A stretch of 64,000 nucleotides of DNA from Erysipelotrichia bacterium. Lineage in GTDB: Bacteria; Bacillota_I; Bacilli_A; Erysipelotrichales; Erysipelotrichaceae. A program made the translations under genes and the position numbers. Positions 1 through 64,000 of this stretch are shown piece by piece. Under the pieces are notes generated by a model that did not search any database, was not told the origin of the DNA, and saw nothing but the letters and a program-made list of their open reading frames with translations. The first letter of the stretch is position 1. The number at the start of each line of letters is the position of its first letter. The DNA is taken from assembly GCA_018333955.1 (NCBI GenBank), contig JAGXSD010000001.1:1-64000 (forward strand), given 5' to 3'.

Positions 1-662
1 CATCAGAATTTGTTGAAGGTGATGTGATTTATTTTAATGATGTGCCTTTTAAATATGAAGGAAACTTTTATTTTGATGAAGATTCATACAACACATTATC
101 ATTAAATACAGGGGTTCTTATTTCTGTAAATGGTGCTCATCGCCTTAGTTTTCCAACTGATCGATACAACATTTTCATGCTTAGAGCAGAAAGAATGTCC
201 GATTTTCTTGATTATGATGCACTAGTAAGAAGAGTTGCACAAAATGCTGATGTCACCAATTTTAGACTGAATGTTGAGCGAGCAATAAATCGTCAGTTTA
301 GTATAACGCTGTTTAAGATGTTTGAGATACTCATACAATATGGACTTGGTGTAGCTATCTTATCACTACTTTGTCTGCAACAACTCATGATGAAGAGGAA
401 AACCCTAGCAATTCAACATTTTTTAGGGGTATCAAAAGTTAAGCTAATCTTGAAAAATGCAACACAATTTGCTCTTCCTGCGATGATCATCTTACTTCCG
501 TCAATCTATGTTGTTGGTAATGAAGCTTCTTTAACTTCGAGTTTAGTCTTTAATATATTATTAGGGCTTGTATTTGTATTCATTGTTTGGTTAATAAGCT
601 TAGTGATTCACATTAATTATCTAAAAGGCAGTCTTATTGAATTACTAGATGAAAGGGAGTGA
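1..662 (+). CDS. ABC transporter permease, FtsX/MacB-like (5' partial)
   Basis: The reading frame is open from base 3, so the start lies outside the window and only about 219 C-terminal residues are seen. After a soluble, probably extracellular part come three hydrophobic segments, separated by a short positively charged loop (LMMKRKTLAIQHFLGVSK). This layout is typical of the C-terminal end of FtsX/MacB-type permeases. The stop lies a few bases before the start of the ATPase gene and the ribosome site of that gene lies inside this one, so the two are coupled. Permeases of this kind, paired with a LolD/MacB-type ATPase, export peptides or sense cell-envelope stress. The substrate cannot be read from the sequence; a bacteriocin-export type is one possibility. 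Confidence 0.7.
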   Translation, partial: SEFVEGDVIYFNDVPFKYEGNFYFDEDSYNTLSLNTGVLISVNGAHRLSFPTDRYNIFMLRAERMSDFLDYDALVRRVAQNADVTNFRLNVERAINRQFSITLFKMFEILIQYGLGVAILSLLCLQQLMMKRKTLAIQHFLGVSKVKLILKNATQFALPAMIILLPSIYVVGNEASLTSSLVFNILLGLVFVFIVWLISLVIHINYLKGSLIELLDERE

Positions 663-667
663 CACTT

Positions 668-1318
668 ATGTTGCAAGTTATTGATTTAAAGAAGAATTAC
701 AATACGGTTGAAGCTTTAAGAGGTGTTACACTTGATATTTCTGATGGTGAGTTTATCTCCATCATGGGGAAAAGTGGATGTGGAAAGACAACACTTCTAC
801 ATTGCATGTCTGGGATTTTGAAACCTTCATCAGGCGAGATACTTTTTGATGAGAAATCACTCTTCAAAATAAAAGATCGTGCAAGATCAAAGGTACGTCG
901 TACTTCAATGGGATTTGTGTTTCAATTCTTTAATCTAGTTCCTGAACTAACTGTAAAAGAGAACATCTTACTTCCATTAAAGATCAATCGATACAAGGTT
1001 GATGAAGTCTATTTCGATAAGCTAATCGAAGATTTAGGAATTATTGAGCAGATTAATCGACTCCCTGCCACGTTAAGTGGTGGACAACAACAACGTGTGG
1101 CGATTGCGAGAGCTTTGATTCATAAACCCAAGATTGTTTTTGCGGATGAACCCTCTGGCAATCTTGACGAAACAAGTTCAAGAGAAGTCATTGAATTACT
1201 TCAATCTCTTCAGAAGGAATACAATCTAACGCTAATTATGGTGACGCATGATAAGGATATTGCATCTTATGCAGATCGAATCATTCATATGAGGGATGGT
1301 AGAATCGTTTCTCAATAA
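668..1318 (+). CDS. ABC transporter ATP-binding protein, MacB/LolD type
   Basis: This is a stand-alone nucleotide-binding subunit of 216 residues. Walker A is GKSGCGKTT near residue 34, the Q-loop is in FQFFN, the signature is LSGGQQQR, Walker B is IVFADEPSGNLD and the H-loop is VTHD. The length and the phrase ADEPSGNLDE are typical of the MacB/LolD/YtrE subfamily, which pairs with FtsX-like permeases. A GTG nine bases upstream is in frame, but the AAAGGG ribosome site fits the ATG used here. It hydrolyses ATP to drive the permease encoded immediately upstream. A terminator follows. The family assignment is secure; the substrate is unknown. Confidence 0.9.
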   Translation: MLQVIDLKKNYNTVEALRGVTLDISDGEFISIMGKSGCGKTTLLHCMSGILKPSSGEILFDEKSLFKIKDRARSKVRRTSMGFVFQFFNLVPELTVKENILLPLKINRYKVDEVYFDKLIEDLGIIEQINRLPATLSGGQQQRVAIARALIHKPKIVFADEPSGNLDETSSREVIELLQSLQKEYNLTLIMVTHDKDIASYADRIIHMRDGRIVSQ

Positions 1319-1422
1319 TACATAAATATAAGGCTGTACAGATACATAAAGATTAAGTTAAACCTAAACGGTTACGCTAGTATTGATTGCCCTACGTCCT
1401 CGGGCATCATTATTATGGAATA

Positions 1423-1457
1423 AAACAAGTGCATCAAATCTGATACACTTTTGTTTA
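1423..1457. terminator. Bidirectional intrinsic terminator
   Basis: A stem GTGCATCA / TGATACAC (one mismatch) is flanked by A-rich and T-rich tracts (aaaacaa and ttttgttt). It lies between two genes that converge here, so it can serve both. Confidence 0.7.
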
Positions 1458-1485
1458 TCTAGTTAAGTATTATAATATTAAACCT

Positions 1486-2754
1486 TTACTCAAACGCTGG
1501 TCTTCTATCATCATACACTTTATCCACATCAAAGAAATGCTGATTAATATACTCTTTATCTTTATTCATAACAAATCCATCAAGATTAATCCTTGGCATT
1601 AACACACTTTTCCCTAAGATTTTAGGTTGTGAGCGACGGTCCACATTAAGATAGAATGCATACCCTTCATCAATGAAATACTGATAGAGTTCTCCTTTCA
1701 GTGTAATGCCAAAAGGTGCAATAAAGACATTGGACTCTCCAATCACAGGAGTAATCCATTGTTTAAACAGCTGTGTATCTTCTTTAATGCCTTCAAGTGT
1801 AGAATTCTCACTAAAGTATTTGCCATCCGCATGGGTATAACTATGATTAGCAAACTCCCATCCTGTTTCTTTTAATCTTTGTACAATGACTTTGGCAGTG
1901 GTAACTTCTGATGCAATCTTAGGATCATATCCCATAACTCCCCAACTACCTGTAATCCCTAATAGTCCTTTTGCACCTCGATAAGAAAACTGAGGATTTT
2001 CCTTGACAAAATCATCCACAATCGGAAATACTTCTGCAGTTCTTGACTCAATTTCTAATCCTTCAAGATTTCGGATCATGGCACTGACTTCATTGTTTTG
2101 ATTGATAAACAATCTAGAAGCAAATCCTTCTTTCTTTCTGTTCTCAGGATATCCCACATTATCAATGGACATTAAAAGAGGTCGCTTCCCTTCTGGAAGA
2201 TATACGTCTTTCTTAGTCACATTCCCTAATGAATCCACATCATACAAATCACTAATTCGAACTAGGACATATCCACGTTCCATAAGTAGTGGTAACATTC
2301 GTTGAAATTCTAATGCTGTGGTCATCCAATAGTTATAGCCTTGTGGCTGGGAACTATTTGGACCAAATGCCAATTCAGGATACACAATTAAGCTATGAAA
2401 GAAAACATGCTCAATTCTTCCTATATAAGGTTTTAACTCAATCATGAAATCTTCAATTTTCTTGACTTCACTTTTCATCTTATCATTGAATATCTCTGAA
2501 TCACTTTTTAGTAAATCAATAGCTTCTTGATAATAGTAACCTTTCACTAATTGATGTGCTTCATTAATCACTACAACACGCTTAGCTTCACGTGCTTTTT
2601 CTTTTTCAATTTCTTCTTGTGGTGTGTTGTTATTACTGTTTTCAACCTGAGACATGATAAAAATGAATCCACTGATTGATGTGAGGATTAATAATATTAA
2701 TAGTGTTAACATCCACGCATTTCTACGCCGAATTCTCTTTGTTCTTCTTTTCAT
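1486..2754 (-). CDS. Membrane-anchored polysaccharide deacetylase-like protein
   Basis: The 422-residue protein starts with a very basic stretch (KRRTKRIRRR), then one hydrophobic segment (about residues 14-34), so it is probably anchored in the membrane with its body outside. Residues 55-110 look helical. The rest resembles the NodB fold: the second conserved motif is present as HSYTH (His304, His308), and PFG near residue 346 and PRINLDG near 388 resemble later motifs. The first motif, usually an Asp-Asp pair, reads SIDNV: Asp198 is kept but the metal-ligand position is Asn199. Enzymes of this family remove acetyl groups from peptidoglycan, chitin or exopolysaccharide. With the ligand changed, activity is uncertain. 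No strong ribosome site is seen before the ATG. Confidence 0.75.
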   Translation of the reverse strand: MKRRTKRIRRRNAWMLTLLILLILTSISGFIFIMSQVENSNNNTPQEEIEKEKAREAKRVVVINEAHQLVKGYYYQEAIDLLKSDSEIFNDKMKSEVKKIEDFMIELKPYIGRIEHVFFHSLIVYPELAFGPNSSQPQGYNYWMTTALEFQRMLPLLMERGYVLVRISDLYDVDSLGNVTKKDVYLPEGKRPLLMSIDNVGYPENRKKEGFASRLFINQNNEVSAMIRNLEGLEIESRTAEVFPIVDDFVKENPQFSYRGAKGLLGITGSWGVMGYDPKIASEVTTAKVIVQRLKETGWEFANHSYTHADGKYFSENSTLEGIKEDTQLFKQWITPVIGESNVFIAPFGITLKGELYQYFIDEGYAFYLNVDRRSQPKILGKSVLMPRINLDGFVMNKDKEYINQHFFDVDKVYDDRRPAFE

Positions 2755-2870
2755 GTGTTTAACCCAAGAACATCATAGTCCTTTTTATCAACTTCAACAA
2801 GCGTGAAAATGATATTCTAAACATCATTCACAATCAATGAATAAATCACTTAGTAATGCTAAACACGAAC

Positions 2871-4274
2871 TTATATATGAATTGGATAGCCTAGAGCTAA
2901 TTCTGATACATCTAGAATGGCTTCCGAAAGAGTTGGATGCGCATGAATAGTTAAGGCAATATCTTCTACATTCATGCGTGCTTCTATCGCAAGTGTTATT
3001 TCCGCAATCATATGCCCCGCTCCCTCTCCTGCAACTTGTCCTCCCAATATTAAACCTGTTTTCTTTTCTGTAATGAGCCGAACAAATCCTTTGGTTTCAT
3101 TTAATGAAATTGCGGTTCCATTTGCGCCGAGTGGAAATATTGAAATATTGATATCCAATCCTTGTTCTTGAGCTTGTTTTTGTGATACTCCCACACTTGC
3201 TATCTCAGGGTCTGCACTACAAATCGCAGGCATTGCGACATAATCGATTTTAACAGGCTTTCCAACAAGTGCATGAGCAGCAATCTTAGCTTCATAACTG
3301 GCTTTATGCGCTAACGCAGGACCTAAGGTAACATCCCCAATCGCAAAAATATGAGGTTGTGATGTCCGACCTTGTTCATCAACTTTTATAAATCCACGCT
3401 CATCAACATCAACACCAGCTAAATGTAATCCTAGTTCATCTGTATTAGGAACTCGACCCACACTCACCATAACATAATCTGCCTCAATGGTATGTTCTTT
3501 ACCTTCTTTAACATAAGTAACTTTAACGTTATCTTCATTTTCTAGTGCTGACTTTGCGTTAGTGTTCGTGATGATATCAACGTTTTTAGAAATGAACTCA
3601 TGTTTGACTAACTCAACCATGTCTTCATCAAACCCTGCGAGAAGATTATGAGCTGATTCAATGATTGTCACTTTTGAGCCTAGATTAGCAAATACGCTCG
3701 CCATTTGACATCCAATATAACCACCCCCAATGACTATAAATCGTTGTGGTACTTCCTTTAGACTTAATGCACCTGTAGAGTCTATGACACGTCGTTTATA
3801 CTTAAACCCATCAATTTCTAAGGGCCGACTTCCTGTAGCAATGATCGCTTCATTAAACTTATATGTTTGTGCCTCAACTCCCATGATTACATTTAAATGA
3901 TTGGGTTCATTAAAGAATGCTGAGCCTTTTATGATATTCACCTTATTCTTTTTAAGTAAAGATTCAACTCCTTGTGTGAGTTTTTTGATGACGTTATCAT
4001 CTTTCCACTTTTGAGTTTTGACCATATCAAACACAACATCATTGGCATGAACTCCATATTTCTCTGATTTGATATCTACAAAATGATGTGCTGCTTGAAT
4101 GAGTACTTTAGAAGGTATACACCCCACGTTTAAACAAACTCCTCCAAGCGCTTCTCTTTCAATAATCGTTACTTTCTTTCCAAGTTGTGCTGCCAAGATG
4201 GCTGCAACATACCCACCAGGTCCAGCACCAATAACAACACAATCTAATTCTAATGCAAAATTACCGACCACCAT
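2871..4274 (-). CDS. pdhD: Dihydrolipoamide dehydrogenase, E3 of pyruvate dehydrogenase
   Basis: This flavoprotein of 467 residues reoxidises the lipoyl arm of E2 and passes electrons to NAD+. The FAD site is GAGPGG (residues 16-21). The redox-active disulfide is GGVCLNVGC with Cys47 and Cys52. The NAD-binding motif is GGGYIG. The second FAD motif is in AIGDV, and the C-terminal catalytic base lies in HAHPTLSE. There is no N-terminal lipoyl domain, unlike some Bacillota E3 proteins. A GGAGGA ribosome site stands seven bases before the ATG, inside the end of the E2 gene. It is the last gene of the four-gene pdh operon. I saw no clear terminator after it. Confidence 0.96.
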   Translation of the reverse strand: MVVGNFALELDCVVIGAGPGGYVAAILAAQLGKKVTIIEREALGGVCLNVGCIPSKVLIQAAHHFVDIKSEKYGVHANDVVFDMVKTQKWKDDNVIKKLTQGVESLLKKNKVNIIKGSAFFNEPNHLNVIMGVEAQTYKFNEAIIATGSRPLEIDGFKYKRRVIDSTGALSLKEVPQRFIVIGGGYIGCQMASVFANLGSKVTIIESAHNLLAGFDEDMVELVKHEFISKNVDIITNTNAKSALENEDNVKVTYVKEGKEHTIEADYVMVSVGRVPNTDELGLHLAGVDVDERGFIKVDEQGRTSQPHIFAIGDVTLGPALAHKASYEAKIAAHALVGKPVKIDYVAMPAICSADPEIASVGVSQKQAQEQGLDINISIFPLGANGTAISLNETKGFVRLITEKKTGLILGGQVAGEGAGHMIAEITLAIEARMNVEDIALTIHAHPTLSEAILDVSELALGYPIHI

Positions 4275-4278
4275 ATGT

Positions 4279-5562
4279 TTATCCTCCTTCCATCAAGAGA
4301 AGGTCTGGATCACTTAAGTGTCGTTTTAATTCATTCATTGCCTTTTGAGCAACTGCTCCATCGATGATTCGATGATCAAAACTCATCGATAAATGCATCA
4401 TACTTCCAACTCCAATCGAGTCATCTTCTAAAACCATTGGTTTCTTTTGAATTCGACCCATCCCAAATATCGCAACCTCAGGATAGTTTATGATAGGTGT
4501 AAACCACATGCCACCTAAAGATCCAATACTGGTAATGGTGGTCGAGCCATGTTTCATTTCATGAGGTTCTAAACTACCTTCATGTGCTTTATTGGCTAAG
4601 TCTGTAATCTCTTTAGCAATTGTGAAGATTCCTTTTCGATCAACCTCTTTTATATTAGGAACATATAGTCCTTTACTTGTGTCCACCGCAATCCCAATAT
4701 TGAAGAATTTCTTATAGACAATCTCATCACTAGATTCATCAAGACTCGCATTTAGAATAGGATACTTACGAAGCACAGTCACGACTGACTTCACCATATA
4801 CGCTAAGTACGTTAACTTGATATCTTGAACTTGAGCAATGTCTTTAAATCGATCCAAATGGGTGATGAGTCTAGAAACTTCAACTTCATCAAAGATTGCA
4901 ACATGAGAGGCATGCTTTTGTGAGTTCGTCATCGCCTTTGAAATGGCACGTCGAGTTACTGACATTTTCTCACGAGAAGTATTTTCACTTAATGTGATAA
5001 AAGATGCTTCTGTTTCAACACTGTGTTCAATCATAGATTGAATTGGTTCGTCTTTCTCTGGGATGTTCTCAACTTTAATTGATGATGACAAGTATGCATC
5101 AATATCTGATCGAGTGATATGACCATGTTTTCCACTTCCATTCACCTTAAAAATATCAACTCCTTGATCTCGAGCATACTGACGTATTGAAGGCATGGCT
5201 AATACTCTTGAGAGAATTGAGTGTGTTAGTCGATCTGAAGCAGTTTGAATATTTATGCCATCATTGTGTTTTTGATGATGTTGTGAATCAATTGAAGTAT
5301 TTTGATTAGGAATGGTGGCGTCATTGGTTACTTCAATTTCTGCTAAGGTATCACCAATCTTGACGACTGTTCCTACACTTTTAATTATCTTATGGATGGT
5401 TCCATTGATGGGTGATGGAACCTCTTGAATGAGTTTATCATTTTGTATTTCAACTAAAGTGGCATCTTCTAAAATTTCATCACCAACCTTGACCTTCCAT
5501 TCCACAATAGTTCCTTCTGTGATTCCCTCGCCAATCTTTGGCATTTTAAATTCAACAAGCAT
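4279..5562 (-). CDS. pdhC: Dihydrolipoamide acetyltransferase, E2 of pyruvate dehydrogenase
   Basis: The core of the pyruvate dehydrogenase complex moves the acetyl group from E1 to CoA. There is one N-terminal lipoyl domain with the lysine to be lipoylated in QNDK (Lys43). A linker of about 35 residues rich in Gln, His, Asn and Asp follows. Next is a peripheral-subunit-binding domain at about 117-155 (MPSIRQYARDQGVD, GHITRSDIDAYL), then a second linker, and the acyltransferase domain from about 200. The catalytic DHRIIDG motif is at 396-402 (His397, Asp401). At 427 residues it is a normal single-lipoyl E2. The ribosome site is in the short gap after the E1beta stop. It needs lipoate attachment, which matters because the ligase-like gene upstream of the operon is broken. 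Confidence 0.96.
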   Translation of the reverse strand: MLVEFKMPKIGEGITEGTIVEWKVKVGDEILEDATLVEIQNDKLIQEVPSPINGTIHKIIKSVGTVVKIGDTLAEIEVTNDATIPNQNTSIDSQHHQKHNDGINIQTASDRLTHSILSRVLAMPSIRQYARDQGVDIFKVNGSGKHGHITRSDIDAYLSSSIKVENIPEKDEPIQSMIEHSVETEASFITLSENTSREKMSVTRRAISKAMTNSQKHASHVAIFDEVEVSRLITHLDRFKDIAQVQDIKLTYLAYMVKSVVTVLRKYPILNASLDESSDEIVYKKFFNIGIAVDTSKGLYVPNIKEVDRKGIFTIAKEITDLANKAHEGSLEPHEMKHGSTTITSIGSLGGMWFTPIINYPEVAIFGMGRIQKKPMVLEDDSIGVGSMMHLSMSFDHRIIDGAVAQKAMNELKRHLSDPDLLLMEGG

Positions 5563-5574
5563 ATCTTATCCTCC

Positions 5575-6561
5575 TTAATCGAAGTTAATGACTTCTTTGA
5601 TTTTATCGTGGATATCTTGCGCGTTAGGTAACCAATCATTTTCAGCCAGACTAAAGGCATAAACACTATCAGGGGCACTGACTCGACCAATAGGTGCTTT
5701 AAGCGATAACATGGCTTGCGGTCGCTCAGCTATTTCAGAAATAATCATCGCAGCAATCCCTGATTGGCGTTGTGCTTCTTGCACGACCACGAGTCGACCT
5801 GTTTTTTCTACTGAATGAACAATAGTTTCAATATCAAGTGGTGATACGGTTCTTAGATCAATGACTTCCACTGAAATCCCTTCTTCGTGAAGTTGTTTCG
5901 CCACTTTGAGTGATTCATGCACCATAGCACCATAGGTGACTATACTGATATCATTTCCTTCTAAAACAACAGCCGCTTTCCCTAGAGGGATGGTGTAATA
6001 CGCTTCTGGAACTTCTTCTTTAAATGAGCGATATAGCTTCATATGTTCTAAAAAAATCACAGGATCATTGTCTTCAATCGAAGCCAATAATAAACCTTTC
6101 GCATCATAGGGATTACTTGGAATGACAACTTTTAATCCTGGAACCTGAGCCATAATCCCCTCAAAACTATCCGCATGGGATTCTGGAGCATGAACTCCTC
6201 CCCCAAATGGAGAGCGAATCGTAATTGGCATGTGATGAACACCGCCAGTACGATATCGTGTACGAGCCATTTGATCTGCAATCGCATCCATCGTTTCAAA
6301 GACAAATCCAAAGAATTGAAGTTCAGGAATGGGTCTAAATTTTTGAAATGCTAAACCCACCGCAAGACCACCAATTCCTGACTCGGCTAATGGTGTATCA
6401 AAAACACGTTCTTCACCATACTTGGCTTGTAAGCCTTGCGTAGCCCTAAAGACTCCGCCATTGAGTCCAACATCCTGACCAAAAATTAACGTAGTTTCAT
6501 CTTTTTCAAGAGCTTGATCAAGGGCATGGGTAATTGCTTGAATCATTGTTAATTGTGCCAT
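5575..6561 (-). CDS. pdhB: Pyruvate dehydrogenase E1 component, beta subunit
   Basis: The 328-residue beta subunit forms the alpha2beta2 E1 heterotetramer that decarboxylates pyruvate with thiamine diphosphate. The transketolase pyrimidine-binding domain is at the N-terminus (IFGQDVG, then [17 protein letters not shown] with the glutamate that activates thiamine). The C-terminal transketolase domain starts near residue 195 ([11 protein letters not shown]). The substrate phrase [17 protein letters not shown] is typical of pyruvate or branched-chain E1beta. The order with E1alpha, E2 and E3 and the single-lipoyl E2 make pyruvate the likely substrate. The gap to the E1alpha gene is only a few bases. 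Confidence 0.95.
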
Positions 6562-6564
6562 AAA

Positions 6565-7680
6565 TCATAACCCTTCTTTCTTTTTATAGTATTCAATTTG
6601 TTCTTTAAGCGTGTGAGGTGGGACTTCAAACATGGACTCTAAAAACTCAGAGACTTTTTGTTTAGGAGCATCATCTGCTTCTTTGACTGCTTTTTGAATA
6701 TCGGCTTCAAATTGTTTTATGAGTTCCTCTTCATCGTCCTGATTCCATAATCCTTTTTCAACCAAGTAAATCCGTGTACGTTTAATTGGATCTTTAGCTT
6801 CCCATTCAATGAAGCTTGCTTCATCACGATAAATTTTAGGATCATCCCCAGATAATGAGTGAGGTTGAAATCTTGAAGTATAGGTTTCAATGAGAACAGG
6901 TCCATTTCCCATAAGTGCCCATTCACGTGCAGCCTTTGATACTGCATAAACTGCTAAAGGATCCATTCCATCAACTAAGATTCCAGGAATGCCTGCAGCC
7001 GCAGCTTTTTGCGCAATAGTATTGGCAGCTGTTTGTTTTTTCCATGGTGTTGAGATTGCATATTGATTGTTTTGTACAAAGAATACGACCGGAGCTTTAA
7101 AGGCTCCCGCAAAGTTGATGCCTTCATAGAAATCCCCTTGCGATGACCCGCCATCACCCGTGTATGTAAAGGCCACTTGTTTTTGACCTCGTTTCTTTAG
7201 TCCTAATCCCACTCCAGCAGCTTGAGTGATTTGTGCGCCAATAATCACTTGAGGTGGTATCGCTTGAAGATCGTGAGGATATCGTCCTCCTTCCACATGG
7301 CCACGACTCCATAAAAAAGCTTTGTGTAATGGTAGTCCATGCTTTATGAGTTGAGGAAAATCTCGATAACCTGGAAGTAGAAAATCATTTTTATCAAATG
7401 CTAAAACACTCGCTAATTGACTTGCTTCTTGACCGGCTGTAGGTCCAAAGAATCCAAGTCGTCCTTGTCGCGCTAAGATCATACAACGATCATTGAGTGT
7501 TCTTGACCATAACATATCTTTAAACAACTGAACTAGTTGTTCATGATTTAAATCAGGCACTAAATTCTCATTAACAATTTTGCCTTCTTCATTCAATATC
7601 TGAATCATTTTATAATTGCCTTCAACTGAGCGAAGATGCTTTGTAAAGTCAATGAGGGTGTCTTTCTTATTTTCAATCAT
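6565..7680 (-). CDS. pdhA: Pyruvate dehydrogenase E1 component, alpha subunit
   Basis: This is the first gene of the operon, 371 residues. The thiamine-diphosphate motif runs from GDGGSSQGD (about residue 172) to FVQNN about 27 residues later, as in all E1alpha subunits. GRLGFFGPTAGQEA and LLPGYRD are also family signatures, and the phosphorylation-loop region reads RFQPHSLSGDDP. It catalyses pyruvate decarboxylation together with the beta subunit. The ribosome site AAAGGA is about 12 bases from the ATG, rather far. A perfect 11-bp inverted repeat sits 40-70 bases upstream and may be a regulatory structure. Branched-chain oxo-acid dehydrogenase is an alternative, less likely with this context. 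Confidence 0.95.
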   Translation of the reverse strand: MIENKKDTLIDFTKHLRSVEGNYKMIQILNEEGKIVNENLVPDLNHEQLVQLFKDMLWSRTLNDRCMILARQGRLGFFGPTAGQEASQLASVLAFDKNDFLLPGYRDFPQLIKHGLPLHKAFLWSRGHVEGGRYPHDLQAIPPQVIIGAQITQAAGVGLGLKKRGQKQVAFTYTGDGGSSQGDFYEGINFAGAFKAPVVFFVQNNQYAISTPWKKQTAANTIAQKAAAAGIPGILVDGMDPLAVYAVSKAAREWALMGNGPVLIETYTSRFQPHSLSGDDPKIYRDEASFIEWEAKDPIKRTRIYLVEKGLWNQDDEEELIKQFEADIQKAVKEADDAPKQKVSEFLESMFEVPPHTLKEQIEYYKKKEGL

Positions 7681-7721
7681 ACGCTGATCTGTTCCTTTCT
7701 TTCATTGCAACAATGCATCAA

Positions 7722-7752
7722 GATTCAATGAAACCATTTGCTTCATTGAATC
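7722..7752 (-). promoter_or_regulatory. Perfect inverted repeat in the pdh operon leader
   Basis: GATTCAATGAA and TTCATTGAATC (11 bp each) are separated by nine bases. No T-run follows in the direction of pdhA, so it is not a normal terminator. It could be an operator or a leader hairpin acting on the pdh operon. The stop codon of a small degenerate ORF lies inside one arm. Confidence 0.5.
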
Positions 7753-7972
7753 ACATCATGTGGATAGGATATCAATGTTGATACCTTTGCACAGGATTGT
7801 ATAAATACATATTCATTTTGTTTATGACTTATATCAAAACAAGTGAATCGAACCTGCTTTAGTTTTGATGTTAAAGCAATAAGCTCATTTAACTTTTCAA
7901 TATCATGCATAAACCTATTCTAATGAATATGACATGTTCAATTTTATGTTCTATTGAGAGCTTACCTCCTTT
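7743..7972 (-). pseudogene. Small degenerate ORF between pdhA and the lplA remnant
   Basis: A very strong ribosome site (AAAGGAGGTAAG, 7961-7972) is followed at the right distance by ATA instead of ATG; that frame ends after 21 codons. In another frame, ATG at 7910 opens 55 codons (MHDIEKLNELIALTSK to YPHDVIQ), which read like a real helical protein segment but have no ribosome site of their own. The simplest reading is a decayed gene that lost its start and gained a frameshift. I do not recognise the product. Together with the lplA remnant it makes 7743-8557 a zone of gene decay. Confidence 0.35.
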
Positions 7973-8052
7973 CATTGTTATGTCATTTTATCTGAGCAAT
8001 GTGGTGATTCACTATGACTTTGCTCACACGTTCTTATTCACTTACGATACTT

Positions 8053-8557
8053 CTAATTTAACTCTTTGATTAAAGAAAAAGGCAGGGGTTTCCAACAATC
8101 ATAAATATCATGAATATGGGTAAAATCATCCTTAGATTGATCATGAATGATCGATTTGATGTTTTCCATTCGCTTTATATTTATAATGCGGTACCTGCAC
8201 TGCTTGTTTTAATAATTTAAGATGTGTATCGTAAACCAATACTTGATAATCCACTAGATTATGACAAGACATTATTTGAAAAAGAGTGTAAATATTGTAT
8301 CCATCAAGGTGAATATCATTGAACACAGATAATCTAGGTTTTAAATCGCTGGTGTTAAATGCATTGCTAATGAGTTGAGTTTCTATAAAGTTTTGACTGA
8401 TAGTTTCTAATGTAATTTGAACCTTGTCGAAAATGATTGAGGGTTTATTGTAAGACCAATGAAGACAATCATCATGTGATTTTAAACACTTTAAAGCATA
8501 CTTATTTAAAGATTGATTAAAGCATGGATTAGTTGATTCATTAATCAAGTAACGCAT
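8053..8557 (-). pseudogene. Degenerate lipoate-protein ligase (LplA-like)
   Basis: The main frame (8141-8557, 138 residues, ribosome site AAGGAG) starts like lipoate-protein ligase A: YLINESTNPCFNQSLNKYAL and KPSIIF. It later matches NDIHLDGYNI and VYDTHLKLLKQAVQVP, the family's NDI-x-VDG and FDxDLxxLxxALxVP segments. The lipoate-binding block usually written RRxSGGGAVYHD is absent, and the catalytic Lys of the SGNA region is replaced. Near 8169 the frame shifts: MENIKSIIHDQSK (8053-8169) continues the family's KGIKSVRSRV segment in another frame. It therefore looks like an internally deleted and frameshifted lplA, and is surely inactive as a ligase. Its place upstream of pdh fits an original role in lipoylating PdhC. 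Confidence 0.65.
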
Positions 8558-8674
8558 TGTGAGTGCTCCTTATCTTTATCCTATGCCTTCGATTGTGAAA
8601 ATGCAATGATTATGAACAAGTTGATTCAATACTTCTACTAATCCATTTAAAATGTGCGCACAATCAAAATACAC

Positions 8675-8709
8675 ATCAACATAGATGTAATATAGATGTG
8701 ATTGTTGAT
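8675..8709. promoter_or_regulatory. Inverted and direct repeats in a divergent promoter region
   Basis: ATCAACA and TGTTGAT form 7-bp arms around a tandem ATAGATGT / ATAGATGT repeat. It lies between the lplA remnant and the divergent DegV gene. It may be a regulator site; nothing else supports this. Confidence 0.3.
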
Positions 8710-8774
8710 ATTTTAAAAACTACTTCACATAATTATAATAATTAAAAGACTGTATTTTTTTCATGATTATGCTT

Positions 8775-8780
8775 TATAAT
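8775..8780 (+). promoter_or_regulatory. Probable -10 box of the DegV gene
   Basis: A perfect TATAAT stands 19 bases before the start codon. No good -35 box is visible at the right distance. Confidence 0.4.
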
Positions 8781-8798
8781 GGTCGTAAGGAGAACCTT

Positions 8799-9614
8799 AT
8801 GAAAATACTTACCGATACAGGATCATTATTATCAATTGAGAAAGCACATGAGTTAGATGTTTCATTAATTCCCCTACAAGTTGAAGTTAAAGGTAAGAAC
8901 TATCGAGATTACTTTGAAATTTCAACCTCCGATTTCATCACAGAAATTGCCAGTGGTATCCCCGTTTCTTCTCAACCTGCTATTGGTGAAGTGATGGATG
9001 CTTTTGAAAAAGCTCAAGATGGATTATATATTGCCATGACCTCTGGATTAAGCTCAACTTACAACTCTGCTGCAGCATTAGGGCATGAATTTCCACAAAT
9101 GACCATCTTTAATTCAAAGACCTTAGCTGGAACACAAGGATATTTAGTTGAAAAGGCATCTGAGTTTGCAAATATATTAAGTAAAGAAGATATGTTGCGT
9201 AAACTCAATCATCTATTGAGTGAATGTAAGTCCTATCTTATTCCCGTGGATTTTGATTATCTTAAGCGTAATGGAAGATTATCTCCCATGGCGGCCTTAA
9301 TGAGTGGGTTTCTCAAGATTAAACCTATTGTATTTCATGCTCCTGGAATGGAAAAATTAGAGAAGTTTGGAGTGGGTCGCACATGGTCTCAAGCCATTGA
9401 CAGTATTATTGCGGATATGAACAAAAACAATGTTTCACATAGACACAAAGTATTTGTATCTCATTCTAACAATTCTGAGGTTGCAGATAAATTTATTGAA
9501 AAACTAAAAGCTAGTTTTGAAAGTATTGAGGTTACAAAATTACTGCTATCTCCTGCGATGACCACTCAAGGTGGTCCAGGTTGTGTTGCAGTGCAATATA
9601 TCCTTAAAGATTAA
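8799..9614 (+). CDS. DegV family fatty-acid-binding protein
   Basis: The 271-residue protein has the DegV signature: an N-terminal ILTDTGS, the loop TSGLSSTYNSA, and VDFDYLKRNGRLSPMAA near residue 150, followed by LKIKPI. DegV (FakB) proteins bind a fatty acid and present it to the kinase FakA, so host or environmental fatty acids can enter phospholipid synthesis. I chose the ATG behind AAGGAGA rather than the in-frame ATG 36 bases upstream, which overlaps the probable -10 box. It stands alone, followed by a terminator. A second DegV gene lies near 55900. The bound lipid cannot be predicted. Confidence 0.9.
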   Translation: MKILTDTGSLLSIEKAHELDVSLIPLQVEVKGKNYRDYFEISTSDFITEIASGIPVSSQPAIGEVMDAFEKAQDGLYIAMTSGLSSTYNSAAALGHEFPQMTIFNSKTLAGTQGYLVEKASEFANILSKEDMLRKLNHLLSECKSYLIPVDFDYLKRNGRLSPMAALMSGFLKIKPIVFHAPGMEKLEKFGVGRTWSQAIDSIIADMNKNNVSHRHKVFVSHSNNSEVADKFIEKLKASFESIEVTKLLLSPAMTTQGGPGCVAVQYILKD

Positions 9615-9640
9615 AACTAATAGAATATCGTTGTTACTAA

Positions 9641-9673
9641 TGACTTACACTTTAACTTAGTGTGAGTTTTTTT
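9641..9673 (+). terminator. Intrinsic terminator after the DegV gene
   Basis: A stem ACTTACACT / AGTGTGAGT (one G-T pair) is followed by TTTTTTTAT, just downstream of the stop codon. Confidence 0.8.
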
Positions 9674-9830
9674 ATAGACATAACAAAAACTTCAACAAGC
9701 ATCTATCTGGAAAGACTTCGAAACGAACCTTGAATGAAACCAATAGCATCGATTCTCTTTTCTTAAATAGTTCCTATTAAATAACTTCAATGTCTTATAT
9801 AATTGATATAACGGCTTCGGGGGTTAAAGA

Positions 9831-11414
9831 ATGCTTAAGAAAATACACCAACATCACCAGTTCTATGGAATCATTGGGATAAGTCTAAGTTGTTTAATCA
9901 TTATCATCTCTAATATTTCTAATTTGGACACATTTACATCCATCATGTTGTCTATTTGGTGTGCTTATTTGTTTATATTTTCTGGCCTCCATACTTTTAA
10001 AGGATTTAAAACATCCTCATACTTTATGGTATTTGGATTTACAACTTTACTTGTCATGTCTATCGGTCTATATCTCATCATAATACTTAAATGGACAAGC
10101 ATTCAGAATTTACTTGTTATTCCCATTGTTTTTTTAACAACAACTGGAACATTTAGAAATTGGACAAACACAATAAAGGATCGTGCAGGATTAATGATTG
10201 AAAATGCACCACTTTTTGATTTAGATCCATCCCCTTCCTACTATGATTACCTTGTCTATCCCTATATTCAAGAGATGTCCAATGCACTAAAGCATCCTCC
10301 TGAGCATATTAAAAACATTGATTCCGCAAATCAAAAGATAAGAATAGGCGTTTTGCTCTTAACTTCAGTCATTTTTTTGTTTTTTTTAATCATCATTGCT
10401 TTAGAAATCCCAATTCCTAGTTTTATTGAGTCAAATTTACTCACGATATTGATTACTCTTCTTTTTACTTTTATATTTTCATATTCATTCTATACTCGTG
10501 GATTTGATTATGCTTTTAAGTTCACCAGTTTAGCTTCAATGATGATTCCGATTTCAATTATTAGTTTTCAAGTGTTGAAGAAACTTTATCTTGACTCCTT
10601 ACCATTATTTTGGTGGGCTATGTTATTACTTGTCATCATTATAAGTACATGTGGTTTTCTGACATTACGCACCATCTGGAGAACAACCTACAATCAATTG
10701 ACACTATTCAAAAGAAAATCAAAAATCATTGCCTTTTCTAATCATTGGCCCATTAGTAACCCTTATAGCCATACTGCAATTACCGTGACATTGAAACTTA
10801 CCTCAGAACAATCTTCAGTTTTAAATATCATGCGAAATAAACCTGCAGATTTGTACTCTTATGTTGCAAAAGCTTGGGCTTTAGCAGGAATTACACTGGA
10901 TGAAACTTTAAAGGAAGTCACTTATCTATTCTATGCACATCCAAGAAAGTTAAAAAGCATAGCACGTTACTTTAGAAAATGGAATCCAATCACTATTAAA
11001 ATTGATTCATTTGATGACCCAAACTTTGATCAATACAAGAATCAATTACCTACAAAAGCAGAATATTTCACACTATTTAATGAGCTAGCCTTAACCATTT
11101 ATGGTCTCAATGATAGTTATCCTTATAAAAACATAAAAGTAAAATTTCTTGCTGCGTTTACTGATGCTAATCAGATGGATATGATTGAACCTTTATTTAA
11201 TCAAGTTGATTTAAGTATCATTGAACGTCATGATCCTAAGTTTGATGAAGATGGAAGTCAAGAATATGGTGGTTTTATTTTAGAAGGTGAAATACCCACC
11301 AGTATTGGATTAGTAAATCAAATGACTCAAAGCATCATTGAACTTTGTTCTCTACATCATGGGGAATTAGTTGGTTGGCAACCTGTAAATCATGAAGAGA
11401 ATGAGACGTCATAA
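9831..11414 (+). CDS. Large membrane protein of unknown function with a soluble C-terminal domain
   Basis: I do not recognise this 527-residue protein. The N-terminal half has about eight hydrophobic segments: four in residues 10-110, a soluble loop of about 60 residues, then four more in 170-285. From about 300 it is soluble. The last 130 residues end in a pattern (LVNQMTQSIIELCSLHHGE then GW) that loosely recalls the end of RraB-type domains, where a helix is followed by EYDGW. That similarity is weak and is my inference. The ribosome site is GGGGGTT about six bases from the ATG, and a perfect TATAAT (9798-9803) is a possible -10 box. It is monocistronic or weakly linked to the aminotransferase that follows. 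Confidence 0.6.
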   Translation: MLKKIHQHHQFYGIIGISLSCLIIIISNISNLDTFTSIMLSIWCAYLFIFSGLHTFKGFKTSSYFMVFGFTTLLVMSIGLYLIIILKWTSIQNLLVIPIVFLTTTGTFRNWTNTIKDRAGLMIENAPLFDLDPSPSYYDYLVYPYIQEMSNALKHPPEHIKNIDSANQKIRIGVLLLTSVIFLFFLIIIALEIPIPSFIESNLLTILITLLFTFIFSYSFYTRGFDYAFKFTSLASMMIPISIISFQVLKKLYLDSLPLFWWAMLLLVIIISTCGFLTLRTIWRTTYNQLTLFKRKSKIIAFSNHWPISNPYSHTAITVTLKLTSEQSSVLNIMRNKPADLYSYVAKAWALAGITLDETLKEVTYLFYAHPRKLKSIARYFRKWNPITIKIDSFDDPNFDQYKNQLPTKAEYFTLFNELALTIYGLNDSYPYKNIKVKFLAAFTDANQMDMIEPLFNQVDLSIIERHDPKFDEDGSQEYGGFILEGEIPTSIGLVNQMTQSIIELCSLHHGELVGWQPVNHEENETS

Positions 11415-11490
11415 GATGAAGTGTCCCAAGCATAACATTACACCATTAAAATACGTTACAATATAAGTGACAATAGATAGGAATGAAACC

Positions 11491-12681
11491 ATGCTCAATT
11501 CAAAACAACTACTAGAACTTAATCATCAATACGGCGCAAAAAACTATAATCCATTACCCATTGTGATTGCTAAAGCCGATGGGGTGTGGGTCGAAGATGT
11601 TGAAGGTGTTCGATATTTAGATATGCTTTCAGCCTACTCTGCTATGAACTTTGGTCATAGACACCCTAAGATTATTCAAGCATTAAAAGATCAAGCCGAT
11701 AAATTGACGCTGACTTCACGTGCTTTTGAAAATAATGTATTACCACTTTTCTACCAAAGACTAGCTCAGTTCACTAAAAAAGATTTGATCTTACCGATGA
11801 ACACAGGTGCAGAAGCTGTTGAGACTGCCATTAAAGCAGCACGTCGTTGGGCGAGCGATGTGAAAAAGATTCCTGAAAACATGTCAGAGATTATTGTGTG
11901 TACCAATAACTTTCATGGACGTACTACAACCATTATTTCATTTTCTAATGATGAGAATGCAACACGTGCGTATGGTCCATTTACTCCTGGATTTAAGAGT
12001 ATTCCTTTTGGAAATATTCAAGCCCTTAAAGAAGCAATTAATCCGCAAACCGCCGCTTTCTTATTTGAACCCATTCAAGGAGAGGCAGGCATAAACATAC
12101 CTTATGATGGTTTCTTAAAGGATGCTTATGAAGTGTGTAAAGCACATCATGTCTTATTGATTGCGGATGAAATTCAAACCGGTTTAGGCCGTAGTGGGCA
12201 AAACTTTGCATGTGATTGGGAAGGTGTTATTCCTGATGTGTATATTTTAGGAAAAGCACTTGGAGGTGGCGTCTATCCAATTTCTGCAGTGGCTGCCAAT
12301 CAAGATATTCTTGGTGTATTTAATCCAGGATCTCATGGTTCAACTTTTGGTGGTAATCCTTTAGGTGCAGCATGTGCCCTTGTAGCCCTTGATGTACTGG
12401 AAAATGAAAATCTAGTGGAAAGATCTCGAGAACTAGGAACATACTTCTTCAATGAACTTAAAAAGATTGAAAGTTCTATGATTGTGGATATCCGTGGAAA
12501 AGGACTCTTTATTGGTCTAGAACTTAATCAAGTCGCAAGACCTATTTGTGAGAAACTTGCTGAACTAGGGGTTCTATGTAAAGATACTAAGAAAAATATC
12601 ATTCGATTTGCACCTCCACTCATTATCACAAAAGAAGAACTTGATTATGCATTAGACAAAATAAAAAAAGTCATGACTTAA
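11491..12681 (+). CDS. rocD: Ornithine aminotransferase
   Basis: This class-III pyridoxal-phosphate aminotransferase of 396 residues converts ornithine and 2-oxoglutarate to glutamate semialdehyde and glutamate. [32 protein letters not shown] and the Asp of [11 protein letters not shown] are family marks. The Lys that binds the cofactor is in [10 protein letters not shown], and [14 protein letters not shown] follows. The opening [10 protein letters not shown] is typical of RocD rather than ArgD. I use the ATG with an AGGAA site seven bases before it, not the GTG 24 bases upstream. No other arginine-degradation gene is near, so it may supply proline or glutamate on its own. Confidence 0.92.
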
Positions 12682-12688
12682 GTCATGA
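12671..12688 (+). repeat. Perfect 18-bp palindrome over the rocD stop codon
   Basis: TCATGACTTAAGTCATGA reads the same on both strands and is flanked by AAA and TTT. It overlaps the rocD stop codon. As RNA it would form a hairpin with a tiny loop; it may act as a weak terminator between rocD and the acetyltransferase gene. Confidence 0.6.
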
Positions 12689-12726
12689 TTTAATAATGAA
12701 TTAACTAAATGGATATGATGGAAATT

Positions 12727-13170
12727 ATGGAAATCAACCCTCTCAATGATCAATTAATGGAAGTATGGTTATCATTTAGACACCGATTGTGGCCATACCA
12801 CACACTTGAAGAACTGAAACATGAAATGACAACAACCATTGACACCCCACATTATGGTGTCTTTTTCTGCAAGAATAATAGCTCCTATGTTGGATTTATC
12901 GAAGTGTCAATCAAAGAAAATATAGAATTTTCAAGTATTTCCCCGATTGGTTACATCGAAGGTTGGTATGTCGATGAGCAATATCGAAAATTAGGAATTG
13001 GAAGATTACTTATGCATACCGCTGAAACATGGGTTGCTTCAAAATCAATAACTTGGATTGCATCAGATACCACGCTCGAGTATAATCTAAGTCCAATCGC
13101 ACACAAGAAACTAGGTTTTACAGAGTCGTCCATCCCTTTACATTATCTCAAATCAATTCAAATAGATTAA
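12727..13170 (+). CDS. AAC(6')-like GNAT acetyltransferase
   Basis: This 147-residue protein closely follows the layout of chromosomal aminoglycoside 6'-N-acetyltransferases of the Acinetobacter AAC(6')-Ig/Ih type: W-x-x-x-R-x-x-LWP near residue 14, a PIGYIEGWYV segment, the acetyl-CoA loop YRKLGIGRLL, SDTTLEYNLS and KKLGF near the end. I chose the fourth ATG, because the family starts about five residues before the first beta strand (MEINPL); three upstream in-frame ATGs exist and none has a clear ribosome site. It would transfer acetyl from acetyl-CoA to an amino group. Whether aminoglycosides are a substrate is not shown by sequence. It lies alone after rocD. Confidence 0.8.
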   Translation: MEINPLNDQLMEVWLSFRHRLWPYHTLEELKHEMTTTIDTPHYGVFFCKNNSSYVGFIEVSIKENIEFSSISPIGYIEGWYVDEQYRKLGIGRLLMHTAETWVASKSITWIASDTTLEYNLSPIAHKKLGFTESSIPLHYLKSIQID

Positions 13171-13187
13171 ACGTTATCATTGCATAG

Positions 13188-13207
13188 ATTATCATTTGAT
13201 GATATTT
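13188..13207 (+). terminator. Weak candidate terminator
   Basis: TATCAT and ATGATA with a 3-base loop, followed by TTTT, lie after the acetyltransferase stop. The stem is short and A+T-rich, so this is tentative. Confidence 0.3.
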
Positions 13208-13245
13208 TAATGAATAACTTAGGCATATCCTCAACTAATGAACCA

Positions 13246-13920
13246 TTAAAACCCTCGAGTTTGTCCTTTATAAGGAGGGTGTTTATGTTCATTAAACTCT
13301 TCAATGCCTGGACCTTTTAATTGTTTTAATCGCCATATTCCATAATCATAACTTATCACTAATACTAGAATTGTAAAAGGCAGCCCAAGGAGTAAATTGG
13401 TCCAAGCAAGCTGATTAATACTTTCTTGTGTATACAGAAAAATTTGTAAGGCTGTTCGCATTATAAACAATGCAAGCCACATCCAAGTCACTTCAGTGTA
13501 AGCTGGTTTAATATCGGGTCTTAAAAACCAATCAAGACTCCATCCTCGTGTAATGTGAGAAGCTAATGCAGCAAGTGGTCGACCAATCACAATCGAAATA
13601 AACATCACCAATAAAAAGAACACATTGGAAATAATTCCAGGCAAGAAAAAATTAGTCGCATTATTCGCAAGTAAAGCAAAACCCCCTGCTAATAAAACTC
13701 CACCTAGGCCAGTTAAAGCATAAATACTTTTCTGCTGTTTTATGATGCGCATTAATCCAAAACTAGCAGCAACCCCAATAGCACTAAAGATGGCTATCGG
13801 AAGTGAAAAAAGATGATTCATGAATACAAATATTAATGGTGGAACAATTGCATCTAAAGTGTTGCCTTTTAATATGCTCGTTAATTCTTCAAGAATTTCT
13901 TGATACTTTGATGTTTTCAT
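13246..13920 (-). CDS. DUF3159-like integral membrane protein
   Basis: This 224-residue protein has about six membrane segments. VPPLIFVFMNHLFSL at the start, NFFLPGI in the middle, a charged RRGWSLDW-like stretch and a tail rich in His, Lys and Pro fit the DUF3159 family, known mainly from actinobacteria and without known function. It overlaps the stop of the gene before it by four bases (ATGA), so the two membrane proteins are made together. The gene ends convergently with the acetyltransferase gene. I can give no function; the family name is a pattern match by eye. Confidence 0.65.
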   Translation of the reverse strand: MKTSKYQEILEELTSILKGNTLDAIVPPLIFVFMNHLFSLPIAIFSAIGVAASFGLMRIIKQQKSIYALTGLGGVLLAGGFALLANNATNFFLPGIISNVFFLLVMFISIVIGRPLAALASHITRGWSLDWFLRPDIKPAYTEVTWMWLALFIMRTALQIFLYTQESINQLAWTNLLLGLPFTILVLVISYDYGIWRLKQLKGPGIEEFNEHKHPPYKGQTRGF

Positions 13921-14267
13921 TTTGGTTGTTTTAATAAGGATATCCTAGATCCCATAAAGAATAGTCCCCAATCTCCCTTGGATTGAAGTGCAGTAACAAA
14001 GACGTAAAGTGCACCCGTGAAAAAACCAAAGACCATCATCGCAATAACCCATAGGATTGACGCCAACACACTTTTTTCTCGAAAAACAATCCATAAAGAA
14101 AAAAGAATAAATCCAGTGTATAGATCAACTAAGGATACAATACCCCAAGGATTAGCTAAAATGAGTGCCCCATCTGCAGCGAAATCACCAACTCCAAACC
14201 CATAAACTAAAACAGCACTCATAGCCACTATACCCAAAAAACTTACTATTTTTACGGTTTTCATCAT
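13917..14267 (-). CDS. Small membrane protein, DUF1475/DUF2834-like
   Basis: The 116-residue protein has three to four membrane segments. NPWGIVSLVDLYTGFILFSLW is close to the small membrane families DUF1475 and DUF2834; I cannot decide between them. A GAGGAC ribosome site precedes the ATG. It is the first gene of a two-gene unit with the DUF3159-like protein, and the overlap of start and stop codons suggests the two act together. The function is unknown. Confidence 0.65.
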   Translation of the reverse strand: MMKTVKIVSFLGIVAMSAVLVYGFGVGDFAADGALILANPWGIVSLVDLYTGFILFSLWIVFREKSVLASILWVIAMMVFGFFTGALYVFVTALQSKGDWGLFFMGSRISLLKQPK

Positions 14268-14506
14268 AATATTGTCCTCAACTTAGTTCGATTATAGCAT
14301 ATTCAATTGACACTCTTTTAAATAAGACTTCAATTAATGATCTTCATTTCACTCAACTTTACAGTTTGTAATCTAGTGCAATTACTCAATCCGTATCACT
14401 TACATCATGTCTGAATAAAGGAAGATAAATGTATCTTGATAGATATCACAGAGTGAGTTTGTTATATTAAAGTAAAGCATGTTCATAATTTTTATAAGGA
14501 GGTCTT

Positions 14507-15859
14507 ATGAAATCATTGAGATTAAAGTCACTACCTCTCATCATGTCACTAATTCTTTTCGCATGTGCTCCAAATGTGATTCCTCCCATTGATAATGACG
14601 ATGAACTTGATGAAGAACTTCCTGAAGTTCCATCACCGATTGAGTATATCTTCACAGATCCAGTAGAAACAAATCGTGCAAATACTAATTTTTTGCCTGC
14701 ATTTGAAGGACAAACCCGTGTTCAAGGAGTCATTACTTCAACCCCTTATACGTCAACCATACTCACCAATCAACTCAATGAACCTTGGGGCATTGATGTT
14801 TTACCAAGTGGTGAACTTGTTATTACTGAGAAAACAGGACAATTAAGAATCCTTAAACTTGATGGTTCATTAAGTGAACCCATCCGAGGATTTCCAAGTC
14901 TAAACACAACGGGACAAGGTGGTTTATTAGATGTTGCGGTAAGTCCAAACTTCATTGAAGATCGCATGCTTGTTTTCACTCTTTCACTAAGAACTCAAAA
15001 TGGTTCACTCAGTGCTGTTATGAAAGCCCAACTTTCAAGTGATTTGAGTTCACTTTCAAACATGACCATCATACATCAAGCCACTCCTTCATTTAGCAGC
15101 AATGCACATTTTGGAAGTCGAGTGGTCTTTGATCACAATGGAGCTCTATTAATCTCTACAGGTGATCGCCAATCACTTCAAACGCGAGGAAATGCACAAA
15201 CTTTAAATAATGGTCATGGCAAAATCATTAGAATCACTCTCGATGGAGACCCTGCACCTAATAATCCATTCATTGATCAAGGAGGTTATGCTCGTTATAT
15301 ATATGCCTATGGACTTCGTAATACTCAAGGTTTAGCCATTCATCCTCAAACTCAAGAACTATGGGGAAGTGATATGGGGCCACGAGGTGGTGATGAACTT
15401 AATCGTATCTTATCCTCTAAAAACTATGGATGGCCATTCATTACCTATGGCACAGAGTATAATGGGACTCTCATTAATCAAGGAAAAACCCAAAATGATG
15501 GAATGGAACAACCCGTTTATTACTGGGATCCTGCTGTGGCTCCAAGCGGAATGATTTTCTATCATTCAGATGTGATCAAAGAATGGGAGAACAATATCTT
15601 TATCGCCACACTACGAGGAAATCATATTATTCGCCTAGTCTTGAAAGGCAATACGGTCCTTGCGGAAGAGCGCTTATTATCTAGTGAAGGCCAACGCTTT
15701 AGAGATTTAGCCATGGGACTTCAAGGAGAGATTTATGCCATTACTGATGAAGGACGATTGTATAAAATAAGTAAACTGAATAATTTCAAAGTTGGAAAGA
15801 AAATGTCTTTCCAACTTTTTAATTTTCTCTGTTTTTTCACAAATATAAGCTATACTTAA
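14507..15859 (+). CDS. PQQ-dependent sugar dehydrogenase (YliI-like) lipoprotein
   Basis: This secreted lipoprotein has a signal of about 19 residues with lipobox LFAC (Cys20). The body is a six-bladed propeller of the soluble aldose/sorbosone dehydrogenase family: PWGIDVLPSGELVITEK, GQGGLLDVAVSPNF, NAHFGSR with the likely catalytic His, STGDR, NNGHGKIIRITLDG and the DMGPRGGDELN calcium/PQQ region. It would oxidise sugars outside the cell if PQQ is available; no PQQ synthesis gene is in the window. A strong AAGGAGG site precedes the start. The frame runs through a strong terminator hairpin before its stop, so the last 25-30 residues are probably not part of the original protein. Confidence 0.85.
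   Translation: MKSLRLKSLPLIMSLILFACAPNVIPPIDNDDELDEELPEVPSPIEYIFTDPVETNRANTNFLPAFEGQTRVQGVITSTPYTSTILTNQLNEPWGIDVLPSGELVITEKTGQLRILKLDGSLSEPIRGFPSLNTTGQGGLLDVAVSPNFIEDRMLVFTLSLRTQNGSLSAVMKAQLSSDLSSLSNMTIIHQATPSFSSNAHFGSRVVFDHNGALLISTGDRQSLQTRGNAQTLNNGHGKIIRITLDGDPAPNNPFIDQGGYARYIYAYGLRNTQGLAIHPQTQELWGSDMGPRGGDELNRILSSKNYGWPFITYGTEYNGTLINQGKTQNDGMEQPVYYWDPAVAPSGMIFYHSDVIKEWENNIFIATLRGNHIIRLVLKGNTVLAEERLLSSEGQRFRDLAMGLQGEIYAITDEGRLYKISKLNNFKVGKKMSFQLFNFLCFFTNISYT
15788..15822 (+). terminator. Intrinsic terminator inside the 3' end of the dehydrogenase ORF
   Basis: A perfect 12-bp stem AAAGTTGGAAAG / CTTTCCAACTTT with a 7-base loop is followed by TTTTT. It lies about 40 bases before the stop codon of the sugar dehydrogenase frame. 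Confidence 0.8.
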
Positions 15860-15879
15860 GAAAGACAGGATGGTGACAT

Positions 15880-16689
15880 ATGAACCCTTTAAATGAAAGA
15901 TTTATATTATCTAATGGTGTAAAAATCCCTAAGGTAGGACTTGGAACATGGCAAATACCAAATGATCAGGTGGTGCAAGTGTGCTTGGATGCTTTTGAAG
16001 TAGGCTATCGTCATATTGATAGTGCAAATGGTTATCAAAATGAACAAGGAGTTGGCCAAGCCATAAAACAAAGTGGTTTAAAGCGAGATGAGCTTTTTAT
16101 TACAAGTAAACTTCCTTCTCACATCAAAGGTTATCAAGTCACATTAGATTCATTTAATGAAACGATGAATAATCTTCAACTTGATGTGCTTGATTTGTAT
16201 TTAATTCATGCCCCATGGCCTTGGAGTGAAATTGGTAAAGATTGTACTCAAGGAAACATTGACTCATTCAAAGCCATGATTGAACTTTATCATCAAGGCC
16301 GTATTCGCAGTATCGGGGTTAGTAACTTCTCGGTTAAGGACTTAAAAGCTGTCATTGAGGCCACTGGATTTGTTCCTCATGTGAATCAAATTCGCTTCTA
16401 TATTAGTGATACGCAAGATGATATCGTCAAGTTCTGTCAAGAACACAACATTTTAGTGGAAGCGTATTCTCCACTCGCTACTGGACGTATCTTAAGTAAT
16501 CCTCAGCTTCAAAAGATTGCTTATGAGAAAGGGGTCAGTGTAGCCCAAGTTTGTGTTAAATATTGCTTAGAAAAAGGAACTCTCCCACTTCCTAAGACCA
16601 CAAAGCGTGAACGGATGATTGAGAATGCACGTCTTGACTTTACATTAAGTGATGATGAAGTGCATAAATTAGATCAAATCACATTATAA
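15880..16689 (+). CDS. Aldo/keto reductase
   Basis: The 269-residue protein is an NADPH-dependent aldehyde/ketone reductase of the AKR5-like bacterial group. The catalytic tetrad is complete: Asp47 (GYRHIDSA), Tyr52, Lys77 (ITSKLP) and His110 (YLIHAPWP). The cofactor region shows IGVSNFS, VEAYSPL and LPKTTK. It lies 20 bases after the dehydrogenase stop, but the terminator between them suggests separate transcription. The substrate cannot be predicted; methylglyoxal, xylose and 2,5-diketogluconate are used by relatives. Confidence 0.93.
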   Translation: MNPLNERFILSNGVKIPKVGLGTWQIPNDQVVQVCLDAFEVGYRHIDSANGYQNEQGVGQAIKQSGLKRDELFITSKLPSHIKGYQVTLDSFNETMNNLQLDVLDLYLIHAPWPWSEIGKDCTQGNIDSFKAMIELYHQGRIRSIGVSNFSVKDLKAVIEATGFVPHVNQIRFYISDTQDDIVKFCQEHNILVEAYSPLATGRILSNPQLQKIAYEKGVSVAQVCVKYCLEKGTLPLPKTTKRERMIENARLDFTLSDDEVHKLDQITL

Positions 16690-16708
16690 GACATTATCAC
16701 TATGAAAT

Positions 16709-16745
16709 AAGCCCTGTTCAATCATTGAACAGGGCTTATCTTATT
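16709..16745. terminator. Bidirectional intrinsic terminator
   Basis: A perfect 12-bp stem AAGCCCTGTTCA / TGAACAGGGCTT with a 5-base loop separates two convergent genes. T-rich sequence follows on the plus side and ATTTCAT on the minus side. Confidence 0.85.
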
Positions 16746-19121
16746 TTAGACTGTGTCTGGAACCCACGCAAGGGCACAGAGAGGAATGGAAATATTTGTG
16801 GAAGTCGCACGAATGTCAATCTTTTCAAACACTTCATCGCTGACATTGAAACGATCAAAGATTTGATCAGATTGATTTTCAAGCTCAAGTCTTAAAGCTT
16901 CAAGTTGACTTTCAACCGATCGAAGCGTTTCTTGGGCTTGTTCTATGCCTTGACCACTCTTGAGTGCTTTTGAAGAACTCTTCATAGCACTTCCAACTCT
17001 AGAAATAGAGGTGGTCGAGATTTTCTTTGAACCAAATAGTGCTGAGAAGATTGCGGTCCCGGTCGAGACCATCGCATCCATTTTCTTTTGATTTGCTAAG
17101 GTGCTTTGTTTTTCAACAGCTTGTTGTGCTCTTCTTAAGCGATCTTCAAGGGTATTCACTCGTGCAGCATACTTCTTCTTAAGATCATCTAAGGCTTGGT
17201 CACGTTGTTCGTGAGCTTCATGTTGAAGTCGTATTCTAAATTCACGCTCATTTTCTTCAGCAGTTGATACAAGCTTCAATTTTGAACTATACAACAATGT
17301 TAAGCCTACACTAGTTCTAACATATTGATTCAATTGTTTTTTCCATGTCTCATAGTTTCGAATATCCGCTGCAACACTCGGGTATGGAGCAAGTTTTGCC
17401 CCACTTTGTCCTACTTTCTTAAGATTCTTAAGTTGAACCTCAATAAGTTGTGCATCACTCCAATCGACACTAACAATGCCATCATGAAACTGAGATAAGA
17501 AAGTATAAGATTTGGTTGTCGCAACCTTATGTTTTGCACTTTGATAAAACACCTCAACCACACCTAGTGCATACGGTTGATACACAATATTTGCATTAGT
17601 TGACGTTGAAGGTAAGAACACTTGAGGAATTTGATTAGAAAGCATCGGTTGTGGTGCGGATGAGGTGGTTACGGATGGTTTTTCAATCTGTTGAACATCA
17701 CTCTGTTTTGAACTCATCGTAGGTTTAGGCAGTGATGCAATCTGATCACGAGTGAGTGGCCCTGCTAGGTAAGACAACACCCAACGTGTACTAAATATAA
17801 GCGGTTGTGAATCATGGACACTATGAAGATAGAATATTCTTTGTCCTAAGCCTGCAATCATTTGCTCAGTTTTACGACGATCAAATGGTTCACTTGAAGA
17901 GAGTCCTTCAAGACCTGCGAGTAGTCTTTCTTTATCACGTTGAGTTTGTAAACGACCAATAAACCAAGTTCCTGCATTTGATAATGCTTTGTAATCTAAG
18001 TCCACTGGATTTTGAGTGGATAGAATAAGTCCTAACCCATACGCTCGTGCTTGTTTGAGCAAAGTTAAGAACGGTTGTTTTGATGGAGGATTGGCGGTTG
18101 GCGGAAGATATCCAAACAATTCATCCATATAAAGCACTGCTCTTAAGCTTCCAGTACCAGGTTGACTTCGCATCCATGAAATCACTTCATTAAGAAGCAT
18201 CGTCACAAAAAACATTCTTTCACTATCCGAACAATGGGCAATCGAGAAAATCGAAACACATGGTTTTCCAGTTTCATTATGAAGAAAACGATTAATATCT
18301 AGTGGTGCACCTTCTAACCAGGATTTAAAGCTTGGGGATGCAAGCAAATTATTAAGTTGCATCGCTAAGGTAAAGCGATCTTTTGAAGGATAGAAGCTTT
18401 CTAGATCAAGAACACCCACTTGCTTCATTGGTGGGGTTTGAACTGAATGGATTAATTCAGTGAGTGTGACATCATTTCCATGATTCCAATGGTGTTCAAG
18501 GATAGAAGAAATCAAGATATGTTCTCGACTAGTAAAGGTATTTCCATTAATTCCAATCAGTGCTAAAAGACTATTGGCGGTTACATCAATTCGATCTTTA
18601 TAGGCATCATGATCTTCTCGAACTTGAAGTGAAGGGGCATGGAATGATTTTAAAACTGAAATTCCTACTCCTGCACTACTTCCAGGGGTATACACCACGA
18701 CATCCGCAGAATCTTTAAACTTTTGAATGCGTTGTCCATCTTGACCCCAACTTGATAATCCTTTTCGCCATAAGTCCGCTTGAGCTTGGGCATATTCTTC
18801 TGCACTTAACCCTTTATTCTGGGCTTCACTTAGATTAATCCAGGGAAGGAAATCAGAAGATGAAAGATTTGGAAATGTTAACGCAAGGTTAGCCAAATCC
18901 CCTTTTGGATCAATCGCAATCACTGGAATATGATCTAAAGCCGCTTCTTCAATCATACTCATACCTAATCCGGTTTTTCCACTCCCCGTCATCCCAATAA
19001 TCATGGCATGGGTGGTTAAATCTTTTGATTTATACAACACCAAATCATCTTCTAACTTCTTTGCTTCCAAATCATACTGCTTACCTAAATAAAACACACC
19101 TAATTTCTCAAAGTCTTGCAC
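16746..19121 (-). CDS. HerA-like ATPase with coiled-coil C-terminus
   Basis: The 791-residue protein starts with a short barrel-like region, then a HerA/FtsK-type ATPase. Walker A is GMTGSGKT (43-50), followed by IAIDPKGDLANLA, which is diagnostic of the helicase-HerA-like DUF87 group. Walker B is VLYMDELF near residue 335 and the sensor region is LSTQNPVDLD. Residues 500-580 form a separate beta-rich part. From about 620 to 690 there is a charged coiled coil (DDLKKKYAARVNTLEDRLRR), then a Ser-rich segment and a second coil. No NurA or SIR2 partner lies next to it. It probably moves DNA or acts on a cell-surface or repair machine as a hexamer; the role is unproven. Confidence 0.8.
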   Translation of the reverse strand: MQDFEKLGVFYLGKQYDLEAKKLEDDLVLYKSKDLTTHAMIIGMTGSGKTGLGMSMIEEAALDHIPVIAIDPKGDLANLALTFPNLSSSDFLPWINLSEAQNKGLSAEEYAQAQADLWRKGLSSWGQDGQRIQKFKDSADVVVYTPGSSAGVGISVLKSFHAPSLQVREDHDAYKDRIDVTANSLLALIGINGNTFTSREHILISSILEHHWNHGNDVTLTELIHSVQTPPMKQVGVLDLESFYPSKDRFTLAMQLNNLLASPSFKSWLEGAPLDINRFLHNETGKPCVSIFSIAHCSDSERMFFVTMLLNEVISWMRSQPGTGSLRAVLYMDELFGYLPPTANPPSKQPFLTLLKQARAYGLGLILSTQNPVDLDYKALSNAGTWFIGRLQTQRDKERLLAGLEGLSSSEPFDRRKTEQMIAGLGQRIFYLHSVHDSQPLIFSTRWVLSYLAGPLTRDQIASLPKPTMSSKQSDVQQIEKPSVTTSSAPQPMLSNQIPQVFLPSTSTNANIVYQPYALGVVEVFYQSAKHKVATTKSYTFLSQFHDGIVSVDWSDAQLIEVQLKNLKKVGQSGAKLAPYPSVAADIRNYETWKKQLNQYVRTSVGLTLLYSSKLKLVSTAEENEREFRIRLQHEAHEQRDQALDDLKKKYAARVNTLEDRLRRAQQAVEKQSTLANQKKMDAMVSTGTAIFSALFGSKKISTTSISRVGSAMKSSSKALKSGQGIEQAQETLRSVESQLEALRLELENQSDQIFDRFNVSDEVFEKIDIRATSTNISIPLCALAWVPDTV

Positions 19122-19355
19122 GTTGTGCCCTCCATCTATGATGTGAATCTTAGTCTTATAAAATAATCTTACACCAAATCATTGGTAAATAATCAACTGA
19201 TATACTAAAAAATCAAAAACATGTAAATCTAAATAACCCTACAGCATTATCACGGCATCATATTCTCTTTCATTTTCAGAAATGTTTTGAAAAAATAAAT
19301 TGACAGCATTTTCAATATCACATACTATTTTTATAACACGAAAAGGAAAGAATCT

Positions 19356-20714
19356 ATGCAACACACACAAAAAAGGAAGTTTGGCTTTCTAACGACTGTG
19401 TCAATGATTGCAGGGATTGTTATTGGTTCTGGGATTTTCTTCAAAACCGATGACATTCTCTCTGCAGTTGGAGGCAATCTTGTTTTAAGTTCACTTGGTT
19501 GGGTATTAGGAGCAGTTGGAATTATATTCGGGGGGCTCACCGTATCACAGTATGCGAAAAGAGAAGATTCTGTAGGAGGAATCATCACTTATAGTGAAAT
19601 GGCCTGGGGTAAAACCATGGGTTATCTAGCCGGTTGGTTTCAAGTTGTTTTCTATTATCCAGCACTAGTCGCGATTATTGCGTGGGTTGCAGCAAGTTAT
19701 ATCCTTGTTTTATTTGGAGCTCCTGGACCATTTTCAAGTGGTGAGTTCACATCATTCTCTTGGTTTTTAACATTTGCACTCATGGTTGTATTTTTCTTAT
19801 TCAACAGTTTTTCAACTGTGTACGCTGGGAAATTTCAATCTTTTGCTTTGATTGTTAAAGTCAGTGCTTTACTCATCTTAGCATTCCTAGGACTAGTCTT
19901 TGGTAATCCTGTGACGGCATTAACTGCAGCTTCAGCCGGCGGGAGTATGGGAGGTTTATTTGTAGCGTTAATTTCAATTGGATTTGCTTATGATGGTTGG
20001 CTTGTTGCCCCTTCTATTGCCCACGAAATTAAAAACCCTAAACGAAATTTACCACTCGCACTCACAGTTGCCCCTATCCTCATTATGCTTATTTACTTAG
20101 GGTATACCATTGGGATTTCATCTCTACTTGGGGTAGATCAAGTTATGGGATTAGGTAATGCGGCTGTTGGTGAAGTTGCTACTCGTTTCTTTGGATCTAT
20201 TGGACCAAAACTTGTCTTTACAGCTGTGGTGATTTCAATCTTAGGAACGTTCAATGGATTAATACTTGGGTATATCCGCTTACCTTACGCCTTGGCTGTA
20301 AGAAATGAAATCTTATTCAGTGAAAGACTAAGTAAAATTCATCCAAAGTATGATATTCCATTAGCTTCTTCGTTATTCACATTCGCCATTAGTTTAGTAT
20401 GGTTAGTCATGCACTTTATGAGCACCAGTGGAGTGGTGACGTATGGTATTATGCTATTTGATGGACTTGAAATTGATGGCCTTCCGATTGTATTAACGTA
20501 TGTGTTTTACGTCACCTTATATGTAGGGGTCATGGTAAGAAAGAAAAAAGATCAACTTTCATTACTCAATGGGGTTGTATTCCCAGTCTTAGCCATCCTT
20601 GGAGCATTACTGGTCATCTATGGTGGATTAACTGCACCTAAGTTTAATGTATACTTTATGATTTCACTCGTTGGAATTGGAGCCGGATTACTACTTAGAC
20701 CCAAACAAAACTAA
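19356..20714 (+). CDS. APC-family amino acid permease
   Basis: The protein has 452 residues and about twelve membrane segments. The first carries the APC motif IAGIVIGSGIFFKTD, where the backbone of GSGIF binds the amino acid. GFAYDGWLVAPSIAHEIKNPKRNLP marks the sixth helix region and following loop, as in LAT-type exchangers such as SteT. It takes up or exchanges neutral amino acids in the cytoplasmic membrane. The ribosome site is AAAGGAAAG. It is followed by a terminator and is monocistronic. The exact substrate is not predictable. Confidence 0.92.
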   Translation: MQHTQKRKFGFLTTVSMIAGIVIGSGIFFKTDDILSAVGGNLVLSSLGWVLGAVGIIFGGLTVSQYAKREDSVGGIITYSEMAWGKTMGYLAGWFQVVFYYPALVAIIAWVAASYILVLFGAPGPFSSGEFTSFSWFLTFALMVVFFLFNSFSTVYAGKFQSFALIVKVSALLILAFLGLVFGNPVTALTAASAGGSMGGLFVALISIGFAYDGWLVAPSIAHEIKNPKRNLPLALTVAPILIMLIYLGYTIGISSLLGVDQVMGLGNAAVGEVATRFFGSIGPKLVFTAVVISILGTFNGLILGYIRLPYALAVRNEILFSERLSKIHPKYDIPLASSLFTFAISLVWLVMHFMSTSGVVTYGIMLFDGLEIDGLPIVLTYVFYVTLYVGVMVRKKKDQLSLLNGVVFPVLAILGALLVIYGGLTAPKFNVYFMISLVGIGAGLLLRPKQN

Positions 20715-20741
20715 ATAACTTATCTTATAGATGAATTAAGT

Positions 20742-20771
20742 AAAATACACTTCAAATGAAGTGTATTTTTT
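20742..20771. terminator. Bidirectional intrinsic terminator
   Basis: AAAATACACTT / GAAGTGTATTTTTT forms a stem of about ten pairs with T-rich ends on both strands, between the permease and the convergent diguanylate cyclase gene. Confidence 0.85.
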
Positions 20772-20782
20772 CTGATTCGTAT

Positions 20783-21934
20783 TTAAAAGTAAACACTATG
20801 ATCTTGAGCACTTTGACGATGACGAAGCTTATTTTCATACATTTTTTTGTCAAGGCTTGATAAATAGATTTCTGATTGCGTTTGGAGTGATAGATTTACA
20901 ATATCATAGCCTACACTCAAATTCACATCGAATGGATGCTGAGACATGACATTAAATTTATCAAGATTCTTTTTTAATCTTACGATACATGATTCTAAAT
21001 CATTTTGATTTTTAATATAGAGAATGACCACAAATTCATCTCCACCGTAACGACATACAAAATCTTCTTTATTGAACGTTTGCTTTAATATTTGAGCTAC
21101 TTCAGAAAGCACTTTATCTCCCACAATGTGTCCATGACGATCATTGATCATTTTAAAATGATCGACATCAATCATGATTCCACCCATCATTTGATTTTTA
21201 AACGTATCGTGTGAAAAATTATCAAAGAATTGTTGTAACTTACGTCTATTCCATAACCCAGTAAGATGGTCCATGTACATGTCAAAATTCTGCAATTTAA
21301 TAAAAATAATCAAAATTGAAACTGAGACAGATTTCCATAAAATCGAGACCCCAAAAAACAGACTTTGTATCATTCCACCAAGCAGTGCGGGAAATGCGAA
21401 TGAAAGCAAAGTTATAAACTCACTTTTAGAGAGCATTTTACGTTTCATGAAGATTCGAATGGATGCGAATATTAAGTATCCAATCATTAACATCACCATA
21501 AGAATATAAAACTGACCTCGTCTATAAACATTATCATTGGTAATGATGAACATTTGTCCATTAAATAAACTGATTACGGATGCAATCACATGAACACTAT
21601 ATAATCCAACCACACTGTAGACCACGAACTTATTAATTTTAGTTCTTCGATCCATCCATTTCTCCGCAAATAAAACCCACAGTGCTGGAGGTAAAGGATT
21701 AAGTATGTAAAACAACATGACCACCAATGATAACCAAAATCTAGAGTTATCAAAAATAAGTCCATTGATTAAATTCAAAACCATTTCAATGATAAGTAGT
21801 AATGCAGTACTTATGATTAATGCTCTAAATAAAAACTGATTTAGATTTAAATCAATGTTACTTTTTCTTATTTCAAGATAGACAATACTCAGTATTAGTA
21901 AACCAAATAGGCTCGATTGAACATAGTAAACCAT
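20783..21934 (-). CDS. Membrane-bound diguanylate cyclase (GGDEF)
   Basis: About seven membrane segments fill residues 1-205; no known sensor domain is evident. The GGDEF domain starts at DHLTGLWNRRKL and has the metal-binding IDVDHFKMINDRHGH and the intact active site YGGDEF. The expected product-inhibition site, RxxD five residues before GGDEF, reads NKED, so feedback by c-di-GMP is probably absent. It makes c-di-GMP from two GTP. A GGGGGA ribosome site precedes the ATG. It is one of three GGDEF genes in the window, all with different membrane parts. Confidence 0.92.
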   Translation of the reverse strand: MVYYVQSSLFGLLILSIVYLEIRKSNIDLNLNQFLFRALIISTALLLIIEMVLNLINGLIFDNSRFWLSLVVMLFYILNPLPPALWVLFAEKWMDRRTKINKFVVYSVVGLYSVHVIASVISLFNGQMFIITNDNVYRRGQFYILMVMLMIGYLIFASIRIFMKRKMLSKSEFITLLSFAFPALLGGMIQSLFFGVSILWKSVSVSILIIFIKLQNFDMYMDHLTGLWNRRKLQQFFDNFSHDTFKNQMMGGIMIDVDHFKMINDRHGHIVGDKVLSEVAQILKQTFNKEDFVCRYGGDEFVVILYIKNQNDLESCIVRLKKNLDKFNVMSQHPFDVNLSVGYDIVNLSLQTQSEIYLSSLDKKMYENKLRHRQSAQDHSVYF

Positions 21935-21997
21935 GATAACTCCCCCTTCTAGTTATTAACTTGACTCAAAGTTATCAATATAGTTCACATTAAATAT

Positions 21998-22028
21998 AAA
22001 TAAGTAGAACTATATTCTACTTATTTTA
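21998..22028. terminator. Probable terminator after the yihY-like gene
   Basis: A perfect 12-bp A+T-rich stem AAATAAGTAGAA / TTCTACTTATTT with a 5-base loop lies between the yihY-like gene and the GGDEF gene, both transcribed leftward. The run after it is T-rich but not pure. Confidence 0.55.
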
Positions 22029-22152
22029 TACTGATGAAGATTTATTTAGTTTATCTATTTTCTATAAAAGAATACCAATTTTCACATAAGCATGATAATT
22101 ATAATAAAAACCTTTCCAACCCATGTCTTTAGTGAAGTGATTTTACAACATT

Positions 22153-22965
22153 TCACTCTAAGTGATCGAGAATATCATTAAGTTCTGCCCCTAATATGAT
22201 GATAACACCCGTCAGAAACAGCCAAACAAGCAGAGCAATGACTGCACCGATAGAACCATACACTACACTATACCTTGAAAATCCATTCACATAATATGGT
22301 AACAAAGATGAAGCAATCATCCATAATATCGTCGCGAAGATGGTTCCTGGCCAAATGGATTGTTTATATGGAGTGTATGGGATGATTTTATAAAGTAATG
22401 CTAAGGTGGTCATGATTAGTAGTGGTGTGACACTCCATCGAAGAACATTCCAAATGAAGAATATACTCTTTGGAATCACAAAGTATTGATTCACAAACTC
22501 TAAAAAACCTTGGCCTATCAGTGGCAAAATTAACGACAAAAAGAGAGTCAATCCAATGAGTAATGTAAACACTAGCGATAAAGCTTTAGTCAGGTACCAA
22601 CTACGATGATTCGTTTGATTATAGGCTTTATGTATCGCATAAATCATTGAGTTTACCGCAATCGAAGCAGTATAAAGTGTTCCTATTAAACCTAGAGATA
22701 GTATGGTTGTATTCTCATGTGAAGCGATTGAAGTAATGTAATTGTCTAGAATATCAAAGACATAGTGAGGAATTAATGGTTGAATAGAAACTAAAATATC
22801 ATGAAGTGCAAAGTCAAATAAGCCTAATGTTGCATTCATGAATAAGAGAAGTGGGAAAAGCGAAAGCAAGAAAAAATAAGCCAGTGAACCCCCCACTTGT
22901 TGGAGATGATGCTCTGAATATCGTCGAATTAATTCCTTAAGAATGGATTCTATTTTTTTCAACAT
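22153..22965 (-). CDS. YihY/BrkB-type inner membrane protein
   Basis: This 270-residue protein has six membrane segments. QVGGSLAYFFLLSLFPLLLF near the start, a central GTLYTASIAV, and YGSIGAVIALLVWLFLTGVIIILGAELN at the end are hallmarks of the YihY (UPF0761) family. The family was once called ribonuclease BN, which is not its activity; its function is unknown. I start at the ATG behind GAAAGGAGAG, eight codons inside the longest frame. It lies just after the metallo-hydrolase gene and is likely in one transcript with it. Confidence 0.9.
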   Translation of the reverse strand: MLKKIESILKELIRRYSEHHLQQVGGSLAYFFLLSLFPLLLFMNATLGLFDFALHDILVSIQPLIPHYVFDILDNYITSIASHENTTILSLGLIGTLYTASIAVNSMIYAIHKAYNQTNHRSWYLTKALSLVFTLLIGLTLFLSLILPLIGQGFLEFVNQYFVIPKSIFFIWNVLRWSVTPLLIMTTLALLYKIIPYTPYKQSIWPGTIFATILWMIASSLLPYYVNGFSRYSVVYGSIGAVIALLVWLFLTGVIIILGAELNDILDHLE

Positions 22966-22988
22966 GCCTCTCCTTTCATCAAACATCA

Positions 22989-23594
22989 TTATGCTTGTTT
23001 TAGAAATGGATTATGCTCTTTTTCAAAATCTAAGGTCGTTTTGGGACCATGTCCAGAATAGATAGTCAAATTTTGAGAAAATGTTTTAAGTCTTTTTAAT
23101 GATTTAAACATTTGACGCTCATTGCCACCATATAGATCAGTACGACCCATACTTTGTTTGAAGATTAAATCTCCTGCGAATAAGAGATCATCAAATTGTA
23201 AACTCACTGATCCTTCACTATGACCTGGAGTATGCATGATAAAAAACTCAAATCCACCAATCTTCATCATCCCTTCTTCTAGGAAGTGTCCATCATGTTT
23301 TAAAGTGAGATTTTGATTCATCGAGTAATTCTTCATAGGATCTTCAATGAGTTCAACATCATCTTCATGAATATAAAAAGGACACTTGTAAAGATCTAAA
23401 AGATACTGTGCACCACCAAAATGATCAAAATGACCATGTGTTAATAAGATAGCTAAAACCTTCTTGTCGGGTTCAATACTTTTCGCAATCACATCCCCTT
23501 TAGCGGAAGGATCAATAATAAGGACTTCATCACCTTGAGTTAAAATATAGCAATTAGTTTGATACGGTCCGAGTGTTAACATTTTTACATCCAT
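22989..23594 (-). CDS. Metallo-beta-lactamase-fold hydrolase (glyoxalase II-like)
   Basis: This small protein of about 201 residues binds two metal ions. The ligands are in THGHFDHFGG (HxHxDH), HTPGHSEGS, FAGDLIF and SGHGPKT. It belongs to the YcbL/glyoxalase II-like group that hydrolyses thioesters such as S-lactoylglutathione or bacillithiol derivatives; the substrate is not known here. The start is uncertain. The family begins near MDVKMLTLGPYQTNCY, which I use, but the frame is open to an ATG at 23633, and the only ribosome site (AAGGAGA) lies inside that extension, before a short palindrome. Confidence 0.9.
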   Translation of the reverse strand: MDVKMLTLGPYQTNCYILTQGDEVLIIDPSAKGDVIAKSIEPDKKVLAILLTHGHFDHFGGAQYLLDLYKCPFYIHEDDVELIEDPMKNYSMNQNLTLKHDGHFLEEGMMKIGGFEFFIMHTPGHSEGSVSLQFDDLLFAGDLIFKQSMGRTDLYGGNERQMFKSLKRLKTFSQNLTIYSGHGPKTTLDFEKEHNPFLKQA

Positions 23595-23604
23595 GATTGT
23601 TTTT

Positions 23605-23621
23605 GTGAGTAGCCTACTCAC
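23605..23621 (-). promoter_or_regulatory. Palindrome between the ribosome site and start of the hydrolase gene
   Basis: GTGAGTAG and CTACTCAC flank a single base. On the mRNA the hairpin sits between AAGGAGA and the preferred ATG. If folded, it would shorten the distance to about 12 bases. Confidence 0.45.
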
Positions 23622-23644
23622 ATTCTCCTTCATCGTTTAGCATC

Positions 23645-23673
23645 ATTATAAGTCACATAGTCTTATTACACAA
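23645..23673 (-). promoter_or_regulatory. Promoter of the hydrolase/yihY unit
   Basis: On the minus strand TTGTGT and a perfect TATAAT are spaced by 17 bases. The predicted start of transcription lies only a few bases before the ATG at 23633, which argues that translation starts further in. Confidence 0.55.
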
Positions 23674-23688
23674 ATTAGAATCAAATCC

Positions 23689-25428
23689 TTAATTAAGTAT
23701 GATTCGAAAAAGATGCACAATAAATCGATCAGCATTCAGTTCAAACAAGACTTGCTTCACATAATCAGGTCTTGACGTAATGATATTATTCACACCTAGA
23801 TTACTTAATCTTTCAACTTCAGATCTTGAGTTAACCGTCCAAACTAATATCTTCTTATTTGATGATTGAACTTGCAAGACAATTTGTTGAGTCACGAAAG
23901 TTGAACGCATACTTACGTAATCAATGAGTGGATTATTAAGTAGCGATGGATTAATTCGATAGGTAATGAGCCCCGTTTGAATATTTGGATTTATCTCTTT
24001 AGCCTTTTCAAGACATGGCAAGCACGTTGAGGTAAGAATGACTTGATATTGCATGTCATACTGATCAATAATCGCAACCAAATCTGGAATGAGGTGCACT
24101 TGACGTGCTGTAAGTTTTAAATCTAGGTTCACGTTGATTCTACCTTTGGTTGTTTCTAGCGCTTGCATAAGTGATGGAATCTTTTCTCCTGAAAATTCCA
24201 TGCTAAACCATTGACCTGCATCCAAGGATGTGACGACATCAAAAGGTAGTCGGGTTACGGATGCATTGATACCTGTGGTACGTATTAAATTATCATCGTG
24301 CAAAATCACAAATTGGTTGTCTTGGGTTACGCGGACATCCATCTCAACCACATCCGCAAATGCCTCAATGGCTCCTTCAATGGCTACCAAAGTATTTTCA
24401 GGATATCGTGCAGAGTATCCTCGATGAGACGTGACTTGAACTTGATTAAGTGTAATATTTTGAAGCAACGATCCGTGACGAGTGATGTTGAAGATTAGGT
24501 ATGAATTCAATGCAATCATTGAGCATAATAAAATCGAGAAAGCAACCTTTGTTGATCGACTAAAATATGAAGGTGTAACCTTTGGATTAATGTTTAAAAT
24601 ATCATCATTTTTCAATAGGAATGCTTTGGTGGTAGTAAGTGTATACCATGCATAGTGAAACAATGTACTTAACACAAACAGGATTAAACTAAACACACTG
24701 TTGAATCGATCAAAACTGGAGATAAATGCTGGTATAGCATACTCTCTAGGAACTAGAAATGAAACGAGGATTAAAAGGAAGATGAGTGAAGTAATATATA
24801 GAATCAAAAAGAAAGCACCTTGAAGCACATTCCATCCGATATGTTTCAATACAGAACCTTTGTATCGTCTTTGAATTAAAATCATTGCAATCACATAGAT
24901 TATCGATGCGAATGACCATAGAATGAATGATGAAGTTTCACTAATCAAATACCGTAATAATGAATGATATCGAATATTAAAGACAATAAAAGGAAGATTA
25001 AACGCATAAAGTACAATCCAAACATAAAGAATAGATTTTAATCGTCTTTTTTTAAATATCTCAACGGTCGATTTGATGGAAAAATAGACAAGATTAGCTC
25101 TTTTGATGGGAATTCTTTGACTTCTAAAGTAAAAAAAGCGCTTTAGAAAGACATCCTCAAACACTAAAACTACACTAAGCAAGATAAAAATCATCACTAT
25201 AAAGAAGATTGTTAATGGATTGAATACAAACTTAATAAAGTTTGATAAGGATAAATAACTTAATCCCGAAGTTGATAATGAGATTTCAAAACCTAAGTTA
25301 ATGATTGGGAGTATCAATAAGAACCCTATGCTAAAAACAATCATCTGTGATAAAAACAAGAAGAAAACATTGTGATTGAACAACTCAAGTAAGGCTGGTC
25401 CTATTCTTTTGTGAAGATTCTTTTTCGT
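23689..25428 (-). CDS. Membrane-domain glycerophosphodiester phosphodiesterase
   Basis: The N-terminal 300 residues carry about eight hydrophobic segments, as in GDPD membrane-domain proteins. The C-terminal TIM-barrel phosphodiesterase has HRGYSARYPENT, EMDVRVTQDNQFVILHDDNL and VNLDLK, which hold the catalytic His pair and the metal ligands. It would cleave glycerophosphodiesters, or lipid or teichoic-acid head groups, at the outer face. The longest frame with a usual start begins with TTG at 25383, without a ribosome site. Extending the frame gives ACG AAA AAG at 25428, nine bases after a good AAGGAGA site. I take ACG, in place of an original ATG, as the likely start (579 residues). That is inference. 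Confidence 0.8.
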   Translation of the reverse strand, partial: TKKNLHKRIGPALLELFNHNVFFLFLSQMIVFSIGFLLILPIINLGFEISLSTSGLSYLSLSNFIKFVFNPLTIFFIVMIFILLSVVLVFEDVFLKRFFYFRSQRIPIKRANLVYFSIKSTVEIFKKRRLKSILYVWIVLYAFNLPFIVFNIRYHSLLRYLISETSSFILWSFASIIYVIAMILIQRRYKGSVLKHIGWNVLQGAFFLILYITSLIFLLILVSFLVPREYAIPAFISSFDRFNSVFSLILFVLSTLFHYAWYTLTTTKAFLLKNDDILNINPKVTPSYFSRSTKVAFSILLCSMIALNSYLIFNITRHGSLLQNITLNQVQVTSHRGYSARYPENTLVAIEGAIEAFADVVEMDVRVTQDNQFVILHDDNLIRTTGINASVTRLPFDVVTSLDAGQWFSMEFSGEKIPSLMQALETTKGRINVNLDLKLTARQVHLIPDLVAIIDQYDMQYQVILTSTCLPCLEKAKEINPNIQTGLITYRINPSLLNNPLIDYVSMRSTFVTQQIVLQVQSSNKKILVWTVNSRSEVERLSNLGVNNIITSRPDYVKQVLFELNADRFIVHLFRIILN

Positions 25429-25746
25429 ATGCGTTACTCTCCTTCTTAAGATTCCTTTATTGATATAACTTCATTTTATCACTGAGTATCGTAGAAAACT
25501 ATTGAAGTAATAATTCTCCCAACAAAAAAACAAGTCATTAAATCAATGACTTGTTTGTATGTTTTTCAAACCATTTCAACCATGAGTTTAAATTCTTATA
25601 TTTTTTAAAAACTTGAATATTTAAGTAATATGAATCAAAATTTAAGGACTATATACATAAAAACTATAATTGTTTATTTAAGTTTTTGTTTCAATGTATA
25701 GTTATTCATGTCTTCTTGAAGTAGAATGAACTTAGGAGGAACCATT
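25429..25746. other. Intergenic region without a recognised gene
   Basis: This divergent gap of about 320 bases holds the AAGGAGA site of the phosphodiesterase gene (25438-25444), a terminator-like hairpin (25524-25556) and very A+T-rich sequence. TATAGT near 25697 is a possible -10 box for the DUF302 gene. I see no coding potential on either strand. Confidence 0.5.
25524..25556 (-). terminator. Orphan terminator-like hairpin
   Basis: A perfect 12-bp stem AAACAAGTCATT / AATGACTTGTTT with a 5-base loop is followed, in the minus direction, by seven T. No gene ends here in that direction; the phosphodiesterase gene starts about 95 bases further on. It could end a small RNA or act as a leader attenuator. 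Confidence 0.6.
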
Positions 25747-26130
25747 ATGATTAGCGTATTTACTCATTTCACAGACTTATCATTCAAAGATGCATTTGAT
25801 CGCTTAAGCACTTCGCTTCAAGAAGAAAAATTTAACGTCTTATGTTCAATTCCTTTATCAGAGAAATTCAAAGATAAAGGCATTGCCTTTGATGAACAAC
25901 TTACGATTTGTGAAGTATGTAATCCTTTTGAGGCTAATAAAGTTATTTCACTTCACGAACAAGCCATGTTTTTCTTACCGTGTAAGATCATTATTCGTAC
26001 CAAAAACCAAAAAACCATGCTTGAAATGGCCCTTCCAACCAGTTTAGTTGCTCCATTCAATCATGTGGATTTGACTCAACTTGCGCAAAGTATTGAAGAC
26101 ACATTAATTGAAGCGATTAAGCGAGTTTAA
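25747..26130 (+). CDS. DUF302 (TT1751-like) protein
   Basis: The 127-residue soluble protein fits DUF302: AFDRLSTSLQEEKFNVLCSI, then an EKFKDKGIAFDEQ stretch, then EVCNPFEANKVI and FFLPCKIIIR, which correspond to the family's GACNPxxAxxxL and LLPCNVVV segments. The family forms small dimers and has no settled function. The chosen ATG has AGGAGG eight bases before it; an in-frame ATG 21 bases upstream has no site. The gene for a phosphotransacylase follows after 71 bases with its own promoter. Confidence 0.82.
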   Translation: MISVFTHFTDLSFKDAFDRLSTSLQEEKFNVLCSIPLSEKFKDKGIAFDEQLTICEVCNPFEANKVISLHEQAMFFLPCKIIIRTKNQKTMLEMALPTSLVAPFNHVDLTQLAQSIEDTLIEAIKRV

Positions 26131-26174
26131 AAAAGGTTTTTCATTCACCTACTCATTATGTTTCATCTGATCCT

Positions 26175-26183
26175 TGGTATAAT
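26175..26183 (+). promoter_or_regulatory. Extended -10 promoter of the phosphotransacylase gene
   Basis: TGG directly precedes a perfect TATAAT, an extended -10 box. No good -35 box is visible. The start codon is 19 bases downstream. Confidence 0.6.
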
Positions 26184-26201
26184 AGTGTCAAGGAGAACTT
26201 T

Positions 26202-27101
26202 ATGATTCAACAATTTCTATCTCAACTTAATCATCATCAAACCCATACTATCGCTGTCGCATGTGCCCATGATGAAGACGTTTTAAGTGCTATTATTCAA
26301 GCCAAAGATGCTGGGATTGCGAACGCAATCTTAGTTGGCAAACAAGAACTCATTCAAAGCATTTTAAAAGATCTTCATTCAAATCATGAATTTCTTATTA
26401 TTGATGAACCTAACAATGAACAAGCCGTTAAAATATGCATTGATTATGTGAAACAATCCAAGGCCAACATGCTTATGAAAGGTCTTGTAGATACGTCTGT
26501 ATTATTAAAACAAGTGGTATCAACTCAGGATGGTTTAAAAGCATCCCCTGTTTTAGCTCATGTGGCGGTTGTTAAGGTTCCCGCCATTGATCGCATGCTT
26601 ATCATGAGTGATGGTGCTATGAATATTTTGCCTTCCCTAGAACAAAAAGTTCATATTCTCAATCATTGTGTTGAAGTCGCGAAAGCACTCCAATTTGACC
26701 CTATTCGAGTTGGTGTTATTTGTGCTGTCGAAAAAGTGAATCCTAAGATGCAATGCACTCTTGATGCACTAGAACTAAAATCGATGAATGAGTCAGGACT
26801 GATTAAAGATTGTGTTGTGGATGGACCTTATGCTTTAGATAACGCTTTGTCAATTGAAGCCGCAAAACATAAAGGCATGACATCTGCTCATGCTGGATTA
26901 AGCAATGTCTTACTTTTACCTAATATTGAGTCAGGCAATGTATTGTATAAAGCGGTAACGTATCTTGCTCAAGGAGAAACGGCTGGGGTAATTATGGGAG
27001 CTTCAGTGCCAATTGTTGTGACTTCACGCTCAGATAGTGATAAAAATAAACTTAATTCCATTGCCTTAGCAGCATTAATTGCTCAAAACAACACCATTTA
27101 A
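26202..27101 (+). CDS. ptb: Phosphate butyryl/acetyltransferase family protein
   Basis: This 299-residue enzyme belongs to the phosphotransacylase fold: AKDAGIANAILVGK, then KANMLMKGLVDTSVLLKQV, MSDGAMNILPSLEQK and ALSIEAAKHKG are typical of the short Ptb group rather than Pta. It swaps CoA and phosphate on a short acyl group, giving an acyl phosphate for a kinase. No butyrate or acetate kinase gene is beside it, although Ptb is usually followed by one. AAGGAGAA precedes the ATG. Its acyl-CoA could come from pyruvate dehydrogenase or from the thiolase cluster. Butyryl, acetyl or branched acyl groups are all possible. Confidence 0.85.
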   Translation: MIQQFLSQLNHHQTHTIAVACAHDEDVLSAIIQAKDAGIANAILVGKQELIQSILKDLHSNHEFLIIDEPNNEQAVKICIDYVKQSKANMLMKGLVDTSVLLKQVVSTQDGLKASPVLAHVAVVKVPAIDRMLIMSDGAMNILPSLEQKVHILNHCVEVAKALQFDPIRVGVICAVEKVNPKMQCTLDALELKSMNESGLIKDCVVDGPYALDNALSIEAAKHKGMTSAHAGLSNVLLLPNIESGNVLYKAVTYLAQGETAGVIMGASVPIVVTSRSDSDKNKLNSIALAALIAQNNTI

Positions 27102-27170
27102 GCATGAGTATGTAATTTCTTAACAAATATTTCAGAAAGTCTTTTCATTTATAGGCATTTGGTGTACACT

Positions 27171-27437
27171 AAGACAAACGTTGAAAAGGATATGTGATTG
27201 TCAACCCCCTTCAAACTAGCGAGTTGAGACTTGGTGAAATGTCAACATGAAGGCTGTCAATTGTAACCCCTTGGAGTATGTCTTGAAACACACTGTGGAG
27301 TAAATGACATCGGAAGTCTTCCGTTACCACAAGGCACAAGTTTGTTTGAACTTGATGAAGTGACCTTTATGGTAATTAGGGTGGTACCGCGGAACTCAAC
27401 AGTTTTCGTCCCTTGTGGACTTAGACTGTTTTTTTTA
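27171..27437 (+). promoter_or_regulatory. T-box riboswitch, probably asparagine-specific
   Basis: The conserved T-box sequence AGGGTGGTACCGCGG is at 27378-27392 and a terminator follows. Upstream, stem I can be folded: AAGG/CCTT below and GATTG/CAATT above enclose a loop with GTAACCC, so the specifier reads AAC (Asn). CCTTCA/TGAAGG and GTTGA/TCAAC continue the stem. Uncharged tRNA-Asn would stabilise the antiterminator and switch on asnB. The 5' limit is uncertain; TACACT just before it may be the -10 box. Confidence 0.88.
27398..27437 (+). terminator. T-box terminator
   Basis: AACAGT / ACTGTT with an inner GTCC / GGAC stem is followed by eight T. It competes with the antiterminator that includes the T-box sequence. 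Confidence 0.88.
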
Positions 27438-27453
27438 TTTAAGGAGAACCCCT

Positions 27454-29025
27454 ATGTGCGGAATTTTTTATACTCAAGATGACACAAATATTCAAACTAT
27501 TGAAGATGGCTTCTCAAAGTTGACTCATCGTGGACCTGATGATGATTCACTGATCCATGATCACTATGGGTCCTTTGGTTTCCATCGCTTATCCATCATG
27601 GATGTCTCCCATCATGGTATGCAACCTTTTGAAACACCTCAAATTAGACTGATGGTGAATGGTGAAATATACAATTATCAAACACTAAAAGAACACTATG
27701 CTATGTATCCTTACGAAGGACATAGTGATTGTGAAGTATTACTTCCACTCTATCTTGAAGTGGGTGACACAATGTGTACTTATCTAGATGCTGAGTTTGC
27801 ATTTGTGTTAATTGATAAGACTAATCATCGACTGGTTGCTGCACGTGATCCGATTGGAATAAGACCATTATTCTATGGCATGGATTCGCAAAACAAGATT
27901 GCTTTCGCAAGTGAAATGAAATCATTACTTTCACTATGTAAGCAAATCTTCCCATTTCCCCCAGGACATATTTATGTGGATGGTGAGTTTAAATCCTATA
28001 TTAATTGTGTGCAGCCTCAAAAAACACTGTCACATTTGCCTTTGGTCCTTGATACTATCAAACAAGGTCTAATCAGTGCTGTAGAGAAAAGACTTATGGC
28101 CGATGTAGAGATTGGTTATTTACTTTCTGGAGGCTTAGATTCATCACTGGTGTGTGCCATTGCGGCAAAATATTCATCAAAGCCATTAAAAACATTTTCT
28201 ATTGGGATGCAAAAGGATGCCATCGATTCAAAGTACGCAAAAATGGTGGCAGACCATATTGGATCTGAACATGTGGATGTATTAATGAGTGTGGATGATA
28301 TCCTTAATGCAGTGAAGGATGTCATCTATCATACAGAAACCTACGACATCACAACCATTCGTGCCTCCATTGGGATGTATTTACTTGCGAAATATATTCA
28401 TGAACATACTCAAATTAAAGTTATACTAACAGGTGAAGTTTCAGATGAACTATTTGGGTATAAATACACTGACTTTGCACCAGATGCACAAAGTTTTCAA
28501 TCTGAAGCAGCATTGAGGGTATCACAACTATATATGTATGATGTATTAAGAGCTGATCGCACTTTAGCTGCGCACTCACTTGAAGCACGGGTTCCTTTCG
28601 GTGATATTGAGTTTGTGAAAAATGTCATGTCCATCGATCCTTCATTAAAAATGAATACCACTGGGATAGGGAAATTCTTACTTCGTGAGGCCTTTAAATC
28701 GGATGATTGGTTGCCTGAAACGATTCTTTGGCGTGAGAAAGCGGCTTTTAGTGATGCGGTAGGTCATTCGATGGTGGATGAACTTAAAGCTTATGCTCAG
28801 ACATTGTACACTGATCAGGATTTACTCGATGCGCAAAGCCGCTTCACTCATTGTCCTCCTCATACTTTTGAAGCGTTATGGTATCGTGAAATCTTTGAAG
28901 GGTTCTTTCCTTCACAAGCTCATGTGATTCCATCATTTTGGATGCCTAATTTAGAATGGGTTGGACATGATATCAATGATCCTAGTGCACGATACTTATC
29001 AAACTATCATAATTCGGGAAAATAA
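27454..29025 (+). CDS. asnB: Asparagine synthetase (glutamine-hydrolysing)
   Basis: The enzyme makes asparagine from aspartate, ATP and glutamine nitrogen. The N-terminal glutaminase domain starts with Met-Cys2-Gly, so Cys2 is the nucleophile, and has LTHRGPDD and VNGEIYNY. The synthetase domain begins near residue 205 with the ATP loop YLLSGGLDSSL. At 523 residues it is the AsnB size of E. coli type. I start at the ATG directly before Cys-Gly-Ile, with AAGGAGAA before it, 13 codons inside the longest frame. A T-box with an AAC specifier lies directly upstream, so it should be induced when charged tRNA-Asn runs low. Confidence 0.96.
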   Translation: MCGIFYTQDDTNIQTIEDGFSKLTHRGPDDDSLIHDHYGSFGFHRLSIMDVSHHGMQPFETPQIRLMVNGEIYNYQTLKEHYAMYPYEGHSDCEVLLPLYLEVGDTMCTYLDAEFAFVLIDKTNHRLVAARDPIGIRPLFYGMDSQNKIAFASEMKSLLSLCKQIFPFPPGHIYVDGEFKSYINCVQPQKTLSHLPLVLDTIKQGLISAVEKRLMADVEIGYLLSGGLDSSLVCAIAAKYSSKPLKTFSIGMQKDAIDSKYAKMVADHIGSEHVDVLMSVDDILNAVKDVIYHTETYDITTIRASIGMYLLAKYIHEHTQIKVILTGEVSDELFGYKYTDFAPDAQSFQSEAALRVSQLYMYDVLRADRTLAAHSLEARVPFGDIEFVKNVMSIDPSLKMNTTGIGKFLLREAFKSDDWLPETILWREKAAFSDAVGHSMVDELKAYAQTLYTDQDLLDAQSRFTHCPPHTFEALWYREIFEGFFPSQAHVIPSFWMPNLEWVGHDINDPSARYLSNYHNSGK

Positions 29026-29052
29026 AAGTGAGTCATTTGACTCACTTGTTTT
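29026..29052. terminator. Bidirectional intrinsic terminator
   Basis: AAGTGAGTCA / TGACTCACTT forms a 10-bp stem with a very short loop, followed by GTTTTA on the plus side and TTTTATT on the minus side. It separates the convergent asnB and oxidoreductase genes. Confidence 0.82.
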
Positions 29053-30049
29053 ATGCACCTATCTTAACAATGACACGTCCTTTAACTTCACCTTTGAGGA
29101 TTTGATCAAGAACACGTGGCAAGTCATCAAGGGTTATTTCACTTCCAATAAAATCCATGAGTGCATCTGGTTTTAACTCTTGTGCCATTTTATTCCATAG
29201 AGGTTGACGTATCGACATTGGACATTCCACGGAGTCCACTCCAAGAAGGGAGACCCCACGCAGAATAAATGGGAACACGCTAGTTTTAACTGAGGTTCCC
29301 CCGGTTAAGCCACTTGAAGCCACCGCTCCACCATATTTTAAACTACTTAAGATATAAGCTAAGGTATTTCCACCCACTGGATCGATTGCAGCCGCAAAGC
29401 GTGCTTTTCCTAAGGCAGAGAATTTCTCAGGACTTAAGTCTTCACGTGAAATAACCTCTTTTGCGCCTAAATTCTTTAAATATTCCGTTTCACTTGTTTT
29501 GCCTGTACTTGCGATGACACTGTATCCTTTTTTCGCAAGCATCGCAACGGCTACACTTCCCACTCCCCCACTTGCTCCTGATACGACCACATCCCCATCG
29601 TTTACAGTGAGTCCATGATGTTCAAGCTTTTCGATGGATAATGCCGCAGTGAGTCCTGCGGTGCCATAGACCATAGCCTCTTTAAGTGTTAAGCCATTTG
29701 GAAGTGGTACTACCCATGATGATGGTACTCTTACAACTTCACTAAACCCTCCATAGTGTGAAACGCCAAATCCATAACTTGTCACAATGACCTCATCCCC
29801 TGCTTTAAACTTCTCATCATGTGAATCTATGACTATACCTGCGGCATCAATCCCTGGAATAAAGGGATATGAGCGCACAATTTGCCCATCAGGGATACTT
29901 GCGAGTCCATCCTTATAGTTAACACTTGAATACATGACTTTAATGGTGACATCACCTTCAGGTAAGTCCTGAAGTGTGAGTTCCTTAATTTCACGCGTAA
30001 ATTGATTTTCGTTTTTATTGACTACAAATGCTTTGAATGTTGATGTCAT
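29051..30049 (-). CDS. YhdH/AcuI-type quinone or acryloyl-CoA reductase
   Basis: The 332-residue zinc-free medium-chain dehydrogenase has SSVNYKDGLA, PFIPGIDAAGIV and GTAGLTAALSIEKLE, followed by the NADPH motif SGASGGVGSVA, all typical of the YhdH/YhfP group. The E. coli and marine members (AcuI) reduce acryloyl-CoA to propionyl-CoA with NADPH. Another quinone or enone may be the substrate here, and no acrylate gene is near. It stands alone between a terminator and the promoter region of the FAD oxidoreductase operon. Confidence 0.9.
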   Translation of the reverse strand: MTSTFKAFVVNKNENQFTREIKELTLQDLPEGDVTIKVMYSSVNYKDGLASIPDGQIVRSYPFIPGIDAAGIVIDSHDEKFKAGDEVIVTSYGFGVSHYGGFSEVVRVPSSWVVPLPNGLTLKEAMVYGTAGLTAALSIEKLEHHGLTVNDGDVVVSGASGGVGSVAVAMLAKKGYSVIASTGKTSETEYLKNLGAKEVISREDLSPEKFSALGKARFAAAIDPVGGNTLAYILSSLKYGGAVASSGLTGGTSVKTSVFPFILRGVSLLGVDSVECPMSIRQPLWNKMAQELKPDALMDFIGSEITLDDLPRVLDQILKGEVKGRVIVKIGA

Positions 30050-30254
30050 ACTTTTTACCTCATAAGTATTATACCTTACTTTGAAACTCTTCTCTCATCA
30101 TTTGGCCCTTTTTAGTGAGACTTTGATTATTTTATCGCTTCAAATCTTGTCATAATTATGATTATTAGAGTAGTAAGTTGTTGAAATAAGTAGTTATAAT
30201 GATAAGTAAGATTAGTTTTGGTAAAATATGATTAATAGTGAAAGAGACATGCTT

Positions 30255-31868
30255 ATGAACAACAAAGACTATGATGTAGTGATTGTCGGGGCTGGAATGG
30301 CAGGACTTACCGCTGCCGCTTATTTATCATTAAACCACAAGGTTGCACTCATTGAAAAAGATGCTTCCAGTGGTGGATTACTTGGATCATTTTATGTGGA
30401 TGGACATCTTTTAGATAAAGGTGCACGAGGAATCATTGATTCCGGGATAATATTTCCGATGTTAAAACAGCTCAACTTACACGTTGATTTTTTGGATAAT
30501 CCTATTAAGATGATGATAGGTGAAGATGGGGTAGATTTGATCAATCAAGAAAGTCTACAATCCTATGAAGCCATGCTTGTGAAATACTTTCCTGAGGAAA
30601 AAGAAAATATTGCTTTGATTATGAAAGATATAACCAAAGTGATGGGTTATATGGATGTCCTGTATGGTATTGAGAATCCGTTGTTTCTTCCTAAACCCTA
30701 TTCTATGGAATACTTATCCAAAACATTGCTCCCGTGGATGGTGAAATTTATCCCAAATATGTCGAAAGCTATGAAAATGCTTGATCCTGTGGATGAACAT
30801 TTGCGTCGATACACAAACAATGAGTCTTTAATATCGATGATTATGCAACATTTCTTTGAGAAAACTCCTGCCTTTTTTGGATTGTCATATTTTACGTTAT
30901 ACATGCAATATCACTACCCAAAAGGTGGCACTCAAACAATGGTTGATGTTCTTGTAAATCATATTAAAAAACATGGTGGTGAATTTTATAATGGGGTTGA
31001 AGTTGAAAAATTGAACCCTCATCAAAAACTCATTCACACTAAACAAGGCCACACATTCTGCTATAACGAATGCTTATGGGCTGCGGATACAACTCAGTTG
31101 TATCGCTACCTTGAAGGGAAAGAACAATTACCTTCAAAAGTTCAAGCCAAAATCAAAGCTAAAGAGGCCATGATACATAACAAAAAAGGTGCAGACTCAA
31201 TACTATCACTGTATCTAATCTTAAATACCCCCGCATCAACCTTTAAATCCATGTTTGGTCCTCATAGTTTCTTTACTCCAGATTTAAGTGGGTTGCACAC
31301 TCATTCAATTACCCTTATTACTGATTCAGATGGTAAACTCAGTGATAATAAACAACATGTATTTGATTGGGTTACCAAAGTTTTAGAACTTAATACGTTT
31401 GAAATTTCAATTCCTTCACTTCGAGATGAATCATGCTCCCCCCCGGGAGAATCAACCCTCATCATTTCAACGTTATTTGATTATCGTCTGACTCAACATA
31501 TCGCAAATCTTGGTTGGTATGAGGACTTTAAAAACCATGTCACTCATGTGTTAACACGAATATTTCAAAGAAAGATTCCAAATCTTGATGCTTTAATTAA
31601 GAAATCATTGATTGCTTCCCCACTCACCATTGTGGGAAGAACTAATAATCATGAGGGTTCAGTGACAGGTTGGTCATTCGCAAACAAACCATTTCCAGCC
31701 ATCTTTGAATTTTTAAAGGTAAGTCAAGCGGTTAAGACTCCAATACCACATGTAACTCAAGCGGGTCAATGGACATTTAATCCTGCAGGTGTTCCAGTAG
31801 CGGTCCTGACGGGTAAACTTGCTGCAGATGATGTTGAGAAAAAACTAAGACAAGGATCAAAAACATGA
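30255..31868 (+). CDS. Phytoene desaturase-like FAD-dependent oxidoreductase
   Basis: The protein of about 537 residues starts with the FAD-binding motif VVIVGAGMAGLTAAAYL, then LIEKDASSGGLLGSF, as in the CrtI / carotenoid isomerase / all-trans-retinol saturase group. YPKGGTQTMVDVL, near residue 225, matches the family's PxGG motif, and the C-terminal AGQWTFNPAGVP region replaces the usual GxxxxPGGG. I start at the ATG eight bases after GAAAGAG; two upstream in-frame ATGs are possible. Its stop overlaps the next start (ATGA), and an SDR gene follows, so the three act on one pathway, perhaps on a lipid, polyene or steroid-like molecule. The substrate is unknown. Confidence 0.82.
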   Translation: MNNKDYDVVIVGAGMAGLTAAAYLSLNHKVALIEKDASSGGLLGSFYVDGHLLDKGARGIIDSGIIFPMLKQLNLHVDFLDNPIKMMIGEDGVDLINQESLQSYEAMLVKYFPEEKENIALIMKDITKVMGYMDVLYGIENPLFLPKPYSMEYLSKTLLPWMVKFIPNMSKAMKMLDPVDEHLRRYTNNESLISMIMQHFFEKTPAFFGLSYFTLYMQYHYPKGGTQTMVDVLVNHIKKHGGEFYNGVEVEKLNPHQKLIHTKQGHTFCYNECLWAADTTQLYRYLEGKEQLPSKVQAKIKAKEAMIHNKKGADSILSLYLILNTPASTFKSMFGPHSFFTPDLSGLHTHSITLITDSDGKLSDNKQHVFDWVTKVLELNTFEISIPSLRDESCSPPGESTLIISTLFDYRLTQHIANLGWYEDFKNHVTHVLTRIFQRKIPNLDALIKKSLIASPLTIVGRTNNHEGSVTGWSFANKPFPAIFEFLKVSQAVKTPIPHVTQAGQWTFNPAGVPVAVLTGKLAADDVEKKLRQGSKT

Positions 31869-32314
31869 CACACAATGTTACTCTACCTCTTACAGTCGCC
31901 TTAGTTGAAGAACTATGGTCTAAAACCTATAATCCTCATGGACTTCCTGATTGGTCTCATATTTTCCCTTATTATCACCAAGATATTGTGTTTCAAGATT
32001 CCATTCAACGTGTAGAAGGATTCAAAGATTTTGAAGCGATGTGTCAAAGACTCACTAAGCGGTGTCGCTCTCTTCATATGGAACTATCAAATGTGAATCA
32101 AAAAGGCAATGTGATTAGTATGGAATGGGTTATGACCATGTCATTTAAGAAATCACCCACCACTCCTCTATATGGAAGCACTTTTCTGACTCTTAATGAA
32201 GCAGGGATGATCATCAAACAACGTGACTATTATGACTTATGGGGTGATATCTTTAATTACGTTCCTCATTGGAATAAAATGTATCGTAAAATCATGAAGA
32301 AATATTTCGGGTAA
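31865..32314 (+). CDS. NTF2/SnoaL-like fold protein
   Basis: The 149-residue protein has the cone-shaped NTF2-like pattern: WSHIFPYYHQDIVFQDSIQRVEGFKDFEAMCQRL at residues 29-62, then beta strands ending in KQRDYYDLWGD. Such proteins are ketosteroid-isomerase-like enzymes or small-ligand-binding subunits, acting on hydrophobic compounds. It is translationally coupled to the FAD oxidoreductase upstream and sits two bases from the SDR gene downstream. A cyclase, isomerase or dehydratase role in the same pathway is likely but unproven. Confidence 0.75.
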   Translation: MTHNVTLPLTVALVEELWSKTYNPHGLPDWSHIFPYYHQDIVFQDSIQRVEGFKDFEAMCQRLTKRCRSLHMELSNVNQKGNVISMEWVMTMSFKKSPTTPLYGSTFLTLNEAGMIIKQRDYYDLWGDIFNYVPHWNKMYRKIMKKYFG

Positions 32315-32315
32315 T

Positions 32316-33245
32316 ATGATGAAATCATTACCAGAACAACTCAATTTTCTAAATTCTGCCAAACAACCTATCCTAAAACGTGAGGTGCAGGAGTTTAAAC
32401 GCTGCATTGTCCTAACTGGGGCCACCTCAGGTATAGGCTATACGTCAGCACTTGAACTCGCATCACTTAAACCACACTTGATTCTTGTTGCACGAAATCC
32501 TGAAAAAGCTTCAAGCGTCGCAAAGCAGTGTCGTGAAGCTGGCGCATCACAAGTCGATGTTGTGATTGCGAACTTAAGTTTAATGAGTGAAGTTAGAGAT
32601 TGTGCCCAAAACATTCTTAATCTTACTTCGAAAATCGATGTGTTAATTCATAATGCTGGTATGCATTCCACAAAGCGCCATTTAACACGTGAAGGTCTTG
32701 AAGAAGTGTTTGCACTTAATCATTGTGCCTCATTTCTTCTTACTCACTTATTAATTGAGCCACTGCGTCAAAGTGACCATGCTCATGTACTCATGATTAA
32801 TTCTGAAGGTCATCGCTTTAATGGATTAAATCTCAATGATTTAAACTGGAAAAAGCGAATTTATACAGGTCTAAGATCGTATGGCGCATCAAAAACCGCA
32901 CAGCTATTATCCATGATTGAACTCAATAAACGACTTGAGAAAACTTCGATTATTGTGAATGCAATGCATCCAGGGGATGTTAAAACTAACATTGGTCAAA
33001 ACAATGGTTTAGTTTATCGCTTATTTAGTAAGTTCTTTATACTTCCTAACCTGAAAGATCCTCATACATCTTCTGATGCCATCGCAACAATCGTAACGAA
33101 TCCAACGTTTTCAAGAGTAAGAAATGCATTCTATCATTACACCACCCTTGAAGTTGTTGCTCAACACGCAAGAGATGAAAGTAAAGCTCTTGAAGTCTAT
33201 AACAAGACATGTGAGTTATGTCACATTAAACCATTAGAAATCTAA
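32316..33245 (+). CDS. Short-chain dehydrogenase/reductase, retinol-dehydrogenase-like
   Basis: The 309-residue SDR has an N-terminal tail of about 30 residues, then TGATSGIGYTSALEL (TGxxxGIG), HNAG, the Ser of INSEGH and YGASK with the catalytic Tyr and Lys. The size, the LVARNPEKA after the second strand and the LTHLLIEPL stretch fit the retinol/protochlorophyllide type of SDR that acts on bulky hydrophobic substrates. It is the last gene of the three-gene operon, and a terminator follows. Its ribosome site is weak (GGGTAAT), which suits coupling to the gene before. Confidence 0.86.
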   Translation: MMKSLPEQLNFLNSAKQPILKREVQEFKRCIVLTGATSGIGYTSALELASLKPHLILVARNPEKASSVAKQCREAGASQVDVVIANLSLMSEVRDCAQNILNLTSKIDVLIHNAGMHSTKRHLTREGLEEVFALNHCASFLLTHLLIEPLRQSDHAHVLMINSEGHRFNGLNLNDLNWKKRIYTGLRSYGASKTAQLLSMIELNKRLEKTSIIVNAMHPGDVKTNIGQNNGLVYRLFSKFFILPNLKDPHTSSDAIATIVTNPTFSRVRNAFYHYTTLEVVAQHARDESKALEVYNKTCELCHIKPLEI

Positions 33246-33264
33246 AGTGCTTACCTTATAAATT

Positions 33265-33294
33265 ACACTAGATTTAAATCTAGTGTTTTTTATT
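33265..33294 (+). terminator. Intrinsic terminator
   Basis: ACACTAGATTTAAATCTAGTGT is a perfect 22-base palindrome followed by T6. It ends the FAD oxidoreductase / NTF2 / SDR operon. Confidence 0.85.
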
Positions 33295-33404
33295 TCAACT
33301 ATTTGGTCTATAAATAAATGATTATCCTAAAACCAGTCCAAAACCTTGAGCAGTTTCATTGTGTCGATGAATGAATCATCTTAGAATGAAGTAAAGGAGA
33401 TACT

Positions 33405-34472
33405 ATGAACACAAATCAAGATCGTGCTCAAGGAGCATTAGTTGGAGCATTAATTGGTGAGGCACTGGGGGTTGGACCTCATTGGTATTATGATTTAAAT
33501 GAACTACATTCAAAATATGGAACTTGGATAGATGATTATACAGCCCCTCAAAGTGGACGATATCATGCGGGGCTCAAACCTGGTGAGCTTTCTCAACAAG
33601 GTTGGATTATCTTAGAAACGGCACGTTTTATGAGTGAACACGCTCATTATGACCATGATTCATACTTTAAGATGATGGATGAAGTGATCTTACCTAAGCT
33701 TGATGGAACTCCAATGGGGGGTTATGGTGGATATACCTCTCAAGTCATGCGTCATCTTTACCAAAAACGTGTAATAGAAAAGTGTCCATGGAATCAAGTG
33801 GCCAGTCATAGTGATACGACTGAATCATTAGAGCGCAATATTCCTTTAGGAATTTTCTTTTCAAATAACTTAACTCAACTTACCCATCATATTGCACATA
33901 ATACGAAAACCACCCAACATGATGATTTAGTGGGCTCTCTATCGGTGGCATTCAATTGTGTTTTAGCTATGCTTATTCAAGGACATCCACTCGATCACAA
34001 CTTAAGTATGAAACTGATGGAAAAGGTACATCATCATGAAATTCCATTTCATGCTGTTACTTCAAACAACTTGCAGGCACCTGAAGTAGGCAAGCCTGCA
34101 GCATCGCAAGAAGGACTATTCGCCTCTCCTGATGCGTTACTATCACCTTCGTACATGGCCATGGCTGCCCATGATCCTGATATCAAGATTGAACCTGCAT
34201 GGAAAGCCTCTTTAGTCTATGGGATGCCATGTGCTATTTATCATATGCTTCCTGCTTCGTACTATCTTGCAGCCCGTTTTTCACATGATTTTGAATCTGG
34301 TGTTTTACATGCACTCAATGGTGGCGGTCAAAATCAAGTCAGAGCGATGCTTACTGGTGCACTCATTGGAGCACAAGTCGGATTATCCCAAATTCCTAAA
34401 CGGTTTATTGATAAGCTTGTCCAAAAAGATGATATTCTAGACATCGCAAAAAAACTAACTCAACATTTATAA
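33405..34472 (+). CDS. ADP-ribosylglycohydrolase-fold protein lacking metal ligands (J1-crystallin-like)
   Basis: The 355-residue all-helical protein starts like ADP-ribosylglycohydrolases: QGALVGALIGEALG (residues 9-22). The usual GDALG has Glu19 in place of Asp. The TDDT motif after it reads GELSQQ, and the C-terminal DTD that completes the di-magnesium site is replaced in GGGQNQVRAMLTGALIGAQ (from 306). These changes resemble the J1-crystallin/selenoprotein-J-like branch, as I remember it. Removal of ADP-ribose by the usual metal mechanism looks impossible. A strong AAGGAG site precedes the ATG and a perfect terminator follows, so the gene is cared for. The true function is unknown. Confidence 0.78.
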   Translation: MNTNQDRAQGALVGALIGEALGVGPHWYYDLNELHSKYGTWIDDYTAPQSGRYHAGLKPGELSQQGWIILETARFMSEHAHYDHDSYFKMMDEVILPKLDGTPMGGYGGYTSQVMRHLYQKRVIEKCPWNQVASHSDTTESLERNIPLGIFFSNNLTQLTHHIAHNTKTTQHDDLVGSLSVAFNCVLAMLIQGHPLDHNLSMKLMEKVHHHEIPFHAVTSNNLQAPEVGKPAASQEGLFASPDALLSPSYMAMAAHDPDIKIEPAWKASLVYGMPCAIYHMLPASYYLAARFSHDFESGVLHALNGGGQNQVRAMLTGALIGAQVGLSQIPKRFIDKLVQKDDILDIAKKLTQHL

Positions 34473-34497
34473 AAGACATCCATTTGGATGTCTTTTC
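34471..34497. terminator. Bidirectional intrinsic terminator
   Basis: AAAAGACATCC / GGATGTCTTTT forms an 11-bp perfect stem with an ATTT loop between the ADP-ribosylglycohydrolase-like gene and the convergent esterase gene. Confidence 0.88.
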
Positions 34498-35386
34498 ACA
34501 TGATAGGGTTTAGATGGGCATTAAAGAAATGCATTAATTCGTTATAGGTTTGTTGACTTTCATCAAAATGCACAAATGTAATGGGAAAGACATGGAAGAG
34601 TGGTTTTGAAGCACCTTTTTTAAAGAATAGAGATTCATGAAGATGTCGACTCTCAACACATGCCTGAATCAAATCTAGCGTGTCTTGTTTGAGAAAATCT
34701 TCTTCACTCCCAATAATATAGCATGGTGGAGCATCTTGAATATAAGGCGTTGGATCAATTAAATACTTTACTAACTGTGATGAATGTGACTCATTGAACG
34801 CTAGTGAATCAAGAAATGATAACGTATCACTTCGCTTAATTTTACCCATAATGCAAATCAAGCCAATAGCCTTAATCTTTAGTTGGGGAATTTGAACATT
34901 GAAGCTATTCCATAGATCAGGTCGATTCAAAATCATAGAACATACTAATGATAAATAAGCTCCTGCGGAATCCCCCATCATGACGACATGATTCATATCA
35001 AGATGATACTGTGCTTGATGCGTGATAAGATGAATAAGTGAGTGAAAAATGGATTCCATTTGTTCAGGTAAAGTGGCTTCTTCTAGAAGTGGATAATCAA
35101 GGTTTACGACATTAAATCCTCGTTTTGCCATTTCAACACTCGCATGAAGATTGAGTTCTTTACTTCCATAAAACAAACCTCCACCATGAATCATAATACA
35201 GGTAGGTGCATGATTCGATCGTGTTGAATAGACAATATCAGCCTTGGTGTGATGTGTTTCATGGGTAATTATTTCTTTGATGAGTTCTGGTTGATACTTT
35301 GGAGGGCCTTGTAAGGCAAGCCTTGGTTTATCTAATGCCCCCATCGCACGTTTCATGAATTTCATCCTACTTAAAGCTTGTCTCAT
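34496..35386 (-). CDS. Alpha/beta hydrolase, HSL-type esterase
   Basis: The 296-residue esterase has the hormone-sensitive-lipase oxyanion motif HGGG (in MIHGGGLFYGS), the nucleophile in GDSAG and a late His in LFHVFPITFVH. This class cuts short acyl esters. I chose the ATG that has AAGGAA six bases upstream; this start overlaps the end of the glycosidase gene by about 20 bases, so the two are coupled. It may deacetylate sugars released by the GH3 enzyme. A terminator follows. Confidence 0.87.
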   Translation of the reverse strand: MRQALSRMKFMKRAMGALDKPRLALQGPPKYQPELIKEIITHETHHTKADIVYSTRSNHAPTCIMIHGGGLFYGSKELNLHASVEMAKRGFNVVNLDYPLLEEATLPEQMESIFHSLIHLITHQAQYHLDMNHVVMMGDSAGAYLSLVCSMILNRPDLWNSFNVQIPQLKIKAIGLICIMGKIKRSDTLSFLDSLAFNESHSSQLVKYLIDPTPYIQDAPPCYIIGSEEDFLKQDTLDLIQACVESRHLHESLFFKKGASKPLFHVFPITFVHFDESQQTYNELMHFFNAHLNPIM

Positions 35387-37763
35387 TTGAAGTTCCTTTG
35401 TCTTTGAATGATTTAATAAAGCCAACATTCATAATGTTTAATAGTCGTTGAATGGTTTTGGTGGATAACTTTCCTTTTGAAAAGTTGATGAGTGCTCGTA
35501 ATGGCATCTCGATGATCATATGTTCAATCATGGATTGATTAAATTCATCAGCCACTGATTTTTTTCCTGATTTGGAAAGTTTAAGCACGATCCATAATAA
35601 ACCTTTCCCAAGAGGATGAATCGAAACATCCTTTAGGGTTGAATTCAGGGTAAATGGTTTGAGTGGAGTCATGTTGGGAATAGGATGATTGAGTAATGAT
35701 TCAAAATCCTCTTGGGTTGGTCTAAAGTCTGCCTGTGGTTGAAAGTAAGGACTATGCCGCTCATCAATAATTTCATCATTGGATTGAATCATGATGCGTG
35801 ATGAATAAAAGAAGTCTTCACTGCTTGTTCCCACATGAATTAATACTTCACCAGCTTCACATTTACGTTGACCATCTTGAGTGAAGGCTAGTTCAGAAAT
35901 CGGAATGGCGATGGTAAACGTTTGAGATTCATGAGCAGCGATTTTTAATTTCTTAAATCCAATAAGAACAATTTTAGGTCTTACCACTTTACTTGCGACA
36001 TATTGGGCATAAACTTGAATAGTTTGAGCTCCATCGAGTGGTGATTGATTATGAATAATCCCTTGCACAACAATCTCATCATGGTGTAAATGGACATTTT
36101 CATTGAAAGTTTTAAAACTACTATAGCTTAGTCCATATCCAAAAGGATAAGCTGGTTTAATGCCTGCTGTTGATAACCATCGATATCCAACATAGATTCC
36201 TTCTCGATACTGAACTTGTTTTTCATGGCCTGGGAAATAGTGGTGTGATAAGTGATCTTCCATACGGTGCACAAAGGATTCAGCTAATTTACCACTTGGA
36301 TTCACATCACCAAATAGGACATCCATCAAAGCCTCTCCACTTGCTTGTCCACCAAGATACGCCTCAAGAATCGCTTGCGGTTGGTGGTGCCAAGGCATAA
36401 CAATCGAAGACCCATGACTACAACACACCACAACTTTTGGATGATGAGCACATAACGCTTCAATAAGTTTAATGTGACTTAATGGAAGGTTAGGATGCGT
36501 ACGATCAAATCCTTCACTTTCATATCGATCTGGTAATCCAACCATACATATGACCACATCAGCACGCTGTGCATGATTGATCGCATCTTGAATAAGATGA
36601 GGATCAACATCATCATGGTGGAGTTCATATCCTGGCGCATAGGTAAAGTGAACATGGGATGAAGACAAGGCATCATAGAGGGATACCACTTTGTGAGGAT
36701 GAATGAGACTGCTTCCACTTCCTTGATATCGTGGTAGTTTGGATAATTCCCCAATTATTGCGATGTTCATCGACTTATTAAGTGGTAAAAGATTGGACTC
36801 ATTCTTGAGTAAAACAATACCTTCAGATGCAATAATACGGGCTAAGTTATGATGATCATCCAAAGAACTTGGTGTGTGGGATTGTGACATGGTTAAAGAA
36901 GCTTTTTTAATCAGTTCAAGAATTGTTAAGACCCGAGCATCAAGTTCTTCAAGTGTTATCTTTCCTTGTTTCACACCATCCAAAATCACATCAATCTGAG
37001 ATTTGAGTCCTCCTGGCATTTCAACATCTTGGCCTGCCTTAATCCCTGCAATTCGATCATGATTGGCACCCCAATCTGTAATGACTGCGCCTTCATAACC
37101 CCATGTATCTCTTAATAAAGGATTAAGTAGTGAAGGATGCTCGGACATATAGTACCCATTGACTTTATTATACGCACTCATGATGGTCCATGGTTGGGCT
37201 TCACAAATGGCTTTCTTAAATCCTTTTAAGTAAATATCATGCATACTTCGCTCATCCACAATCACATCCACCACCATACGATGGCTTTCTTGATTATTTA
37301 GTGCAAAATGCTTTAAGCTTGTTCCAATGCCTTGAGATTGAACACCTTGAATCCATGCACTTGCCATTGAACCACTTAATAATGGATCTTCACTAAAGTA
37401 TTCGAAGTTGCGACCACAATAAGGATGGCGCTTAATATTCGCACCTGGACCAAGTATGACACTAACACCCTGATCTTTGCATTCTAACCCTAAGGCAATT
37501 CCCATGGCTTTAGCCAAGTCAACATTCCATGTGCTTGCGAGGGTGACTGCAGGAGGAAAGCATGTGGCCGGTTCTGAATCAGATAACCCCACATGATCTG
37601 GCGATTCCACTTGTTTACGTAATCCATGTGGACCATCGGTAAGCATCAAGGAAGGAATATTGAGTCGTGGAAACCCTCTTAAGTGCCAAAAATCTTGACC
37701 ACTGCAGAGTGATGCTTTTTCTTCTAGAGTAAGGAGTGAAAGTATTTTTTTAGTGTCAAACAT
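35367..37763 (-). CDS. Beta-glucosidase, glycoside hydrolase family 3
   Basis: The protein of 798 residues has the GH3 N-terminal barrel with LTDGPHGLR, KHFALNNQE (151-159) and the nucleophile Asp230 in VITDWGA. A GH3 C-terminal sandwich and a fibronectin-III-like domain follow (YPFGYGLSYSSF). The last 80 residues are an extra helical, charged tail (ALINFSKGKLSTKTIQRL) that some Bacillota GH3 enzymes carry. No signal peptide is present, so it acts inside the cell, probably on imported beta-glucosides or similar oligosaccharides. It is coupled to an esterase gene; no sugar transporter is adjacent. Confidence 0.93.
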   Translation of the reverse strand: MFDTKKILSLLTLEEKASLCSGQDFWHLRGFPRLNIPSLMLTDGPHGLRKQVESPDHVGLSDSEPATCFPPAVTLASTWNVDLAKAMGIALGLECKDQGVSVILGPGANIKRHPYCGRNFEYFSEDPLLSGSMASAWIQGVQSQGIGTSLKHFALNNQESHRMVVDVIVDERSMHDIYLKGFKKAICEAQPWTIMSAYNKVNGYYMSEHPSLLNPLLRDTWGYEGAVITDWGANHDRIAGIKAGQDVEMPGGLKSQIDVILDGVKQGKITLEELDARVLTILELIKKASLTMSQSHTPSSLDDHHNLARIIASEGIVLLKNESNLLPLNKSMNIAIIGELSKLPRYQGSGSSLIHPHKVVSLYDALSSSHVHFTYAPGYELHHDDVDPHLIQDAINHAQRADVVICMVGLPDRYESEGFDRTHPNLPLSHIKLIEALCAHHPKVVVCCSHGSSIVMPWHHQPQAILEAYLGGQASGEALMDVLFGDVNPSGKLAESFVHRMEDHLSHHYFPGHEKQVQYREGIYVGYRWLSTAGIKPAYPFGYGLSYSSFKTFNENVHLHHDEIVVQGIIHNQSPLDGAQTIQVYAQYVASKVVRPKIVLIGFKKLKIAAHESQTFTIAIPISELAFTQDGQRKCEAGEVLIHVGTSSEDFFYSSRIMIQSNDEIIDERHSPYFQPQADFRPTQEDFESLLNHPIPNMTPLKPFTLNSTLKDVSIHPLGKGLLWIVLKLSKSGKKSVADEFNQSMIEHMIIEMPLRALINFSKGKLSTKTIQRLLNIMNVGFIKSFKDKGTSNETSFK

Positions 37764-37905
37764 ATGGTTCTCCCATCTTTATCTATATCATAGCTTAAAA
37801 TCAATCATTTTTATCGGAGAATAAATATCATTGTATAATTTTGATATCTACTTAACATCGTTTGGTTTATGTTTTATACTTATCATAATATACATGAGGA
37901 ATAAT

Positions 37906-39006
37906 ATGATATATTTAATTGGAGTCACAAACCTAATCATTATGGGGATATTGATTTTTAATCTACCCTATATCCAAGACTCACATAAACTCAATGCGAA
38001 AGTATTCAGATTGTTGTTACTTGATGCTATGTTATTAGTATTGTTAGATTTGGGGCTTCGTTGGTCAACACAATTTTCTGAACCAACTCTAACCCATATG
38101 ATTAGACTGATTTATTACATCTTAATACCAAGTTATGTGACCTTATCCGCCTATTTTGCGCTAACTTGGGCTCATGGTATTGAAACATTTAATCAACGTC
38201 ATTTATGGTTGTTAATACCTTTAGGGTTAAATGTAATCAACATACTTCTCTGGAGTTTATCCTCGTTTCGATTTGAACCCTCTATGATTTTAAACTCCCC
38301 TTATGGTCTTTTCTTTGTGTTTACATCATTTCTACCCTTAGGTGTCACATTATTTAGATTAGTATGGTATTTTCGAAAAATCAATCTTACCTATGCCTAT
38401 GAGATCATTGTATTTTCCATTCCTGTAACTACAGCTGGAATACTTCAAGTTATTTATCCTGATATTCCACTATTTTGGAATGGTTCCATGATTTCATTTG
38501 TCTTGATATATTTTAGTCTGCATCATAATCACTCAATGATTGATACATTGACACAATGTGGTAACCGTCGAAAACTTAATTTAAAATTTCAACGCTTGAT
38601 AAACAGCCAATCCGAAAATTTACTTGGTTTCATTTTAATTGATTGTGACAACTTTAAATCTATCAATGATACTCATGGTCATCTTATTGGAGATCATGTG
38701 CTTATTGATGTAGCCCGGGTATTACAACGAAGTGTGTATTCTAACGATGAAGTGTTTAGATTAGGAGGAGATGAGTTCACCATTATTCTAGATGCGAAAA
38801 CACAGCTTGATTCATCAAAATGTGTTCATAGAATTAAATCAAATTTACATTATTTGAATTCAACACAGAAGTATCCATTTAAAATAGAGCTGAGTATAGG
38901 GTATCATACATTTGACTCTTTAACTCTCCCTTCACTTTCACAATGCATTGAAGTTGTGGATAAAAAAATGTATGATGATAAACGTCAAAAGAAAGGACTT
39001 TTATGA
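37906..39006 (+). CDS. Membrane-bound diguanylate cyclase (GGDEF)
   Basis: Seven hydrophobic segments fill about 200 residues, then DTLTQCGNRRKL opens the GGDEF domain, with LIDCDNFKSINDTHGH and the intact RLGGDEF. The RxxD inhibition site is missing (YSND at that place). I start at the ATG five bases after GAGGA; the frame is open further to TTG at 37831, but that TTG overlaps a perfect TATAAT (37834-37839) that looks like the promoter. The stop overlaps the start of the purine nucleoside phosphorylase gene by four bases. Its layout recalls the GGDEF protein encoded near 21000; the two may be paralogues. Confidence 0.9.
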   Translation: MIYLIGVTNLIIMGILIFNLPYIQDSHKLNAKVFRLLLLDAMLLVLLDLGLRWSTQFSEPTLTHMIRLIYYILIPSYVTLSAYFALTWAHGIETFNQRHLWLLIPLGLNVINILLWSLSSFRFEPSMILNSPYGLFFVFTSFLPLGVTLFRLVWYFRKINLTYAYEIIVFSIPVTTAGILQVIYPDIPLFWNGSMISFVLIYFSLHHNHSMIDTLTQCGNRRKLNLKFQRLINSQSENLLGFILIDCDNFKSINDTHGHLIGDHVLIDVARVLQRSVYSNDEVFRLGGDEFTIILDAKTQLDSSKCVHRIKSNLHYLNSTQKYPFKIELSIGYHTFDSLTLPSLSQCIEVVDKKMYDDKRQKKGLL

Positions 39007-39833
39007 AATATTCTCATCAAATCAATGATAGTCTTGCCTATATCAAGCATCATGTCTCAAGTAAACCTACCATTGGACTTGTCCTAGGCTCAGGGTTAGG
39101 TGATCTAAGCCAACATGTCCAACAACACATCGAAATTCCCTATAAAGATATCCCTCATTTCCCAGTGTCTACGGTAGCAGGCCATACTGGTTCACTCCTT
39201 TTTGGTACCTATCAAGGGCATGAGGTTGTCTTTATGCAAGGTCGATTCCATTATTATGAAGGATATACGATGAAAGAAGTTGTTTTTCCTTACTATGTAC
39301 TCAAAGCCTTGGGAGTAAAAACGATGATTCTAACCAATGCATGTGGAGGAATTAACTTATCCTATCAACCAGGAGATATTGTGGTGGTGGAAGATTTCAT
39401 TAATTTAGTACTCCAAAACCCACTCATTGGTGAAAACGACCCTGAACTAGGTCCTCGTTTTCCTGATATGACGCAACCCTATGATGAGAATTTACGACTT
39501 CATGCGCAACACTGTGCGGAAACACTCAATATTCCTTTTAAAACGGGTGTGTATGGTTTCTTTGCGGGACCTTATTATGAGACACGCGCCGAGATTCGTG
39601 CATATGGACAAATGGGATGTGATCTTATTGGGATGAGCACCGTGCCTGAAACTATTGCACTCAATCACATGGGTGTAAGAACGATTGTCTTTGCGGTTGT
39701 GACAAATATGGCGACTGGGATTCAGAATAAGAAGCATGATCATGCGCATGTGGTGGACATGGCCAAACAAGCGGCAGTGACATTATCACAATGGTTGGAA
39801 CTGTTTATTCAAACACTTCCAAACCAAAACTAA
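39003..39833 (+). CDS. punA: Purine nucleoside phosphorylase, PunA type
   Basis: The 276-residue trimeric-type phosphorylase splits inosine and guanosine with phosphate. GLVLGSGLGD is the phosphate loop, with HTGSL and GRFHYYEGY following. The purine site has GPYYETRAEIR, MGCDLIGMSTVPE and VTNMATGI. The Asn of TNMATG favours 6-oxopurines. It is coupled (ATGA) to the diguanylate cyclase before it and followed after nine bases by a small membrane protein gene. Confidence 0.95.
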   Translation: MKYSHQINDSLAYIKHHVSSKPTIGLVLGSGLGDLSQHVQQHIEIPYKDIPHFPVSTVAGHTGSLLFGTYQGHEVVFMQGRFHYYEGYTMKEVVFPYYVLKALGVKTMILTNACGGINLSYQPGDIVVVEDFINLVLQNPLIGENDPELGPRFPDMTQPYDENLRLHAQHCAETLNIPFKTGVYGFFAGPYYETRAEIRAYGQMGCDLIGMSTVPETIALNHMGVRTIVFAVVTNMATGIQNKKHDHAHVVDMAKQAAVTLSQWLELFIQTLPNQN

Positions 39834-39842
39834 GGAGGCATT

Positions 39843-40199
39843 ATGTTTACCTTTGAGTTTATCGTAAAAACTTTAGTATCGGCTCTTATCATCACCATCA
39901 TTGCGACCATTAGTCGCAGAAGTACTCTCATTGGAGGACTCATTGCCTCATTACCTCTCACAAGTATCCTTGCTTTAATATGGATGTATCATGATGGGAG
40001 TAGTGTTCAATCCATGATTGAGTTATCAACCATTATCTTTTGGATGGTCATTCCTTCTTTAATTTTCTTTATTGTTTTCCCGATTCTTTTAAAGATGAAT
40101 GTTCACTTCTATGTCGCCTTAATTGGTGCAAGTGTGGTACTCATCATCACCTATGCACTTTACACCCAGATTTTATTAAGATTTAATATCCGACTATAA
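39843..40199 (+). CDS. DUF3147 small membrane protein
   Basis: The 118-residue protein has four membrane segments. ISRRSTLIGGLIASLPLTSILALIW is the recognisable DUF3147 pattern; the family has no known function. A perfect AAGGAGG site precedes the ATG. It closes the operon with the diguanylate cyclase and purine nucleoside phosphorylase genes, and a terminator follows. Confidence 0.82.
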   Translation: MFTFEFIVKTLVSALIITIIATISRRSTLIGGLIASLPLTSILALIWMYHDGSSVQSMIELSTIIFWMVIPSLIFFIVFPILLKMNVHFYVALIGASVVLIITYALYTQILLRFNIRL

Positions 40200-40200
40200 A

Positions 40201-40230
40201 AAAACTCACAAGCTTCTGTGAGTTTTATTC
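40201..40230. terminator. Bidirectional intrinsic terminator
   Basis: AAAACTCACA / TGTGAGTTTT is a perfect 10-bp stem between two convergent operons. Confidence 0.85.
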
Positions 40231-40989
40231 TTATGCGATAGTCCATCCACCATCAATGGTCATGGTTGATCCTGTAATCATTTCAGCGGCATCAGTGCAT
40301 AAATACATCACCATTGATGCAATATCATGGAGTTTGATAAGTTTCTTGATGGCTGATTTTTGAAGCATAATCTTAGTAATAACTTCATCTTCATCGATGC
40401 CATGAAGTCGTGCTTGATCCGCGATTTGTTTATCAACTAAAGGCGTTTTGACATAAGCTGGGCATATTGAGTTTACAGTAATGCCATAAGGGGCACCTTC
40501 TAAAGCGGAAACTTTAGTTAAGCCACTAAGACCATGTTTCGCACTAATGTAAGCAGACTTGAACTCAGATGCAACGAGTCCATGAATGGAGTTAAGATGA
40601 ATGATTCTTCCCCACCCTTGTTTCTTCATACTTGGCCAAACATACTTAGTAAGTAGAAATGGCGCAGTCAGCATCACATGAATCATATAGTCCCATTTAT
40701 CTTCATCAAAATCTTCAATGGAAGAGACATGCTGAAGGCCTGCAACATTCACAAGAATATCAACATATCCTGCTTTAGATAATACCTCATCAACGAGTTG
40801 CTTGCAGTCTTCTCTTTTTGAAATATCAGACACAACATAATCACATCCTAGTCGTTTCGCTTGAGCATGTAAGAGTTCTTCTTGCCTGTCTACCATAAAT
40901 ACATGATATTTTTGCGCTACAAAAGCTTCAGAGATTGCTAAACCAATCCCACTTGCAGCACCGGTGACAATGCAGACGTGTTGATTCAT
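40231..40989 (-). CDS. bdhA: D-3-hydroxybutyrate dehydrogenase
   Basis: The 252-residue SDR interconverts (R)-3-hydroxybutyrate and acetoacetate with NAD+. TGAASGIGLAI is the cofactor motif, VNVAG follows, and the active-site stretch NSIHGLVASEFKSAYISAKHG is the BdhA signature with catalytic Tyr and Lys. VYICPAYVKTPLVDKQI-like wording (SICPAYVKTPLVDKQI) and the helical lid up to LQKSAIKKLI also match BdhA. I start at the ATG behind GGAGGATAAT, four codons inside the longest frame. It is the last gene of the ketone-body cluster and ends at a terminator. Confidence 0.9.
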   Translation of the reverse strand: MNQHVCIVTGAASGIGLAISEAFVAQKYHVFMVDRQEELLHAQAKRLGCDYVVSDISKREDCKQLVDEVLSKAGYVDILVNVAGLQHVSSIEDFDEDKWDYMIHVMLTAPFLLTKYVWPSMKKQGWGRIIHLNSIHGLVASEFKSAYISAKHGLSGLTKVSALEGAPYGITVNSICPAYVKTPLVDKQIADQARLHGIDEDEVITKIMLQKSAIKKLIKLHDIASMVMYLCTDAAEMITGSTMTIDGGWTIA

Positions 40990-41088
40990 ATTATCCTCCA
41001 CTGGGTGAATGAATGTTCATATTCATCGTATCAGAAACACAAGTTGTGTCAAGAAAAAATCCACACAATGGTGGATTTGTCCTGTATT

Positions 41089-41922
41089 TTAGTAAGTAAA
41101 GAATCCTTGACCTGTTTTACGACCGAGTTGATTTGCGCGAACTTTCTTTTTAAGAAGTTGATGAGGTTTGTATTTATCTCCTAATTCTTCAAATAAAGTT
41201 TCCATAATGGCTAAACAAACATCAAGTCCAATAAGATCTCCGAGTGCTAATGGACCCAGTGGATGGTTAGCACCAAGTTTCATGGCAGTATCAATATCTT
41301 CTGCACTTGCAACACCTTCATGTAGACATGCAATTGCTTCATTAATCATTGGAATAAGAATACGATTCACAACAAACCCTGGAGCTTCATTCACGATGAC
41401 TGGAGTTTTGTTGATGGCTAAGACAACTTCTCTAACCTTTTCAACAACATTCACATCAGTGACTTGTCCAGAAATGATTTCAACAAGTGCCATCATCGGA
41501 ACTGGATTAAAGAAATGCATTCCAATGACTTGAGTTGGACGTTGTGTGGCCATAGCTACTTCAGTAATGGATAATGATGAAGTGTTAGTGGCTAAGATAG
41601 CTTCTACTTTCACAACTTGATCAAGTTCTTTAAAGATTGCTTTTTTAATATTGGCGTTCTCTGTTGCAGCTTCAATGACTAAATCACAATCCGCAATATC
41701 ACTGAGCTCACTTGAAAACACAATACGACTCATGATGTCATTCATCACTTCTTGAGTCATTTTGGCTTTTTCAACACTACGTGATAAATTCTTTTCAATG
41801 GATTTTTTTGATTTTGCGAGTGCATCCGCTTGGATGTCTCTTACGACTACATGGTATTGGCTTGCTAAGACTTGTGCAATACCAGAACCCATTACTCCTG
41901 ATCCAATAACTGCGATTTTCAT
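41089..41922 (-). CDS. hbd: 3-hydroxybutyryl-CoA dehydrogenase
   Basis: The 277-residue enzyme reduces acetoacetyl-CoA to (S)-3-hydroxybutyryl-CoA or the reverse. GSGVMGSGIAQVL binds NAD(P), ATNTSSLSI and GMHFFNPVPMM hold the catalytic Ser and His, and the helical C-terminal domain ends LGRKTGQGFFTY. This is the clostridial Hbd size. The stereochemistry is normally (S), whereas BdhA and the FabG-type reductase of the same cluster are (R)-specific families. A GGGAG site precedes the ATG, and a hairpin lies between it and the permease gene. Confidence 0.94.
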   Translation of the reverse strand: MKIAVIGSGVMGSGIAQVLASQYHVVVRDIQADALAKSKKSIEKNLSRSVEKAKMTQEVMNDIMSRIVFSSELSDIADCDLVIEAATENANIKKAIFKELDQVVKVEAILATNTSSLSITEVAMATQRPTQVIGMHFFNPVPMMALVEIISGQVTDVNVVEKVREVVLAINKTPVIVNEAPGFVVNRILIPMINEAIACLHEGVASAEDIDTAMKLGANHPLGPLALGDLIGLDVCLAIMETLFEELGDKYKPHQLLKKKVRANQLGRKTGQGFFTY

Positions 41923-41946
41923 ATATTTTCTCCCTCACATACAACC

Positions 41947-41974
41947 AATGCTTCCCAAAAAGATGGGAAGCATT
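41947..41974 (-). promoter_or_regulatory. Intercistronic hairpin between the permease and hbd genes
   Basis: AATGCTTCCC / GGGAAGCATT is a perfect 10-bp stem with an 8-base loop. No T-run follows in the reading direction, so it may protect or process the mRNA or only partly stop transcription. Confidence 0.55.
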
Positions 41975-41999
41975 AGCGTACACTATGTTGATTTTAAGA

Positions 42000-43325
42000 T
42001 TAAAGGATTCCGAAACCAGCCATGATGATACCAACGATGACAGAAACGATTGGGATCAACGTAGCAACCATGAAGATATCAAGATATGAATCTTTATGAG
42101 TCATAGAAGTAACAGCTAGTAATGTTAATACCGCACCGTTATGAGGTAAAGTATCAAGTCCACCTGATGACATTGAAGCAATACGGTGGAACGCTTCTAG
42201 AGGAATTCCAGAAGAAGCAGATAGAGCAACGAAGTTTTCTCCTAAAGCAGCAAGAGCAATACCCATACCGCCTGATGCAGATCCTGTAGCACCAGCTAAG
42301 ATGTTAACAGCAACAGCTTCAGCAATAAGTGGGTTACCTTCGATACCTAATACAGCATCAGTTAAAGTTTTGAAACCAGGAACCGCGCGAACGACAGCAC
42401 CGAAACCTACAGCTGCAGAAGTGTTGATGATAGCAAGAACGGATCCAGCAGCACCCGCGTTAACTGTGTTAACAACGTTAGGCATACGTTTCCAGAATAA
42501 TAAGATTGCTAATACAACACCAAGCACTAATGATTCAATAATAACGATTGGTCCACGTCCGAATGTTGCAGTAAAGTTTTCAACACCCATAACAGTAGCA
42601 ATGTTTAATGACACGATAACTGCTAATAATGGAAGTAATGAAAGTCCCCAGTGTGGAAGTTTGCCTTCTTTTTCTTCAACTTTTTTGTCTAATTCAACGT
42701 AAACAACACCTTTTGCAGTATATTGTTTTTCACGGTAAGTTAACCAAGCCATACCGCCACCTAGCATAATTAATGCACCAACTAGACCCATGACAGGAGC
42801 AGCAGCTGCAGTAGTACCAAAGTATTGGATAGGAATTAAGTTTTGGATTTGTGGTGAACCAGGAAGAGCAGTCATAGTGAATGTGAATGATCCTAATGCG
42901 ATTGCTCCTGGAATTAAACGACGAGTAATATTTGCTTCACGGTATAATGCTAAAGCGATTGGATAGATAGCGAATACGACGACGAATAGTGAGATACCAC
43001 CGTAAGTTAATACAGCAGCAGCTAAGACGACCGCTAATATAGCGAATTTCTTACCAATAAGCTCAACAACGAAGTGTGCAACAGAACGTGCTGCGCCAGT
43101 TTCGTCCATAATTTTTCCAAAAATAGCACCTAACATAAACACTGGGAACCAAGATTTTGCAAATCCTACGAATCCAGTCATGTAAGTATCAGTGTAAGCT
43201 GGAATTAATTCTAACCCCCCGGTTAATGCAACTACTAAAGCGGTGATTGGTGCGACCCAAATGATGGACATTCCTCTGTAAGCAAGGAACATAAGCAATG
43301 CTAATCCTAAAAATATACCCCACAT
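42000..43325 (-). CDS. GntP-family permease, probable 3-hydroxybutyrate or short hydroxy-acid transporter
   Basis: The 441-residue protein has about twelve membrane segments. AYRGMSIIWVAPITALVVAL at the start, GISLFVVVFAIYPIALAL, and ATGSASGGMGIAL with SGGLDTLPHNGAV near the end fit the GntP/CitMHS-like H+ symporters. Members next to bdhA and CoA-transferase genes are annotated as D-beta-hydroxybutyrate permeases, which fits here. The substrate is inferred from the neighbours. GAGGAGG precedes the ATG. The cluster from here to the thiolase gene uses more C-ending codons such as AAC, TTC and GTA/GTT than its surroundings, by eye, which suggests high expression. Confidence 0.85.
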   Translation of the reverse strand: MWGIFLGLALLMFLAYRGMSIIWVAPITALVVALTGGLELIPAYTDTYMTGFVGFAKSWFPVFMLGAIFGKIMDETGAARSVAHFVVELIGKKFAILAVVLAAAVLTYGGISLFVVVFAIYPIALALYREANITRRLIPGAIALGSFTFTMTALPGSPQIQNLIPIQYFGTTAAAAPVMGLVGALIMLGGGMAWLTYREKQYTAKGVVYVELDKKVEEKEGKLPHWGLSLLPLLAVIVSLNIATVMGVENFTATFGRGPIVIIESLVLGVVLAILLFWKRMPNVVNTVNAGAAGSVLAIINTSAAVGFGAVVRAVPGFKTLTDAVLGIEGNPLIAEAVAVNILAGATGSASGGMGIALAALGENFVALSASSGIPLEAFHRIASMSSGGLDTLPHNGAVLTLLAVTSMTHKDSYLDIFMVATLIPIVSVIVGIIMAGFGIL

Positions 43326-43348
43326 AAAATTTTCCTCCTCTTCTGTGG

Positions 43349-44902
43349 TTAAATTTTAATGCCGACTTTTGGTTCCATGAAGATGCGAGCATCCATGGTT
43401 TTGAGGTTTTCACTGATGACTGGTTTGAAGTCCATGTATGCAAGGACATCTTTCTCAAGGTCTACACCTGGAGCAATCTCAGTTAAAACAACGCCTTGTG
43501 GTCCTAGTTCGAATACAGCACGCTCAGTGATGTACATGACAGGTTGTCCTACTTCTAATGCATAGTCTCCACTGAAAGTAACTTGTTCAACAGCAGTGAC
43601 AAACTTCTTATTGCGTCCTTCAACAACAATATTCAACTTTCCATCTTTTGCTTCAACTTCCAAGCCACCTGCAGTAAATGTACCTAAGAAAATAACTTTC
43701 TTCGCATTTTGAGTGATGTTGATGAATCCACCTGCTCCTGCAATCTTAGGACCGAATTTAGATACGTTAATGTTTCCTTTAACGTCACATTCAGCTAAGC
43801 CTAGGTATGCAAGGTCTAATCCACCACCATCATAGAAGTCAAATTGGTAAGGTTGGTCAATGATGGCTTCTGGGTTGGTTGCAGCTCCAAAGCTTAAACC
43901 ACCGGCAGGAATTCCACCAATAGGACCAGGTTCAATTGTTAAGATCATAGCATTGCCAATGCCTTCTTCGTTTGCAACTTTTGCAACACCTTCTGGCATA
44001 CCAATACCTAAGTTAACAATTGCGTTAGGAATAAGTTCCATAGCAGCACGACGAGCAATAATCTTACGATCATCTAATTCCATCGGTTTCATGCTATTTA
44101 CTGGAACTTTAACAATACCGGTATAAGCAGCATTGTAATCTTCTGCAAATGTTTGCATATGATTCTTCATGTCAGCTACTTGAACGATAGTATCTACATA
44201 AATTCCAGGAACTTTAACTAGTTTAGGATCAAGTGTTCCAGCCTTAACGACTTTCTCTACTTGAACGATCACTTTACCACCAGAGTTCTTACATGCTTGC
44301 GCAATCGATAATACTTCAAGTGATCCAGCTTCTTTTTCCATAGTGACGTTTCCGTTTTCATCCGCATAAGTACCACGAATGAAAGCAAAGTCAATTGGGA
44401 AAGTTTTATACATTAGGTATTCTTTACCACGTAGTTCAATGAGTTCAACCATATCTTCTTTGGTAACTTCATTAAGTTTTCCACCTTGTAGACGTGGATC
44501 TACGAAAGTTTTTAAACCAACGCGAGTAATTGTACCTGGTTTGTTAGCAGCGATATCTCTAAATAAATGAGAGATACATCCTTGTGGGAAGTTGTACGCT
44601 TCAATTTTGTTATCTAAAGCAAGTTTTTGTACTTTAGGAACAAGACCCCAGTGACCACCAATAACACGTTTTAGTAATCCTTCGTGACCGAAGTGATTAA
44701 GTCCACGAGTCTTACCATCACCTTGACCCGCTGCGTAAACAAGTGTTAAGTTTCTTGGTTCACCTGTCTCAACAAAACGGTTTTCAATTGCGATTTCCAA
44801 TTCTTCTGGAACAGCATTACCAACGAATCCGCCGGTAGCAATTGTGCTGTTTGACGTCACTAATTTTACAGCCTCAGCTGCAGTCATAAATTTCACTGCC
44901 AT
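43349..44902 (-). CDS. Acetate/3-keto-acid CoA-transferase, YdiF type
   Basis: The 517-residue single-chain family I CoA-transferase fuses the alpha and beta halves. The beginning has [14 protein letters not shown], and the active-site Glu is Glu324 in [25 protein letters not shown] lies just before it. Enzymes of this group (YdiF, propionate CoA-transferase) move CoA between acetate, acetoacetate, propionate or 3-hydroxybutyrate. Here it would load acetoacetate or 3-hydroxybutyrate from acetyl-CoA. It is co-transcribed with the reductase before it and the permease after it. Confidence 0.92.
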
Positions 44903-44934
44903 AGTTTCCTCCTGTGTGAATTAAGTGATTAAGA

Positions 44935-45654
44935 TTAGAGTCTCATTCCACCATTCACGCTTAGGTTGTGACCGGTGATGTATGATGCATCATCAGATGC
45001 TAAGAAAAGCGCAGCTTTTGCAATTTCTTCTGGTTGTGCCAAACGTTTTAACATGGTTTGAGCCGCAAATTTATCAAGAAGATCTTGAGGAACAGTTTTA
45101 AGAATATCAGTTAAGGTATATCCTGGAGCAATGGAGTTTACACGTACTTGTGCACCTTTCATTGCGAATTCTTTAGCCCAAGATTTTGTCATACCGATAA
45201 CACCAGCTTTAGTCGCTGCATAGTTAGCTTGTCCAATATTTCCAAATTCTCCAACCACTGAAGAAATGTTAATGATTGATCCTGTCCCTTGTTCAGCCAT
45301 GAATGGACCTACAAAGCGAGTTAAGTTGAATACACCTTTAAGGTTGACATCAATGACTAGATTCCACATATCATCACTCATTTTACGAGTAAGTGAATCA
45401 CGTGTAATCCCAGCATTGTTAACTAAGATATCAATACGTCCATATTTTTCTTTAGCATAGTTGAATAATCTTTCGCAACCTTCAACGTCAGTCACGTTAA
45501 GTTGGAATCCTTCAACCCCTTCACATTCGTAGTTTAAATCTCCCATGTCAGCCGCAATAACTTTTGCGCCTTCACTTGCAAATAATTCAGCCATGGATTG
45601 TCCTAATCCACGTGCGCCACCAGTTATGATAGCAACTTTACCTTCTAATCTCAT
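44935..45654 (-). CDS. FabG/PhaB-type 3-oxoacyl reductase
   Basis: The 239-residue SDR has TGGARGLGQSMA, NNAGITRDSLTRKM, the Ser of INISSVVGEFGNIGQANYAATKAG with catalytic Tyr and Lys, and a normal SVNGGMRL ending. The sequence fits both FabG and acetoacetyl-CoA reductase (PhaB). Its position between thiolase and CoA-transferase genes, away from any fatty-acid synthesis gene, favours a role on acetoacetyl-CoA and (R)-3-hydroxybutyryl-CoA. Specificity cannot be read from sequence. Confidence 0.88.
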   Translation of the reverse strand: MRLEGKVAIITGGARGLGQSMAELFASEGAKVIAADMGDLNYECEGVEGFQLNVTDVEGCERLFNYAKEKYGRIDILVNNAGITRDSLTRKMSDDMWNLVIDVNLKGVFNLTRFVGPFMAEQGTGSIINISSVVGEFGNIGQANYAATKAGVIGMTKSWAKEFAMKGAQVRVNSIAPGYTLTDILKTVPQDLLDKFAAQTMLKRLAQPEEIAKAALFLASDDASYITGHNLSVNGGMRL

Positions 45655-45689
45655 GTTGTTCTCCTTTGTTTTATTTAATTGTTTAAGAC

Positions 45690-46871
45690 TTATTCTTTAC
45701 CAACAATCAGTGAGATACCTTGACCTCCACCGATACAAAGTGTTGCTAAACCATATTTCACATCATCACGACGTTTCATTTCATGTAGTAATGTAACTAA
45801 TACTCGAGCTCCACTTGCTCCAATAGGATGTCCTAAGGCAATGGCACCACCATTGACGTTCACAATGGATGGATCAAGTTCAAGTGATGTCACGACACTT
45901 AAAGATTGAGCAGCGAAAGCTTCGTTAGCTTCAACTAATCCTAAGTCTTTAACTTCAAGTCCTGCTTTCGCAAGAGCTTTACGTGTTGAAGGAATTGGGC
46001 CTGTTCCCATGATTTGAGGATCTACACCGGCAGATGCATATGATTTAATAGTCGCAAGTGGAGTTAATCCTAAGGAAACTGCTTTTTCTTTACTCATGAT
46101 AACTAATGCTGCAGCACCATCATTAATGCCTGATGCATTACCTGCAGTGACTGAACCATCTTTTTTAAATGCTGGGCGAAGTTTTGCTAAACCTTCTAAG
46201 GAAGCATTAGCTTTTGGATATTCATCTGTATCAACCACGATGTCACCTTTTTTAGAAGCAATGACAACGGGAACAATTTCATCTTTAAATTTGCCATCCG
46301 CAATTGCTTTAACTGCACGATGTTGACTCTCAACCGCGAAAGCATCTTGTTGTTCACGAGTAAATCCATACTCAGTCACAATGTTCTCGGCAGTGATCCC
46401 CATGTGGACACCACTGAATGCATCAGTTAATCCATCATGAACCATGGTGTCAATTAAGGTTGCATTACCCATGCGTGCTCCCCAACGAGCTGAAGGTAAA
46501 ACGTAAGCTGATAAACTCATGTTTTCTGTTCCACCTGCTACCACAATGTCTGCATCCCCACACGCAATCGCATTCGCAGCTAAAGCCACCGTCTTAAGTC
46601 CTGAACCACAAACTTTATTAACGGTGTATGATGATACTTCTTGTGGGATACCTGCTTTGATGGACACTTGGCGAGCGACGTTTTGTCCTAAACCTGCTTG
46701 AAGTACGTTACCAAAGATAACTTCCTCAACCATGTCTGGAGAAATCTTCGCTTGAGCGATGGCTTCTTTCACTACTGTAGCTCCTAAGTCAACAGCACTC
46801 ACATCTTTAAGTGCGCCTCCATAGGTTCCAATCGCGGTACGAACAGCCGATACAATGACCACTTCTTTCAT
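45690..46871 (-). CDS. thlA: Acetyl-CoA acetyltransferase (thiolase)
   Basis: The 393-residue thiolase has the acyl-accepting Cys88 in [10 protein letters not shown], the His in [16 protein letters not shown] and the second catalytic Cys in [10 protein letters not shown]. It joins two acetyl-CoA to acetoacetyl-CoA or splits the latter. It is the first gene of a leftward cluster with the reductase, CoA-transferase, permease, Hbd and BdhA genes. A GGGAGG ribosome site and a TATAAT box lie upstream, with a cre-like site over the -35 area, so control by CcpA and by the divergent LysR protein is likely. Confidence 0.95.
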
Positions 46872-46895
46872 AATATCCTCCCTTTATTTGTTTTG

Positions 46896-46901
46896 ATTAT
46901 A
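46896..46901 (-). promoter_or_regulatory. -10 box of the thiolase operon
   Basis: On the minus strand this is a perfect TATAAT, 25 bases before the thiolase start. The -35 area is poor (TAAAGT) and overlaps the cre-like site. Confidence 0.5.
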
Positions 46902-46920
46902 ATATTTGTGAAATAAATAC

Positions 46921-46934
46921 TTTAAGCGCTTACA
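46921..46934 (-). promoter_or_regulatory. cre-like catabolite control site
   Basis: Read on the minus strand, TGTAAGCGCTTAAA matches the CcpA consensus TGNAANCGNTNNCA with one mismatch; read on the plus strand it also has one. It lies at the -35 region of the thiolase operon, where CcpA binding would block transcription. Confidence 0.55.
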
Positions 46935-46979
46935 GCGACAGTTTAACGCAATTTCAAGCGTTATTAAAATACTAAGTAC

Positions 46980-46994
46980 TTATACATTGTATAA
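46980..46994. promoter_or_regulatory. Candidate LysR binding palindrome
   Basis: TTATACATTGTATAA is a perfect inverted repeat around one base and contains a T-N11-A core, the usual LysR-family operator form. It lies 50 bases before the LysR start and between the divergent promoters. Confidence 0.5.
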
Positions 46995-47046
46995 ATTAAT
47001 CTTATAGTTTATGATATTAGCATAGCATGTCGCTTATGGAGGTTTT

Positions 47047-47967
47047 ATGGATATTTATCAGTTGAAATACTTAGTGGCGATCATCGAATCCGATTATAAT
47101 ATTTCATCAGCTGCAAAAAAACTTCATGTTTCTCAACCTGCGTTAACTCAGGTGATCAAGAAATTTGAGACTGATGAAAAGATTGATTTATTTATCCGTC
47201 AACAAGGTCGACTTGCGGGACTTACCCCTCAAGGTGAATCTTTTTACACCAATGCTCTTAATGTGATTTATCATCATGAGCGTATGATGAAGGAACTCAG
47301 AGAACACTCGACTAAGGCACGAGGCAAGATTCGTATCGGCATTCCACCTCTAGTATTAACCGTGTTATTTACTGATATCTTGTCAAAGTTAGTGATTAGT
47401 AATCCTGATATTCAATTCGATATTATTGAAGAAGGTGCATTCGAGTTACAACGTTTGCTAAGACTTCAAGAAATCGATTTTGCGGTCATCTTACAACCCA
47501 CTGATTTAAACAGTATGCACTTTAAAGAAGAAGTGATTTTTGTCGAGGAAGTGTGTTGTTTCTTATCTAAAGATCATACCCTCGCAAAAATCAAAAACAC
47601 CATGGATTGGCATGACCTTAAAGATCAAAACTTAGCGATATTTTCAAGCACCTTCATGATCCATCATCAACTGATGCGAAAATTTGAGAGTTTAAATATT
47701 GTTCCTAAGATTGCCCTTATGTCCACTTCATGGGATTTCTTACTTGAATCCACGCTTAACTCCGATTTCATCACAGTCTTTCCTGGTCCCATAAGAAATC
47801 ACATTGTGAAAGATCGCATTAAAGAAATGAAGTTTACAGTACCAATGCCTTGGAAAGTGGTATTGACTTATCCCAATAAATCTCATTACAGTCGTATTGA
47901 AACATATACCCGAGATAGTATCTATCATTACTTTCAATCAAATCGACCCATTCTTCCAATACAATAG
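47047..47967 (+). CDS. LysR-family transcriptional regulator
   Basis: The 306-residue regulator has an N-terminal winged helix (YQLKYLVAIIESDYNISSAAKKLHVSQPALTQVIKKFE) and a type-2 periplasmic-binding-like effector domain from about residue 90 (GKIRIGIPPLV). A TGGAGG site precedes the ATG. It is transcribed away from the thiolase operon across a 175-bp shared region with a LysR-type palindrome, which is the usual arrangement for a regulator of the neighbouring operon. The effector might be acetoacetate, 3-hydroxybutyrate or an acyl-CoA; nothing in the sequence decides this. Confidence 0.92.
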   Translation: MDIYQLKYLVAIIESDYNISSAAKKLHVSQPALTQVIKKFETDEKIDLFIRQQGRLAGLTPQGESFYTNALNVIYHHERMMKELREHSTKARGKIRIGIPPLVLTVLFTDILSKLVISNPDIQFDIIEEGAFELQRLLRLQEIDFAVILQPTDLNSMHFKEEVIFVEEVCCFLSKDHTLAKIKNTMDWHDLKDQNLAIFSSTFMIHHQLMRKFESLNIVPKIALMSTSWDFLLESTLNSDFITVFPGPIRNHIVKDRIKEMKFTVPMPWKVVLTYPNKSHYSRIETYTRDSIYHYFQSNRPILPIQ

Positions 47968-47990
47968 CTTCCATTCCAGGAAGCTTTTTT
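47966..47990 (+). terminator. Intrinsic terminator after the lysR gene
   Basis: AGCTTCC / GGAAGCT with a 6-base loop and a run of T. The stem begins in the stop codon. Confidence 0.8.
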
Positions 47991-48019
47991 ATGAAAAAAT
48001 GTGAAAAAGATTATTTATG

Positions 48020-48048
48020 TTGCATTCTTTTTCATGATTTGTTACACT
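48020..48048 (+). promoter_or_regulatory. Promoter of the leader peptide and transporter operon
   Basis: TTGCAT and TACACT are spaced by 17 bases. The predicted transcript starts near 48055, just before the ribosome site of the leader peptide. Confidence 0.55.
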
Positions 48049-48074
48049 ACGAATCAAGAAAGGATATGTTGACT

Positions 48075-48128
48075 ATGACAAACCAAATTTCATTCCACGT
48101 GTCTTCTTATTACGGATATTATCATTAA
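48075..48128 (+). CDS. Tyrosine-rich leader peptide
   Basis: This 17-codon frame encodes MTNQISFHVSSYYGYYH. Four of the last six codons are for tyrosine (TAT TAC GGA TAT TAT). The ribosome site AAAGGA stands about ten bases before the ATG, right after a promoter, and the stop codon is followed within four bases by the first of several alternative hairpins. This is the layout of amino-acid operon leader peptides such as those of trp and phe operons in Proteobacteria. The peptide itself is probably unstable; the act of translating it would sense tyrosyl-tRNA. It is too short for usual gene finders. Function is inferred. Confidence 0.7.
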   Translation: MTNQISFHVSSYYGYYH

Positions 48129-48131
48129 CTA

Positions 48132-48239
48132 GGTTTATATCACATTGTAGATATAGACCACTTTATGTTGGAAATATCTACGATGACACCATACACAAGA
48201 ATTCTCTTTTATTGGCCACGCGTAGATGCGTGTTTTTTT
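48132..48239 (+). promoter_or_regulatory. Candidate tyrosine attenuator with alternative hairpins
   Basis: Four pairings can be drawn. A: 48132-48141 with 48150-48159 (10 bp). B: 48145-48154 with 48174-48183 (10 bp). C: 48175-48182 with 48221-48228 (8 bp). D, the terminator: CACGC 48217-48221 with GCGTG 48228-48232, then seven T. A excludes B, B excludes C, C excludes D. A ribosome stalled on the Tyr codons leaves A free, so C forms and D does not. A ribosome at the stop codon covers the 5' arm of A, so B and D form. Starvation for tyrosine would thus allow transcription. Confidence 0.65.
48217..48239 (+). terminator. Attenuator terminator
   Basis: CACGC / GCGTG with a 6-base loop GTAGAT is followed by seven T, 27 bases before the start of the binding-protein gene. 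Confidence 0.7.
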
Positions 48240-48266
48240 ATTTTATCCCCTATGAAAGGAACAACT

Positions 48267-49244
48267 ATGAAAAAAATCATTCAAGCCTTAGCGCTTATTA
48301 CAATATCTCTCACCATGCTTAGTGCATGTGTTTCCACCACAACTCCTCAAGACGATGACGTCTTTACTATTGGAGTTATTCAGTTTGTGTCACATCCAGC
48401 TCTCGATGCAACCCTTGAAGGTCTAATTAATCATCTCACAAACGAAAACATGTTGGATCGCTTTACTATCGTGGTCCAAAATGCGCAAGGTGATCCTGCC
48501 ATAGCTTTAACCATTGCGCAACAATTTGTGAGTGAAGGAGTTGATCTTATTTATGCGATTGCGACTCCTGCAGCACAAGCTGCTTTTAATGCCACAACAG
48601 ACACAAATATTCCTGTGGTCATTAATGCGGTCACAAGCCCCGTGGGGGCTGGAGTTGTTCAAAGTTTAGAATCTAGTGGTAACAATGTCACGGGAGTCAC
48701 TAATGCAGCTCCATTAGAGCCACAACTTGCATTAGTCAAAGAAATGCTGCCTAATGCACAAAATATTGGTTTCCTCTTCAACTTAGGTGAAGTCAATGGA
48801 CGAGTACTTGTGGAAGAAGCGCAACGAATAGCTCCTTTATTAGGCATGAATGCTGTGGTCATTGGAGTCACAAACATCTCTGAAGTGGCGGCTGCAATGG
48901 GACAATTATTACCTCAAGTGGATGCTGTATTTAATGTAACTGATAATCTTGTCGCAAGTGCCACTGCACAAATCGTTGAACTCGCAAAACAAGCGAATAA
49001 ACCTGTGTTCGGATCTGATCCAAACTTACTTAACCTAGGCCTTGTGGCGGTGGATGGAGTAGACTTCGTTGCATTAGGCGAACAAGCTGGCGCAATGGTG
49101 ATCGATATCCTCATCAATGGAACACTACCTACTGATATCCCAATTGGTAAACCCACCAACACCCGTCTATTCATTAACCAAGACATGGCTGATGCACTAA
49201 ATATCACTATCCCACAAAGTCTACGTGATCGCTTAGGTCAGTAA
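48267..49244 (+). CDS. ABC transporter substrate-binding lipoprotein, TrpX-type
   Basis: The 325-residue lipoprotein has lipobox LSAC (Cys near residue 22) and a type-1 periplasmic-binding fold of the ABC_sub_bind (PF04392) family: IGVIQFVSHPALD, QFVSEGVDLIYAIATPAAQAA and PVFGSDPNLLNLGLVA. Streptococcal members (TrpX) with the same gene order take up tryptophan. The leader peptide upstream points to tyrosine for this one. I start at the ATG behind GAAAGGAA, downstream of the attenuator; a longer in-frame start at 48165 would read through the terminator and is not credible. Confidence 0.9.
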   Translation: MKKIIQALALITISLTMLSACVSTTTPQDDDVFTIGVIQFVSHPALDATLEGLINHLTNENMLDRFTIVVQNAQGDPAIALTIAQQFVSEGVDLIYAIATPAAQAAFNATTDTNIPVVINAVTSPVGAGVVQSLESSGNNVTGVTNAAPLEPQLALVKEMLPNAQNIGFLFNLGEVNGRVLVEEAQRIAPLLGMNAVVIGVTNISEVAAAMGQLLPQVDAVFNVTDNLVASATAQIVELAKQANKPVFGSDPNLLNLGLVAVDGVDFVALGEQAGAMVIDILINGTLPTDIPIGKPTNTRLFINQDMADALNITIPQSLRDRLGQ

Positions 49245-49245
49245 G

Positions 49246-50130
49246 ATGAATTTTATTCTCGATATTTTCATTCAAGGTTTACTCTACAGTGTCTTAGCCA
49301 TGGGAGTCTCTTTAACATTCAAAGTCTTAAAGAGTGCTGATTTAACTGTTGAAGGAAGTTTTCCGCTTGGCGCAGTCGTAGGCGCGATAGCGCTAACTTT
49401 AGAAGTCCCTCTTCCTCTAGTGTTGTGTATTTCATGGTTTGCCGGTTGGATGGCAGGCCTACTCACATCTTGGTTTCAACGATCACTTCATATTCAACCA
49501 TTATTGAGTGGAATCTTAACGATGAGTGGTTTATATACCATAAACTTAATGATTGCTCAAAACCGCTCAAATCTTCCATTATTTCAAATCAATACATTGT
49601 TTACCCGTCCTTCTTGGATGCGTGTTGAACAAACCCGTTTCTATCACTTGGGTTTACTCCTTGTGATTGCACTTATACTTAAATTCCTAATCGATTGGTT
49701 TCTAACCACCAAAAAAGGCATGATGTTAACGGTGGCTGGAGATAATCCAGAACTCGTAAGTAGCCTTGGTGAAAACTTAGGGACATATCAATCCTTAGGT
49801 TTATCGTTATCCAATGGCATAATTGCACTGAGTGGTGCCCTTGTGGTCATGATGACACGCTTCTATGATCTTTCAATGGGATTTGGCATGCTTGTGGTCG
49901 CTCTTGCCTCAATAGTCTTAGGGGATTCCATCTTAGGTTCTACTGGTGCAAAAATCACCACCATGGCTATCTTTGGTTCTATCTTGTATCGCTTTAGTAT
50001 TGCGAGTGCCCTCGCATTAAGATTACATCCTAGTGCACTAAGACTCATGAGTGTCGTCATCTTTGTGGTGGCCTTGATGATTAAACCAACATCGTTCCAG
50101 TCTTTGATTAAATCAATGAAAGGAAGCTAG
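49246..50130 (+). CDS. ABC transporter permease, TrpY-type
   Basis: The 294-residue permease has about eight to nine hydrophobic segments of the branched-chain-amino-acid (LivH-like) superfamily: LLYSVLAMGVSLTFKVLKSADLTVEGSFPLGA is the standard N-terminus of the permease that goes with ABC_sub_bind proteins. It starts one base after the stop of the binding protein and shares its transcript. With the following ATPase it makes a complete importer, probably for an aromatic amino acid. Confidence 0.9.
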   Translation: MNFILDIFIQGLLYSVLAMGVSLTFKVLKSADLTVEGSFPLGAVVGAIALTLEVPLPLVLCISWFAGWMAGLLTSWFQRSLHIQPLLSGILTMSGLYTINLMIAQNRSNLPLFQINTLFTRPSWMRVEQTRFYHLGLLLVIALILKFLIDWFLTTKKGMMLTVAGDNPELVSSLGENLGTYQSLGLSLSNGIIALSGALVVMMTRFYDLSMGFGMLVVALASIVLGDSILGSTGAKITTMAIFGSILYRFSIASALALRLHPSALRLMSVVIFVVALMIKPTSFQSLIKSMKGS

Positions 50131-50134
50131 AGTC

Positions 50135-50899
50135 ATGTTACAACTGCGAAACATTCAAAAGTCCTTTAACTCAAATTCAAATAATGAAATCAACTTATTT
50201 GATAACTTTAATCTTGAGATTGAAGAGGGAGAGTTTGTCGTCATTTTAGGTAGTAATGGAAGTGGGAAATCCACTCTACTCAATCTCATTGATGGTCAAA
50301 TGATGGTTGATACAGGGCAGATCGTGTTTTTTGATCAAAACATGACATCACTCCCCTCTTTCAAACGTCGTCAAATGATGTCACGAGTATTTCAAGATCC
50401 TGCTTTAGGTACATCTCCTTCACTCACCATTCTTCAAAATATGAGTTTAGCACTCAATAAAGGGAAACCGTTTAATTTGAGTCATGGAGTTGACGTCTTC
50501 TTGAAAGAAGATATCCAAAAGTATGTCTCAATACTTGAGCTTGGACTTGAAGATAAACTTCATGTGAAAGTGTCTCATCTTTCAGGAGGACAGCGTCAAG
50601 CACTGAGTTTACTCATGGCCGTATGTTCTAAACCTAAGTTATTACTCTTAGATGAGCATACTGCTGCTCTTGATCCTAAGACGAGTCAACATATCATGAA
50701 ACTTACTCAACAACTTATTGAAAACTTTAGTATGACCACGATTATGATCACACACCAAATTAAAGATGCTCTTGATTATGGTCATCGATGCATCATGCTT
50801 CATGAAGGGAACATCGTACTCGATGTGAAAGGTGATGAGAAAAAAGCCCTTCAACCTCAAGACTTACTAACACAATTTCATTCTCTCTCCTTAAGATAA
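50135..50899 (+). CDS. ABC transporter ATP-binding protein, TrpZ-type
   Basis: The 254-residue ATPase has Walker A GSNGSGKST near residue 40, the Q-loop in VFQDPALGTSPSLTI, the signature LSGGQRQALSL, Walker B LLLLDEHTAALDP and the H-loop ITHQ. The phrase QDPALGTSPSLTI is typical of the partner of ABC_sub_bind transporters. GAAAGGAAG at the end of the permease gene is its ribosome site. It closes the operon and is followed by a double terminator. Confidence 0.92.
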   Translation: MLQLRNIQKSFNSNSNNEINLFDNFNLEIEEGEFVVILGSNGSGKSTLLNLIDGQMMVDTGQIVFFDQNMTSLPSFKRRQMMSRVFQDPALGTSPSLTILQNMSLALNKGKPFNLSHGVDVFLKEDIQKYVSILELGLEDKLHVKVSHLSGGQRQALSLLMAVCSKPKLLLLDEHTAALDPKTSQHIMKLTQQLIENFSMTTIMITHQIKDALDYGHRCIMLHEGNIVLDVKGDEKKALQPQDLLTQFHSLSLR

Positions 50900-50924
50900 A
50901 AGCGCATGGTGTTTGCGCTTTTAT
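50898..50924 (+). terminator. Terminator of the trpXYZ-like operon
   Basis: AAAAGCGCA / TGCGCTTTT forms a 9-bp stem, followed by ATT. Confidence 0.82.
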
Positions 50925-50932
50925 TCATCACA

Positions 50933-50955
50933 AAAGACGCGTATGCGTCTTTATT
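50933..50955. terminator. Second terminator, for the convergent exporter operon
   Basis: AAAGACGC / GCGTCTTT is a perfect 8-bp stem with a GTAT loop; T-rich sequence follows on both strands. Confidence 0.75.
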
Positions 50956-50957
50956 TG

Positions 50958-52598
50958 CTAGTGCGATAAAATCATTCGATTCCATACTTCCTCAAGTGAA
51001 GTCATTTGACGTAGATTTCCATCTTCAACCACATAGATTTTGTCATAAAGATGTAAGTGTTCTTTAAAGATGATATGGCTGACATTAATGATGGTTTTAG
51101 GTAATGAAAGTAAGTCTTGTTCAATACTTCTTGCAATATCAAGTTCTAGTGAAGCAAAGATTTCATCACATAGTATGACAGTAGTTTCAAGACATAGCGC
51201 ACGCGCTAACATCAGTCTTGCGCGTTGCCCTCCTGAGACATTAGCTCCGTTATTAACTAACACTTCTTCAAGTTTTAAGTGACCTAATCCTACTTGTTTT
51301 AAGGCCTTATTACATACTTCATCACTCACATCTTGATATAAAGTTAGATTATCTTTCACCGTTCCTGAGAAGATAAAGCCAATTTGGTCTACTGTGGTAA
51401 AGAGTGAGTAATAATCAATCGGAATTAATGAGAAGATGTCGATATCATTAAGCGTCACTTCGCCGGCTTTAGGTTGAATATTTTGTCTTATGGTTTTAAG
51501 AATCGTTGATTTCCCTGCTCCACTTCGACCTACAATGAGTACCTTCTCATCTTTCTTGATACTTAAGCTCACATCATTTAAAATAGATTTTTCTTCATCT
51601 GGATATCCTAAATCAGTTTGATTAAAGGCTAAAACCTCAAAATGATTGACACTGTTATGTCTTTGTAGCACTGGGACTTTAAGATTAACATCAAACTCAT
51701 CCAATACTTTGACAATCCCTTTCATTTGTGTGAGCACTGGCGAGAATTGAGATAATGGCCACATCACATTACCAAAGCTTGATGCGACCACAATGATACT
51801 TCCTAAACCTGCTTCTGTTGATCGAGCAAATAATATCCCAGTAACCACTAATCCAAAAAGAATGATACTTTGAATGAATTGATTAAGTGCTGCAACCTGA
51901 GTTTCTCTAACATCCACAATGTAGTTATCTTTTTGAACTGAAGTCGCATGATGCATAAATTGATTGAGTCGTGTTGCTTCAAGTTGATGTTGTTTAATAA
52001 TATCAAAGCCTTGTAAGGTTTCTTCCACAAAAGTGGTGTACTTTTGAAGTGATGCGGATTTTTTAGCTTCACTTTTTTGGACTGGTTTACTATTGTGGGA
52101 AGTGATGAACAAGAAGAGGAAAAGCAAGATAAAGGCTACTATGACTAAATATGCGGATACCGTGGCGACAAGGACTACGGCCATTAAAAATTGCAGTGTC
52201 ATACGAATCATTTGTAGTAAATTGAGTAAGTACTTATCTTGAAAGCGATCAAAATCATTGGTTAGGTTTGAGCGATATGTGTTGACTTTTTCTTTTTGAA
52301 GTTGTGTGATGTCTTGTTTTAAGAGTTCATGAACATAATGCCGCTTCATAAGAAGTAAACTTTTCTCAATGTATTGAGATCTAAGGTAGGTGCCAATTAA
52401 ATCCATCACAAGTGAAATAAGCAATAACACCATCATCCACTGGGCTGTTTCAAGCATCAAATCAAGTTGTTTGTTTAAACCATAATCTGTAATAAAACGT
52501 AATAAGTAAATATTGATTCCATTAAGAACGACCATGATGATCATGTTCAATACATTAACAACAAGCCAACCTTGATGGCCTAAATGAAGTTTCTTCAT
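50958..52598 (-). CDS. ABC exporter half-transporter (membrane domain plus ATPase)
   Basis: This 546-residue protein has six membrane segments in residues 1-290 and an ATPase domain after 330. Walker A is GRSGAGKST, the signature NVSGGQRA, Walker B TVILCDEIFASLE and the H-loop is in INVSHI. Its start overlaps the end of another half-transporter gene by four bases, so both would form a heterodimer. The ATP sites look slightly degenerate in the D-loop (ASLE for SALD), as in asymmetric exporters. The pair could export a drug, lipid or peptide. The partner is interrupted by a stop codon, which puts the function of this one in doubt. Confidence 0.85.
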   Translation of the reverse strand: MKKLHLGHQGWLVVNVLNMIIMVVLNGINIYLLRFITDYGLNKQLDLMLETAQWMMVLLLISLVMDLIGTYLRSQYIEKSLLLMKRHYVHELLKQDITQLQKEKVNTYRSNLTNDFDRFQDKYLLNLLQMIRMTLQFLMAVVLVATVSAYLVIVAFILLFLFLFITSHNSKPVQKSEAKKSASLQKYTTFVEETLQGFDIIKQHQLEATRLNQFMHHATSVQKDNYIVDVRETQVAALNQFIQSIILFGLVVTGILFARSTEAGLGSIIVVASSFGNVMWPLSQFSPVLTQMKGIVKVLDEFDVNLKVPVLQRHNSVNHFEVLAFNQTDLGYPDEEKSILNDVSLSIKKDEKVLIVGRSGAGKSTILKTIRQNIQPKAGEVTLNDIDIFSLIPIDYYSLFTTVDQIGFIFSGTVKDNLTLYQDVSDEVCNKALKQVGLGHLKLEEVLVNNGANVSGGQRARLMLARALCLETTVILCDEIFASLELDIARSIEQDLLSLPKTIINVSHIIFKEHLHLYDKIYVVEDGNLRQMTSLEEVWNRMILSH

Positions 52599-54202
52599 GA
52601 TGCACCTCCTAAAGGTTCAAGTTCAATAACTTTATCAAATCGAGTTCTTAAATACTCAATATGACGATGCGTCACACAAACCATGGTTTTATTGAGTTTT
52701 AATAAGGTGTCATAAATCTTTTGTGATGTGACATCATCCAAACTTGCGGAAGGCTCATCCACAAACATGATTGGGAAATCATGGTAGAGTTCACGTGCTA
52801 TCGAGACGCGTTGACGTTGACCACCTGAGATATTTGAACCATCATTCACTAATATGTGATTTTCTTTAAGCTCTAAGGTTTCCACCCACTCACGCAAATC
52901 CACATCCTCTAAGACTTTCATCAGCTTATCATGATCATAGGTTTGATTTAGGATGATATTATTTTTAATTGAATCATTAAATAAGAAATGAGATTGACGA
53001 ATATAGCCTGCAGCTTCTAAAAAACTTTCATGATGGATTTGTTTAAGCTCAACCATATCCACATTAACTTCTCCACCATACGATGATAAGTTTTGGGCTA
53101 ATCATCCCACTAACGTTGTTTTCCCAGACCCTGAAGGACCAATCACAAGAACCTTTTCATGAGGTTTAATGGTAAATTCAAGTTGTTCAAACACTTTCTT
53201 AAGTTCATAACTAAAGGTTAAGGATACCACTTGCAGTTCTTCTTCAAACTTCATTTCAGAAGTGCCAATGATCTGCGGTTGGGTTTGAGTGATGCGATCA
53301 AATATATCAACGGAAGTACGAAGACGGTTAATAAAATTAAAACCACTTATCATACTCCATACAAGTTGTCCAATAAGATTAAAGACTAAAATAAGGGCTG
53401 TCAAAGTGATTTCATCTTGCACAAACAAGTAAGTAGCATAGACATAGATCACCATTTGATAAGAACCCGCAAGCCAATGATTCAAATTCGCTTGAATCTC
53501 ATCGATTTGAAAGGCTTTCTTCTTAATCTGTTCTAAGATTCGAATGATGGATTCAAAAGGTGGTTTAAAGAATTCTTCCGCATGATAGAGCTTAATCACT
53601 TCCAATCCTTGAAGGATATTGGATAGTGAGGTATTATACCCCGCATTGGCATTTTGCGTAAGTTCTTTATTTTTGCGTGCAATCGGTTTGAAAACACTGG
53701 TGATGCCATAAAGAAGTAAGGTCACTCCAATGGTCGACAAAGCAATGAGTGGTGAAATGAATAATAAAACAATGATTCCTAAGAAGAAGCTTCCAAAACT
53801 AAAGATGATGTTTAGAAGCGATAAGAAGAAATCTTTTTCAAACAAGTTAATATCAGACACTAACATCGACATGAAATGTTCCTTAGGAGTTTTACGATAA
53901 CTCTCATAGGTATGACTCATTATCTTTTGATAGGCAAGAGTTCTCACTTGAATGAGGATGTCTCTCATAAAGCCAATCCGTAAGAAGCGTGAAATCATTT
54001 GAACTCCAATGGGTGTAAAGGCAAAAAACACGACCCAAAGAATACGAGTTCGTATACCAATCCATGTGGCTTCTTCAATAATTCCAAACGCATTGGAGAG
54101 AGCTAGTGTTGAAAACAACCCACTTAATGTGGTTAGGAATGCTCCAATCATGTAAAAAATAAATTGCTTGCGATTTTGTTTTAGTAGTTGTGTAATACTC
54201 AT
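52595..54202 (-). pseudogene. ABC exporter half-transporter interrupted by an in-frame TGA
   Basis: Residues for the six-helix membrane domain and the start of the ATPase domain, including Walker A (GPSGSGKTTL), are encoded from the ATG at 54202 to TGA at 53102-53104. The same frame continues without another stop to 52595 and holds the rest of the ATPase: YIRQSHFLFNDSIKNNI, NISGGQRQRVSIAREL, IMFVDEPSASLD and the H-loop VTHRH. The total of about 535 codons is normal for a half-transporter. One base change has cut the gene in two right after Walker A. Other genes here use TGA as stop, so it is not read as Trp by rule. Recent mutation, read-through or a sequencing error are possible. Confidence 0.82.
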
Positions 54203-54377
54203 AGTAATTCTTTCTAAAAGTGATTCTAGTCTTAATTTTATCATATAGTTAACCTTAATCATGGTAACATATCACAAATTTTATGTAATTTAGACTTTGG
54301 CTGTTGCTCAGACCACCACATGGCTTGACACTCATCCCATTATGCGATACGCTTTTGTTTGTGAAATGAGGTCACAT

Positions 54378-55409
54378 ATGGCAAATTTCCTAAAGAAAAA
54401 GAATGTTTCATTATCATTAAAAATCTACTTCATCGATGCACTAAGTGCCATGGCCCTTGGTTTATTTTCAACGCTCATCATTGGACTTATTGTTCGTACA
54501 TTAGGCGATCAATCCAGTATTTGGTTTGGCACAAATATCATTAGTTCTCATCTCTCCACTTTAGGTCAAACTGCCATGGGACTGATGGGAGCTGGAATTG
54601 GAGTTGCGGTGGCCCATCGGCTTCAAGCGCTTCCACTTGTCTTATTTTCCAGTGCGGTCACTGGGATGATGGGAGCAACTTTAGGGGGCCCAGCCGGGTC
54701 ATTCGCTGCCGCTTTAATTGCCACTGAATTTGGAAAGCTTGTTTCTAAAGAAACTCAACTTGATATTCTAGTGACTCCTTTTATCACACTGCTTGTGGGC
54801 TCACTTGTGGCCTTATCAATTTCCCCATTGATTGCCCAACTGATGACTTCACTTGGTGCAATCATTATTGAAGCGACCACCTATCAACCATTCTTTATGG
54901 GCATGATTGTGTCGATGATTATGGGGTTTGTGCTTACTGCACCCATCTCTTCCGCAGCATTAGGAATCATGCTTAATCTAAGTGGCTTAGCAGCAGGTGC
55001 CGCGACTGTAGGTTGTGCTGCACACATGATTGGTTTTGCGATCATGGGATTAAAGGATAATAAACCTTCAAGTTTTATCTCAGTAGGTCTTGGAACAAGT
55101 ATGCTGCATATATCAAACATTGTGAAGAATCCTTGGATTCTAGTACCCCCCATTCTTACTTCCATCATTTTAGGTCCACTCTCCACTTTAGTATTCTCAA
55201 TGAGTAATATTGCGGCAGGATCAGGGATGGGCACAAGTGGACTGGTGGGTCAAATTACTACCTTAAATACGATGGGATGGAGTCAAGATGTACTACTTAG
55301 TGTAGGGCTACTTCACTTTATCTTACCTGCAGTGCTTACCTTTGTTTTCTATAAGTTCTTGGTTATCAAAGGCAAGATAAAACCATTAGATCTAAAATTA
55401 GATGTATAA
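54378..55409 (+). CDS. PTS-IIC-like membrane protein (PF13303 type)
   Basis: The 343-residue protein has about nine to ten membrane segments. IDALSAMALGLFSTLIIGLIV, GGPAGSFAAALIATEFGK and AAGSGMGTSGLVGQI fit the PTS_EIIC_2 family, found alone in many Bacillota without IIA or IIB partners; its substrate is unknown. I start at the ATG five bases after GAGGT; the frame is open 27 codons further to a TTG but without a ribosome site. It is transcribed away from the broken exporter gene, and a strong terminator follows. Confidence 0.82.
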   Translation: MANFLKKKNVSLSLKIYFIDALSAMALGLFSTLIIGLIVRTLGDQSSIWFGTNIISSHLSTLGQTAMGLMGAGIGVAVAHRLQALPLVLFSSAVTGMMGATLGGPAGSFAAALIATEFGKLVSKETQLDILVTPFITLLVGSLVALSISPLIAQLMTSLGAIIIEATTYQPFFMGMIVSMIMGFVLTAPISSAALGIMLNLSGLAAGAATVGCAAHMIGFAIMGLKDNKPSSFISVGLGTSMLHISNIVKNPWILVPPILTSIILGPLSTLVFSMSNIAAGSGMGTSGLVGQITTLNTMGWSQDVLLSVGLLHFILPAVLTFVFYKFLVIKGKIKPLDLKLDV

Positions 55410-55415
55410 AAAAAT

Positions 55416-55444
55416 GAGTCTTTCAATCGAAAGACTCGTTTTTG
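55416..55444. terminator. Bidirectional intrinsic terminator
   Basis: GAGTCTTTC / GAAAGACTC, a perfect 9-bp stem with an AATC loop, has A-runs and T-runs on the two sides. It separates the PTS-like gene and the convergent DegV gene. Confidence 0.88.
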
Positions 55445-55445
55445 T

Positions 55446-56294
55446 TTATAAAGATGATATCCCTACACCAAGTAGACCAGGTCCTGTATGAACCCCTAGT
55501 GCAGGTGATATTTCTGAGAAGAAGTAAGTGGCTTGATCACCATACACTTCCATTAGTTTTTCTTTTAGTTCTTGAGCCTCAAGAGGTGCATTCGCATGCG
55601 CAATACCGATTAAGTATTGTTTATCTTTTAAATAAAATGATTCAACTTTTTCTTGGAGAGCTTTTATCGATTTTTGACGTCCCCGCACTTTGGCCACCGT
55701 TGTATATATTCCTTGATCATCACAGGTAATAAGTGGTTTAAGTTCTAAGGCTGTGCCTAAGAAACCACTGACTTTACCAATGCGTCCACCTTTTATAAGA
55801 TACTCTAACGTTGATAAGACAAAATAGACTTTTGTATGGTGAATAGACGCTTCAATCTTAGGCTTGAGCTCTTCAAAGCTTAATCCTTCTTTAACCCACT
55901 GAGCTGCTCTAATCGCAGTAAGGCCACTACCAATACCTATATTTTTCGTATTAAAGACGTCCATTGGAATTTCAGATTCCTGTGCATGGAGTTTCACCAT
56001 ATTGAAGGTTCCTGATAATCCAGAAGAAAGGATGATTGCGACAATACGTGTGAATCCTTGTGCTTTAATCGTAGAGATAATGTGAGTTAGGTCTTCTCCA
56101 AAAGGAAGTGAAGTGGTAGGAACTTCAGTTTTGAGGTTTTCTAAGACAGTCTTCGAATCAATGTCCACACCATCACGATAACTACGAGCTTTATAATTCA
56201 CTTGAAGTGGAAGAATGAAGATAGGATGAGTTTGCATCATCGATGCAGGGACATCACTACCAGAGTCGGTCAAAATAGCAATTTTTTCAATCAT
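55446..56294 (-). CDS. DegV family fatty-acid-binding protein
   Basis: The 282-residue protein has the DegV pattern: IAILTDSGSDVP, a central LSSGLSGTFNMV, STLEYLIKGGRIGKVSGFLG and LKPLITCDDQG. It would bind a fatty acid for the kinase FakA, like the other DegV protein near 9000. The ATG lies one base after the stop of the DUF1836 gene and has no ribosome site of its own, so translation depends on that gene. The longer in-frame start inside the DUF1836 gene is unlikely because the family begins with the IAILTDSGSD strand. Confidence 0.92.
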   Translation of the reverse strand: MIEKIAILTDSGSDVPASMMQTHPIFILPLQVNYKARSYRDGVDIDSKTVLENLKTEVPTTSLPFGEDLTHIISTIKAQGFTRIVAIILSSGLSGTFNMVKLHAQESEIPMDVFNTKNIGIGSGLTAIRAAQWVKEGLSFEELKPKIEASIHHTKVYFVLSTLEYLIKGGRIGKVSGFLGTALELKPLITCDDQGIYTTVAKVRGRQKSIKALQEKVESFYLKDKQYLIGIAHANAPLEAQELKEKLMEVYGDQATYFFSEISPALGVHTGPGLLGVGISSL

Positions 56295-56295
56295 T

Positions 56296-56742
56296 TTAAT
56301 TTTGAGATGTAATCCATTGTTGTGCACGTTTTTGATGAGCAATACACTGAGTGGCATGAAACATGATAGGACTTAGCCCTTCATGAACTAGTTCACTTTC
56401 TTGTGGAGTATTGAGTGCATGCACTAAAGCATCAATAAATGCATTGTATGCTTCTTTTAATCCAAGACGCTTTGTTTCTTTAAGAATGCCTTCTTTGATC
56501 AAAGAGATATCAAATCCTTCTTTAAGAAATGCAATCACAAAAAGATAAGCAATATGAAGTCTTTGGTAACGTTTTTTCTTGGGAGGTGGGATTAGTCCTA
56601 ACTTTACGTAATTGTTTATCATTGCCTTCGTAAGTGGTTTAACATGGTAAATCTCACACAAAGGATTAATAAGTGATAACACTTGATCAGCATAAAGTTC
56701 TAGTTTTGGTAATTCTTCCCAAAGAGGTAAATTGGATTGCAT
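56296..56742 (-). CDS. DUF1836 putative helix-turn-helix protein
   Basis: The 148-residue protein fits DUF1836: LPLWEELPKLELYADQVLSLI at the start, then LTKAMINNYVKLGLIPPPKKKRYQRLHIAYL, which looks like a MerR-type winged helix. The family is common in Bacillota beside degV genes and is thought to regulate transcription. I chose the ATG behind AAAGGAAA. A TATAAT box and a perfect 12-bp palindrome lie upstream, so it may control its own operon with degV. Confidence 0.85.
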   Translation of the reverse strand: MQSNLPLWEELPKLELYADQVLSLINPLCEIYHVKPLTKAMINNYVKLGLIPPPKKKRYQRLHIAYLFVIAFLKEGFDISLIKEGILKETKRLGLKEAYNAFIDALVHALNTPQESELVHEGLSPIMFHATQCIAHQKRAQQWITSQN

Positions 56743-56766
56743 CAGGTTTCCTTTCTTATTACATGA

Positions 56767-56800
56767 ATTATAACACATAGTTATGATAATTACATGTAAT
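56767..56800 (-). promoter_or_regulatory. Promoter with palindrome upstream of the DUF1836-degV unit
   Basis: TATAAT on the minus strand is at 56767-56772. The perfect palindrome ATTACATGTAAT (56789-56800) covers the place of the -35 box, as an operator would. Confidence 0.5.
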
Positions 56801-56850
56801 GATGATTGAATTTATGAGTATTTTATCATGTTTTTCTGATAACAGAAAAG

Positions 56851-57903
56851 CTATCTTGCGATAGCTTCACTATTGACGACACGATTTCGTCCTTGTTCTT
56901 TGGCTTTATAGAGTAAATCATCTGCATTGCGAATACTTTCTTCAAGTCCCATCTCCACGTTGCAGCAATTATAGAATGCACCAATACTTACTGAGATATT
57001 AAAGGTTTTTGTTTTTGTTTCGATTGGTGTATTTTGGATAAGTTCTAAGATTTTAGCAGCTTTTTCTCTAAAGAAGCGTGCTCTTTCCATTTCCATAATA
57101 ATGAGGAATTCTTCTCCTCCATATCTTACGACTAAATCTTCTCCACGAATACTTTGTTTCAGAAGTTGCGCGACTTTGATTAACACTTCATCCCCGACTA
57201 AGTGACCATAGGTATCATTAATTTTTTTAAAGTGATCAATATCAATCATCATGACTCCAAGACCTTTATAGTCTTGGTCTAAAGGCTTCTCTAAGTATTG
57301 ATTAAGACTTAAGCGATTAGGAAGTCCAGTGAGTGGATCTTGTTGGGCTATTTCTTCAAGTTTAGATCGATTCCTTTTAGCGATATTTTCGTAGTAGTAT
57401 GCTGAATGTGCTACAGCAGTGACATTGAGGAGGACATTCATGACGAAGAAGATATTAAGAAAGATGGGTTCAATCTCAGTGAGAGGTGGGTAGACTTGTA
57501 AGTAGAAGTAGGTGGCCATCATGATTAATGCCTGTATAACCACACCAATGAAACGATGCTTTGTGGACCAGTTGGTGTAAATGATTAAGATGGACATATT
57601 GAGGTGAAATAATTGAAATCCGCTTATGAGTCCAAAGGCAATGGTTTCAGCAGCCGTTACAATAGTGACCATGGTGATGAAGATAAATGAAGCGAAACCA
57701 TAGCGTTGTTTTCTATTTAAGTAGAGCACAAACAGCGTAATAAACATAGTGTAGAAATTGATATAGAAGATCATCATATTTCCTACAATATAAAAAAGAG
57801 GAAGAATAAAGATATAAGATGCCAAGGTGCTAAGGTAGACAATGTTAGCTTGTTTACTATATTGCCAGTACTCTATATCATGTTTCTCTGATAGTAGTCG
57901 CAT
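56851..57903 (-). CDS. Membrane-bound diguanylate cyclase with inhibition site (GGEEF)
   Basis: The 350-residue protein has about six membrane segments in the first 175 residues, a short coiled stretch, then a GGDEF domain: DPLTGLPNRLSL, MIDIDHFKKINDTYGH and the active site YGGEEF. RGED stands five residues before GGEEF, an intact RxxD site for feedback inhibition by c-di-GMP, unlike the other two cyclases in the window. CGGAGAA precedes the chosen ATG. It lies next to the pilin gene and reads the same way, so it may supply c-di-GMP to the pilus ATPase PilB. Confidence 0.93.
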   Translation of the reverse strand: MRLLSEKHDIEYWQYSKQANIVYLSTLASYIFILPLFYIVGNMMIFYINFYTMFITLFVLYLNRKQRYGFASFIFITMVTIVTAAETIAFGLISGFQLFHLNMSILIIYTNWSTKHRFIGVVIQALIMMATYFYLQVYPPLTEIEPIFLNIFFVMNVLLNVTAVAHSAYYYENIAKRNRSKLEEIAQQDPLTGLPNRLSLNQYLEKPLDQDYKGLGVMMIDIDHFKKINDTYGHLVGDEVLIKVAQLLKQSIRGEDLVVRYGGEEFLIIMEMERARFFREKAAKILELIQNTPIETKTKTFNISVSIGAFYNCCNVEMGLEESIRNADDLLYKAKEQGRNRVVNSEAIAR

Positions 57904-58002
57904 AATGTTTTCTCCGTAAAAATATGATACTTCTATCATCAAACAAATTCAAGAAATATCATTCATTTATATAATTATGTTGGGAATTGTCGGAAAGATG
58001 AC

Positions 58003-58034
58003 AATAAAAAAACCAATGCGGTTAGGCATTGGTT
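58003..58034 (-). terminator. Intrinsic terminator after the pilin gene
   Basis: AACCAATGC / GCATTGGTT with a 6-base loop is followed by seven T in the direction of the pilin gene. Confidence 0.85.
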
Positions 58035-58049
58035 AATATCAAGATATAA

Positions 58050-58394
58050 TTATGGTAGTTTCTTAATTTCACCTGTTGTTGCATCTAATCCATAAGTGCC
58101 TGTAGGTGCTACACAACTAAATGCTGAAACAACTCCATTAGCTGCTGTTACTGAACAAGTTCCAGTTCCATCAGGAATAGTAGGTGCAGCTGGTGCAGTC
58201 TCTGAAACTAGTAATTCTACAACGTATGCTGCATAAGCTGAGCGAGTATTCGCTAAATCTCTAGCTTCGTTTGCACGAGCAATATTTGATGAAACTGTAG
58301 GAATAATAATAGCTGCTAATACCGCTAAGATAGCGATGACGACGATTAATTCAATGAGGGTAAAACCTTTACGATTCTTAATCTTTTTGAACAT
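58050..58394 (-). CDS. Type IV pilin
   Basis: The 114-residue prepilin has a basic leader of ten residues ending RKG, then the cleavage site and N-methylated helix FTLIELIVVIAILAVLAAI with Glu at mature position 5. A helix and a short globular part follow. Two Cys (in TGTCS and AFSC) could form the disulfide loop usual for pilins. Small size and the absence of other pilins nearby suggest that this is the main subunit. AAGGAGA precedes the ATG. It is last in the row pilB-pilT-pilin and has its own terminator. Confidence 0.94.
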   Translation of the reverse strand: MFKKIKNRKGFTLIELIVVIAILAVLAAIIIPTVSSNIARANEARDLANTRSAYAAYVVELLVSETAPAAPTIPDGTGTCSVTAANGVVSAFSCVAPTGTYGLDATTGEIKKLP

Positions 58395-58500
58395 GATGTA
58401 TGTCTCCTTTTGTTAGTTTTATTTAACATCTTTATTCTATGATTGTCAATATATTTTGATATAAGTATGTGAATATAGTATCAATTATGTGATTATTGAA

Positions 58501-59547
58501 TTAGATTAAGCGTTTTAGGAACTCTTTGTTGCTACAAATTTCTAACGCAGTATCAACACTAATAGCACCTTCTTTAATATAACTTGCTAAGCAAGCTTCT
58601 AATGATTGCATACCAATACGTGATCCGGTTTGAATACTTGAATTAATTTGCACAATTTTGTTCTCACGGATGAGGTTTCCAATCGCATCCGTCATGATCA
58701 TAATTTCATGCACTGCAACACGTCTTGGTTCATCAATACGTGGGATTAAGGCTTGAGAGACAACTCCTTTTAACACAGAAGCTAATTGAGTTCTAATCTG
58801 AGCTTGTTGATGGGGTGGGAAAACGTCAATGATACGATCGATGGTGCTTGCTGCACCCGTGGTATGGAGGGTTGAAAAGACCAAATGCCCTGTTTCTGCA
58901 GCCGTTAGTGCTAAAGATATGGTTTCAAAGTCACGCATCTCTCCTACTAGGATGACATCAGGATCTTCACGAAGTGCCGATCTTAAAGCTTTTTCAAAAC
59001 TATGAGCATCTTTATGAATTTCTCTTTGATTAATGAGTGATTTCTTTGGAGCATGGATATATTCTATCGGATCTTCTAACGTTAGAATATGCTTTGCCTT
59101 ACGCTCATTAATATAATCAATCATGGCCGCTAAGGTGGTGGATTTTCCGCTCCCTGTAGGACCAGTGACCAAAATCATACCTCTTGGTTCATCCGCAAGT
59201 GTTTTTAGTATTTGTGGCAGCCCTAGTTGATCGATTGTTGGGATTTTATTGCGTAACAAACGCATTGCAATCGCAGGCTGCCCTTGAGCCCTAAAGATGT
59301 TTAAACGATATCGATTTTTATTAGAGTCCATATAGGCTGTATCTATATCATGACCTTCTTGGTATAACTTTTGTTGTTCATGATTTAGCATGCCATTGAT
59401 CCAACCAAAAACCACTTGAGAATTTAGTTCAGGGTAATCAAGTCGTACTAACTGCCCTAATTTTCTAACAATTGGTGGCATTTTTGCCACAAGATGGATA
59501 TCGGAGCAATCGTTCTCAAATGCATATTGTAAAATTTCTTCTAACAT
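58501..59547 (-). CDS. pilT: Type IV pilus retraction ATPase PilT
   Basis: The hexameric ATPase of 348 residues depolymerises the pilus. DIHLVAKMPP is at the N-terminus, Walker A GPTGSGKST is at 129-137, the Asp box has TLEDPIEYI, Walker B is VILVGEMRD and the His box HLVFSTLHT. The AIRNLIREGK-like segment of PilT reads IGNLIRENKI and is typical of PilT rather than PilB. A pilT gene means that the pili can retract, so twitching or DNA uptake is possible. It starts 12 bases after pilB. Confidence 0.95.
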   Translation of the reverse strand: MLEEILQYAFENDCSDIHLVAKMPPIVRKLGQLVRLDYPELNSQVVFGWINGMLNHEQQKLYQEGHDIDTAYMDSNKNRYRLNIFRAQGQPAIAMRLLRNKIPTIDQLGLPQILKTLADEPRGMILVTGPTGSGKSTTLAAMIDYINERKAKHILTLEDPIEYIHAPKKSLINQREIHKDAHSFEKALRSALREDPDVILVGEMRDFETISLALTAAETGHLVFSTLHTTGAASTIDRIIDVFPPHQQAQIRTQLASVLKGVVSQALIPRIDEPRRVAVHEIMIMTDAIGNLIRENKIVQINSSIQTGSRIGMQSLEACLASYIKEGAISVDTALEICSNKEFLKRLI

Positions 59548-59558
59548 TGTTGGGTTCC

Positions 59559-61244
59559 TTACTCAGTAGAATACAGAATATTCACTCCTTCTTCTACACT
59601 TGTAACTCCTTCCTTAATTAAATCAATGACTTCATCAGCCAACATTCTCATCTTTTTCTCTTTGGCATAATTCTTGAGGGCATCCATACTCGCATTATGA
59701 GAAATGAGTTGTTCTAATGCCGAGTCGATTAGAATTGTTTCAAATACCGCAGTTCGTCCTGAATAACCTGTATTGTTACAGAACTTACATCCTTTACCAA
59801 CATGGGCATGAGATAAGTTTGTACCAAGAAGTAGATTATCAGCACTTTCAACCTCAACTTGAATCTTACAATGAGTACAAATCTTCTTCACCAATCGCTG
59901 TGCAATGACACATTTTACTGATGAAGCTACTAAATATGGTTCAATCCCCATATCGGTTAAGCGTACAACTGTAGAAAGTGCATCGTTGGTATGGATGGTT
60001 GATAAAACAAAGTGACCTGTAATCGCAGCACGAATCGCAATCTCAGCCGTTTCGGTATCACGAATCTCCCCTACCATGATGGTGTCAGGGTCTTGACGTA
60101 AGATTGAGCGAAGTCCATTCGCAAAGGTTAGTCCAGCACGAGTATTAACTTGAACTTGAGTAATCGATTCAAATTTACGCTCAATTGGATCCTCAATGGT
60201 TACAATGGCTTTAGTAGGATCATTAAGTTTTGCCAACATGGAATAAAGTGTGGTGGTTTTACCACTACCCGTAGGACCAGTGACAAGTAAGATACCATGA
60301 GGTAAGCGTAAGGCTTTTTCAATCATTCCAATGGTGTAGTTTGAAAGTCCTAAACTGTGTAAATCATAACTAATACTTCGATCTGCACCAAGTAGACGCA
60401 TAACAACTTTCTCACCATGTGCTGTAGGGATTGTTGAAATACGTAAGTCAAAGCGCGCATTTTCATGACGATAACGTAATCCACCGTCTTGTGGAATTCG
60501 TTTTTCCGCAATATTCATGCCACTGATAATCTTAATACGTGTGGTAATGAGTTGATGTACTTCATGAGTGAACTGAGAATACAACTGCAAATCACCATCA
60601 ATTCTAAATCTTACACGAGTAAATGTTTCTTCAGGTTCGATGTGAATATCACTTGCATTTTGTTGATAAGCTTCCATGATAATACTATTAACAAGTTTTA
60701 CCACTGGCGCAGATTCAACCCGCTCAGCCATACTGACATCATCTAAGTCGAGGGCTTCAATCTCAGAAGTGCTTAACCCATCTAGACGAATATCTTCCAT
60801 GAGATCATCAGTATTACTACGACGGTAAGCACGATCAATTGCGCGAATGACATCTTGACGAGATGAAATAACAGTCTTGACTTCTAATCCTGTAATCATG
60901 CTTAAATCTTCTAAACATGCGAAATCAAGAGGATCATTAGTGGCGATAGTTAAGGTACCTAAACGCAAGTAAAGAGGGAAAATTTCATGCTTTCTTGCGA
61001 AAGATTCTGGAACCAAACGAACAACATCAAAGTCAATCATGAGCATTGGATTTTCAACGAAATCAACTTTAAGTCGCTTAGCTAAGGCTTGTAAAATATC
61101 CTTTTCACTCACGTAGCCAAGATCGATAATGACCTCACCTAATCGCTTTTTCATGACTTTTTGTCGTGATAAAGCTTCATCGAGTTGAACTTGAGTAATG
61201 AGATTCTCTTCTAGTAATAATTGCCCGAGTGGGATGGAAATCAT
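59559..61244 (-). CDS. pilB: Type IV pilus assembly ATPase PilB with MshEN domain
   Basis: The 561-residue ATPase drives pilus growth. Residues 1-140 are an MshEN (T2SSE_N) domain with two repeats: PLGQLLLEENLITQVQLDEA and RLGEVIIDLGYVSEKDILQA. In relatives the RLG repeat binds c-di-GMP; the second repeat is canonical, the first has Pro in place of Arg. The ATPase domain has Walker A GPTGSGKTTT (323-332), TIEDPIE, Walker B and His box HFVLSTIHT. Four Cys (CTHC and CKFC) form the zinc site. The start has AAGGAGG. It heads the pilB-pilT-pilin row, and prepilin peptidase is encoded divergently. Confidence 0.95.
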   Translation of the reverse strand: MISIPLGQLLLEENLITQVQLDEALSRQKVMKKRLGEVIIDLGYVSEKDILQALAKRLKVDFVENPMLMIDFDVVRLVPESFARKHEIFPLYLRLGTLTIATNDPLDFACLEDLSMITGLEVKTVISSRQDVIRAIDRAYRRSNTDDLMEDIRLDGLSTSEIEALDLDDVSMAERVESAPVVKLVNSIIMEAYQQNASDIHIEPEETFTRVRFRIDGDLQLYSQFTHEVHQLITTRIKIISGMNIAEKRIPQDGGLRYRHENARFDLRISTIPTAHGEKVVMRLLGADRSISYDLHSLGLSNYTIGMIEKALRLPHGILLVTGPTGSGKTTTLYSMLAKLNDPTKAIVTIEDPIERKFESITQVQVNTRAGLTFANGLRSILRQDPDTIMVGEIRDTETAEIAIRAAITGHFVLSTIHTNDALSTVVRLTDMGIEPYLVASSVKCVIAQRLVKKICTHCKIQVEVESADNLLLGTNLSHAHVGKGCKFCNNTGYSGRTAVFETILIDSALEQLISHNASMDALKNYAKEKKMRMLADEVIDLIKEGVTSVEEGVNILYSTE

Positions 61245-61263
61245 AAACAGACCCTCCTTATGT

Positions 61264-61291
61264 TTGATTCCGTTTAAACTTTTTGTATAAT
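61264..61291 (+). promoter_or_regulatory. Promoter of the prepilin peptidase gene
   Basis: TTGATT and a perfect TATAAT are spaced by 16 bases, 22 bases before the start codon. Confidence 0.6.
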
Positions 61292-61312
61292 GGTATTCAA
61301 AGAGGTAAACCT

Positions 61313-62068
61313 ATGGAAATTGTGTTGAATATGGTTGCGTTTGCTTTTGGAGCGATATTTGGATCATTCTACAATGTAGTTATCTATCGATTACCTAGGA
61401 AATTATCGATTTCTAAGGGAACCTCATTTTGTCCTCAATGTAAACATCGAATTATGCCCCTAGAATTAATTCCTATTGTGAGTTTTATTTTCTTAAGAGG
61501 AAAATGTGCTCATTGTCATACACCCATTTCATTTCGTTATCCACTCATTGAGTTTATTACGGGTTTAACCTTTATGCTGTCATATTTGCGATTTGGATTA
61601 TCCTATTCTACTTTAGTCGCAATGATTTTAGCTTCACTATGCATTATTGTAGCCATGATTGATTTTGATACCATGGAAATCTATGATCGATTTAATATTA
61701 TGATTTTATTATTAGCACTAATCTCAATGATTGGGTTATCTCCTTTACCACTAACTGATCATATTATCGGCTTTTTTGTTATTAGTGTACCCCTTTACAT
61801 AATTGCGATTATCACAAATGGAATTGGGGGTGGAGATATAAAACTTATGGCTGTGAGTGGACTACTTTTGGGATATCAAGCAACCTTAATTGCATTCTTT
61901 ATTGGTGCAATACTTGGAGGTAGTATGGCCATCTATTTACTCGTGACCAAACAAACTCAAATGAAATCACTCATCGCATTTGGACCATATTTATGTGTCG
62001 GAATATTTACTTCCTACTTATATGGTCTAGAAATATTTAATTGGTATTTGAACCTATTTAGGATCTGA
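61313..62068 (+). CDS. pilD: Prepilin peptidase
   Basis: This 251-residue membrane aspartic protease cuts and methylates prepilins. FGAIFGSFYNVVIYRLP is the N-terminal signature, the zinc loop has CPQC and CAHC, and the two catalytic Asp are in IDFDTMEIYD and GGGDIKLM. The presence of the Cys loop suggests both cutting and methylating activity. I start at the ATG behind AGAGGTAAA; a TATAAT box overlaps the longer frame. It is divergent from pilB and its 3' end overlaps the pilO gene end by 15 bases on the other strand. Confidence 0.95.
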   Translation: MEIVLNMVAFAFGAIFGSFYNVVIYRLPRKLSISKGTSFCPQCKHRIMPLELIPIVSFIFLRGKCAHCHTPISFRYPLIEFITGLTFMLSYLRFGLSYSTLVAMILASLCIIVAMIDFDTMEIYDRFNIMILLLALISMIGLSPLPLTDHIIGFFVISVPLYIIAIITNGIGGGDIKLMAVSGLLLGYQATLIAFFIGAILGGSMAIYLLVTKQTQMKSLIAFGPYLCVGIFTSYLYGLEIFNWYLNLFRI

Positions 62069-62785
62069 TGAACCTTTTGGTCCTGTAACATCGTTTGGAT
62101 GTGTTCCCAAATCCCCTTTGTATATGTCTAATAGTTCTTGTTCTGTAAGTTTATGCACACCATAAACTCGGATAGTAATACTACCTTCTTTTTCACTAAA
62201 ATTATAGACCGCATCACTCACGAAATAACTGGTTTCCCATTCTTTTACAGCGTCCACAATTTCCATAAAGCTCTCATATCCCACTGAAAACATATAGGTA
62301 TATTCAGCAAATAGAAGTTGAGTTGTTGATGTAGGTAGTGGTTGAGGTGCAACTACACTAATTTGATTATAGTCGCGAATAAGTTCTAATAAACGATAAA
62401 CTGCAGGAGTGACCTGAGTGTATAAAAGCTCTGGAGTTGCTACTTTTGTTTCTGATAAGTTTACAGTGGTGACTTTTGCACCATATTTAGACATTACTGG
62501 AAGAATCCATCGCTCAAACTCAGAAGCATGGATTGGATTGGCGATTGCTCCAAGAGCACTTTCAGTTTCAGAAATTCTGACATCTTTACGTGTTCTTAAC
62601 GAAGGAATAATACTAAGGTTAATTTCTGTTTGGGTTTTTTGAAATTCTAAGGCCCCTAATTTGTCACGATTAGCGGCAATCTCTGCATTCATTGGATTGA
62701 TTAAAAATGCAATAAATAAACTTGCTGAAACAATGACAGCCATCAAGAATAATAAGAATACTTCACGCTTAGAAAGTGATGTCAT
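62054..62785 (-). CDS. PilO-like pilus alignment protein
   Basis: The 243-residue protein has a short cytoplasmic start, one membrane segment (about 10-30), a coiled coil (NRDKLGALEFQKTQTEIN) and an extracellular alpha/beta part, then a Pro/Gly/Ser-rich tail. This is the PilO layout, and it follows a PilN-like gene after one base. PilN and PilO form a dimer that connects the cytoplasmic motor ring to the pilus platform. Sequence identity to known PilO proteins is too low for certainty; the assignment rests on size, topology and position. The ribosome site is the G-rich AAGGGGGG. Confidence 0.72.
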   Translation of the reverse strand: MTSLSKREVFLLFLMAVIVSASLFIAFLINPMNAEIAANRDKLGALEFQKTQTEINLSIIPSLRTRKDVRISETESALGAIANPIHASEFERWILPVMSKYGAKVTTVNLSETKVATPELLYTQVTPAVYRLLELIRDYNQISVVAPQPLPTSTTQLLFAEYTYMFSVGYESFMEIVDAVKEWETSYFVSDAVYNFSEKEGSITIRVYGVHKLTEQELLDIYKGDLGTHPNDVTGPKGSSDPK

Positions 62786-62786
62786 C

Positions 62787-63350
62787 TTACTTACCCCCCT
62801 TCAGTATTATCACAACATTTGAGTTATAAACTCCCTCAACTAAATCATAACCACTATATTGGACTTCTTGGAATACATCCAGGCGACGTAATCGCATGAC
62901 ATAATCAGAAACGGAATAAACACGTGTGCCTGAAATATCCAAAGTAATGGCATCCCCTGTGAAAGACACTGCATTAAATCTAACTGTACCTGGACGCTCT
63001 GCAAGAAGTAAATTCATTGTTTGCGAACTAAACTTTGGTTGTAAATCAAAAATGTTCTGAGCATTTTGAACTTCTTTAAGGATATCTTCCAATTTTTTGA
63101 TATCCGCATTAAGTCTTTCAGCCTCTACACTACGATCAACCACTTGAGGACTTGCAAGATAGTTTTCAATATCCTTAATGTTCTGTTTTAAAGTATTGTT
63201 TTGAATAAACAAAGTGAAGTAATAAGCTGATGCAATTAGTAATGTGCCAATGAAAATCATAATATAAATACGACCAGTAGCACCTTTATTCTCTCGAAGT
63301 TTATTTAGTTTTTGATAACTTTCGAGTAAATTCATGTCTTGTTTTTTCAT
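62787..63350 (-). CDS. PilN-like pilus assembly protein
   Basis: The 187-residue protein starts with MKKQDMNLLESYQKL, including the MNLL phrase of PilN that binds PilM. One membrane segment lies at about 30-48, followed by a coiled coil and a small ferredoxin-like domain. It sits between pilM and a pilO-like gene, with AAGGAAG just after the pilM stop. It would join the actin-like PilM inside the cell to PilO outside. Confidence 0.8.
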   Translation of the reverse strand: MKKQDMNLLESYQKLNKLRENKGATGRIYIMIFIGTLLIASAYYFTLFIQNNTLKQNIKDIENYLASPQVVDRSVEAERLNADIKKLEDILKEVQNAQNIFDLQPKFSSQTMNLLLAERPGTVRFNAVSFTGDAITLDISGTRVYSVSDYVMRLRRLDVFQEVQYSGYDLVEGVYNSNVVIILKGGK

Positions 63351-63354
63351 ATGA

Positions 63355-64000
63355 TCACTTCCTTAACAATACGCCAATGGCGTTGACATGTTTATTCTCA
63401 AAATCAGTTAACCCTTCTTTTTTTACACTTTCACTCAGAATTTTTCCTGGAATATTAAGAATTTGTTCAACACGTTCCTTAACATCCCCTAAGATCTCAT
63501 CCATACCAACATAGATGATTTGCTGAATGCCTTTATCATTACGAGTAAAAGTATATTGATTCATCTTACTAATACTTTCAACAACTTCTTCTACCGCACT
63601 TTCAGTATCTTCTAATAATGAAGAGCTTAATCTCGTGTTTCGAGCTAAAACATACACTCCTTCATCAAAAAGATAGAGTTTTAACTGTCCCTTTTGGACA
63701 TCGGCAACAATGAATTGATGTTCGACCTCCGAAATCCCAAATGTGTCGACTAATTTAATAATTGCATTCGTCGCCGTATCAAGTGTGTTTATCTTCAGAT
63801 TTGCCTTCTTAAATGCACTGATGTACGATGCAATAGCGCTTTCTAAAATCGCAACAGCTAATACTCGATACATTCTATTTCCTTCTTTGACTACTTCTTC
63901 AAGAGGGATATAGTCCATTAAGTAATCTGGAGTTAAATGCAGTGCACTCATCATTTCTGATCGCACTAAGAAAGGAAGTCGCTTTTCATCAACTTTTGGT
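63355..64000 (-). CDS. pilM: PilM-like actin-fold pilus protein (5' part outside window)
   Basis: The frame is open to the end of the window, so only the last 215 or so residues are seen. LHLTPDYLMDYIPLEEVV, VLAVAILESAIASYISAFKKANLKINTLDTATNAIIKL and the late KHVNAIGVLLRK fit PilM, which forms a cytoplasmic ring below PilN. The internal GTG at 63966 is not the true start. Order pilM-pilN-pilO is conserved with type IV pilus systems of many bacteria. PilC is not seen and may lie beyond the window. Confidence 0.85.
   Translation of the reverse strand, partial: PKVDEKRLPFLVRSEMMSALHLTPDYLMDYIPLEEVVKEGNRMYRVLAVAILESAIASYISAFKKANLKINTLDTATNAIIKLVDTFGISEVEHQFIVADVQKGQLKLYLFDEGVYVLARNTRLSSSLLEDTESAVEEVVESISKMNQYTFTRNDKGIQQIIYVGMDEILGDVKERVEQILNIPGKILSESVKKEGLTDFENKHVNAIGVLLRK

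Follow-up and report, generated by a model that had tools for sequence, protein, structure and literature searches.

Three forward-strand genes, arranged as an operon in the window (the whole stretch of DNA analysed, 64,000 nucleotides), encode a trpX-like substrate-binding protein (PF04392; 48267..49244), a trpY-like permease (PF02653; 49246..50130) and a trpZ-like ATPase (PF00005; 50135..50899). The region in front of them carries, on the same strand, a promoter-like site (TTGCAT-17 nt-TACACT, its -10 extended by a TG; 48020..48048), a Shine-Dalgarno sequence AAGGA (48060..48064) and a leader ORF of 17 codons, MTNQISFHVSSYYGYYH (48075..48128, stop codon TAA at 48126-48128), in which Tyr-Tyr-Gly-Tyr-Tyr (48108..48122; Tyr codons starting at 48108, 48111, 48117 and 48120) are the putative control codons. 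The promoter, ribosome site and 17-codon frame with Tyr codons given in the preliminary description were all read directly in the sequence at 48020-48128. Taken singly, the promoter hexamers scored no better than chance; most relatives nevertheless repeat the 17-nt spacer and have about 21–30 nt between the -10 and the ATG, and an AAGG-type Shine-Dalgarno sequence precedes most of their leaders. A further in-frame ATG lies upstream at 48066, and since it is only 1 nt from the Shine-Dalgarno sequence and is missing in congeners, 48075 is the likely start. The next gene upstream of the promoter-like site, close to it, codes for a LysR-type regulator (47047-47967) and has a terminator of its own (47966-47985); the end of this frame was also found upstream in the congeners L003 and L004.

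The stop codon is followed after 3 nt by stem A (48132-48141/48150-48159, 10 bp), and then by stem B (48143-48154/48174-48185, 12 contiguous bp), stem C, the presumptive antiterminator (48176-48182/48221-48227), and terminator D with its T7 tract (48217..48239, arms 48217-48221/48228-48232), the last also detected by a terminator scan. In the sequence, neighbouring helices of this chain share one arm, so that the mutually exclusive A-B-C-D series is present as first described, and all four helices covary among relatives. For the RNA after the stop codon the folding energy was -25.6 kcal/mol; dinucleotide shuffles gave -16.95 (sd 2.84), and none of the 200 was as stable, so the fold is stronger than chance would give.

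Orthologues of the binding protein were gathered from 196 genomes of the family Erysipelotrichaceae and their upstream regions were read. The same element, very divergent in sequence, was found 5' of trpX-like genes in several genera, and a covariance model built on stems A and D picked out 23 of the 273 family genomes searched, which fall in 6 of 60 genera. Further trpX-like genes in the family are without the element. The host genome (G000; 1.81 Mb, 99% complete according to the tool used) belongs to a genus whose members include the MAGs Erysipelotrichaceae bacterium UBA6182 and Erysipelothrix sp. CROMO_A_142. Outside the family, a second covariance model matched nothing in the order sample (245) or the class sample (395); the phylum sample (392) gave a single weak match (G766), which has no leader. 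All relatives of the element discussed below come from one family. Matches rejected because they showed no convincing aromatic leader were a minus-strand (antisense) match in L043, the match in G766 and those with E above 0.1.

When the upstream regions of relatives were aligned, a comparison that could have gone against the proposed attenuator, the ORF, its aromatic codons and its spacing were found to be kept alongside the hairpins, with covarying stems. In 21 representatives, the short ORF with its Shine-Dalgarno sequence, the aromatic codons and the distance from stop codon to stem A persist while the RNA sequence diverges. Tyr and Phe together account for 105 of the 168 terminal codons (the last 8 codons of 21 leaders), where dinucleotide shuffles give 55.7 (sd 4.5), and the other reading frames of these leaders hold fewer Tyr and Phe codons than the leader frame. 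The frame and every Tyr codon are retained in three congeners with closely related genes, and leaders in this genus end in YYGYYH. In other genera the ends are NYFYFIFC, AYYFYFYFR, QFYFYFS, YYYFYYS, YYYFIFS, SYYYYFS or SYYYS, and some leaders end in Phe runs (SFFFFFR/T/S, SFFFNFR, SFFFIFRN). The proposal that Tyr codons are the conserved feature therefore holds for the window and its congeners and not universally, as relatives carry Phe runs or Tyr/Phe mixtures.

Covariation was assessed in two ways. In 34 distinct sequences, whose A/D alignment was fitted to the structure, 94.3% of the positions of A and D formed standard pairs, compared with 32–46% when the partner was slid by 1–3 columns; 13 pairs showed double changes, with 69 double-change cells against 20 expected in shuffles. 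A plain MAFFT alignment of 17 sequences gave the same picture (92.6% paired; 34 double-change cells versus 11). The second approach, an arm-swap test, asked by permutation whether each sequence's own 5' and 3' segments, taken from fixed windows, pair better than they do with the segments of other sequences, using 21 representatives less than 85% alike. Permutations reaching the observed total numbered 0/20,000 for A, 1/20,000 for B, 0/20,000 for D and 0–3/50,000 for C with three window ends. Control swaps of non-neighbouring segments were not significant, except for s3 x s5, whose window holds part of C.

The distance between stop codon and stem A varies little. By established toeprint geometry, the leading edge of a ribosome usually lies about 12 nt past the start of the A-site codon. 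In 21/21 representatives the core of stem A starts between -1 and +3 nt relative to the end of the stop codon, and with a ribosome on that codon 7–11 nt of the 5' arm of A would be covered. By the same geometry, A would remain uncovered in the 21 representatives during a stall at one of the first two or more aromatic codons; in the window, codons 12, 13 and 15 are predicted stall positions of this kind. With the stop-codon footprint masked, constrained folding gave B and D at near 0.9–1.0 in 21/21, and with nothing masked and the RNA extended up to the loop of D, A and C dominated in 19/21 (L056_2764 was evenly split and L018 gave C). The proposal that a stall at Tyr codons leads to A and C, and arrival at the stop codon to B and D, was thus reproduced in silico. 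In full-length equilibrium folding, several members favour D even with A kept; because D competes this well at equilibrium, the on state would depend kinetically, as in other attenuators, on C forming before the 3' arm of D is made.

On these grounds, we consider it very probable that the element is a ribosome-mediated transcription attenuator that reads the supply of tyrosyl-tRNA and governs an ABC importer for aromatic amino acids. With charged tRNA-Tyr in good supply, the ribosome would translate all 17 codons and sit on the stop codon, covering the 5' arm of A; B would then form and block C, and terminator D would form (off). When charged tRNA-Tyr is short, the ribosome would wait at the Tyr codons and A would fold freely, blocking B, so that C could form and disrupt D and RNA polymerase would read into trpXYZ (on). 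We infer the stalling itself, and its effect on termination efficiency, from the arrangement and conservation of these parts.

The A-D chain first described is real and yet incomplete, as a further covarying helix, E, had been missed. In the window it pairs GTGTC(TTC) at 48099-48106 with (CGA)TGACAC at 48182-48189 (span 48099..48189), that is, the codons just before the aromatic run, and into its first codon, with bases 52–68 after the stop codon; its 3' arm overlaps the 5' arm of C in the region shared with the 3' arm of B. The swap test was reached by 0/50,000 permutations, unlike the aromatic codons themselves and other segments, which showed no covariation, and the location of E is consistent in the representatives. 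The pairing is re-formed by different bases, for example GTGTC/GACAC in the window, AACTAAGCT/GGCTTAGTT in L014, TCAGCAT/ATGCTGG in L010 and GCGAACT/GGTTCGT in L027. A ribosome that has stalled at the first aromatic codons would necessarily sit on the 5' arm of E, so that E could form only on an untranslated leader. As the 3' arm of E is transcribed earlier than the 3' arm of C, E would most simply stop C from forming and so give termination without translation. In the proposed scheme, E therefore probably enforces an off state on an untranslated leader by blocking C and letting D form. Equilibrium folding of the untranslated full-length RNA increased E and D. Before the 3' arm of D is made, C beats E at equilibrium in 18/21 untranslated leaders, so the putative role of E rests on folding order, and an assignment of the untranslated state from equilibrium folding alone was discarded for this reason.

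A hairpin around the leader start, P0 (48061..48105, arms 48061-48069/48097-48105), was supported by folding and by the swap test (0/50,000, 21 leaders). It extends in the leaders from at or just after the Shine-Dalgarno sequence to the codons preceding the aromatic run, with arms such as GTTGGG/CCCAAC and GTGCTGA/TCAGCA, and in the window P0 and E are competitors. P0 may serve as a pause hairpin or tune translation of the leader.

With respect to the substrate, the binding protein of the window scored 240.9 bits against the Trp-type model NF041285 and did not reach its curated cut-off of 390. In the tryptophan-binding protein SP1069, Gln-284 admits Trp (PMC6816091); the corresponding residue is Phe in the window protein and its closest congeners and Tyr in the other leader-linked proteins, none of which has Gln. 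Given this replacement and the missed TrpX equivalog cut-off, the window protein is unlikely to be a tryptophan importer. Its best match among solved structures is CD0873 of C. difficile (6HNI), which binds tyrosine and contacts the Tyr hydroxyl through Glu-263 (PMC6816091). At this place the window protein has another acidic residue, Asp, and it has Phe for Tyr-279; Glu is found at the Glu-263 place in the leader-linked proteins outside the closest congeners, those with Phe leaders included. As Phe-leader proteins also carry Glu, and the Ala that the two-residue pocket key of PMC6816091 would lead one to expect in them was not found, the pocket does not by itself confirm the reading of the codons. 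Tyrosine is nonetheless a likely substrate of the window protein. The statement that the leader would identify tyrosine as the substrate is supported for the window gene, short of proof, since the codons of relatives vary between Tyr and Phe.

Most genomes of genus g59 carry two or three binding-protein genes in tandem, one with a Phe-run leader and another with a Tyr-run leader. In the protein tree of this genus, the Phe-leader and Tyr-leader proteins form separate groups (the Phe side with modest support, 72/77 and 70% of bootstrap trees), so codon identity follows the paralogue. Where a third paralogue was seen (L019, L020, L060, L071, L072), it is a fast-evolving trpX without its own leader, located in the tandem cluster. 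These Phe-leader and Tyr-leader pairs offer a natural experiment on the way in which RNA control tracks the specificity of a transporter.

Searches of the host genome returned neither prephenate dehydratase (PF00800) nor prephenate dehydrogenase (PF02153), both of which were found in 14/14 control genomes. Auxotrophy for Phe and Tyr is therefore probable on the basis of gene content, and the missing families fit a need to import both amino acids. In G123 (genus g21), the same attenuator, with the leader MNTICFVSRFYFYF (FYFYF; near L065:1450-1605), lies 5' of a biosynthetic operon, aroB-aroC-aroE/aroK-aroF-aroA-tyrA (locus L075, G123:C48:36400-45000), in which aroB was called by model and the remaining genes by reading their translations.

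These targets, an aromatic amino acid importer and an aro-tyrA operon, bear on an alternative in which translation of the leader matters and the signal is something other than tyrosine charging, for instance translation slowing in general, or the nascent peptide arresting the ribosome as it does in drug-responsive leaders. In favour of this, stem A would stay free whatever had halted the ribosome before the last codons, and although the N-terminal part of the peptide varies, its aromatic end could act as an arrest motif. Runs such as FFFNF, YYGYY and FYFYF, however, share no fixed residue order, and a change of binding-protein paralogue is accompanied by a change of the run from Tyr to Phe; together with the aromatic targets, this makes the alternative improbable.

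Still less probable is a T-box, or another leader RNA that binds a tRNA or metabolite, with the short ORF being incidental. T-boxes are common in the host genome (15 matches, 13 above the cut-off) and occur before relatives of trpX, namely S. suis trpXYZ (PMC9382623), as the preliminary description had correctly stated, and the gene in L032. Yet neither a T-box sequence nor the TGGNACC antiterminator bulge is present at the leader site of the window. Of 4227 Rfam families, including T-box (RF00230) and the Trp, His, Phe, Leu and Thr leaders, none matched anywhere in the window at the gathering score, and a T-box at the leader site was rejected, as RF00230 gave no match and the whole-genome T-box search was also blank there. 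Conservation of the ORF, Shine-Dalgarno sequence, aromatic codons and stop-to-A spacing despite a diverging RNA sequence argues in the same direction. One of the 15 matches of the whole-genome search, a weaker one, lies elsewhere in the window, at 27172-27416. In L032, from another genus of the family, the T-box at 1159-1411 (73.8 bits, below the curated cut-off) precedes a trpX-like gene whose protein has Ala at the Glu-263 place. If tyrosyl-tRNA charging is read by translation as proposed, a T-box-rich genome would be using translation-coupled attenuation for the control of an importer.

A plain terminator behind a chance ORF, with the hairpins as remnants that do not switch, can hardly be entertained: neither the promoter hexamers nor equilibrium folding would tell decisively against it by themselves, whereas four mutually exclusive helices plus E covary and codon identity and spacing are conserved.

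Beyond the tyrosine attenuator itself, we favour, with rather less assurance, a wider reading, that of an attenuator specific to the Erysipelotrichaceae, with six covarying helices, in which Tyr and Phe have replaced one another in the leader codons as the duplicated binding proteins came to differ in specificity. It would have three states, being off while the leader is untranslated, on while the ribosome is stalled and off once translation is finished, and a complete operon for aromatic biosynthesis would also be under its control. If this is true, it would be the first tyrosine-codon attenuator, and importer substrates could be read from leader codons. The leader in any case yields a testable substrate prediction for a transporter family annotated by default as tryptophan importers.

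The his and trp leaders of E. coli and Salmonella combine control codons, a coupled ribosome, alternating hairpins and a terminator, and the element described here resembles them in each of these respects. We take the A-B-C-D chain to map onto B:C, C:D, D:E and E:F of the his leader, its last four alternatives, and helix E presumably stands in for the helix (1:2 or A:B) that provides them with termination without translation. There is no sequence relation to these leaders (no Rfam match), and the present element differs from them in its Tyr/Phe codons, importer target and occurrence in Bacillota, and in that helix E joins the leader codons to the antiterminator arm and not to the next segment. 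The attenuator logic appears to have been kept while both the sequence and the amino acid read have changed.

Within Bacillota, a Tyr leader cannot be called a new control type, as the preliminary description had suggested, because leader-peptide attenuation is already described there for His and Leu; the element is a variant and not a new kind. His-codon attenuators of his operons are reported for Erysipelotrichales, Peptostreptococcaceae and the B. cereus group (Ashniev et al. 2022, PMC9413887), in bacilli His leaders stand before hisS/hisZ (PMC2965389), and S. aureus has a Leu-rich attenuator peptide (PMC5794164). The Erysipelotrichales examples, as presented in the main text of PMC9413887, share with the window element the order of the host and the placement of leader codons directly before alternating hairpins; they involve His codons and his operons, and that main text describes neither Tyr/Phe leaders nor trpXYZ. 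In the open-access literature, we found no published leader-peptide attenuator with a Tyr control codon or for a trpXYZ importer, and the new part would be the Tyr/Phe specificity and the trpXYZ target. The aroR leader of aroF in Corynebacterium glutamicum, going by the account of Neshat 2014 cited in PMC11802643, likewise places an aromatic gene under a Phe-Tyr-Phe leader, which responds to Phe and not to Tyr; it resembles the FYFYF leader before aroB in G123 and differs from the window element in belonging to Actinobacteria and in having a biosynthetic target. The S. suis trpXYZ system has a homologous transporter and likewise senses tRNA charging to control premature termination, in contrast achieving this for tryptophan with a T-box and no leader peptide (PMC9382623).

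Follow-up and report, generated by a model that had tools for sequence, protein, structure and literature searches.

One half of a heterodimeric ABC exporter is interrupted by an in-frame TGA after Walker A, in an assembly labelled Erysipelotrichia bacterium. The stop probably arose recently, when one base of what was most likely a Cys codon mutated to give TGA. It lies in the window, the whole stretch of 64,000 nucleotides that was analysed (contig JAGXSD010000001.1, positions 1 to 64,000 of the forward strand). The remainder of the gene is intact, its relatives have a conserved Cys at the position of the stop, and the genome uses the standard code with RF2 and has no selenocysteine genes. 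We infer that the organism truly carries this base, that the change is recent and that the activity has been lost.

The Interrupted Half-Exporter and Its Partner

On the minus strand, positions 54262 to 52595 form one frame, broken once (Table 1). The breaking codon is TGA in the given sequence and is codon 387 of the read-through frame. It is the fourth codon past GKTT (GKTT-L-V-G-stop), as the sequence-only reading of this DNA had described. The frame is open for 386-389 codons before the TGA and for 168 after it; judging by alignment, the true start is probably the ATG at 54202 (residue 21). With the TGA read as X, a half-exporter of 555 residues is obtained, with one ABC_membrane and one ABC_tran match in Pfam (PF00664 at 38-307 and PF00005 at 362-508, the latter continuous across the stop). 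Taken alone, the first piece matches ABC_membrane and just the first 28 positions of ABC_tran, and the second piece matches ABC_tran positions 47-136. The two domains of an ABC half-exporter are found in one frame only with the TGA as X. The earlier claim of one complete half-transporter across the stop, with its motifs intact, is therefore borne out. Walker A, the ABC signature, Walker B and the H-loop are the names of the motifs that we take these residues of the broken half-exporter to represent.

The partner gene, previously described as intact, is indeed so: it encodes 546 residues and carries both ABC domains (Pfam). In each of the 15 orthologous loci, a match to this partner is located directly downstream of the gene (in L086 and L088 it is incomplete); the half-exporter and its partner are thus a conserved pair. 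Two adjacent half-transporter genes, kept together in relatives, are also what is seen in heterodimeric ABC exporters (ABCB/ABCC-like, Pfam ABC_membrane and ABC_tran). In contrast to these, one half is cut here after Walker A, and neither half reaches the cut-off of any NCBIfam model. When solved structures were searched by sequence, just distant ABC exporters, such as MRP4 and ABCB1, were returned and no clue to the substrate.

Table 1. Features of the interrupted exporter locus and tRNA genes discussed in the text. Unprefixed positions are those of the window.
Feature	Position	Strand	Remark
In-frame TGA	53102..53104	-	column is Cys in 12 of 15 orthologous loci
First part of half-exporter gene	53102..54262	-	transmembrane domain and Walker A, 386 codons
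Rest of same frame	52595..53101	-	signature motif, Walker B, H-loop; earliest potential start codon is GTG 53062
Walker A	53114..53140	-	GPSGSGKTT
ABC signature	52814..52834	-	NISGGQR, intact past the stop
Walker B and following Glu	52751..52771	-	IMFVDEP, intact past the stop
Partner half-exporter	50958..52598	-	intact; 4-base overlap with end of broken gene
tRNA-Trp(CCA)	L062 1498-1571; G000:C58:26919-26992	-	only one of the genome
Repeated tRNA run	L039 = G000:C58:97729-98536; L040 = C61:52-892		

Elsewhere in the window, a conserved leader (48076-48245, plus strand) is found upstream of ABC importer genes that end at 50899. Within it, a tiny frame has the ending SYYGYYH (MTNQISFHVSSYYGYYH in this genome), which assemblies G003 and G001 share. 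The tiny frame is followed by CATTGTAGATAT...ATATCTACGATG and then by ACGCGTAGATGCGT, a hairpin with a T run that resembles a terminator; its CGTAGAT can pair alternatively with ATCTACG. Single folds of the leader give z values of only -0.66 to -1.50, and Rfam has no family for it. From its sequence, the element looks like a Tyr-sensing leader-peptide attenuation system of a TrpX-like importer.

The Codon in Relatives and Constraint on the Gene

Across the 15 orthologous loci (42-82% identity), the column of the TGA is occupied by Cys in 12 and by Val, Thr and Asn in one each. The Cys codons are TGT or TGC, each one base away from TGA; the three nearest congeners all have TGT, and no other TGA occurs at this column among the 15 loci. 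The residue had been supposed to be variable in relatives, which does not hold for the orthologues. Given this conservation, a Cys codon is a more probable ancestor than CGA or TGG, the sense codons named earlier as possible, and would be the simplest ancestor of the TGA. Since Cys codons, the TGA site included, account for about 2 of the 63 one-step routes to TGA in the half-exporter gene, random nonsense would have struck the conserved Cys by a mild coincidence. The comparison loci with the best matches come from metagenome assemblies that bear the labels Erysipelotrichaceae, Erysipelothrix sp. or Firmicutes, which places the assembly with the stop among Erysipelotrichaceae-like bacteria. 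L097, which ends at residue 164, and L098-L103, distant ABC proteins of 27-31% identity, were not counted as orthologues.

The rest of the broken gene shows no decay. None of the 97 columns that are invariant across the 14 other aligned orthologues is altered in this sequence. The dN values to the two nearest congeners are 0.128 and 0.136 before the stop and 0.131 and 0.122 after it, with 0.148 and 0.145 for the partner (L088, with its frameshifts, was left out for the gene, and the incomplete L086 and L088 for the partner). As no invariant column has changed and dN is equally low on both sides, the gene appears to have been under constraint until now. Because dS to these congeners approaches saturation, no trace would be left by a stop that is recent on this scale. 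This lack of decay is predicted alike by a recent mutation, by an error in the sequence and by useful read-through.

The same exporter carries lesions in two relatives. At L095 7132 (plus strand), in another species, the partner half-exporter has an in-frame TAA where the 13 other aligned sequences have Glu. Because it affects the same exporter, its loss may be tolerated, and the exporter may thus be dispensable. In the related assembly G004 (locus L088, 5001-6610), the orthologous gene itself contains two single-base frameshifts. These are probably assembly errors, as the name of the contig gives a coverage of 2.85 and split matches also occur there in the partner and in DegV (L088, L075). 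The two cases cut both ways: the exporter is possibly dispensable, and draft assemblies of this set carry errors.

Genetic Code and Other Split Genes

UGA is a stop codon in this genome. The gene prfB is present, with CTTTGAC near its start, presumably the prfB frameshift site. In 464 kb, a simple longest-first rule picked 380 genes with 150 residues or more; the terminator is TGA in 91 of them, TAA in 238 and TAG in 51. The anticodon of every one of the 44 tRNAs above the cut-off was read: UCA is absent, and the single tRNA-Trp has CCA. One run of tRNA genes is present twice, closing contig C58 and opening contig C61 (Table 1), and represents either a duplicated cluster or an assembly overlap. 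PF00005 has 65 places genome-wide (E up to 0.001), and a stop interrupts just one, in this gene. The marks of table 4, in which UGA encodes Trp (many in-frame TGA codons, a UCA tRNA and loss of RF2), are absent. This recoding was rejected on account of the prfB gene, the lack of a UCA tRNA, the common use of TGA as a terminator and the single interrupted ABC place. A suppressor tRNA with UCA was rejected as well, none being present among the 44 tRNAs.

The search for other split genes covered 464 kb, made up of the window plus 20 stretches elsewhere in the genome, and took same-frame neighbouring pairs of at least 60 codons each, filtered for overlap; this test is blind to frameshifts and to pieces below 60 codons. 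The 38 pairs were joined by X and scanned with Pfam, and a domain crosses the stop in this pair only; in the other 37, no Pfam domain spans it. General assembly breakage is thus not seen by this test in the 464 kb. With one true case among the 38 candidates, the genome cannot be called rich in decayed genes or visibly prone to error, and conserved genes with an internal UGA are uncommon. A blastp comparison between loci (pieces of at least 40 codons; 293 candidates from this genome and 212 from relatives) recovered the broken half-exporter again. Two other candidates of this genome had one match each, one being antisense to the half-exporter and the other taken for antisense. Inspected by eye, the rows of the relatives (e.g., L084 at 11042) contain only one that resembles a real split, the partner in L095. 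A literature search found nothing on premature stops or read-through in ABC transporters of Erysipelotrichs.

Alternative Explanations

The sequence-only reading had left three options: a recent stop, read-through or a sequence error. These were the right ones, with the data favoring a recent stop or an error and read-through less; selenocysteine, for which the match with Cys calls, was missing. That the TGA results from a sequencing, consensus or strain-mixing error, the gene of the organism being intact, is the main alternative, though less probable than a real mutation. The assembly is a draft, with 1.81 Mb spread over 64 contigs (rated 99.29% complete, with 4.13% contamination), everything else in the broken gene is intact and constrained, and the lesions of G004 indicate that such errors occur in this assembly set. 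However, the compared genes of the window between ~45 and 62 kb align to G003 in one piece, the half-exporter excepted, the true split is a single case in 464 kb, and the site is not a homopolymer. It is very improbable that the gene has become two genes, with a restart at the GTG at 53062 and assembly of the two pieces. This start lies 39 bases after the stop codon and is preceded, eight bases upstream, by a ribosome-binding-like GGAG, but the cut would divide one folded domain between Walker A and its remainder and leave out 14 residues. Moreover, GGAG and GTG encode residues (GEVNV) that are identical in the two near congeners, so that both belong to the ordinary coding sequence rather than forming a new feature.

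A TGA aligned with a conserved Cys has the classic look of selenocysteine, and this was tested for that reason. Selenoproteins have been found in sequence data by such alignments, cases with a single sequence being left as candidates only, owing to possible sequencing errors (available part of PMC1088965). The present TGA shares the alignment with those cases, with Cys in 12 of the 15 loci; it differs from what that part describes in that it is known from one sequence only, with neither Sec genes nor a fold after the TGA. No match to selA or selD was found in the genome, despite its rated completeness, and none to selB above the cut-off in this genome and 20 relatives; the best matches below it, mostly frames of ~400 residues, were taken for EF-Tu. 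No tRNA-Sec exceeds the gathering threshold, the best place being a tRNA-Ser by ARAGORN. Four stretches after the TGA, folded in search of a SECIS-like hairpin, gave z values of +0.33, -0.85, -0.19 and -0.32, not clearly better than shuffles, and Rfam returned no match there at E up to 5. With no machinery, an ordinary RNA fold and no second TGA at the column, selenocysteine was rejected, its probability being close to nil. Reading of the UGA by the near-cognate tRNA-Trp(CCA) at a useful rate, giving a full-length exporter with Trp at the stop, is improbable. The anticodon stem of this tRNA (TCGGT/ACCGC) has four pairs, with U27.C43 open at its top. In the available part of PMC13092985, this four-pair type makes up 8.9% of bacterial tRNA-Trp(CCA) genes, and its overexpression in E. 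coli increased UGA read-through ~2.5-fold. A read-through of 6% at a TGA in B. subtilis is cited in the consulted part of PMC7918605, and the absence of decay in the half-exporter gene would fit a useful product. Against this, the single change by itself gave no in vitro read-through according to the part of PMC13092985 at hand, which leaves the effect at native levels unassessed. The relatives have Cys, not Trp. Across the order, four pairs are found in 11 of the 15 tRNA-Trp read with a sequence pattern, this one included, and five in 4, the open top being U.C, U.U or C.U (a match was obtained in 17 of 21 genomes; the pattern did not fit L142 or L143, the latter a tRNA-Gly). The stem is therefore a shared background trait and not special to this gene, yet among the other candidates in the 464 kb none shows a conserved domain spanning a TGA. 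The genome has the tRNA shape treated in PMC13092985, as far as that source is available, but no visible excess of in-frame TGA codons, and it uses TGA as a common terminator. The four-pair tRNA may make UGA leaky and slightly raise the chance of some full-length product. That the stop has been kept because UGA is usefully read in this way, with the full-length exporter made at a low, perhaps tunable, level, is at least as improbable.

A Probable Recent Nonsense Mutation and Its Meaning

A recent nonsense mutation thus probably accounts for the interrupted gene. One base change, most likely at a Cys codon, would have created the TGA in one half of the heterodimeric ABC exporter. Translation would stop after Walker A, and the nucleotide-binding domain would consequently be lost. 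The exporter would then be off, or reduced to a trickle from the ordinary leaky reading of UGA. In-frame stops are reported in the available part of PMC7918605 to occur widely in bacterial genes and, for the most part, not to last long. The nonsense-interrupted genes under purifying selection considered there resemble the present one in the single in-frame stop, the constrained flanks and the restriction to one lineage. In the same part, sharing between species is required, whereas here the stop comes from one genome and sharing cannot be shown.

A bacterial gene interrupted by nonsense is of a kind already known, and this is an ordinary case; as it stands, it is of little import, another interrupted gene in a draft genome. 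It does illustrate cleanly why sel genes are needed before a TGA aligned with a conserved Cys is called a selenoprotein. Read-through, if true, would make this gene a natural test of a four-pair-stem tRNA-Trp making UGA leaky under the standard code.
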